Source of the DNA: an uncultured bacterium
Lineage (GTDB): Bacteria; Actinomycetota; Actinomycetes; S36-B12
Length of the DNA stretch: 35,488 nt
NCBI GenBank assembly: GCA_903909555.1
Contig: CAIVWG010000117.1
Location: forward strand, 1-35,488
Direction: 5' to 3'
The position numbers and the translations under genes are program-made. Within the stretch, counting starts at the first letter, position 1; every line of letters starts with the position of its first letter. Positions 1 through 35,488 of this stretch are shown here, in pieces. The notes under the pieces were generated by a model. It was not told where the DNA came from. It worked only from the letters and a program-made list of their open reading frames with translations, and ran no database searches.

Positions 1-8
1 CCCGCCGG

Positions 9-2642
9 TCAGCCCTTGCGGCCGATGATGAGGTCCGCGACGAGCCCGGTCCACCCCGTCTGGTGCGAAGCCCCGAGCCCCGCGCCGTTGTCGCCGTGGA
101 AGTACTCGTAGAAGAGCGGGGAGTTCCAGCGCGGGTCCTCCTGGAATCTCGCGCTGCCCCCGAAGACCGGCCGGTGCCCCTGCGCGTCGGGGAGGAACAC
201 CGAGATGAGCCGACGGCGGAGCTCGTGCGCGACCTCATCGAGGGTCATCATGTTGCCGCTGCCGGTCGGGCACTCCACCGTGAACTCCGGGCCGAGGTAC
301 ATCGCGTAGCGCTCGAGGGCTTCGATGACGAGGTGGTTGATGGGGAACCACACCGGTCCCCGCCAATTGGAGTTGCCGCCGTAGATCGGGGTGGTGGACT
401 CCGCTGGCTCGTAGTCGATCGAGTTGTCCTGGCCCTCGATGTTGATGACGTAGGGGTTGCCGTCCAGCCGCTTGGTGAGCGAGCGCAGCCCATACGGCGA
501 GAGCATGGAGTCCTCGCTGAGCACCTCCATGAGGACCCGGCGCAGGCGGTCGGGGTCCACCACCGACAGGAGCACCATGCGGCCCTCGTCGGTCTGCCGC
601 GTCTGGAGGAAGCCCGTCTGCGGGGCGCCGTACTCATCGACCCCCCGGCGCCGCAGGAAGTTCGCGAAGCGCCGCTGGATCATCTCCGCGTCCTTCACCA
701 CGCCTGTCTGCTCGAGGTACGCCGCCGCGAGCACGGGGATGACGCCCACGAGCGACCGCACCTTGATGGACTCCCGGCTGCCATCGGGGCTCACCAGCTG
801 GTCGAAGAAGAAGCCCTCCTCGGCATCGAACATCCCCACGTCGGCCATGCCGTCAGTGATGTCGGCGAAGTGCTCGAGGAACTTCAGCGTCATGGGCGCG
901 TACGCCGGGTCCTGGCTCGCCAGGCGGATCGCCATGCGCAGCATCATGAGCGAGTAGAACGCCATCCACGATGTCCCGTCCGCCTGCTCGATGTAGTAGC
1001 CGTCCGGGAGGTTGGAGCGGTCGATGGGTCCGATGTTGTCCAGGCCGAGGAACCCTCCCTCGAAGACGTTGTTTCCCTCGCGATCCACGCGATTGACCCA
1101 CCACGTGAAGTTGATGAGCAGCTTCTGGAAGACGCGGGCCAGGAAGTCGAAATCGCGAGCCCCGTCGATCTCGAAGACGCGGATCGCGGCCCACGCGTGC
1201 ACCGGGGGATTGAGGTCGTCGAAGTTCCACTCGTACGCCGGGAGTGCGCCGTTCGGATGCATGTACCACTCGCGCAGCATGAGGAGGAGCTGGTACTTCG
1301 AGAACTCCGGGTCGATGTGCGAAAAGACAACCGTGTGGAAGGCGAGATCCCACGCCGCGAACCACGGGTACTCCCAGGAGTCCGGCATCGACAGCACGTC
1401 ATAGGCGTCGAGGTTGCGCCAGTGCGAGTTGCGGATGACCCGGTGGCCGGGAGGCGGCGGGGGGTAGCCGGGATCGCCATCCAGCCAGCGGCGCACGTCG
1501 TACCGGTAGAACTGCTTGCACCAGATCATCCCGGCGAAGGCGCGCCTCATGACGTCTGCGGCCTCGGGAGTCGTGCCCGCGGGGGTGAGCCCCTGGTAGA
1601 ACTCGTCGGCCTCGCGCTGGCGCGCCTCCATCACGGTGTCGAAGCGCTGTCCCGACCAGGTGATGTCGGGGAGGTCGCCGTCGCTGGGCGACCACAGCCG
1701 CAGCCTCAGCTCGACGGTCTCCCCGGGGTCCACGGTGAGGCGGTACCACCACGCGGCCTTCGTGCCGTGCTCGTCGGGGTTCACCGTGGGCGCTCCCGAC
1801 ACCACGTGGTCGTTGATGCCGTCCTTGGGGTAGGGGTGCTCGAGGGGCTGGCCGAAGATCCGCTCGGTGTTCGTCCGGTTGTTGCAGAAGAGGGCCGTCG
1901 GTTGCGTGCCGTCGGGCAGCGCGGCCGCATCGAGGTGGTAGATGCCGAGCCGGTAGTGGTCCGCGACGATCGTCCCCGCGTCGAGGGCCATCTGCGGCAC
2001 CGGATGCGACCGCCCCCAGCTCCACGTGTCGCGGAACCACATCGTCGGAAGGACGCTGATGGTGTCGGTCTCCGGACCCACGTTGGTGATCCGGATTCGG
2101 ATGAAGGTGTCGGTGGGATCGCTCTTGGCGTAGGCGACCTCCACCACCCAGTAGCGATCGTCGTCGAAGACTCCGGTATCGAGCAGCTCGAACTCCGGAT
2201 CCTGCCGGGTTCGCGCGGCGTTCCGCGCCACGAGCTCGTCGTAGGGGAATGCGGCCTGGGGGTAGTGGTAGCGGGCCTTGAGCCAGGCGTGCGAGGGCGT
2301 GGCGTCGTCGTACCACCAGTACTCCTTCACGTCCTCTCCGTGGTTGCCCTGCCAGCCGTCAAGACCGAAGAAGCGCTCCTTGAGGTGCCCGTCGCGGCCG
2401 TTCCACAGGGCGAGGGAGAAGCACAGGTCCTGGTTGATGTCGCACAGGCCGAGCAGTCCGTCCTGGTTCCAGCGGTACTCCCGGGAGCGGGACTGGTCGT
2501 AGGGGAGGTAGCGCCAGGCGTCGCCATCGTCGGAGTAGTCCTCGCGCACCGTGCCCCAGGCACGCTCGGCGAGATAGGGCCCCCACTGGTACCAGGGGCC
2601 GGCCTCATCCGGCCCGAAGCGAAGGCTGCCGGCCTGGGCCAT
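9..2642 (-). CDS. MGH1/GH63-like glycosidase (glucosidase/mannosylglycerate hydrolase-like)
   Basis: Long coherent protein from MAQAGSLRFGPDEAGPWYQWGPYLAERAWGTVREDYS to the stop at 9-11. Contains WEYPWFAAWDLAFH and NSNWRGPVWFPINHLVIEAL, typical of GH63/MGH1-like (alpha/alpha)6 glycosidases. The ORF-track start at 3521 is too far upstream because it runs antisense through the L,D-transpeptidase. Confidence 0.85.
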   Translation of the reverse strand: MAQAGSLRFGPDEAGPWYQWGPYLAERAWGTVREDYSDDGDAWRYLPYDQSRSREYRWNQDGLLGLCDINQDLCFSLALWNGRDGHLKERFFGLDGWQGNHGEDVKEYWWYDDATPSHAWLKARYHYPQAAFPYDELVARNAARTRQDPEFELLDTGVFDDDRYWVVEVAYAKSDPTDTFIRIRITNVGPETDTISVLPTMWFRDTWSWGRSHPVPQMALDAGTIVADHYRLGIYHLDAAALPDGTQPTALFCNNRTNTERIFGQPLEHPYPKDGINDHVVSGAPTVNPDEHGTKAAWWYRLTVDPGETVELRLRLWSPSDGDLPDITWSGQRFDTVMEARQREADEFYQGLTPAGTTPEAADVMRRAFAGMIWCKQFYRYDVRRWLDGDPGYPPPPPGHRVIRNSHWRNLDAYDVLSMPDSWEYPWFAAWDLAFHTVVFSHIDPEFSKYQLLLMLREWYMHPNGALPAYEWNFDDLNPPVHAWAAIRVFEIDGARDFDFLARVFQKLLINFTWWVNRVDREGNNVFEGGFLGLDNIGPIDRSNLPDGYYIEQADGTSWMAFYSLMMLRMAIRLASQDPAYAPMTLKFLEHFADITDGMADVGMFDAEEGFFFDQLVSPDGSRESIKVRSLVGVIPVLAAAYLEQTGVVKDAEMIQRRFANFLRRRGVDEYGAPQTGFLQTRQTDEGRMVLLSVVDPDRLRRVLMEVLSEDSMLSPYGLRSLTKRLDGNPYVINIEGQDNSIDYEPAESTTPIYGGNSNWRGPVWFPINHLVIEALERYAMYLGPEFTVECPTGSGNMMTLDEVAHELRRRLISVFLPDAQGHRPVFGGSARFQEDPRWNSPLFYEYFHGDNGAGLGASHQTGWTGLVADLIIGRKG

Positions 2643-2783
2643 GCGCTCGCTCTCGCTCTGAGGAGCGCTGGGATCGGGGACAGGACGCGGGCTCACGGAC
2701 CTGATCCTGCCCGAGGCGCGGCGCCGCCCCGACATGGGGACCTCTGTCGCGATACCGTCTCCTGGAGAGGGGAGAAAACCACC

Positions 2784-3536
2784 ATGCGCACTGGGCTCGT
2801 GATCCGCGCCACCACCGTCCTGGCCGCCCTGGCCGTCTCCGTTGCCGCCTTCGCGGCACCCGCCTCGGCCGCGGGCAACCCCAACCGACCCGAGAAGCCG
2901 GCGAACCAGGACACCCTCAAGCTCCCCATGGACCTCAAGGACCGAGGGGAGTACGTCCGCAAGGTCCAGCACCGCCTGGCCTGGCTGGGCTACGACATCG
3001 ACTGGCGCGAGCAGCTGGAGGGCCTGTACGGCGACTCCACGAAGGAAGCGGTCCGGCTCCTGCAGAACAAGTTCTACCTGCCCGAGACCGGGGTCGTGAA
3101 CAAGGACACGTGGAAGCTCCTCGACAAGGTCGGCAGCAACGTCGGCGAACTCCCCAAGACGTGCCTGTCCGAGGCCAAGACGCTGTGCATCGACAAGACC
3201 TCCAAGCTGTTGAGGTACGTCCACGACAAGAAGGTCGTCCTCACCCTCGACGTGCGCTTCGGGGTGCCCGGCTTGGAGACGCCCAATGGCACCTTCCGTG
3301 TCTGGTACAAGTGGCGTGACGCCACCTCCGGGCTGTCCAACCCTCGCGCCCCCATGCCGTACGCGCTCTTCTTCGCCGGTGACATCGCCGTGCACTACTC
3401 CCCGCCCTTCGCCGCCAACGGCTACTACCCCGGCGGCGGCTCGCACGGATGCGTGAACGTGCGCGACAAGGAGGGCATGGCCTGGCTCTTCGACCAGTTC
3501 CCCCAGGACGGTCTCGTGCACGTCTACAACGGCTGA
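2784..3536 (+). CDS. Secreted L,D-transpeptidase (YkuD) with N-terminal peptidoglycan-binding domain
   Basis: Signal peptide MRTGLVIRATTVLAALAVSVAAFAAPASA; PG_binding_1-like GEYVRKVQHRLAWLGYDIDW...LLQNKFYLPETGVV; YkuD catalytic motif GGGSHGCVNVRD. GGAGAGGGGAG lies upstream of the ATG. Confidence 0.9.
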   Translation: MRTGLVIRATTVLAALAVSVAAFAAPASAAGNPNRPEKPANQDTLKLPMDLKDRGEYVRKVQHRLAWLGYDIDWREQLEGLYGDSTKEAVRLLQNKFYLPETGVVNKDTWKLLDKVGSNVGELPKTCLSEAKTLCIDKTSKLLRYVHDKKVVLTLDVRFGVPGLETPNGTFRVWYKWRDATSGLSNPRAPMPYALFFAGDIAVHYSPPFAANGYYPGGGSHGCVNVRDKEGMAWLFDQFPQDGLVHVYNG

Positions 3537-3546
3537 TCCCCGCGCC

Positions 3547-4638
3547 GTGGCCGTGCCGTCGGATCCTGCCCGCGTCGTCCTCGTGGGCTACGGCCTCGCC
3601 GGGCGTGTCTTCCACTCGCGGCTCATCGCCGCGGAGCCCGGCCTCGAGGTGGCGGCGGTCGTCACCTCCGATCCCGAGCGGGCCGCCCAGGCCCGATCGG
3701 ACATCCCCGGCGTGCTCATCCTGGCGACCCCCGAGGACGCCTGGTCCCGGGCGGCGGACTTCGATCTCGCGGTGATCGCGACGGCGAACTCCGCCCACGT
3801 CCCCCAGGCCTCCGCGGCCCTCGACGCGGGCCTGCACGTGGTCGTCGACAAGCCGCTCGCGGGCACGGCCGCGCAGGCCCAGGACCTCCTCGATGCGGCC
3901 GCGGACGCCGGACGCCAGCTGCACGTGTTCCAGAACCGACGCTGGGACTCCGAGGTCCTCACCGCGCGGGCCGCCATCGACGACGGCCTGCTCGGCCGGG
4001 TGCACCGATGGGAGTCCCGCTTCGAGCGCTGGCGGCCCACTCCGAAGGGCGGCTGGCGCGAGGACGGTCCGCCCGAGGACCTGCCCGGCCTGCTGTACGA
4101 CCTCGGATCCCACCTCGTCGACCAGGCGATCCACGTCCTCGGACCCGTCGTCCGCGTCTATGCCTCGGTACGCGCGGTCCGCGACGGGCAGGCCGCCGAT
4201 GATGACACGCAGCTCATCCTCACCCACGCCTCCGGTGCCGTGAGCATCCTGAGCGTGAGCTCGATCGCGGCGCTGCGCGAGCCGCGACTGAGAGTGCTGG
4301 GCACGGCGGGCGGCATCGACGTGTGCGGACTCGACACCCAGGAGGACGCCCTGCGCTCCGGGGCGGATCCTCGCGGGGCCGCGTGGGGCGTGGAACCGCC
4401 GGAGGCCACGGTGACCCTCGTGACGGCGGCGGATCCGCAGCCTCGGGAGATCCCCCGTGCGCGCGGCGCGTGGCCGGAGTACTACCGCGGGGTGGCCCGC
4501 TCCCTCGCCGAGGGCGCCCCTCCGCCCGTGGACCCTGCCGACGCGGTGGCGAACCTCAGGGTGATCGAGGCGGCCGCCCTCTCAGCGCGCGAGGGGGTCG
4601 CCGTGACACTCGATCCCCCCGCCGCCCACGTGGGCTAG
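3547..4638 (+). CDS. Gfo/Idh/MocA family NAD(P)-dependent oxidoreductase
   Basis: N-terminal Rossmann motif VVLVGYGLAGRVFHSRLI; DKPLAGTAAQAQDLLDAA (EKP-like motif); GGWREDGPPEDLPGLLYDLGSHLVDQ. GTG start. Confidence 0.9.
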   Translation: MAVPSDPARVVLVGYGLAGRVFHSRLIAAEPGLEVAAVVTSDPERAAQARSDIPGVLILATPEDAWSRAADFDLAVIATANSAHVPQASAALDAGLHVVVDKPLAGTAAQAQDLLDAAADAGRQLHVFQNRRWDSEVLTARAAIDDGLLGRVHRWESRFERWRPTPKGGWREDGPPEDLPGLLYDLGSHLVDQAIHVLGPVVRVYASVRAVRDGQAADDDTQLILTHASGAVSILSVSSIAALREPRLRVLGTAGGIDVCGLDTQEDALRSGADPRGAAWGVEPPEATVTLVTAADPQPREIPRARGAWPEYYRGVARSLAEGAPPPVDPADAVANLRVIEAAALSAREGVAVTLDPPAAHVG

Positions 4639-4706
4639 CGCCGCATCGCCCGCCCCCGAGGTCGACGGGGCGCCGTGGGTCGGTCCGGGTCGCTCCTCCC
4701 AAGACG

Positions 4707-5909
4707 TCAGCTCGCGCGCTCGCACGCCGCGAGGATCCCTACCGGGTCCTCCAGCAGCGACGCGAAGGCGAGTTCACCCGCGCCGATCAAGGTCGCGTCA
4801 CCGCCGAGGTCGGTGACCGTCACGCGCACCTGCTCGCGCGCCGCCGTGAGCGCACGACCCACCTCCCGGTCGACGCGGGGACCCGCCACGGCGTAGACGT
4901 GGTGGAGGTGACCCCCGAGCACCACGACCTGCGGGTTGACGATGTTGACGAGATTCGCCAGTCCGACTCCCAGCCAGCCCGCGACGCGCTCGATGGCGGC
5001 CATCGCCTGCCGGTTGCCGCTCTCGGCCTCCTGCAGGAGGACGCCCACCTCGGTGTCCTCGTCGACGCCGGCATTGCGCATGAGGGCGAGGCGGCCGATC
5101 TCGGTCTCCCAGCACCCTCGCGCACCGCAGCGGCAGATGATGCCGCGCGGGTTGACCCGCATGTGCCCGAACTCGCCGCCGTACCCGCCGGCTCCGGTGA
5201 GGGGCCGGCCATCGACGAGCATCCCACCGCCGATGCCGATATCCCCGGTGAGGAACACCAGCGTGTCAGCCCCGCGACCTGAGCCCCTCAGGTGCTCCGC
5301 GCGCGCGCCGAGGTCCGCGTCGTTGCGCACCTGCAGGGGCGGCGACCAGCCCGAGCGCTGCGACAGGGCCTCGGAGAGGTCGTTGCCCAGCGGAACGTCG
5401 ACCCAGCCCAGGTTGGGCGCGAAGCGCACGAGTCCGTCCTCGGTGCGCACGACTCCCGGGACACCCACGCCGGTGCCCACCCACGCCGCGCCGGCAGGCG
5501 CGCGCGCGAGGACGCGCTGGGTGAGTTCGGCGACGTGACGCACGAGCGTCGTGAAGGAGGGCTGGTGGTGTCGGCGCTCATGCCGCGCCAGGAGTTCCCC
5601 GCCGAGACCGTAGAGCGAAGCGACGCTGCGCTCGACGCGGATGTCCAGAGCCACGACGACGGCAGCCCCCGCCACCGGCTCGACGACCAGGGACGGGCGC
5701 CCGACGCCCTGGCCCACGCCCGCCGACTCCCGGGCCAGCCCGAGCGCGACGAGTTCCGACACCAGGTCGCCGACGGTGCTGCGGTTCAGCCCGGTCGAGG
5801 CCACGATCTGCGATCGCGATCGGGGCCCATGGCGATGCAGCATCGTGAGCACGAGCGCGAGATTCGAGCGGCGCACCTCGTCCTGGGTCGCGCCTGCGAG
5901 CGACGTCAC
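4707..5909 (-). CDS. ROK family transcriptional regulator (probable xylose-locus regulator)
   Basis: N-terminal wHTH RSRSQIVASTGLNRSTVGDLVSELVALGL; ROK domain GDIGIGGGMLVDGRPLTGAGGYGGEFGHMRVNPRGIICRCGARGCWET (CXCGXXGCXE metal motif). GTG start; adjacent to the xylose transport genes. Confidence 0.92.
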   Translation of the reverse strand: MTSLAGATQDEVRRSNLALVLTMLHRHGPRSRSQIVASTGLNRSTVGDLVSELVALGLARESAGVGQGVGRPSLVVEPVAGAAVVVALDIRVERSVASLYGLGGELLARHERRHHQPSFTTLVRHVAELTQRVLARAPAGAAWVGTGVGVPGVVRTEDGLVRFAPNLGWVDVPLGNDLSEALSQRSGWSPPLQVRNDADLGARAEHLRGSGRGADTLVFLTGDIGIGGGMLVDGRPLTGAGGYGGEFGHMRVNPRGIICRCGARGCWETEIGRLALMRNAGVDEDTEVGVLLQEAESGNRQAMAAIERVAGWLGVGLANLVNIVNPQVVVLGGHLHHVYAVAGPRVDREVGRALTAAREQVRVTVTDLGGDATLIGAGELAFASLLEDPVGILAACERAS

Positions 5910-5928
5910 GGCTTCCTTGATCCCCCGC

Positions 5929-7191
5929 TCAGGCTCCGGTAGCGGACGCGCGGCGTCGGGAGATCGCGTCGACGCTCGCGGCCACGAGGAGCACGAGGCC
6001 GGTGACGACGAACTGGATGCCGGACTGCTGCGTGATCAGCGGCAGGCCGTTGGCGATGACTGCGATGACCAGGCCGCCGATCACGGCATCGCGGATCTTG
6101 CCCCGCCCGCCGAACAGGCTCGTCCCGCCGATGACGGCAGCCCCGACGGCGAAGAGCAGCGTCTGTGCCCCGCCGGTCGTGGGCGAGACCGAGTTGTCGC
6201 GCGAGGCCAGGAGAACGCCCGCCACCGCCGCGAGGGTCGAGCAGAAGATGAAGCACGTGATCATCAAGCCCTTGACGTTGATGCCGGCACGCCGAGCCGC
6301 CTCACGGTTGCCGCCCACGGCGTACACGTGACGGCCGAAGCCCGTGCGCTGCAGGATGAACGTGAGCCCGACGAGAAGCACCAGGATGACGGGGACCACC
6401 CACGGCACACCCTGGATGGTGATCTTCGCGTTGGGCAACTGGCGCTCCTGGTTGAGCAGGTACGTCGCCACCCCGATGAGCACGGCGAGGGCCACGACCT
6501 TCGCCGCCCAGACCGACATCGCCTCGGCGGGCAGGCCCGCCTTGCGCCGGCGCTGGATCGCCAGGAACGTACTGAGCGCGAAGCCAGCGACGATCACCAG
6601 GGCGAGAACCCAGCCGAGCCAGACCGGCATGTTGCCGTTCATGATGACGAGGATCGCGTCGTCGCGGATCGGGATCGTGCCGCCCTCTCCGATTATGAGG
6701 AGCATGAGGCCCTGCAGGGCGAGGAACATCGCCAGGGTGACGACGAAGCTGGGGATGCCGAGGCGCGCGACCAGCAGGCCGATGACGAAGCCGATGACGA
6801 CACCGGTGAGGAGGGCTGCGGCCAAGGCCAGCGGCCAGGACCAGCCCCAGTTGGTGAGCGTGACCGCGAGGACCGCCGCGGCGGTCCCGGCCGCGTAGCC
6901 GGCGGAGAGGTCGATCTCGCCGAGGAGGAGCACGAAGATGAGCCCCATCGCGAGGACGATGATCGCGGCACTCTGGTTGATGAGGTTGGCGAAGTTGAAG
7001 ATGCTGAGGAACGTCGACCCCTCGAGCGCGCTAAAGAGGATCACCAGGGCGATGAGGCCGAGGACCGCCGGCAAGGAGCCGATGTCGCCGCCGCGCACCC
7101 GTGCGAGATAGTCGCGGAAGGCCTGTCCGATACCGGCCGTGTCACCCGCGGCTGGGACGTCGACGTCGGTGGGCTGCTGGACCGTGCTCAT
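5929..7191 (-). CDS. xylH: Sugar ABC transporter permease (XylH/RbsC family)
   Basis: About 420 aa, hydrophobic; AGYAAGTAAAVLAVTLTNWGW, GFGRHVYAVGGNREAARRAGI and GAAVIGGTSLFGGRG motifs of BPD_transp_2 sugar permeases. Start overlaps the stop of the ATPase gene by 4 bp. Confidence 0.88.
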   Translation of the reverse strand: MSTVQQPTDVDVPAAGDTAGIGQAFRDYLARVRGGDIGSLPAVLGLIALVILFSALEGSTFLSIFNFANLINQSAAIIVLAMGLIFVLLLGEIDLSAGYAAGTAAAVLAVTLTNWGWSWPLALAAALLTGVVIGFVIGLLVARLGIPSFVVTLAMFLALQGLMLLIIGEGGTIPIRDDAILVIMNGNMPVWLGWVLALVIVAGFALSTFLAIQRRRKAGLPAEAMSVWAAKVVALAVLIGVATYLLNQERQLPNAKITIQGVPWVVPVILVLLVGLTFILQRTGFGRHVYAVGGNREAARRAGINVKGLMITCFIFCSTLAAVAGVLLASRDNSVSPTTGGAQTLLFAVGAAVIGGTSLFGGRGKIRDAVIGGLVIAVIANGLPLITQQSGIQFVVTGLVLLVAASVDAISRRRASATGA

Positions 7192-7976
7192 ACCGCACCT
7201 CCCGCGGCCGCAACCTCGGGTTGGAGCCCGAGGTCGCCCGAGCGCCCGGTGGTGATGAGTTCCACCACCTGCCGGTTGTCCACCTCGGAGGCTTCGACCT
7301 GCGCGGCCATGCGGCCGAGGTAGAGGCAGGCGATGTCGTCGGCGACCGCGGCCACGTCGTTCATGTTGTGCGAGATGAGGATGACGCCCAGGCCGTTGTC
7401 GGCCAGGCGCCGCACGAGGGCGAGGACCTGCTCGGTCTGGGCGACGCCCAGGGCGGCAGTGGGCTCATCGAGGATCACGAGTTTGCTATTCCACAGGACC
7501 GCGCGGGCGATCGCGACCGTCTGGCGCTGGCCGCCGGAGAGGCTCGACACCTGCTGTCGGAGGCTCTTGAGGGTGCGCACCGACAGGCCCTTGAGGGTCT
7601 CAGCAGCCTTCTTCTCCATGGACGTCTCGTCCAGCGTCACGCCGGACTTCACCTCACGGCCCAGGAACATGTTGTGGACCACGTCGAGGTTGTCGCACAG
7701 CGCCAGGTCCTGGTAGACGACCTCGATACCGAGGGCATTCGCCTGCTTGGGGCCGCCGATCGACACCGGTGAGCCCTCGAAGAGCACCTGACCGCTGTCG
7801 AAGGGGTAGATACCGGCTACGCCCTTGATGAGGGTGCTCTTGCCGGCTCCGTTATCGCCCACGAGGGCGGTGACGCGCCCCGCGCGGACATCGAGGTCGA
7901 CGTCGCGCAGGACGTGGACGGGACCGAAGCTCTTGTTGATCCCCTTCAAGGACAGCAGGGGCGTGTCAGTCGTCAT
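7188..7976 (-). CDS. xylG: Sugar ABC transporter ATP-binding protein, single ABC domain
   Basis: Walker A GDNGAGKSTLIK, signature SSLSGGQRQTVAIARAV, Walker B LVILDEPTAALG, H-loop ISHNM; 262 aa, so one domain only. Confidence 0.9.
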   Translation of the reverse strand: MTTDTPLLSLKGINKSFGPVHVLRDVDLDVRAGRVTALVGDNGAGKSTLIKGVAGIYPFDSGQVLFEGSPVSIGGPKQANALGIEVVYQDLALCDNLDVVHNMFLGREVKSGVTLDETSMEKKAAETLKGLSVRTLKSLRQQVSSLSGGQRQTVAIARAVLWNSKLVILDEPTAALGVAQTEQVLALVRRLADNGLGVILISHNMNDVAAVADDIACLYLGRMAAQVEASEVDNRQVVELITTGRSGDLGLQPEVAAAGGAV

Positions 7977-8037
7977 GGCAACCGGGCTCCTCGCGGAAGG
8001 TCCAGTGATCGATGGTGAGCAGTGTGCCAGGAAGAGC

Positions 8038-8071
8038 CCGGGGGCGGGCCGCTTTTGCGGCCCGCCCCCGG
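8038..8071. terminator. Perfect 15-bp GC hairpin with TTTT loop in the xylF-xylG intergenic region
   Basis: CCGGGGGCGGGCCGC-TTTT-GCGGCCCGCCCCCGG read directly from the sequence. Located between the stop of the binding-protein gene (8100) and the start of the ATPase gene (7976). No strong U-tract, so it may be an mRNA-stabilising/attenuating stem rather than a full terminator. Confidence 0.7.
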
Positions 8072-8099
8072 CTTGTCATGCGAGTCCGTCAGGGACGGG

Positions 8100-9290
8100 T
8101 CACGGCGTGATGCCGTACTCCTCGCACTTCTTCTTCAGTTCATCGGTGGTGCACACGCGGTCGTACGTGGTGAAGCCGTCAGCGATGACGTCCTTCACGT
8201 TCTCCGGGAAGATGGCCACCGGCTCGAGGAGAACGGCCTTGACCGTCCCGCCCGTCTCGGTGTCCGTCACGGAGCCCGCCGCGAGCGCCTCGGCCGCAGC
8301 GGTGTCGCCGTTCGCCAGGGCGATGGCCAGGGCGGCCGCGGCGTCAGCCTCGGCCTTGATGGCCTTGTAGACGGTCATGCACTGGGTGCCCAGCAGCACG
8401 CGCTGCAGGCCCTCATCCGTCGCGTCCTGGCCGGTGACGGGGATCTGGCCGGCCACGCCGTTGCGCTCGAGGACCGCGATGGCCGCGCCACCGAGTCCGT
8501 CATTGGCCGACGCGACGCCGATGATGTCGCCGCCGGTCTCGGTGTAGATCTGCTCGAAGATGGTGCCGGCCTTGGTGTTATCCCAGTCCGGGACGGCCTG
8601 GTCGGCGGCCACGGTGTAGCCGGCGTCCGTGACGACCTTCTCGTAGCCCTCCTTGAAGAGGGTGGCGTTGTTGTCGGTCGGCGAGCCGTTGAGCAGGACG
8701 ACCGGGCCCTTGTCCTGGCCGGAATCCTGCAGGCACTTCACGAGGCCCTCGCCGATCTTGGTGCCCACGGCGACATTGTCGAAGGACACGTAGTAGTTGG
8801 CGTTGCCGCCGAGGGTGAGGCGGTCGTAGTCGACCGTCGGGATGCCCTGGTCGCTGGCCTTCTTGATGACCGCGGCCGCGGAGGGGCTGTCGAGGTTGAC
8901 GAGGAGGAGCGCGCTCACGCCCTCGCTGATCATCTGATCGGCGATCGTGGCGAACTTCGCCTTGTCGCCGTTGGCGTTCTGGATGTCGTACTCCACGCCG
9001 GCAGCCTGGAAGGCCTGCTCGAGGAAGGGACGATCCGCGGTCTCCCAGCGAGCCGAGGAGGCTGCGTCGGGGAGGATGACGCCGATCTTGGGAACGGCGG
9101 CGGGCTCGGTCTCCGCCGGCGCGCTCGTCTCGGCAGGAGCGCTGCTCTCAGCAGGCGCGCTGCTCTCAGCAGGAGCGCTGCTCTCGGCAGGAGCGCTCGA
9201 GGAGCTGCTGCCGGTGCTGCCGCCACAGGCGGCAAGGAGGAGCCCGGCGGCGGCAAGGCCGGCGAAAGCTCCGAAGGTGCGCTTGGACAT
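8100..9290 (-). CDS. xylF: Sugar ABC transporter substrate-binding lipoprotein (xylose-type)
   Basis: Lipobox LLAACGGS; Ser/Ala/Pro/Glu tandem-repeat linker; periplasmic-binding-protein fold PKIGVILPDAASSARWETADRPFLEQAFQAAGVEYDIQNANGD. Confidence 0.9.
   Translation of the reverse strand: MSKRTFGAFAGLAAAGLLLAACGGSTGSSSSSAPAESSAPAESSAPAESSAPAETSAPAETEPAAVPKIGVILPDAASSARWETADRPFLEQAFQAAGVEYDIQNANGDKAKFATIADQMISEGVSALLLVNLDSPSAAAVIKKASDQGIPTVDYDRLTLGGNANYYVSFDNVAVGTKIGEGLVKCLQDSGQDKGPVVLLNGSPTDNNATLFKEGYEKVVTDAGYTVAADQAVPDWDNTKAGTIFEQIYTETGGDIIGVASANDGLGGAAIAVLERNGVAGQIPVTGQDATDEGLQRVLLGTQCMTVYKAIKAEADAAAALAIALANGDTAAAEALAAGSVTDTETGGTVKAVLLEPVAIFPENVKDVIADGFTTYDRVCTTDELKKKCEEYGITP
9115..9199 (-). 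repeat. About five degenerate 18-bp tandem units encoding the (APAESS)n linker of the binding protein
   Basis: Units such as gcaggagcgctgctctca repeated; translates to SSAPAESSAPAESSAPAESSAPAETSAPAETEPAA. Confidence 0.85.
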
Positions 9291-9463
9291 CTGGGTCCTT
9301 TCTCAGCAGGGCATCCCTGCGTGTCGTGGTCGGTGCGTGATGAGGCGCACCGTTCTTCCCTGTCGTGCTGCTGTGCCTACTTGTCGTGCTTGCTCTCAGA
9401 GGTGTTCGTCGTGCGGTGCTGCCGTGCGTTGGTGCGGTGCTGCTGCGGTGTCGCGCGTCCTGG

Positions 9464-10624
9464 TCAGGCGCCCAGGATCGTGTCGATCACCAACTGGTCC
9501 AGTTGCTCGTTGCGGTATCCGCGACTGGCCAGGGCTTCGGGGTCGAACTTCTCGGCGAGGAGTTCGTCGGCGGCGGCCCGCGAATACGGTCCGACCGAGG
9601 GGATGGCGAGCTCGGGAACGCTGGCGGCGGCCATGGCCTCCGCCACGCGGGGGTCGGCGTCGAACTGGCGAGCCTTCTCGCGCAGGATGAGGTACGTCCG
9701 CATGCATCCGCGGGCGAAGTCCCAGATCCCGTCGCCCCACTCGTTGCGGTAGGGGCGGGCGTCGAAGTGCTTGGCCCCGGAGTACCCGCTGTTCTCGAGG
9801 AGGCGGACCACGAAGAAGTCGTCCTTGATGCCCTCTGAGCCGAACCGCAGGTCCTGGTCGTATCGGCCGATCTTCTGGTCATTGAGGTCGATATGGAAGA
9901 GCTTGCCCTGCCACAGCGTCTGGGCCACGCCCTGGTAGAAGCTGAGACCGGCCATCGTCTCGTGGGCCACTTCGGGATTGAGGCCCACCATGTCGGCGTG
10001 CTCGAGGGTCTCGATGAAGGCCAGGGCGTGGCCGACGGTGGGCAGGAAGGTGTCGCCCCGCGGCTCGTTGGGCTTGGGCTCGATCGCGAAGCGGATGTCG
10101 TATCCCTGCTCGACGACGTACGAGGCCAGGAAGTCCAGCGCCTCGCGATAGCGGTCGAGAGCGTCGGCGGGAGTCTTGGACGCGGCTGACTCGACACCCT
10201 CGCGCCCGCCCCAGAACACGTAGATCGGCGCTCCGAGCTCCGCGGCCACATCGAGGTTGCGCATCGACTTCGCAATGGCAAAGCGGCGGACGTCGCGGTC
10301 GTTGGACGTGAACGCACCGTCCTTGAACATCGGATGCCAGAACAGGTTCGTCGTGGCCATCGAGCACACGATTCCGGACTGGGCCAGTGCCTTCTTGAAG
10401 TCATCGAGCTGACGGCGCCTCTCGGACTCGTCAGCACCGAACGTCATGAGGTCGTCATCGTGGAAGCTCACGCCCCACGCGCCAATGTCGGCGAGGCCCC
10501 GGACGAAGTCCCCTGGCGGCAGCGGCGGTCGCGTCGCCTCGCCGAAGGGGTCACGCCCCGGGTGCCCGATGGTCCACAGGCCGAAGGCGAAGCGGTCCTC
10601 GGGCGTGGGGGTGTAGTCCGCCAT
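9464..10624 (-). CDS. xylA: Xylose isomerase
   Basis: MADYTPTPEDRFAFGLWTIGHPGRDPFGEATRPPL; YVFWGGREGVES; FAIEPKPNEPRGDTFLPTVGHALAF; GLNPEVAHE; FHIDLNDQ. This is the actinobacterial class XylA. Confidence 0.97.
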   Translation of the reverse strand: MADYTPTPEDRFAFGLWTIGHPGRDPFGEATRPPLPPGDFVRGLADIGAWGVSFHDDDLMTFGADESERRRQLDDFKKALAQSGIVCSMATTNLFWHPMFKDGAFTSNDRDVRRFAIAKSMRNLDVAAELGAPIYVFWGGREGVESAASKTPADALDRYREALDFLASYVVEQGYDIRFAIEPKPNEPRGDTFLPTVGHALAFIETLEHADMVGLNPEVAHETMAGLSFYQGVAQTLWQGKLFHIDLNDQKIGRYDQDLRFGSEGIKDDFFVVRLLENSGYSGAKHFDARPYRNEWGDGIWDFARGCMRTYLILREKARQFDADPRVAEAMAAASVPELAIPSVGPYSRAAADELLAEKFDPEALASRGYRNEQLDQLVIDTILGA

Positions 10625-10767
10625 CCGTCCCCCTCGTCGACGTCGGGGCAGGAGCCCCGGCCAGAGATTGTTGTCGGCCCGAACATATGGCCGGTCCCCG
10701 GGGCCCGCAACCCCTGAGCGTCACCCTCGCGCTGCGAATCGGTAACGAAAAGGTCACGCGGCGGACA

Positions 10768-12162
10768 TCAGGGGGTCGGGGAGGCGCCGTGCACGGTCGC
10801 GAAGGCACGCGCGTAGCCCTCGCGCACCGCGGGTGCCGGCGTTGGCTCGAGGACGGTCAGGCCCGCGGACGCCCATTCCGGGGGCTCCTTCGTCGCCGCC
10901 AGGGCCCAGGCCGCCTGCCGCGCGGCGCCGTCGGCGACGTACTCCCCCGGCGGTGGGATGGCGACGGGTACGTCGAAGACCGTGGTGGCGATCTGCTGCA
11001 CGGCCGGGCTGGCCGCCGCGCCCCCCACGATGAGGATGCGGCGGGGTTGGACGCCCTGGGCGCGCAGGGCGTCGACCGCGTCGGCCATCCCGCACAGCAT
11101 GCCCTCCACGCTGGCGCGAGCGATGTTCGGCGGCGTCATGGCGTCGCGGGTGAGCCCGATGAGGCTCCCGGTTGCACTGGGCAGGTTGGGGGTGCGCTCG
11201 CCATCAAGGTAGGGAAGGAGGGTGACGCCGCCGCTTCCCGGCGCGGCCTGCAGGGCGAGGTCGGACAGCCGATCGAGGTCCACGCCCAGCAACTGAGCGG
11301 TCGCCGTCATGACGCGAGCGGCGTTCAGGGTGCACACCAGGGGCAGGAAGCGACCCGTGGCATCGGCGAACCCCGCGACCTGCCCCGACGGATCCGCCGT
11401 GGGCCGGTCCGAGACGGCGAACGCCGTCCCCGAGGTGCCCAGTGACACGACGACGTCGCCGGGCAGCGCCCCGACGCCCAGGGCGGCGCCCATGTTGTCC
11501 CCGGTCCCGGGGGCCAGCGCGATCCCGGCGTAGGTCTCGCCGACGACCTCCTGGGGCCGGGCCACGCGGGGCACGTCGGGCGCATGGCCCAGCGCGAGCT
11601 CGAGCAACTCCGGGACGTACTCCCCGCGCGCTGGCGACCAGTAGCCCGTCCCCGACGCATCGCCCCGATCGGTCGTGGCCTCTCCGGGCGCCCCCGCCAG
11701 CCGCCACGTCAGCCAGTCGTGAGGCAGCATCACCCGGCGCACCCGGCGCGCACGATCCGGCTCCGCGCGGGCCAGCCACCTCAGTTTCGTGACGGTGAAG
11801 GAGGCCACGGGAACACTGCCCACCGTGTCGGCCCAGCGGACGGGGCCACCGCCTTCCACGACGAGGTCGGCGGCATCCTGCGCGGAGCGGGTGTCGTTCC
11901 ACAGCAGCGCGGGACGGATGACGTGGTCAGCCTCATCGAGCACGACCATGCCGTGCTGCTGGGCCGCGACGGCGAGTGCGGAGACGTCCTGCAAGGCGGG
12001 CCCGAGCACCTCCTCGAGCGCGCTCCACCACGCATCCGGGTGCACCTCGGTGCCCTCGGGATGCCCGGCGCGGAACTCCCGCACCAGAGCACCGGTGTCA
12101 GCGTCGCGCACGACGACCTTGACCGACTGGGTGGAGGAGTCGACCCCCGCAACGAGCGGCAT
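10768..12162 (-). CDS. xylB: Xylulokinase (FGGY family)
   Basis: [74 protein letters not shown]. Adjacent to xylA. Confidence 0.93.
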
Positions 12163-12212
12163 GGCCGGACGCTACCGGACGGCGCGGGACTGCGCAGGGG
12201 TGCCGAACTGCC

Positions 12213-13064
12213 TCAGGTCTTGCGGTCGTCCGCGGCCTTGATGTCGGCCTCGAGCGCGTCCAGGGAGTCCCGCAGAGCCTGGATATGGCGCAACGCCACG
12301 GCGGTATCGCCCGCCCGCCCCTCAAGTTCCTGGCGGGCCTCCCGCTCCCGGGCCTCCTCCATGGAGCTGATGATGATGCCGATGAGCAGGTTGAAGATGA
12401 CGAAGGCCGCGATGAGCACGTAGCTCACGAAGAACACGGTGGCCCACGGCGAGACCGCCGAGGCCTCCTCGAGGTACGTCGGGAAGTTCTCCAGGGTGAG
12501 GAGCACGAAGAGGGTGAGCATCGATCGCGTGACGGTCCCCCAGGACTGCGGGAGCGCCTCGCCGAAGAGGCTCCACCCCAGCATCCCGTAGACGAAGACG
12601 AGGAGGAACGTGAGGACGACGATGCTCCCCAGGGGCGGGATGGAACGGACGACGCTGTAGATGAGGACGCGGGCATCGGGCAGGAATCGGATGAGCCGCA
12701 CGATGCGGCCCAGCCGCAGAAGCCGCAGGATCTGGGCGTTGTCGCGCAGCCCCGGGATCAGCGCTCCGCCGATGATGACGAAGTCGAAGATGTTCCAGCC
12801 GTTCTTGAAGAAGTCCCACGGGCGCCGCCCGTAGGACGCGATCCGCAGGATGAGCTCGACGACGAAGATGCCGTACAGGACGCTGTTGATGGTCACGAGC
12901 AGGTCGCCGTAGGACTCCATGACGGCCGGGAACGTCTCCAGGCCCAGGACGATCGCGTTCACGACGATCACGCCCGCGATGACGAGGTTGAAGGGCTCGG
13001 AGTCGACAAGGCGGGCCAGGCGACCCGTCCTGCCCTGATCCCGCGGGGACTCCTCCACGCTCAC
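12213..13064 (-). CDS. Voltage-gated cation channel (BacNav/NaChBac-like ion transporter) with C-terminal coiled coil
   Basis: S4 segment ILRLLRLGRIVRLIRFLPDAR with an Arg every third residue; S1-S3 typical (FIVVELILRIASYGRRPWDFFKNGWNIFDFVII); pore LFVLLTLENFPTYLEE; S6 FVIFNLLIGIIISSMEEAREREARQELE. Confidence 0.9.
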   Translation of the reverse strand: MSVEESPRDQGRTGRLARLVDSEPFNLVIAGVIVVNAIVLGLETFPAVMESYGDLLVTINSVLYGIFVVELILRIASYGRRPWDFFKNGWNIFDFVIIGGALIPGLRDNAQILRLLRLGRIVRLIRFLPDARVLIYSVVRSIPPLGSIVVLTFLLVFVYGMLGWSLFGEALPQSWGTVTRSMLTLFVLLTLENFPTYLEEASAVSPWATVFFVSYVLIAAFVIFNLLIGIIISSMEEAREREARQELEGRAGDTAVALRHIQALRDSLDALEADIKAADDRKT

Positions 13065-13084
13065 GCTCTCGATGGTAGGGGGCG

Positions 13085-15067
13085 TCAGCCGAAGGAGCCG
13101 TCGTTCTCCGTCACGATGGTGAGCCGGAACGGCCCTCCTCGCTCGAAGGCGGGGATGGTGACGACGGCCGGCGTGATATCGGCACCGGGGGCCCTGTCGA
13201 CAGGGAGGAACGCGATTCCCTGGGTGTTGAACCGGGCGACGAGGTCACGACCGCCCACGCGCACGCGCGCGACCACGCCCTCGCAGCGAGGCGCACCCGC
13301 CCGGACGGGGCAGCCTTCCATGGCGGGCATGTTGAGCATGAGCGCGAGCGTTCCGGTGCGCCGACCCGTGGGCGTGAGCGTCACGGCGACGGGGTACTTG
13401 GGGCTGACGTCCGCCGACAAGCAGGCGACATTGCTGCCGAGACAGGCGCTCGCGACCGCCCAGGACCCCGCGGCGTACTGGCGCAGACCCGACCTGACCT
13501 CCGGGCTGGGACCCGGCGCCGCGACGTCGACGGTACGGCTGCCCGAGATGCGGCCCCGCGGGTCGATCGTGACCCGGCGGAAGGCATCGAAGCCCTGCGG
13601 GGCAGACGCCATCACGTCCACCGTGAGCACGGTGCCGGCCGGAACCGGCTCGGCCAGGGTCCAGAACACTCGCAGGCGATTCCCCTCAACCCACCGCGCG
13701 CGGAGGTCGGCGATCCCCGACTGCCCGCCGACGAAGGACACGGGCCAGTACGGGGTGGTGTAGCTCCCCTCCGAGGTGTGCACGGTGAGCGCGTACCACG
13801 CGGCAGCCGGTTCGACCTCCATGAGGTTGCGGACCTCTCGAGCATCGACCGTCCACGAGTCGTCGCTGCCGTAGCCCAGGGCGGTGATGGTGTAGCCCTC
13901 GATCTCCCCGCCTGCGCCTCCCGGCGACCACTGAGCGGCGACGTACACGTCGGTCTCGAGGTCCATGGGTTGGAAGGAGAGGTACGACGGGAACGCCGTT
14001 GGAGTCGGCGCCGGCAGCGCGTCCTCGCCCACCGCCGCGGCGGGATTGACGGCGCCGTAGCCGTAGTCGGGGTCGTATCCCTTCGCGCCACGGTCCTGGG
14101 CCGTGCTCGTGAGGCGCTGGCGCACCTCAACCGGGGTCATATCGGGGAAGGCCTCGAGGACGAGCGCCGCCACTCCGGCGACGAAGGGCGCGGCCATCGA
14201 CGTGCCGCTCAGGGGGATGAGCGGGCGGGGCTCCACGGCGAACGACGTGCCTTGGAGCGCCGCGCGTGCCATCGGCCCGAGGATGTCGGTGCCCGGGGCG
14301 GATACCGAGACGAAGCCCTCGAAGGACGAGAAGTAGGCCAGATTGAGGTCGGGGTCGAGGGCCGTCACCGTGATCGCGGTCGCGCATCCTGCCGGCAGCA
14401 TGGCGGGATTGCCGTCCACGCCGGAGTTCCCGGCAGCGATGACGACAACGCTGCCCTTCGCGGTCGCATTGCCGACCGCCGCGCACAGTTCCTCCTGCAA
14501 CTCGGGCGGCAGAAGAATCTCCGGCTGGCCCAGGGACAGGTTGATGACATCGGCACGTCCGGCCACGTGATCGAGGCCGGCGATCACCGACGGCCACAGG
14601 TCAGGGTCGGACTTCTCCCACGCCACCGCGCCCAGGATGAGGCTGGCCTCGGGCGCGACCCCCGTCATGCCCACCCCATCGGACACCCCCGCGGCGATGC
14701 CCGCCACGTGGGTGCCGTGCGTCTCCGTGGAGTTCATGTCCTCCGGAGCAACCTCCTTGACCGTGGTCCCTTCGACGACGAAGGACTCCACGACGTTCGG
14801 GGCGATCTCCGGATGAGCTCCGTCGTAGTCGGAGTCGAGGATGGCGATGGTGACCCCGTCACCGGTGTGACCGGCGGCGTGCACGGCCTCAAGGGAGGTC
14901 GCCACGAGGTTCCACTGCGAGTCGGTGTAGTCCCCGACGAGGACCGGCGCAGGGGCAGGGTCCGCCGACGGGACGGTCACGGCCGCCGCCGGCGGTGGCA
15001 TGACAGCGGCGCCGACGAGCAGGGCGAGGCCGAGGACGAGTGCGGAGCGGGGGCTCACCGGGCGCAT
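13085..15067 (-). CDS. Secreted S8 family (subtilisin-like) serine peptidase
   Basis: Catalytic motifs ILDSDYDGAHPEI (Asp), ETHGTHVAGIAAG (His), SGTSMAAPFVAGVAALVLE (Ser); signal peptide from MRPVSPRSALVLGLALLVGAAVMPPPAAA. ATG at 15067 preferred over 15181. Confidence 0.93.
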   Translation of the reverse strand: MRPVSPRSALVLGLALLVGAAVMPPPAAAVTVPSADPAPAPVLVGDYTDSQWNLVATSLEAVHAAGHTGDGVTIAILDSDYDGAHPEIAPNVVESFVVEGTTVKEVAPEDMNSTETHGTHVAGIAAGVSDGVGMTGVAPEASLILGAVAWEKSDPDLWPSVIAGLDHVAGRADVINLSLGQPEILLPPELQEELCAAVGNATAKGSVVVIAAGNSGVDGNPAMLPAGCATAITVTALDPDLNLAYFSSFEGFVSVSAPGTDILGPMARAALQGTSFAVEPRPLIPLSGTSMAAPFVAGVAALVLEAFPDMTPVEVRQRLTSTAQDRGAKGYDPDYGYGAVNPAAAVGEDALPAPTPTAFPSYLSFQPMDLETDVYVAAQWSPGGAGGEIEGYTITALGYGSDDSWTVDAREVRNLMEVEPAAAWYALTVHTSEGSYTTPYWPVSFVGGQSGIADLRARWVEGNRLRVFWTLAEPVPAGTVLTVDVMASAPQGFDAFRRVTIDPRGRISGSRTVDVAAPGPSPEVRSGLRQYAAGSWAVASACLGSNVACLSADVSPKYPVAVTLTPTGRRTGTLALMLNMPAMEGCPVRAGAPRCEGVVARVRVGGRDLVARFNTQGIAFLPVDRAPGADITPAVVTIPAFERGGPFRLTIVTENDGSFG

Positions 15068-15131
15068 GGGGCCTGCTTTCGACGGGGGGCGATACCTCAC
15101 CCTAGGGGGCGGAGGTGCATCTGCGGGCCGA

Positions 15132-15785
15132 TTAGACACCCAGGCGCGCAGACGCGAACCGCGCGACGGCCTCCTCGTCACCGGAGATGTCGAGGACGAC
15201 CGCGTGACGGCCGAAGAGCCGCAGCAGCAATTCCAGGGGGGCGCCGGTCAGGGTCACGCTCGGGGAGCCCGCCTTCGCGACATGCCGCTGCCCCGTGTCG
15301 CTTCTCACCAGGACGAGCCCAACCGGCACCTTGCGCGCCAGCAGCCGGGTCGCCTTGGTGAGCCGAGCCCACAGCAGGTCCTGCTCCTCCGGCGGGAGTT
15401 CCCGCGGCTGCCATGACGGCGAGCCATCGGGCAGAGGGGGTGTCGCACGTCGCACGTCCTCGTGGTGAACGGCGAACTCGAAGAGGTTGGCGAGGCCGTC
15501 TGCCCAGCGCATCGGGGAGTACAGCGGAGGACCGGTGCGCACCGTGGCCACCAGGTCGGGCCACGGGCGCTCGGCGTAGGACTGCTGGACGGAGGCGGCG
15601 TAGCCCGCGAGGGGTCCGCCCAGGATCCCGCCGGCAGCGTCGGGACGGCCCTCCCGCACCGCCAGATGGGCGGCGAGGTCGCGGGTCGTCCAGCCCTCGC
15701 ACAGTGTGGGCGCGTCGGGCCCGACCTCGAGGAAGAGATCGCAGAGCTCGGTGCGCTCGGCGCGTGCCACGTCGGAGGCCTTCAC
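15132..15785 (-). CDS. TIGR03085-like / mycothiol-dependent maleylpyruvate isomerase-like DinB-fold protein
   Basis: VKASDVARAERTELCDLFLEVGPDAPTLCEGWTTRDLAAHLAVREGRPDAAGG and FEFAVHHEDVRRA, with His residues typical of the family. GTG start proposed. Confidence 0.75.
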   Translation of the reverse strand: MKASDVARAERTELCDLFLEVGPDAPTLCEGWTTRDLAAHLAVREGRPDAAGGILGGPLAGYAASVQQSYAERPWPDLVATVRTGPPLYSPMRWADGLANLFEFAVHHEDVRRATPPLPDGSPSWQPRELPPEEQDLLWARLTKATRLLARKVPVGLVLVRSDTGQRHVAKAGSPSVTLTGAPLELLLRLFGRHAVVLDISGDEEAVARFASARLGV

Positions 15786-15875
15786 GCCCCCGATCGTGGC
15801 ACGCGCCGCCGAGCGCCCCATGCCCGGCCTGTCAGATCACTGAGGCTGCGACTCACCTCTCCTCGGTCATGGCCT

Positions 15876-16562
15876 TCATGCCGGAGTCGCGGTCACGATG
15901 ACGTTGGAGAGGTAGCTCCCGGCGGCGGAGTCGAAATCCCCGCCGCAGGTGATGAGCGTGAGCCGATGAGCGCCGTCGGTGCCGAAGGCCTCGCGCACGA
16001 TGGACGCGAAGTCCTCCTTGAGCACCATCTCGACCTCGCTCACCCGGAAGCGATGCGCGGTGCCGGACTCGTCGACGACACGAAGGCGGTCTCCCGCCTC
16101 CAGGCCCTCGAGGTTGTCGAAGGCACCCGACCCGGCCACCGCCGAGTTGCGATGGCCCACGATGACCGTCGAGCCGGCCAGGGAGTCCAGGGACACGCTG
16201 CCGCGGTACCACCCGACCGTCGTGACGTCGTCCGGGACGACGACTCCGCCCGCCTCATCCAGGCCCACCTCGATGACGGGCGCCTGCACCCCGAGTTCCG
16301 GGAGCGCAATCTGCCGGGGGATGGCCTCGGGCGATCCCGCTGGCTGCGCGACCGCCTGCGGCGCTGCCGCGCCGTTGGCTTGCGGCGCTGTCGCGCCGTT
16401 GGCTGGCTGCGGTGGTCCTCCACCCTCGGTGGCGGGTTCCGAGATCATGGCCGCCGCCGGAGGCGGGCTCCCGGCACCCAGGAAGTGTGCCGGAAGCACC
16501 GCCGCCAACGCCGCGATGATCACGAAGGCCAGTGCCCATCCGAGACGCTTGAGCAACGTCAT
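15876..16562 (-). CDS. Class F-type sortase
   Basis: N-terminal TM anchor; Pro/Ala-rich linker; RQIALPELGVQAPVIEVGL; VIVGHRNS (catalytic His); HRLTLITCGGDFD (TLITC catalytic Cys); downstream Y-x-x-N. Confidence 0.9.
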   Translation of the reverse strand: MTLLKRLGWALAFVIIAALAAVLPAHFLGAGSPPPAAAMISEPATEGGGPPQPANGATAPQANGAAAPQAVAQPAGSPEAIPRQIALPELGVQAPVIEVGLDEAGGVVVPDDVTTVGWYRGSVSLDSLAGSTVIVGHRNSAVAGSGAFDNLEGLEAGDRLRVVDESGTAHRFRVSEVEMVLKEDFASIVREAFGTDGAHRLTLITCGGDFDSAAGSYLSNVIVTATPA

Positions 16563-16574
16563 GGCACCTGCCTC

Positions 16575-17837
16575 TCATCGCTCGGCTCGCCGGTAGCGCA
16601 GCAGTCCGTTGATGCCGAGGCTGAGCGCCCCGAGGACCAGCAGCCACAGGAGCGCGGGCTTGCTCGGTTCCGGGAAGGGCCCGCCACCGGCGTCAACGCC
16701 CGTGGGCAGCCGCCCCGATGCCGGGCTCACGCCCGTGCCGGATGCGGCTCGCGGCTGACCGCTGTAGCTGATGCCGGAGGGGAAGACGAACCCCGAGGGT
16801 CCCACCGAGGGGCTCGTGGTCCCCGGAGACGGCGTCACCGTCGTCTCCGTCGGAGTCGGCGTCGTCGATCCCGGGGACGGCGTGATCGTCGTCTCCGTCG
16901 GTGTTGCCGTCACCGTGACCGTCTCGGTCACCGTCGGGGTGCTGGTCGGCTGCGCGGTGATCGTCGTCGGCACGGGAATGATGACGGTGTCGGTCTGCGT
17001 CGCCGTGGCCGTCACGGTCGACGTTGCCGTCTCCGTGGTGGTCGCCGTCGCCGTCGCGGTCTCCGTCAAGGTTGCCGTGGCCGTCGCCGTCTCCGTCGTG
17101 GTCGCCGTCGCCGTCGTCGTGGCCGTCTCCGTCGTCGTCGCCGTGGCCGTCGCCGTCTCCGTGATCGTCGGGGTCGACGTCGGGGTTGCCGTGACCGTCT
17201 CGGTGACCGTCACGGTCGGGCTGGCCGAGGGGGACGGGGTGCAATTGCCCCAGCCGGCACCCCCGCCCTGGCCGTTGTTACACGGAGTCTCGAAGTTGCT
17301 GTCGCTACTCGACGGCGATGGCGACGAGCTGCCCGTCGGACTCGAGCTGCCCGTCGGACTCGAGCTGCCCGTCGGGCTCCCCGACGACGAGGACCCGGAG
17401 GGACTCGGCTTCGTGTTCACCGAGCCCGGCGGGGCTGAGGGCTTGGTGAACAGGGGCACGTCGTCGGACCACGAGCCGCCGCCAGAGCCACCTCCATCCC
17501 CGGACCCTCCCCCTCCTCCGGAACCTCCTCCTCCGCCAGAGCTGCCCCCGCCGACGATCTGGGGGAGTTCCTGGACTAGGGACCCGGAACCTCCCCACAG
17601 GCCTTGACCCCCCGAGCCGCCTCCCCCTCCGGAGCCACCACCTCCCCCGCCCGAACCACTCCCACTGCCGAGGCTCGACGCCAGTTGGCCCCAGTCCCCG
17701 GCATTCGCCGTGGGAGCCAGCATGAAGAGGGTCAGGCCCGTCGCCGTGGCCAACCCGGTGACAGCGACAAAGAGCGAGGCTCCTCGTCGCGGTTGCGAAC
17801 GCCGGTATCGCCCGGACGTTCGAACGACTTTGCGCAT
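16575..17837 (-). CDS. Putative cell-surface protein: Gly-rich region, Ser/Pro repeats, long Thr-X stalk, C-terminal TM and basic tail
   Basis: Signal peptide ending APTANA; GSGSGGGGGGSGGGGGSGG; SSSPTGSSSPTGSSSPTGSSSP; TVTVTETVTATPTSTPTITETATATATTTETATTTATATTTETATATAT; C-terminus KPALLWLLVLGALSLGINGLLRYRRAER. Directly upstream of the sortase on the same strand. Confidence 0.85.
   Translation of the reverse strand: MRKVVRTSGRYRRSQPRRGASLFVAVTGLATATGLTLFMLAPTANAGDWGQLASSLGSGSGSGGGGGGSGGGGGSGGQGLWGGSGSLVQELPQIVGGGSSGGGGGSGGGGGSGDGGGSGGGSWSDDVPLFTKPSAPPGSVNTKPSPSGSSSSGSPTGSSSPTGSSSPTGSSSPSPSSSDSNFETPCNNGQGGGAGWGNCTPSPSASPTVTVTETVTATPTSTPTITETATATATTTETATTTATATTTETATATATLTETATATATTTETATSTVTATATQTDTVIIPVPTTITAQPTSTPTVTETVTVTATPTETTITPSPGSTTPTPTETTVTPSPGTTSPSVGPSGFVFPSGISYSGQPRAASGTGVSPASGRLPTGVDAGGGPFPEPSKPALLWLLVLGALSLGINGLLRYRRAER
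16840..17215 (-). repeat. Degenerate 6-bp-periodic repeat encoding alternating Thr-X stalk
   Basis: + strand shows long runs of gtcgccgtc/gtctccgtc/gtcgtggtc; the - strand encodes (TA/TV/TE)n. Confidence 0.85.
17326..17379 (-). repeat. Three tandem 18-bp units (gagctgcccgtcggactc) encoding SPTGSS repeats
   Basis: Units at 17326-17343, 17344-17361 and 17362-17379; the first two are identical, the third differs by one base (gggctc). Confidence 0.9.
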
Positions 17838-17896
17838 GTCGTCCTTCCCTTCTGGGGTGTTGTCCCCCGTTGACCCTGCGGTGATTGACCCGGGAT

Positions 17897-17908
17897 ATCA
17901 ACGTTGAT
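17897..17908. promoter_or_regulatory. 12-bp perfect palindrome ATCAACGTTGAT, candidate operator
   Basis: Located in the 326-bp divergent intergenic region between the surface-protein gene and the LuxR-type regulator; a related 11-bp inverted repeat CATCATTGATG is at 17989-17999. Confidence 0.35.
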
Positions 17909-18058
17909 GGTGGGCAATGAACGGGTAGGCGAAGTCGACGGAATTCCAGACCGTTCAGTGATGATGGGAGAGGAACACTTCTCCCAGGCATCATTGATGT
18001 CGCCTGTGACATGCGACACTCGCGAACGCCTACGGCGGCGATCCTTCGGGTTCGTCCA

Positions 18059-18088
18059 TTGCCCCCCCCCCCCCGCGTGCGACATACT
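18059..18088 (+). promoter_or_regulatory. Candidate promoter with C13 homopolymer in the -35/-10 spacer
   Basis: TTGCCC (18059-18064), 18-nt spacer including ten further C residues, CATACT (18083-18088); 76 bp upstream of the regulator GTG start at 18164. C tract spans 18062-18074. Confidence 0.4.
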
Positions 18089-18163
18089 GAGAGAGGTCCC
18101 CTGACTCATCCGACGTGACGCGTCGGGCTTCACCGCATCGGGGGGTGCGCCATTCTCAGTCTC

Positions 18164-18934
18164 GTGGCACTTGTACGCGGCCTTGCCGACGCACCGGACG
18201 GCAGCGAAGCAGCGCACATTGTCCGGTCATCGATGAGTCGGGTGATGAAGGTCCACTCCGCGGCCATCTACCTGTGCCCGCCCGACTCGCGCGCCCTGTT
18301 GCTGGACGGGCAGGAGGGATTCCACGACAGCCTCGGGGAGTTGTTCGGGCGGATTCCCCTGGATGAGGACCTCCCGCTCAGCCACGCTCACGAGAACGGC
18401 GTCGAGATCGAGCTTTACCTCGACGGCCGCGACCCCACGCCGCCCGTGGAGGTGCTCCTCGGGCGGCACCCCGAACTCGATGGCGGGCGGATCCAACTGT
18501 GTCCCTTGCTTCGCCGCGGCAAGGCCCACGGCGTCCTCGCGTTGGCGGACCATGACGGCGCCTCGTCCCTGTCCTGGCAGCAACGGACCTTCCGTGAGGG
18601 GGCCGCGGCTGCCGTGAGCATCTGGGGCTGGACCCGACTCATGTCACCGGACGTCGCAGCACCTCGCCGGGACGATCACGGGATGACCGATCGCCAGCGC
18701 TCGATTCTGCTGCTCGTCGAACGCGGGTACACCAATGAGCGCATCGGGCGATCCCTGGGCTACTCGACGTCGACGGTCAAGGCGGAACTCGCACGGATGT
18801 TCCGCATGACGAGCACCTCGCGGCGTGAGCAACTCCTCGTGGTGGCGCGTCGGATGGGGTGGCTGACCGCGTTATCCGAACATGACGGTGAGGACGACCT
18901 CACTCGTCGAGGCGGTAGCCGACCTTCATGGTGA
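18164..18934 (+). CDS. LuxR-type HTH transcriptional regulator with N-terminal GAF-like domain
   Basis: C-terminal HTH MTDRQRSILLLVERGYTNERIGRSLGYSTSTVKAELARMFRMTSTSRREQLLVVARRMGW; N-terminal GAF-like VMKVHSAAIYLCPPDSRALLLDG...RIQLCPLLRRGKAHGVLALAD. GTG start; an in-frame TGA lies about 50 nt upstream. Confidence 0.8.
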   Translation: MALVRGLADAPDGSEAAHIVRSSMSRVMKVHSAAIYLCPPDSRALLLDGQEGFHDSLGELFGRIPLDEDLPLSHAHENGVEIELYLDGRDPTPPVEVLLGRHPELDGGRIQLCPLLRRGKAHGVLALADHDGASSLSWQQRTFREGAAAAVSIWGWTRLMSPDVAAPRRDDHGMTDRQRSILLLVERGYTNERIGRSLGYSTSTVKAELARMFRMTSTSRREQLLVVARRMGWLTALSEHDGEDDLTRRGGSRPSW

Positions 18935-19109
18935 CCTGGTAGTGACTGACCTTGCCCTCGTGGATGTGACCGCGAACCTCGACGACCTCAAACCAGTTGA
19001 GCCGATGCAGGGCGTCCGATGCCGAGGACACGCCGTTGCGGATGGCATCGTCGATCCCATCCGGCGAGGTGCCCACGATCTCGGTGATCCGGTAGGTGCG
19101 GTTGGGCAT
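18900..19109 (-). CDS. Dodecin family flavin-binding protein
   Basis: MPNRTYRITEIVGTSPDGIDDAIRNGVSSASDALHRLNWFEVVEVRGHIHEGKVSHYQVTMKVGYRLDE: canonical dodecin length and motif (W at the flavin site, H-EG-V-HYQVTMKVG). Confidence 0.95.
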   Translation of the reverse strand: MPNRTYRITEIVGTSPDGIDDAIRNGVSSASDALHRLNWFEVVEVRGHIHEGKVSHYQVTMKVGYRLDE

Positions 19110-19230
19110 GATGTCTCCCAAGGTCGAAGGAACGCCGTTGCATCGCGACGGTAATGCATGGCCGAACCCCGCGTCACGGATTCGCCAGGGAGAACCTCGA
19201 AGCCGTGCTACCACGGGGGATGCCCACGGG

Positions 19231-19302
19231 TGGGTCGCCCGGGGCTCGAACCCGGAACCTACGGATTAAAAGTCCGCAGCTCTACCGTTGAGCTAGCGAC
19301 CC
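19231..19302 (-). tRNA. tRNA-Lys(TTT)
   Basis: Reverse complement GGGTCGC-TA-GCTC-AACGGTA-GAGC-T-GCGGA-CTTTTAA-TCCGT-AGGTT-CCGGG-TTCGAGC-CCCGG-GCGACCC-A folds as a full cloverleaf; anticodon TTT; no encoded CCA. Confidence 0.95.
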
Positions 19303-19431
19303 GGAGGTTCCACTCATGGTGGAGGAGAACCGTCCGCTGAAGACTCCGCCAAATGTAGCGGGCGGGCGCGGCGCCGAGTGACTCGCACAAGCGGTGTCGA
19401 GAAGTGAATGGTTGAGGCCCCCGCAGATCGA

Positions 19432-21504
19432 CTACAGCGCGCGCAAGATCAGGCGGTTGGATTCCACCGTGCCATCCGCGCTTCTCATGAAGACGTACAG
19501 CGTCTTGCTGGTACGACGCTGCCAGGTGAACTCGCCGCGAGAATCAAGGATGATGCTGACAAAGCCTTGCGTGTACGAGTCCTGACCGGGGAAGCGTATC
19601 CACGGCTGCAAGACCGCGCCGACCCCGAAACCAGTGGTCGTTCCCGCTACTCTCACGAAGGACGCGCCCTTCACATCAGTGCGGGTGCCCGTGATCGTGA
19701 TGGTGGGCGCCGCTGGCTGCTCGGGGATGAACGTGCCAGAAGGTGCTGAAAACGCTCCCCACCCGGCGCCATTGAGTGCGCGCACGCTCGCGGCATACGG
19801 GGTGCCGTTGGACAGGGCCGCAATGGTGCATGACGTCGTCGGAGCGACGACGAGACATGACTGGCCGCCAGGTGACACGACCGCCTGATAGGTGGACACG
19901 GGGAAAGACCCAGAAGTCACCGGCGCCGTCCACGACAGCGACACCGACTCATCTCCAGCGACACCGGCAATTCCCACGGGCGAAGACGGCGGATACACGG
20001 GCGGAGGAGGTGGTGGGGGTGGCGGTGGCGTCGCAATCGCCGTGGCCACTTGGATGCGGTTGTACGAGCCATTCCACCGATACCAGGCCACAGCTTGGAT
20101 GAGGCCATCAGCCGACATGGCGGCCCTGGGCTCGTAGGCGCCATTTCCGGGGGTGGACATCGCTACTGCCGCTTCCCAACTGAGGCCTCCATCGGATGTC
20201 GATGCCGACTGCACAACCTCGGGGTCGGATGTCTCCATGGACCAGGCGACCGTCTGGTCCTCACCATCATCAGACATAGCAATCGCAGGTAGATCAGATC
20301 CCGTTGCGTCGGCTGGCCCGGACAGCCTCACGAGGGAACCCCAGGTGGCGCCACCGTCAGCACTGGATCGCGATTGCGCGTAGCCGGGGGAGGAGTCGAA
20401 GTACCAACTGATGGTGCGATGCGAACCATCGGCGGACATCGCCAGGCTCGGGTTGTAGTGATATCCGAAGTCCACCGACAGGTTGGTGGCCGAGCCCCAG
20501 GTGGCGCCTCCATCACTGGACGACCGTGACTGCACCACGTTGTTGCCGCGCACCCAGGAAGCCGCCTGCTGCAGCCCATCGGCGGACATCGCCACCGTGG
20601 CCCCCCTCGCGCTGGCTCCGGCCGCCGAGAGATCCACCGGGCTGCTCCACGTCGCACCACCATCTGAAGATGTGCTCATCTGGACCGTGTAGTTCGAGCC
20701 ACTGCTGTAAGACCAGGTGATCGCCTGATGCAGGCCATCAGCTGAGATCGCGATCGCGGGCGGCAACGCGTTTCCCACTACCGAGAGGTCACTCGCACTG
20801 CTCCACGTCGCACCGCCGTCTGAGGATGTGCTCACCTGCACGCGCTGGAATCCAAAGGCGCCGCGACGCCAGACGACAGTCTGTCGGCTGCCGTCGGAGG
20901 ACACCGCCACCTGAGGGTCGGTGGCATCCGACCCCGTCGCCGAGAGGTCCACCGGACTCGACCATGTCGCGCCAGAGTCACCGCTGGCACGGACCTGGAT
21001 GATCTTATTGGCCCCGTTGCTACGCCACCACGTGGCTGCTTGCACGGACCCATCGGACGACATCGCCAAGTCCGGTTCGGCCGCGGCAAGACCGGCCGCC
21101 GTCAGGTCCACCACCGCGCCCCATGTCGCCCCGGCATCCGGGGTCACGGCGTACTGAATGCGCATCTGGCTGCCAGAACCCTGGCGCCACAGCGACGCGA
21201 TGACCCGGCCGCTGGAGGACATCGCAAGACTCGGCTCGACTGCTTCACCCGTCGGGGACAGGTCGATCGTCGGTCCCCAAATCGGCGCGGTCGCCGGGGT
21301 CACGGTCGCCCTGCCGATGCCCGTGCGCGATGCTCCCCCGCCTGCGACGCCGAGGGAGGAGACCGCCCCCTGCGCCGCGTTGACACCTGCTCGCTCGGAG
21401 GCAGTGGCAGACTCCGCCAGCAGCGGCACCCCGACGCTCGAAGCGACGAAGGCCGCCCCGCAGGCGATCACTCCAGATCTGACAGCACCCCAACGACGTC
21501 GCAT
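19432..21504 (-). CDS. Secreted Asp-box (BNR/sialidase-like) repeat protein with polyproline linker, FN3 domain and C-terminal domain
   Basis: Seven S-x-D-x-G-x-T-W-type Asp boxes (SSDGGATWSSPVDLS) and eight AMSADG-type units; P10 linker; FN3 SPVGIAGVAGDESVSLSWTAPVTSGSFPVSTYQAVVSPGG; N-terminal hydrophobic signal. Confidence 0.85.
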   Translation of the reverse strand: MRRRWGAVRSGVIACGAAFVASSVGVPLLAESATASERAGVNAAQGAVSSLGVAGGGASRTGIGRATVTPATAPIWGPTIDLSPTGEAVEPSLAMSSSGRVIASLWRQGSGSQMRIQYAVTPDAGATWGAVVDLTAAGLAAAEPDLAMSSDGSVQAATWWRSNGANKIIQVRASGDSGATWSSPVDLSATGSDATDPQVAVSSDGSRQTVVWRRGAFGFQRVQVSTSSDGGATWSSASDLSVVGNALPPAIAISADGLHQAITWSYSSGSNYTVQMSTSSDGGATWSSPVDLSAAGASARGATVAMSADGLQQAASWVRGNNVVQSRSSSDGGATWGSATNLSVDFGYHYNPSLAMSADGSHRTISWYFDSSPGYAQSRSSADGGATWGSLVRLSGPADATGSDLPAIAMSDDGEDQTVAWSMETSDPEVVQSASTSDGGLSWEAAVAMSTPGNGAYEPRAAMSADGLIQAVAWYRWNGSYNRIQVATAIATPPPPPPPPPPVYPPSSPVGIAGVAGDESVSLSWTAPVTSGSFPVSTYQAVVSPGGQSCLVVAPTTSCTIAALSNGTPYAASVRALNGAGWGAFSAPSGTFIPEQPAAPTITITGTRTDVKGASFVRVAGTTTGFGVGAVLQPWIRFPGQDSYTQGFVSIILDSRGEFTWQRRTSKTLYVFMRSADGTVESNRLILRAL

Positions 21505-21697
21505 GGCGAATTCCGTCCCTGGAAGCAGCGGCGCACTCCCAACAGCACGCTTCGCCCTCAGCCGGTCTCGGCCCAGATCCCACGCGGCGCTAGTGGATCA
21601 CATACTGCTCAAGAAAGGAAGGTGAAGGAGCCAGACACCCTGACGCTCTCCGGAGGGCCTCTAATCTGGCACCACCCAGGCGAGAGGAGGGCCCACG

Positions 21698-22426
21698 GTG
21701 AGTCGGAACATGCTGCTGCTCGTGCTGGGCGCCCTGCTGGCCGGAGGCATCGCCACGCCCGTCCGCGCCGCCTCGACGACCCCGCCCTGCCTGCCGCACT
21801 GCGCGGGCGCGAGCCTCGCGGGTTCCGACCTCTCCGGCGTGAACCTGAGCCGCGCTGACTTCAGACGGGCTGACCTGTCCCGTGCGAACCTCTCCGGAGC
21901 CATCATCATGCTCACGGACCTGACGGACGCCAACCTGTCCGGCGCCGACCTCACAGGCGCGGTGCTCTCCGGATCCACGCTGACCAACACCGACTTCCGC
22001 GGTGCGAACCTGACGTCGGCCATGGGCAGCGGCATACGGGGAACGCCCACGCGGATGCCCAAGGACTGGGCCATCGTCCGAGCGCGGCCCGGGGGAATCG
22101 CGAATCCCCGGCTCCCCGGCTTCATCGCCGGCCCGGGGGCCGCCCTTCCACAGGCATACCTGAGCGGAGCCGACATGCGCGGCATGAACCTCGCCGGGGC
22201 GAACTTCACCTGCGCGGACGTGTCATGGGCCGACTTCCGGGGAGCCAACCTGACCGGGGCGAACTTCACCCAGGCCTGGATGCTGGCCCCCAAGATGAAG
22301 GGCGCCAATGTCACCGGGGCCATCTTCACCGGAGCGACGTTCGGGTGGTCCGGGGACCGGCCCGGCCCACGGCCCGGCTGCACGGCTCCCCTCGTCGACA
22401 TCACGCCTGCCGGGCTCCTGTCCTAG
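21698..22426 (+). CDS. Secreted pentapeptide-repeat protein
   Basis: Signal peptide MSRNMLLLVLGALLAGGIATPVRAA followed by A(D/N)LSxA-type repeats (GSDLSGVNLSRADFRRADLSRANLSGA...GANLTGANFTQAW). GTG start with GAGAGGAGG RBS-like sequence. Confidence 0.85.
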   Translation: MSRNMLLLVLGALLAGGIATPVRAASTTPPCLPHCAGASLAGSDLSGVNLSRADFRRADLSRANLSGAIIMLTDLTDANLSGADLTGAVLSGSTLTNTDFRGANLTSAMGSGIRGTPTRMPKDWAIVRARPGGIANPRLPGFIAGPGAALPQAYLSGADMRGMNLAGANFTCADVSWADFRGANLTGANFTQAWMLAPKMKGANVTGAIFTGATFGWSGDRPGPRPGCTAPLVDITPAGLLS

Positions 22427-24117
22427 CTCCGGAAGTCCGTGTCTCGCCACTCCCCCGGCGGCCGACGGCTGTCGAGTTCTTCCTCGCGAGCCCTCAGTTC
22501 GACGCGGCGGATCTTGCCCGACACGGTCTTCGGCAGGTCGGCGAACTCCAGGCGCCGGATGCGCAGGTAGGGCGGCACATGCTCGCGGGCGTACTCCAGG
22601 ATCGATCGCGCGGTCTCCTCCGTCGGCTCGTGTCCCGGTGCCAGGGCGACGTACGCCTTGGGCACGACCAGCCGGATCTCGTCCGGGGACGGCACGACCG
22701 CGGCCTCGGCGACCGCCGGATGCTCGATGAGGACACTCTCGAGCTCGAACGGACTCACCTTGTAGTCGGAGGACTTGAAGACGTCATCGGTACGGCCGAT
22801 GAATGTGATGTATCCGTCCTCGTCCCGTGAGGCGACGTCGCCGGTGTGGTAGTGCCCGCCGGCCATCGCCTCGGCGTTGCGCTCAGGATCGCCAAGATAA
22901 CCGGTCATGAGGCTGAGCGGACGCACGGCCAGGTCGAGGCAGATCTCGCCCTCGCCCGGACCTTCGACGCGCTCACCTGTCGTCGGATCCACGAGCGCGA
23001 CCGGCATGCCGGGCAGCGGCCGTCCCATGGATCCCGGCTTGACCGGCGCGCCCGGGGCATTGCCCACCATGGCGGTCATCTCGGTCTGGCCGAACCCATC
23101 GCGGACCGTCAGTCCCCAGCGGTCCTGCACCTGACTGATGACCTCCGGGTTGAGCGGCTCGCCGGCAGCCACGAGCTCTCTCAACGCGGCCGGTCGCTGC
23201 TGGAGGTCCAGCCCGATGAGCATTCGCCACACCGTCGGCGGCGCGCAGAACGCCGTGACCTCGTGCTCGCGCAGGAGGCGCAGCAGGACAGCGGGATCGA
23301 AGCGGGCGTAGTTGTAGGCGACGATCGTGGCCTGCGCGAGCCACGGGGCGAAGAAGTTGGACCATGCGTGCTTGGCCCAGCCCGCCGAGGAGATGTTGAG
23401 GTGCACGTCCCCCGGCTGGAGGCCGATCCAGTACATCGTGGACAGGTGTCCCACGGGATAGGAGCGGTGGGTATGGGCCACGAGCTTCGGGCGGCTCGTG
23501 GTGCCGGACGTGAAGTACAGCAGGAGCGGGTCCTCCGTGGCGTTGCCGGGGTGCGGCATAGGAGCGGCGGGCCGCTCGTACGCCGCGGACAGGTCGATCC
23601 ACCCTTCCGTCGCCTCGCCGGTGACGATCCGGAGGTAGTCGCCGGGCACCTCGGCGAACTTCACCGCGTCCGCCGGGTCGCAGATGACCGCCCGCGCCCG
23701 GCCGCGCTCGATCCGGTCCTCGAGATCGTGGGCCCCGAGCGCGGTCGTGGTCGGCATGATGACGCCGCCGATCTTCATGATGCCCAGCATCGAGTCCCAG
23801 AGCTCGATGCGGTTGCCGAGCATGACGATGACGGGATCGCCAGGCCCCAGGCCCATGTCCCGCAGGGACGCGGCCACCTGATCCGAGCGGTCGACGAGCT
23901 GGGAGAACGCATACGCAGTGGACCGGCCGTCTTCCTCGACGAGGATCAGGCCGGTGGCGGGGTTAGCCCGTGCCCACACGTCGAACCAGTCGTGCGCCCA
24001 GTTGAAGTCCGGTCCCACGTCCGGCCACCGAAAGAGTTCGACGGCGCTCGCGTAGTCGGTGCGCATACTGAGGAGTCGGTCTCGCGCCGCCATCAGCGCC
24101 TCGCCACCCGGTGACAT
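22423..24117 (-). CDS. AMP-dependent acyl-CoA synthetase (medium-chain/acetoacetyl-type ANL family)
   Basis: LLYFTSGTTSRPKLVAHTH (P-loop), FGQTEMTAMVGN, YHTGDVASRDEDGYITFIGRTDDVFKSSDYKVSPFELE, LPKTVSGKIRRVELR. ATG at 24117 preferred. Confidence 0.92.
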   Translation of the reverse strand: MSPGGEALMAARDRLLSMRTDYASAVELFRWPDVGPDFNWAHDWFDVWARANPATGLILVEEDGRSTAYAFSQLVDRSDQVAASLRDMGLGPGDPVIVMLGNRIELWDSMLGIMKIGGVIMPTTTALGAHDLEDRIERGRARAVICDPADAVKFAEVPGDYLRIVTGEATEGWIDLSAAYERPAAPMPHPGNATEDPLLLYFTSGTTSRPKLVAHTHRSYPVGHLSTMYWIGLQPGDVHLNISSAGWAKHAWSNFFAPWLAQATIVAYNYARFDPAVLLRLLREHEVTAFCAPPTVWRMLIGLDLQQRPAALRELVAAGEPLNPEVISQVQDRWGLTVRDGFGQTEMTAMVGNAPGAPVKPGSMGRPLPGMPVALVDPTTGERVEGPGEGEICLDLAVRPLSLMTGYLGDPERNAEAMAGGHYHTGDVASRDEDGYITFIGRTDDVFKSSDYKVSPFELESVLIEHPAVAEAAVVPSPDEIRLVVPKAYVALAPGHEPTEETARSILEYAREHVPPYLRIRRLEFADLPKTVSGKIRRVELRAREEELDSRRPPGEWRDTDFRS

Positions 24118-24287
24118 CGTGGTCGTCCCTCCCTCGCGCATCTCATCGCTTGGGCGCGTCGGCCCCATCGTGCCCGAGACCTGCGCGCCCGGGAAGACAC
24201 CACCGCTGGACACCTTCCTCCGGCCACGCCTAGGGTGAGGGCCCCGCCGCGGCACAAGGCCACTCCGGGCGAGTGGAGAGGCTGACT

Positions 24288-25898
24288 ATGAGGCACGCGA
24301 GTTCTGCGGCAGTCATCGCACTGGCCGTCGGAGGGGCGCTCCTCGTCGCGCCGGCAAGCGCTGCTCCCCTTCCCGTGGCCAGTGATTCGGTCGTCCAGGC
24401 CACGCCCACGCGCGCGGACCAGCGACCCAACTTCATCATCATCCAGACCGACGACATGATCGCCGACGACCTCAAGGTCCTGCCCGCCGTCAAGGCCCTT
24501 CTCCAGGACAAGGGGGCGACGTTCACCCAGACGCTCACGCCGTTTGCCCTGTGCTGTCCCTCGCGCGCGGTGATGATGACCGGGTGCTACCCCCACAACA
24601 CCAAGGTGAACGGCAACTTCCCGCCCGATGGGGGCTTCAAGGCCTGGGAGGAGAACAACGGCGAGCGCTTCGTCGCCTTCTGGCTGCGCCGCGCCGGTTA
24701 CCACACGACCCACATCGGCAAGTACATCAACGGCTACGGGATGTACAACCGTCCCGTCAAGAAGGTGCCGTCCGGATGGAGCGAGTGGCATGGCTCGGCC
24801 GATCCCTCGACGTACCAGATGTACGGCTACCGCCTCAACGAGTTCGTCAACGGCAAGTCCACGACCACGATGTTCGGCGACTTCTACACCGAGGAAGCCA
24901 GGAACTACGGGACCGACGTCTACACCACCAAGGCGCTGGAGTTCCTCCTCCGCCAGCAGCGCAGCCCCCGGCCGTTCTACCTCCAGGTCGCCTACCTCGC
25001 CCCGCACGTGGAGACCTATCCCCTGATCGACGGCGTCTGGAAGGGCAGCTGGGCCGATGTCGACAAGCCCGAGCCTGACTCGGGCATCAACATCGAGTCG
25101 ATTCCGCCGCGCCCCGCGCTGCGGCACCAGAACCTCCTGCCCAACGTCGAACTCCCGAAGGACCCCAGCTTCAATGAGGCCGACCGCTCGGACAAGCAGT
25201 CCTTCGTGCGCAACCTTCCGCCGCTGTCCGACGAGACGATTGCCGACCTCGAGGCCGACAACCGGTCGCGCAAGCTCTCCCTGCTCGCCGTGGACGAGGG
25301 CATCGCCGCCATCGTCGATGTCCTGAGGAGGACCGGGCAGCTCGACAACACCTACATCGTCTTCATGGGCGACAACGGCTACATCCTCGGCCAGCACGCC
25401 ATCACGTATGGAAAGTACTTCCCCTATGAGCCGGCACTGCGCCTGCCCATGATCATCCGGGGCCCCGGCATCGACCAGCAGGTCGTGAAGGGGATCACGT
25501 CGGAACTCGATGTCGCGCCGACCGTGCTCGAGCTCGCGGGCGTCGAGCCCACACGCCCCATCGACGGGGTATCGCTGGTGGACCGCCTCATGAAGGGCCG
25601 CCCCCTGGCCTCGCGGACGATCCTGCTGTCGAGCGGGCCGCAGAAGTCGGCGAACGGGACGAACCTCCCGCTCTTCGACGGGGTCCGCACGGCCCGGTAC
25701 TCGTGGTGGGTCTACGAGGACGGGTTCGAGGAGATGTACGACCTGCGCAAGGACCCCTACCAACTGCAGTCGGTCGCGAAAGACCCGCGCTACGCCGCGG
25801 TGCGGCTCGCGCTCATGGAGGAGTGGGAGCGACTGAGGGACTGCCAGGGCCCGGCGTGCCAGGCGCCCACCCCACGGCTGCCCGAGCCGACGCGGTAG
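24288..25898 (+). CDS. Secreted sulfatase (alkaline-phosphatase superfamily, FGly type)
   Basis: Signal peptide MRHASSAAVIALAVGGALLVAPASA; RPNFIIIQTDDM; sulfatase signature CCPSRAVMMTGCYPHNTKV; FMGDNGYILGQHAITYGK. Confidence 0.92.
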   Translation: MRHASSAAVIALAVGGALLVAPASAAPLPVASDSVVQATPTRADQRPNFIIIQTDDMIADDLKVLPAVKALLQDKGATFTQTLTPFALCCPSRAVMMTGCYPHNTKVNGNFPPDGGFKAWEENNGERFVAFWLRRAGYHTTHIGKYINGYGMYNRPVKKVPSGWSEWHGSADPSTYQMYGYRLNEFVNGKSTTTMFGDFYTEEARNYGTDVYTTKALEFLLRQQRSPRPFYLQVAYLAPHVETYPLIDGVWKGSWADVDKPEPDSGINIESIPPRPALRHQNLLPNVELPKDPSFNEADRSDKQSFVRNLPPLSDETIADLEADNRSRKLSLLAVDEGIAAIVDVLRRTGQLDNTYIVFMGDNGYILGQHAITYGKYFPYEPALRLPMIIRGPGIDQQVVKGITSELDVAPTVLELAGVEPTRPIDGVSLVDRLMKGRPLASRTILLSSGPQKSANGTNLPLFDGVRTARYSWWVYEDGFEEMYDLRKDPYQLQSVAKDPRYAAVRLALMEEWERLRDCQGPACQAPTPRLPEPTR

Positions 25899-25905
25899 GT
25901 CGCCG

Positions 25906-26424
25906 TCAGGGCAGGGGCGGGATGCGCGAGCAGGCCTCGTCGACCTGACCCCGGGTGACCCCCAGCGTCTCGCCCGTGGGGTCCGCGGCGAGCGCCTGCT
26001 TGGACAGCGCGAGGCCCGACTCGAGCTCGGACATGCCGGGCAGGTCGGGATAAGCCGCGACCACGCCGTCCACGATCGTCACGGCCTCCTGGAGCTTGGC
26101 CGCCGATTCCTCCGGGGGAGTCCCCGGCGCGACTGCGGCGCGGACGAGGTCGCACGCGTCATTGAGCTGTCGGGCCGCCTGCACGGTGTCGGCCGCCTGC
26201 CCGACGGTGTCGCGCCCGCTCTCGAGAGCGTCGCCGGCCGCCCCCACGGCATCACCGGCCGCGTCCACGACTCCCCCGGCCGCCTCGGCAAACCCGCCCG
26301 CGGCGGCCACGAGGTCGCGGCCCGCGCCGACGGCATCCCTGCCCGCCTCGCGCAGCGGCTGCACGACGACGAAGGCCGCGAGCACGACGGCCGCGGCCAG
26401 GAGCAGGACGAAGAGGCGCTTCAT
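25906..26424 (-). CDS. Hypothetical Ala-rich exported or membrane-anchored helical protein
   Basis: N-terminal TM MKRLFVLLLAAAVVLAAFVVVQPL; repeated AAGDAVGAAGDALESGRDTVGQAADTVQAARQ amphipathic segments. Confidence 0.6.
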   Translation of the reverse strand: MKRLFVLLLAAAVVLAAFVVVQPLREAGRDAVGAGRDLVAAAGGFAEAAGGVVDAAGDAVGAAGDALESGRDTVGQAADTVQAARQLNDACDLVRAAVAPGTPPEESAAKLQEAVTIVDGVVAAYPDLPGMSELESGLALSKQALAADPTGETLGVTRGQVDEACSRIPPLP

Positions 26425-26521
26425 TGCCCTTCACGGTACGAAGCGCCCCGCGGTGGACGCAAACGGGCGCGCGGGCCGTGACCGTTCGGAGACTGTGAGG
26501 CAGGACACCCCCGGGTGCGCG

Positions 26522-27661
26522 TCACCCCCACCAGAAGGAGGCGGCGATGCACGCGTAGAGGCCCACGAGGATGACGCCCTCGACCCAGTTCGACGTGCCG
26601 TCGAACACGACAAAGAGCACGAGGACGACGGCGAGGAGCAGGACCCCGAGCAGCAGGGGGCTGAAGACCAGCGTGAACGTCGCCGCGCCCACCAGCGGGG
26701 CGGCGAGGACGAGCACGGGGGCGACGAGCAGCGCCACCTGCAGCGGGGACTGGAGGATGATCTGCAGCGCGTAATCCGCCTGGTTCTTGGCAGCCAGCTG
26801 GATGCCCACGACGTTCTCCACCGCGTTGCCCGCGATGGCGACGATGACGAGGCCGGCGAAGGCCTCCGAGATGCCGAGCGCGTCCATCGTGGGCGTGAGT
26901 GCCTCCACGAACCAGTCGGACACGAGGGCCGCGCCCACGGCCGTGATCGCGAGTACCACCAGCGCGAAGGCGAAGGGCCAACCCGCGTGGCCACCTGTCT
27001 CGCCGACCGCGGACTCCACCTCGGCCGAGCGCAACGCGCCCGGTCGTCCCCGGTCGAAGTCCTCGGCGAGGCGCCCGGGCCGCAGCTGCGCGTAGACGGA
27101 CAGTCCGAACACGATGAGCATCACGATGGCCACGAAGACCGACAACTCGCGCTCGTGCCCGGCGGCCGGCGTGTGCAGGGCGGACGTGAGTGTGGGGATC
27201 GCGAGAATCGCCACCGAGAGCAGGAGCAGGATCCCGATGCTCTGCGCCGATCCCATCGCGAAGCGCACGACGCCATGCCGTACTCCGCCCACGACGAACG
27301 CCAGCCCGAGGACCAGCAGGATGTTGGCGAGGATCGAGCCCACAATGGTGGCCTGGACCACGGTGAAGAGGCCCGCCTGCAGGGCGAAGAGGGTGACGAA
27401 CAGCTCGGGCAGGTTGCCCAGGGTGGACTGCAGGATGCCCGTCGCCCCGGGACCCAGTCGACCGGCGAGTCCGTCCACCGAGCGCCCCACCACTGAGGCC
27501 ATGGCGGCGAGCGCGAGGGCGGACAGGAGGAAGACCAGGGGGCTGGGCGCGCCCCCGAGCGCCGAGGCACCGGCCGCCAGGGCGACCACCAGGGTCACGG
27601 CGAGCAGGATCCGGTCCCGGGCGGAGACCGAGGCCAGGGACGTCGACACGGCCGTCATCAT
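26522..27661 (-). CDS. Ca2+/H+ antiporter-like (CaCA superfamily) membrane protein
   Basis: Two alpha-repeat motifs: GNLPELFVTLFALQAGLFTVVQATIVGSILANILLVLG and AGNAVENVVGIQLAAKNQADYALQIILQSPLQ; about 11 TM segments. Confidence 0.85.
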   Translation of the reverse strand: MMTAVSTSLASVSARDRILLAVTLVVALAAGASALGGAPSPLVFLLSALALAAMASVVGRSVDGLAGRLGPGATGILQSTLGNLPELFVTLFALQAGLFTVVQATIVGSILANILLVLGLAFVVGGVRHGVVRFAMGSAQSIGILLLLSVAILAIPTLTSALHTPAAGHERELSVFVAIVMLIVFGLSVYAQLRPGRLAEDFDRGRPGALRSAEVESAVGETGGHAGWPFAFALVVLAITAVGAALVSDWFVEALTPTMDALGISEAFAGLVIVAIAGNAVENVVGIQLAAKNQADYALQIILQSPLQVALLVAPVLVLAAPLVGAATFTLVFSPLLLGVLLLAVVLVLFVVFDGTSNWVEGVILVGLYACIAASFWWG

Positions 27662-27749
27662 GCCGCAACGGCCGACGCACGGCGGTCCGGTTCGCGAGGA
27701 TGGGCCGGAGGCACGACCGGCACGCACACGAGCGGAGCGACCCCACGCC

Positions 27750-28196
27750 ATGACCATGACGATCCGATCCGGGCCCTGGGATGTCCCCCGGATCGAGGCA
27801 TTCCTCGCCGACACGGTGATCCCCATCCGCATCGCCAGCGCGGGGCGCGTCTCGCCCTTGGTGCAGTCGCTGTGGTTCCTGTACTCCGACGAGGCGCTGT
27901 GGTGCTGCACCCAGCGGGACGCGCTCCTCGCGCGACGGCTGCGCGCGGACGCGCGATGCGGATTCGAGGTCTCTCCCGACTCACCGCCCTACCGCGGCGT
28001 GCGCGGGCACGGCAGGGCGGAACTCCTGCCCTCGCGGGCCGCCGACGTGCTCCCTGCCCTCATCGAGCGCTACCTCGGCGACGCCGACGCACCACTCGCC
28101 GCCTGGCTGCTCTCGCGGCTGGACACCGAGGTCGCCGTACGGATCCACCCGCTCACGGTGACGACCTTCGACTACTCCCCGCGCATGGGCTCCTAG
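27750..28196 (+). CDS. Pyridoxamine 5'-phosphate oxidase-like flavin-binding protein
   Basis: MTMTIRSGPWDVPRIEAFLADTVIPIRIASAGRVSPLVQSLWFLYSDEALWCCTQRDALLARRLRADARCGFEVSPD: PNPOx-like split-barrel pattern. Confidence 0.7.
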   Translation: MTMTIRSGPWDVPRIEAFLADTVIPIRIASAGRVSPLVQSLWFLYSDEALWCCTQRDALLARRLRADARCGFEVSPDSPPYRGVRGHGRAELLPSRAADVLPALIERYLGDADAPLAAWLLSRLDTEVAVRIHPLTVTTFDYSPRMGS

Positions 28197-28221
28197 GGTT
28201 CGTCACGGGTCGTACGCAGGG

Positions 28222-29181
28222 CTAGGGGACGAGGATCACCTTGCCCGAGGTCCGGCGCGCACGCAGGTCCTCGTGCGCCCGGCGGGCCTCCGCGAGCGGG
28301 TACTCCGGCCCCGGCAGCGGGCGGAGCTGCCCCGAAGCGACCAGCGACACGAGGTCGCGCAGCGGCTGGATCACCATCCCGACCGGATCCACGCGCATGC
28401 AGTCGACGAGCCAGAATCCGACCACGCTGTGCGAGCCGACCATGAGCGACGTGGGCGGGATCGGCGTGGCAGCTTCGCGAGACGCCATCCCGTAGACCAC
28501 GAGACGCCCGAAGGGCGCGAGGACCGCCAGCGATGCGTCGGTGGTGCGCCCGCCCACCATCTCCAGCACGATGTCGACGCGCTCTCCGCCGTTGGCGGCG
28601 CGGATCGCCCCCTTGAGGTCCTCGGCTCCCGCGTCGATCGCGACGTCGGCGCCGCGCTCGACGGCCTGGGCTCGCTTCTCCTCGGTGGAGGCCACGGCAA
28701 TGATGCGGCCGGCGCCCCACAGGCGCGCGAGGGGGACCACGAGGCTGCCCACGCCACCCGCGGCGGCATGCACGACGACCGATTCCCCCGGGACCATCCG
28801 TGCGGACGTCCTCAGCAGGTGCCAGGCGGTGAGCCCCTGGACCAGGAGGCTGAGCGCCTCGGCATCGCTCACGTTGTCGGGGATGGGGAACACCGCCTCG
28901 CGCGACACCAGGGCCTTCTCCGCGTAGCCGCCGCCCCCGACGGCGGTGAACCCGCAGACGCGCTGGCCGTCCGGCAGCGTCCCCGCCACCTCGGCACCCG
29001 GGATGAACGGGAGCGTCTGCTCGGAGAGGTAGGAGTTCTCTGCGGCATGCGTGTCGGCGTAGTTGACACCCGCCGCCGTGACGTCGAGGACCTCAAGTCC
29101 TCCGGCGGGCTCCGGATCGGGAACGTCGACGTACTCGAGGACCTCGGGCCCGCCGAAGCGGCTCACCTGGATGGCATGCAT
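28222..29181 (-). CDS. Zinc-independent quinone oxidoreductase (MDR family)
   Basis: MHAIQVSRFGGPEVLEYVDVPDPEP; VVVHAAAGGVGSLVVPLARLWGAGRIIAVASTEEKRAQA (AAGGVG nucleotide-binding motif). Confidence 0.92.
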   Translation of the reverse strand: MHAIQVSRFGGPEVLEYVDVPDPEPAGGLEVLDVTAAGVNYADTHAAENSYLSEQTLPFIPGAEVAGTLPDGQRVCGFTAVGGGGYAEKALVSREAVFPIPDNVSDAEALSLLVQGLTAWHLLRTSARMVPGESVVVHAAAGGVGSLVVPLARLWGAGRIIAVASTEEKRAQAVERGADVAIDAGAEDLKGAIRAANGGERVDIVLEMVGGRTTDASLAVLAPFGRLVVYGMASREAATPIPPTSLMVGSHSVVGFWLVDCMRVDPVGMVIQPLRDLVSLVASGQLRPLPGPEYPLAEARRAHEDLRARRTSGKVILVP

Positions 29182-29190
29182 CCGGCGAGC

Positions 29191-29316
29191 CTAGGGGACG
29201 CACTCTCCGCCGTCGCAGCACGGCTGGATGTAGTGGCAGCGCGGGCAGAAGTCCTTGCCGCCGCGACGCTCGAGGTCAACGGACTCGCAGGCCGGGCATG
29301 CGCCCGGGGCACCCAT
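29191..29316 (-). CDS. Small Cys-rich zinc-ribbon-like protein (41 aa)
   Basis: MGAPGACPACESVDLERRGGKDFCPRCHYIQPCCDGGECVP: CPxC...CPRC plus CCDGGEC. Located 9 bp downstream of the quinone-oxidoreductase start on the same strand. Confidence 0.65.
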   Translation of the reverse strand: MGAPGACPACESVDLERRGGKDFCPRCHYIQPCCDGGECVP

Positions 29317-29468
29317 CACGCGATCGACGCTAGCCAAGCGGGCCCTGCCTGGGAAGCCGCGACACGACGGTGTCCCCGACAACGACCCTCATCCGAGCGC
29401 GCATGCGCGGCTTCCGCCCGGCGCACCGGGGATGCCCGGCTCGGGGGCGACGAGAGGGGAAGGGCCCG

Positions 29469-30065
29469 CTAGAACTGCACGGTCGGCGCGCTGCGCCGAC
29501 CCTCGTCCGGCTCCTCGTAGAACTCCCGCTTGCCCACCTTGGCAACTCCGGTGAACCACATCGACGGGATCGTCGTGACGGCGGTGTTGAGCTTGACCAC
29601 GGAGTCGTTGTAGTACTGCCGCGCGAACTGCAACTGCCCCTCGACGTCGGCCAGCTGCCCCTGCAATTGCTGGAATCCCGCGGTTGCCGTGAGCTGGGGA
29701 TAGGCCTCCGCAACGGCGAAGAACCGGGTCAGCGCCCCGGTGAGGGCCCCGTCGGCGGCGGACTTCTCATTCAGTGAGCGCGCGGTCTCGGTGCGGGCCC
29801 GCGCCTGCGTCACCGCCTGCATGGTGGAGGCCTCGAAGTCGCGGGAGCCCTTGACCGTCTCCACGAGGTTCGGCACCAGATCGGCGCGCTTCGTCAAGAG
29901 GGTGTCGATGTCCCCCAGGGCCCCGTCGCACTGGACGTCCAGTCGGCGAAGCTTGTTGAACTGGACGATTCCGACGATCACCAGGATCACGAGGATGGGG
30001 ATCGCGAGCAGGAAGAGGAGGACCACGAGGGCGCCGAAGATCTCCACGGGCTCAGTGTCGCGCAC
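29469..30065 (-). CDS. lemA: LemA family protein
   Basis: N-terminal TM, then NKLRRLDVQCDGALGDIDTLLTKRADLVPNLVETVKG...AYPQLTATAGFQQLQGQLADVEGQLQFARQYYNDSVVKLNTAVTTIPS. Classic LemA. Confidence 0.95.
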   Translation of the reverse strand: MRDTEPVEIFGALVVLLFLLAIPILVILVIVGIVQFNKLRRLDVQCDGALGDIDTLLTKRADLVPNLVETVKGSRDFEASTMQAVTQARARTETARSLNEKSAADGALTGALTRFFAVAEAYPQLTATAGFQQLQGQLADVEGQLQFARQYYNDSVVKLNTAVTTIPSMWFTGVAKVGKREFYEEPDEGRRSAPTVQF

Positions 30066-30098
30066 CGATCGGGCTTCGGGAGGGAATGGGAGGAAAAG

Positions 30099-30138
30099 GA
30101 CGACGCCGGCGCCCGAGGGGGGTGGCGCCGGCGTCGTC
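30099..30138 (-). terminator. Rho-independent-like terminator: perfect 15-bp GC stem
   Basis: GACGACGCCGGCGCC - 10-nt loop - GGCGCCGGCGTCGTC; on the - strand it is followed by TCCTTTTCC. Lies downstream of the lipoprotein gene 30193-30621. Confidence 0.8.
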
Positions 30139-30192
30139 GCAGGTCGTCAGGCGGGACGGCGAAGCCGCTCGCGGACGACCCGTCCCTGGTGC

Positions 30193-30621
30193 TTACGGGG
30201 CGACGGTGACCTCGATGGTCCAGGTCTCGCTGCCGTCGTTCTTGAACACGTCGATCGTGGCCTTGCCCGGCGCGAGCGCCTCGCCGAACGGCACCGTGAC
30301 GGACGAGCCGTCGTCCGTGCCGGGCGTGACGGCGACGATCGCGGCGTCGCTGGTCTCGATGCTCCACGCGGTGGGGTCGGAGACGTTGAAGTAGAGGCCG
30401 CGGCCGACCGTGGTCTCCGCCGTGGTCTGGCCGGGCTCGACGATGACGGGGCCAATCACCTGGCTACCTCCTTGCGGGGACTCACTCGTTGCCGGGGCAG
30501 CGGCCGACGAGCTGGAGCTCGAGCTGCTGCCCGACGAGCACGCGGTGAGAGCAGCGCTCCCGCCGACGGCGATCACGGCAGCCGCCGCGGCAGTGAGGAC
30601 GCGACGAGTGTTGCGGTGCAT
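30193..30621 (-). CDS. Small secreted lipoprotein with beta-rich (Ig-like) domain, copy 1
   Basis: Lipobox AALTACSSGSSSSSSSS; domain VGRGLYFNVSDPTAWSIETSDAAIVAVTPGTDDGSSVTVPFGEALAPGKATIDVFKNDGSETWTIEVTVAP. Confidence 0.75.
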   Translation of the reverse strand: MHRNTRRVLTAAAAAVIAVGGSAALTACSSGSSSSSSSSAAAPATSESPQGGSQVIGPVIVEPGQTTAETTVGRGLYFNVSDPTAWSIETSDAAIVAVTPGTDDGSSVTVPFGEALAPGKATIDVFKNDGSETWTIEVTVAP

Positions 30622-30767
30622 GGTGACCTCTTCCTTCTCGGCGGGCTTCCCCGCGCTCGTGGTTGCGCCGCCAGTGCGGCTTCCGGTCCTGGGACGGGGG
30701 CTCCCCACGGGGGGTTCCCGACCCTCCCGGGATGTGGCCTATTCGTTACCCGCCCCCGCTCGGCGGG

Positions 30768-31196
30768 CTAGGGGACGACGGTGACGATGTAGCCGACCTG
30801 GTCGCCCGCGGGGTTGACCATGAAGACGTCGGTGGTGCCCTCGGCCACGCCCTTGGCGCTGGGGAACTGCCCATCCGAGCCCGGGATCACTTCCACGATC
30901 GCGGTGTCGGAACTGCGGATCGCCCAGTCGGTCTCCTCGCCCGCGGGCACCTCGAACTCCGCGATCCCGCCGATTGTCACCGTGACGAGGAGCTCGTCCA
31001 TGGGCACGACGACCGGGGCGTCGGCCTTGCCGGTGGGCGCAGGGGTCTCCGGGATGAACTCCGACGGCAGGCTCGTCGGCTGGGGAGCCGAACTCGCGGC
31101 GCCTTCCGCCGAATCCTGGGCGGTGCATCCCGCCGCGAGGGCAGCCACGGAGAGTCCCATGGCGCACAGGGCGAGGAGGGGACGACGGCGAGACAT
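30768..31196 (-). CDS. Small secreted lipoprotein with beta-rich (Ig-like) domain, copy 2 (paralog)
   Basis: Lipobox ALAAGCTAQ; domain IGGIAEFEVPAGEETDWAIRSSDTAIVEVIPGSDGQFPSAKGVAEGTTDVFMVNPAGDQVGYIVTVVP, alignable by eye with the 30193-30621 product. Confidence 0.75.
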   Translation of the reverse strand: MSRRRPLLALCAMGLSVAALAAGCTAQDSAEGAASSAPQPTSLPSEFIPETPAPTGKADAPVVVPMDELLVTVTIGGIAEFEVPAGEETDWAIRSSDTAIVEVIPGSDGQFPSAKGVAEGTTDVFMVNPAGDQVGYIVTVVP

Positions 31197-31272
31197 AGGA
31201 CGAGGATACCCCTCCGCAGAGACAGGCCTAAAGTCCATGCGCGGGCAGGGCACGGGGCACCACACTGAGGCC

Positions 31273-32121
31273 ATGACGAGCCGTCGCAAGCCGTCCCCGC
31301 GCTCCCCCAGCGCCCCCCGGGTGGAGTTCGAGGACACCACGCCGTACGACGCCTACGTCCGCTCGTCCACCCTCGCCAGCCTGCAGCGCACCCTGACCGA
31401 CGAGCCCGGGGAGTACATGTTCCTCGTCTGCTCGCAGATCATGGAGCTGTACTTCAACCTCATCGCCTATGAGTGGCGGACCGCGCAGCGCTTCCTGCGC
31501 GAGGACGACCTCGACGAGGCCCTCGTCGCACTCCGCCGCGCCAACGACCACTTCACGGCGCTCAATGCCTCGTGGATCAGCTTCCGCTGGATGACGCCGA
31601 CAGACTTCAACGCCTTCCGCGACGCGCTCGGGGAGGCCTCCGGCTTCCAGTCCTTCCTCTACCGCCACCTGGAGTTCCTCCTCGGCTTCAAGGACCCTGC
31701 ACTGCTGCGCCCGCACAAGAACGTGGCCGGAGACCACTACGACGATCTCGTCGCCGCGTTCGAGGCCCCGAGCCTGTACGACGACGTCCTCGCCTACCTG
31801 TCCCGGAAGGGCTACCCCGTCCCGGAGGACGTGCTCGGGCGGGACATGGCCACCACCTACGAGGCCCACGACGGCGTCGAGGACGTCTGGGTCGCCCTCT
31901 ACGGCGCCACGGGGCACGTGGACCCGCTGCGGCAGCTCGGGGAGGCGCTCACCGACGCCGCGCAGCAGTTCAGCGACTGGCGCTATTGGCACCTCATGGC
32001 GGTGCGCCGCGCCATGGGGGCCAAGGGCGGGACCGGGGGCTCGGCGGGCCTGGCCTGGCTCGAGCGAAGCCTCCAGCGGCAGGCCTTCCCCGAGCTGTGG
32101 TCGGCACGGACCAGAATCTGA
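31273..32121 (+). CDS. kynA: Tryptophan 2,3-dioxygenase
   Basis: TTPYDAYVRSSTLASLQ; SQIMELYFNLIAYEW; FRWMTPTDFNAFRDALGEASGFQSFLYRHLEFLLGFK; ATGHVDPLRQLGE. First gene of the kynurenine cluster. Confidence 0.95.
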   Translation: MTSRRKPSPRSPSAPRVEFEDTTPYDAYVRSSTLASLQRTLTDEPGEYMFLVCSQIMELYFNLIAYEWRTAQRFLREDDLDEALVALRRANDHFTALNASWISFRWMTPTDFNAFRDALGEASGFQSFLYRHLEFLLGFKDPALLRPHKNVAGDHYDDLVAAFEAPSLYDDVLAYLSRKGYPVPEDVLGRDMATTYEAHDGVEDVWVALYGATGHVDPLRQLGEALTDAAQQFSDWRYWHLMAVRRAMGAKGGTGGSAGLAWLERSLQRQAFPELWSARTRI

Positions 32122-32124
32122 CCC

Positions 32125-33429
32125 ATGCGGGACTACGACGCCGCGCTCGACGCGGCCGATCCGGGCTGGCGCGACGAGTTCCACGTCCCGCGCTGGGGTG
32201 AGTTGCCACGGCATACCGAGGCGTCGCCACACGACCCGGGCGCGGCGTACCCCGAGATCGCCTACTTCGCCGGCAACTCCCTCGGGCTCCAGCCGAAGGC
32301 GACGCGTCCCGCCCTCGAACTCGAACTCGACCGGTGGGAGCACTGGGGCGTGGAGGGCCAGCTGGAGGGCCCGCGTCCGTGGAAGGACTACGACGACGAC
32401 CTCAAGGAGCCGGCGGCGCGTCTCGTCGGGGCCTCCCCCGATGAGGTGGTCATCATGAACTCCCTCACCGTCAACCTGCACGTGCTCATGGCGACCTTCT
32501 ACAAGCCTCAGGGGCGGCGCACCAAGATCCTCATGGAGCACCTGGTCTTCCCCTCCGACGGCTACGCCATCGCCTCGCAGGTCGAGTGGCACGGCCTGGA
32601 TCCCCAGGACCACGTCGTGCGGCTGCGACCGCGGCCGGGCGAGGACATCCTGCGCACCGAGGACGTCATCGCGGCTGCCCGCGAGATCGGCGACGAACTC
32701 CAGCAGGTGATCTTCAGCGGGGTCAACTACCTCACCGGGGAGTGGATGGACATGCCCGCCATCACCGCGGCCGGGCACGAGGTCGGCGCGGTGGTCGGCT
32801 GGGACCTCGCCCACGCGGCTGGCAACGTCCCGCTGGCGCTGCACGACTGGGAGGTCGACTGGGCCGCCTGGTGCTCGTACAAGTACCTCAACTCCGGGCC
32901 CGGCGCGATGGCGGGCGCCTTCATCCATGAGCGCTACGCGACCGACCGTCACACCCACCGGCTCGCCGGCTGGTGGGGCACGGATGCCGACATCCGCTTC
33001 GAGATGCGCGAGACCTTCGACCCCCCGGCCACGGCGGACGCGTGGCAGGTCTCCAACCCCTCGATCTTCTCCATGTCCCCCGTCGAGACCTCGCTGAAGA
33101 TCTTCGACCGCATCGGCATGACCGCCCTGCGCGAGCGCAGCCTGCGCCTGACCGGCTATCTGCGCGAGCTCTTCGACGAGGTCATCGCGGACGTGGGTTC
33201 CGACGCGATGTCGATCGTGACCCCGGCCGACCCGCAGCGACACGGCTGCCAGTTGTCGGTGCGCTTCACCACCGACATCAAGGCCCTGGCGGCGACCCTG
33301 CGCGACGAGGACGGGGTCGTCGCGGATACGAGGAAGCCCGACATCATCAGGTTCGCGCCGGTCCCGCTGTATTCGACGTACCTGGACTGCTGGCGAGCCG
33401 CGGACGCCCTGCGCCGCCGGCTCGGCTGA
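32125..33429 (+). CDS. kynU: Kynureninase
   Basis: YFAGNSLGLQPKATRPALELELDRWEHWGVEGQ; VVGWDLAHAAGNVPLALHDWEVDWAAWCSYKYLNSGPGAMAGAFIHERY (PLP lysine motif). Confidence 0.96.
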   Translation: MRDYDAALDAADPGWRDEFHVPRWGELPRHTEASPHDPGAAYPEIAYFAGNSLGLQPKATRPALELELDRWEHWGVEGQLEGPRPWKDYDDDLKEPAARLVGASPDEVVIMNSLTVNLHVLMATFYKPQGRRTKILMEHLVFPSDGYAIASQVEWHGLDPQDHVVRLRPRPGEDILRTEDVIAAAREIGDELQQVIFSGVNYLTGEWMDMPAITAAGHEVGAVVGWDLAHAAGNVPLALHDWEVDWAAWCSYKYLNSGPGAMAGAFIHERYATDRHTHRLAGWWGTDADIRFEMRETFDPPATADAWQVSNPSIFSMSPVETSLKIFDRIGMTALRERSLRLTGYLRELFDEVIADVGSDAMSIVTPADPQRHGCQLSVRFTTDIKALAATLRDEDGVVADTRKPDIIRFAPVPLYSTYLDCWRAADALRRRLG

Positions 33430-33430
33430 C

Positions 33431-34207
33431 ATGCGCCGTCTCGTCGAGCCGTACGGCGACCACCCCCGGCAGTTCGGCGAGTGGTTCCTCCCGGACGCCG
33501 AGCGTCCGCCCCTCGTCGTCCTGCTCCACGGCGGCTACTTCCGGCCCGTGTGGCGCCTGGACCTCGAGGAGAGCACCGCCCTCGACCTTGCAGAGCGAGG
33601 CTTCGCGGTGTGGAGCGTGGAGTACCGGACCTACGAGTTCCCGTGGCCCACGGCGATGCTCGACGTTGCCGCGGGCATCGACCAGGGCCTGGCGGAGGCG
33701 GCCGGGCACGGAGTGGACTCCTCGCGCCGTGCTCTCCTCGGCCACTCCGCCGGAGGCGCCCTGGCCGCCTGGGCGACGTCACGGCGCAGCCTCCCCGCCG
33801 ATCGCCCGGGGTACGCCGCGGACAGCCCCGGGTTCGATCTCGTCGTCCTGCACGCTCCCGTGGCCTGCCTGGAGATCGGCAGCCGCGAGGGCCTGGGCGA
33901 CGGGGCGATCAACACGTTCATGGGGGGGAGGCCGGAGGATGTGCCCGAGCGGTACGCCGCGTGCGACCCGCACGCGCTCACGCCGGACCCGGGGGGACGG
34001 CGCGTCCTGCTGCACGGGGACGCCGACGTCGACGTCCCCGTGTCGCAGAGCGAGACCTACCTCGCGCATCTGCGCCGCCACGGGATCGATGCTGATCTCA
34101 CCGTGATCCCCGGGGACACCCACTACGAGATCCTCGACCCGACCTCGAGGGTCTCCGGCCTCCGCCGTGACCTGCTCACCGAGATCCTGCGGCCAGGAGC
34201 AGAATGA
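33431..34207 (+). CDS. Kynurenine formamidase-like alpha/beta hydrolase
   Basis: [16 protein letters not shown] (HGG motif), [14 protein letters not shown] (nucleophile elbow), IPGDTHYEI (His). Positioned between kynU and the deaminase. Confidence 0.88.
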
Positions 34208-34635
34208 GTGACGTGACAGCCAAGGTCGTTCCCGGCAAGGCCACGCCCCGCGGGGCCTACCCGCACGTCAAGATCGTGGGGAACCAGGTCTGGGTCTCGG
34301 GCACCAGCAGCCGCAGGGCCGACGACACGTTCGCCGGAGTGGAGACCGCCCCGGACGGCAGCGTGAGACTCGACATCCGCGCGCAGACGCGCGGGGTCAT
34401 CGAGAACATCGGCGACATCCTTCGCTCGGTCAACGCCGACCTGTCCGACCTCGTCCAGGTGACGACGTACCTCGTCGACATGGCCGACTTCGCGGGGTAC
34501 AACGAGGTCTACGCCGAGTTCTTCGACTACACCGGGCCCACGCGCACCACGGTGGCCGTACGCGAACTACCCCATCCCCATCTGCTCATCGAGATGACAG
34601 CGGTAGCAGTCCGCCAGCCGGACAGGGAGGAATAG
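34204..34635 (+). CDS. RidA/YjgF-family protein, probable 2-aminomuconate deaminase
   Basis: [27 protein letters not shown]...[78 protein letters not shown] overlap with the preceding gene. Confidence 0.85.
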
Positions 34636-34637
34636 CC

Positions 34638-35162
34638 ATGTCGGACCTCACCAAGACCCTCAACTTCGATGCCTGGGTGGCCGAGCACGGCCCCTCGCTC
34701 AAGCCTCCGGTCGCCAACAAGGAGATGTTCCCCGGGCACGAGGACTTCATCGTCATGGTGGTCGGCGGCCCCAACCAGCGCACCGACTTCCACGTCGACC
34801 CCTACGAGGAGGTCTTCTACCAGGTCAAGGGCAACATGCACGTGAACCTCATGACGCCCGACGGCCCGGCCCGCGTGGACGTCCGGGAAGGTGAGATGTG
34901 GGTGCTGCCGCGCAACCTGCCCCACTCGCCGCAGCGTCCCGAGGAGGGATCCATCGGCCTGGTGTTCGAACGGCCGCGCGAGGAGGGCACGCTGGAGAAG
35001 TTCCAGTGGTACTGCCCGGACTGCAACGCCAAGATCTACGAGGTCGAGCTCCAGGTCCGCGACATCGCCGCCGACCTTCCTCCGATCTTCGAGGCGTTCT
35101 ACGCCGATGAGTCCGCGAGAACGTGCGCGTCCTGCGGGCACGTGCATCCCGGCAAGGGCTGA
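34638..35162 (+). CDS. 3-hydroxyanthranilate 3,4-dioxygenase
   Basis: GGPNQRTDFHVDPYEEVFYQVKGNMHVN and LPRNLPHSPQRPEEGSIGLVFERPR; C-terminal rubredoxin-like CPDC...CASC second metal site. Confidence 0.95.
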   Translation: MSDLTKTLNFDAWVAEHGPSLKPPVANKEMFPGHEDFIVMVVGGPNQRTDFHVDPYEEVFYQVKGNMHVNLMTPDGPARVDVREGEMWVLPRNLPHSPQRPEEGSIGLVFERPREEGTLEKFQWYCPDCNAKIYEVELQVRDIAADLPPIFEAFYADESARTCASCGHVHPGKG

Positions 35163-35164
35163 CG

Positions 35165-35488
35165 TTGCCGGTCATCGACGCCCACTCCCACCCCGTGCCC
35201 CGGGGGTGGCCGGACCTGGCCGAGGTCACGGGCGACCCCGAGCCGTGGCCGCGCCTGCGGGTCGAATCGGAGCGGGAGGCGATGATCCTCATCGGGGACC
35301 GGGACTTCCGGCGCATCACGAGCCAGTGCTGGGATCCCGAGGTCAGGGCCGAGGACATGGACGTCGATGGCGTGGACATCCAGGTCGTGTCGCCCACCCC
35401 GGTCTTCTTCTCCTACGCGAGGTCCGGTGACGCCGCCGCCAAGGTGGCGCGGATCGTCAACGACCTGACCCTGGAGATCTGCGCCGGC
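35165..35488 (+). CDS. Amidohydrolase family, probable 2-amino-3-carboxymuconate-6-semialdehyde decarboxylase (5' part only; runs off window)
   Basis: TTG start then PVIDAHSHPVPRGWPD...ESEREAMILIGDRDFRRITSQCWDPEVRAEDMDVDGVDIQVVSPTPVFFSYA; HxH motif and position in the pathway cluster. Confidence 0.85.
   Translation, partial: MPVIDAHSHPVPRGWPDLAEVTGDPEPWPRLRVESEREAMILIGDRDFRRITSQCWDPEVRAEDMDVDGVDIQVVSPTPVFFSYARSGDAAAKVARIVNDLTLEICAG

Follow-up and report, generated by a model that had tools for sequence, protein, structure and literature searches.

Homopolymer phase variation is known mainly from host-associated bacteria, where it mostly switches surface genes. In Neisseria, poly-C or poly-G tracts lie in the promoter spacers of opc, porA and fetA. 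In Bordetella pertussis, single-C changes upstream of fim3 and fimX alter expression (PMC10172299, PMC1891110), and the poly-C lengths range from 10 to 15 at fim2 and from 13 to 18 at fim3 (PMC1891110). Homopolymer tuning upstream of regulators or surface genes is also established in actinobacteria, as is switching within coding sequence. Upstream homopolymers tune espR and espACD in Mycobacterium tuberculosis, where one additional G in the espR 5′ UTR raises EspR and such a +1 indel alters both the regulator level and its regulon (PMC11898584). In Cutibacterium (Propionibacterium) acnes, 54 polymorphic tracts, mostly G/C, have been catalogued, and one of them, HPT_37, which was inferred to lie between the −35 and −10 elements, is associated with a two-fold expression difference (PMC4746626). 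The pili of Bifidobacterium breve switch through G-tracts, and its G10-G11 tracts show mixed lengths in culture (PMC9187656).

Here, we describe a poly-C tract upstream of a regulator gene in the window, by which we mean the whole 35,488-nt stretch of DNA that was analysed; it is contig C117 of a 277-contig, 2.79-Mb MAG of an uncultured actinobacterium that is 89% complete. The original prediction read the tract as a phase-variable promoter spacer and called it unusual in an actinobacterium, a judgement that does not hold given the actinobacterial upstream homopolymers (PMC11898584, PMC4746626) and the B. breve G-tracts (PMC9187656). We favour, with moderate confidence, the explanation that two sister LuxR/GAF-type regulators have each retained such a tract upstream as a slippage-prone regulatory element.

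The C13 tract and the downstream regulator

Direct reading of the window sequence confirmed 13 consecutive C at 18062-18074, as originally described, and this is the only C/G run of at least 8 within the window. The true length could differ from 13 by one or two. The tract is intergenic and ends 89 nt before the GTG at 18164, a position from which it could affect expression. The features of the locus are as follows.

15876-16562, minus strand: sortase (PF04203), adjoining the secreted-protein gene
16575-17837, minus strand: secreted Gly/Ser/Thr-rich protein with a C-terminal membrane helix, divergent from the regulator, its start 224 bp from the tract
18059-18064, plus strand: TTGCCC, −35-like hexamer (4/6), overlapping the tract, no better than chance
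18062-18074, plus strand: C13 homopolymer, one of only two C/G runs of at least 9 in the genome
18083-18088, plus strand: CATACT, −10-like hexamer (4/6), 18 bp from TTGCCC, no better than chance
18110-18126, no strand assigned: CCGACG-TGACG-CGTCGG, a perfect inverted repeat lying between the tract and the regulator gene, read directly
18116-18118, plus strand: TGA stop, in frame with the regulator and 3′ of the tract
18130-18157, plus strand: CACC..TCGGG..TGCGCCATTCTC block, resembling a block of the same order downstream of the second C13
18164-18934, plus strand: LuxR/GerE-type regulator with a GAF-like N-terminus, 256 aa from the GTG, true start uncertain

The regulator had been labelled GAF/LuxR. 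Both it and its sister paralogue, described below, match the C-terminal GerE helix-turn-helix (PF00196) above the cut-off, and this half of the label is sound. The window regulator has no Pfam GAF match; for the GAF half, the N-terminal family profile gave weak matches to the GAF-type structures 3oov, 2w3d and 3k2n (E 0.003-0.007). The label as a whole is reasonable, its GAF half tentatively so. The GTG at 18164 had been put forward as the sole plausible start. It is indeed the only ATG, GTG or TTG in the regulator's frame after the in-frame TGA; however, homology with relatives and with the sister reaches a few codons upstream of it (GGCAILS / GEGCAIVS) and no good Shine-Dalgarno sequence was found before it, so the start of the window regulator is uncertain. 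At the other end of the gene, the listed coordinates place a minus-strand dodecin gene (18900-19214 of the window) across the 3′ end of the regulator.

A second C13 tract upstream of the sister regulator

A genome-wide scan of the 2.79-Mb MAG found two C/G runs of at least 9, each exactly C13. The second lies at 7074-7086 of contig C10, well within this 20-kb contig, on the coding strand and upstream of another LuxR/GAF-like regulator, whose likely start, ATG 7159, is 72 nt downstream of the tract. The two regulators are 33% identical. In its own genome and in 85 family genomes the window regulator has the sister as its best match, and the reverse is also true (E about 2e-30 for the pair, 1e-20 for the next best match); a 21-sequence tree likewise joins the two with support of 99/98. 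The chance that a second tract would fall within 150 bp upstream of the sister gene on its strand is about 2.7e-5, calculated post hoc. Similarity between the two loci does not reach significance on the 5′ side of the tract (p 0.63) and is marginal on the 3′ side (p 0.04), and the shared CACC..TCGGG..TGCGCCATTCTC block is a weak similarity (p about 0.04 against mononucleotide shuffles). The upstream DNA of the two genes is thus barely alignable, which indicates that the two loci either retained or regained the tract as the flanking DNA diverged.

Among the family members examined, the tract is confined to this pair: 27 homologues in relatives, together with the third paralogue of the genome (C127), carry no C run of at least 8 upstream, and we rejected the tract as a general feature of the family. 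No close orthologue was found among 166 genomes of the order (E<=1e-16), homologues being only about 30% identical, and genome contig scans with the regulator returned nothing close, the one hit of this kind being a homologue in a member of the genus. The control set comprised about 70 loci around C/G runs of at least 9, nearly all from other genomes of the genus or order, which were fetched and searched with the family profile; a family member was present within the fetched flanks only at the two C13 loci of the MAG. Poly-C runs in other MAGs were rejected as support, as none lies near a family member and many are contig-end artefacts.

The upstream regions of the homologues contain other elements. 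A GGCTATAGCC / GGATATAGACC-like palindrome, in one or two copies about 11 bp apart, precedes many LuxR-family members across genera (L013, L014, L016, L111, L011, L115, L007, L109, L110, L120 and L018), about 80-210 bp before the match, and it is probably a conserved operator. Many of the homologues without a tract have a tandem GGCTATAGCC-like element, which, like the palindrome, is missing at both C13-bearing genes. In the region about 222-272 bp upstream of its match, the homologue L007 (G005 C82) also carries five runs of C6, spaced mostly 11 bp apart, which form a periodic C-rich array.

Mismatch repair in the genus

MutS (MutS_V) was undetected in all 11 genus genomes searched, whereas the control search detected it in 11 of the 14 reference genomes. 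Although the MAG itself is 89% complete, the lack of MutS extends across the genus. NucS is present in the MAG (E=1e-39), and in M. smegmatis this enzyme leaves indels of 1-2 bp unrepaired (PMC11551767). With NucS present and MutS undetected, slipped C's should escape repair, and the C13 should be unstable in this organism. The second C13 upstream of the sister paralogue and the apparent lack of MutS together strengthen the phase-variation idea and widen it to a regulator pair. The part of the original proposal that concerns a slippage-prone tract is therefore probable, while the promoter-spacer mechanism attached to it fared poorly, as described below.

Reading frame and leader RNA

A frame-shift or read-through switch is excluded for the window gene since the TGA at 18116-18118 lies in frame between the tract and the start. 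At the sister locus a frame switch is not excluded, the reading frame being open from GTG 6973. The predicted fold of the window leader is identical for C11-C15, and a leader-fold switch of the espR kind is therefore not predicted for this gene. We also considered a leader RNA pairing between the C tract and the start-proximal G6 and rejected it: it is absent from the minimum-energy fold, which stays unchanged across C11-C15. The predicted fold of the sister leader shifts by ~3 kcal/mol with tract length, only in the hairpin at the tract. The inverted repeat at 18110-18126 forms part of a stem in the predicted RNA fold of the window leader and, from its sequence, is a possible operator or hairpin.

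These leaders also bear on a reading in which the tract is maintained for a fixed structural role and not for length variation. It might serve as a binding site, as a C-rich element of the leader RNA, or through a rigid or unusual DNA structure; the G13 of the opposite strand can form a quadruplex and the C13 an i-motif. Such a role would account for the identical length of both tracts, 13, and for the G-rich segments 3′ of the tract in both leaders (G6 at 18140-18145 in the window; GGGG and GGGGAGGG at the sister locus). However, a constant C13 would be hard to keep without indel repair, and the window tract is unpaired in the minimum-energy folds. A fixed role is therefore unlikely, in our judgement.

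Rarity of long runs

Genome-wide, there are 161 C/G runs of at least 7, and no A/T run of at least 8 was found. From first-order composition, measured on the window, ~1112 C/G runs of at least 7, ~104 of at least 9 and 0.9 of at least 13 would be expected, so that long runs are depleted roughly 7-fold (at least 7) and 50-fold (at least 9). Among 30 inspected runs, 25 were C7, three C8 and two C13, approximate counts read from overlapping loci. Given this depletion, both C13 tracts stand out as outliers among the run lengths actually observed, and the window C13 is not a chance repeat.

These counts have to be weighed against the view that both tracts are neutral C runs, or scars of a duplication or insertion behind the gene pair, with no regulatory role. 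Composition allows about one run of at least 13, and therefore the position of the tract, not its length by itself, carries our argument. In addition, occasional C11 runs were found within contigs from other genomes of the order, and some P. acnes tracts mark rearrangement sites (PMC4746626). Yet only two runs of at least 9 are observed where about 104 are expected, both surviving runs occupy equivalent positions next to two old paralogues, and a neutral tract would not have survived divergence down to 33% identity. We consider coincidence or a passive relic improbable.

The promoter-like hexamers

The spacer reading, which goes back to the original prediction, places the tract within a sigma-A-type promoter, TTGCCC-N18-CATACT, whose spacer would be switched by slippage, with C12 giving 17 bp and higher output. 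The two hexamers and their 18-bp spacing are present as described; the last three C of TTGCCC belong to the C13 tract, and the spacer covers 18065-18082. Spacer tracts exist in Neisseria. A precedent among actinobacteria is the spacer tract HPT_37 of P. acnes (PMC4746626). However, the pair scores 8/12, and an equally good site occurs in 21.5% of dinucleotide shuffles, so that it is no better than chance. Moreover, a stricter promoter scan of the tract region returned no site, and promoter scans of the sister C13 locus found no counterpart. The spacer mechanism is thus unlikely.

Divergent genes and assembly

Both C13 tracts are located between divergent genes. In the window, the regulator is divergent from a surface protein/sortase pair, in agreement with the original description: the secreted protein has a signal-peptide-like start, and no LPXTG-type motif was seen in it despite the sortase gene directly next to it. 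At the sister locus, the divergent gene encodes a winged-helix/PAS regulator, and a nitrate-reductase operon lies on the other side. This operon is of the narGHJI type and adjoins the sister regulator in convergent orientation (L075, G000 C10, 8859-15709). The divergent arrangement would allow the tract to act on the surface-protein gene in the window and on the winged-helix/PAS gene at the sister locus, instead of or besides the LuxR gene. Against this, it is the LuxR genes that form a sister pair, while their two divergent neighbours are not related, and the window tract is 224 bp from the start of the surface protein; we regard this target as quite improbable.

An assembly or sequencing artefact, which the single MAG and the many contig-end or N-flanked poly-C/G runs in other genus MAGs might suggest, is very improbable, as both tracts lie at least 7 kb inside contigs with unique flanks and intact genes on either side, and an artefact would not pick out two sister paralogues.

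A probable slippage-prone element in a regulator pair

Under the favoured explanation, a slippage-prone regulatory element upstream of the two sister regulators, replication slippage would add C's to the tract or remove them from it, and the slipped C's would be left unrepaired in a cell that has NucS but no detectable MutS-type mismatch repair. The change in C number would then alter the distance or structure in the regulator promoter or the start-of-transcript region, which would change the amount of regulator per cell and lead to clonal variation in two regulons. We infer that tract length varies in the population and that this affects expression. The step at which the tract would act might be core-promoter spacing, the distance to an activator site, as in the Bordetella fim promoters, or the leader RNA, as in espR. 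Both loci agree better with an activator-distance or promoter-proximal form than with a −35/−10 spacer. After the exclusions, comparison with described systems leaves a promoter-proximal element that would act through its length or structure, for which the Bordetella fim promoters are the nearest model.

Several observations weigh against a slippage switch. The tract is known from one MAG and at one tract length, and the homologues of relatives lack a C run of at least 8 upstream. The core promoter is unsupported and is missing at the sister locus, and the predicted fold of the window leader does not change from C11 to C15. In P. acnes, tract lengths track clades, which suggests slow drift over switching (PMC4746626).

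A more tentative extension is that the two sister regulators form a paired slippage switch, in which independent tract states would give up to four regulator combinations per clone and hence a form of bet-hedging at the regulator level. In such a switch, one regulator adjoins the sortase/surface-protein pair and the other a nitrate-reductase operon. If the slippage reading is true, the locus would represent contingency control at the level of regulators in an uncultured lineage.

Comparison with known systems

Like the Neisseria spacers, the window tract is a long C/G run beside −35/−10-like hexamers; unlike them, its hexamers do not exceed chance expectation and have no counterpart at the sister tract. 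With B. breve it has in common an actinobacterial G/C tract (10-12 in B. breve, where slippage was measured) linked to sortase-dependent surface structures (PMC9187656), but the B. breve tracts are intracoding and frame-switching, a mode that is excluded for the window gene. P. acnes is also an actinobacterium whose tracts are mostly G/C, mostly intergenic and upstream of genes; it has 54 polymorphic loci, in contrast to the two long tracts here, and its tract lengths follow clades.

The M. tuberculosis espR locus resembles ours more closely in that an actinobacterial homopolymer precedes a regulator within a large intergenic region. In espR, however, the tract is a G7 over the mapped transcription start that acts on translation via leader folding, whereas here it is a C13, and the predicted window leader fold is insensitive to tract length. 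As at Bordetella fim2, fim3 and fimX, separate paralogous loci each carry their own promoter-proximal poly-C of similar length. The fim genes encode fimbrial subunits and have a mapped BvgA site and −10 element, while the genes described here are actinobacterial regulators. What is distinctive and new relative to all of these systems is the paired, paralogue-specific tracts, restricted to two sister regulators in one genome.
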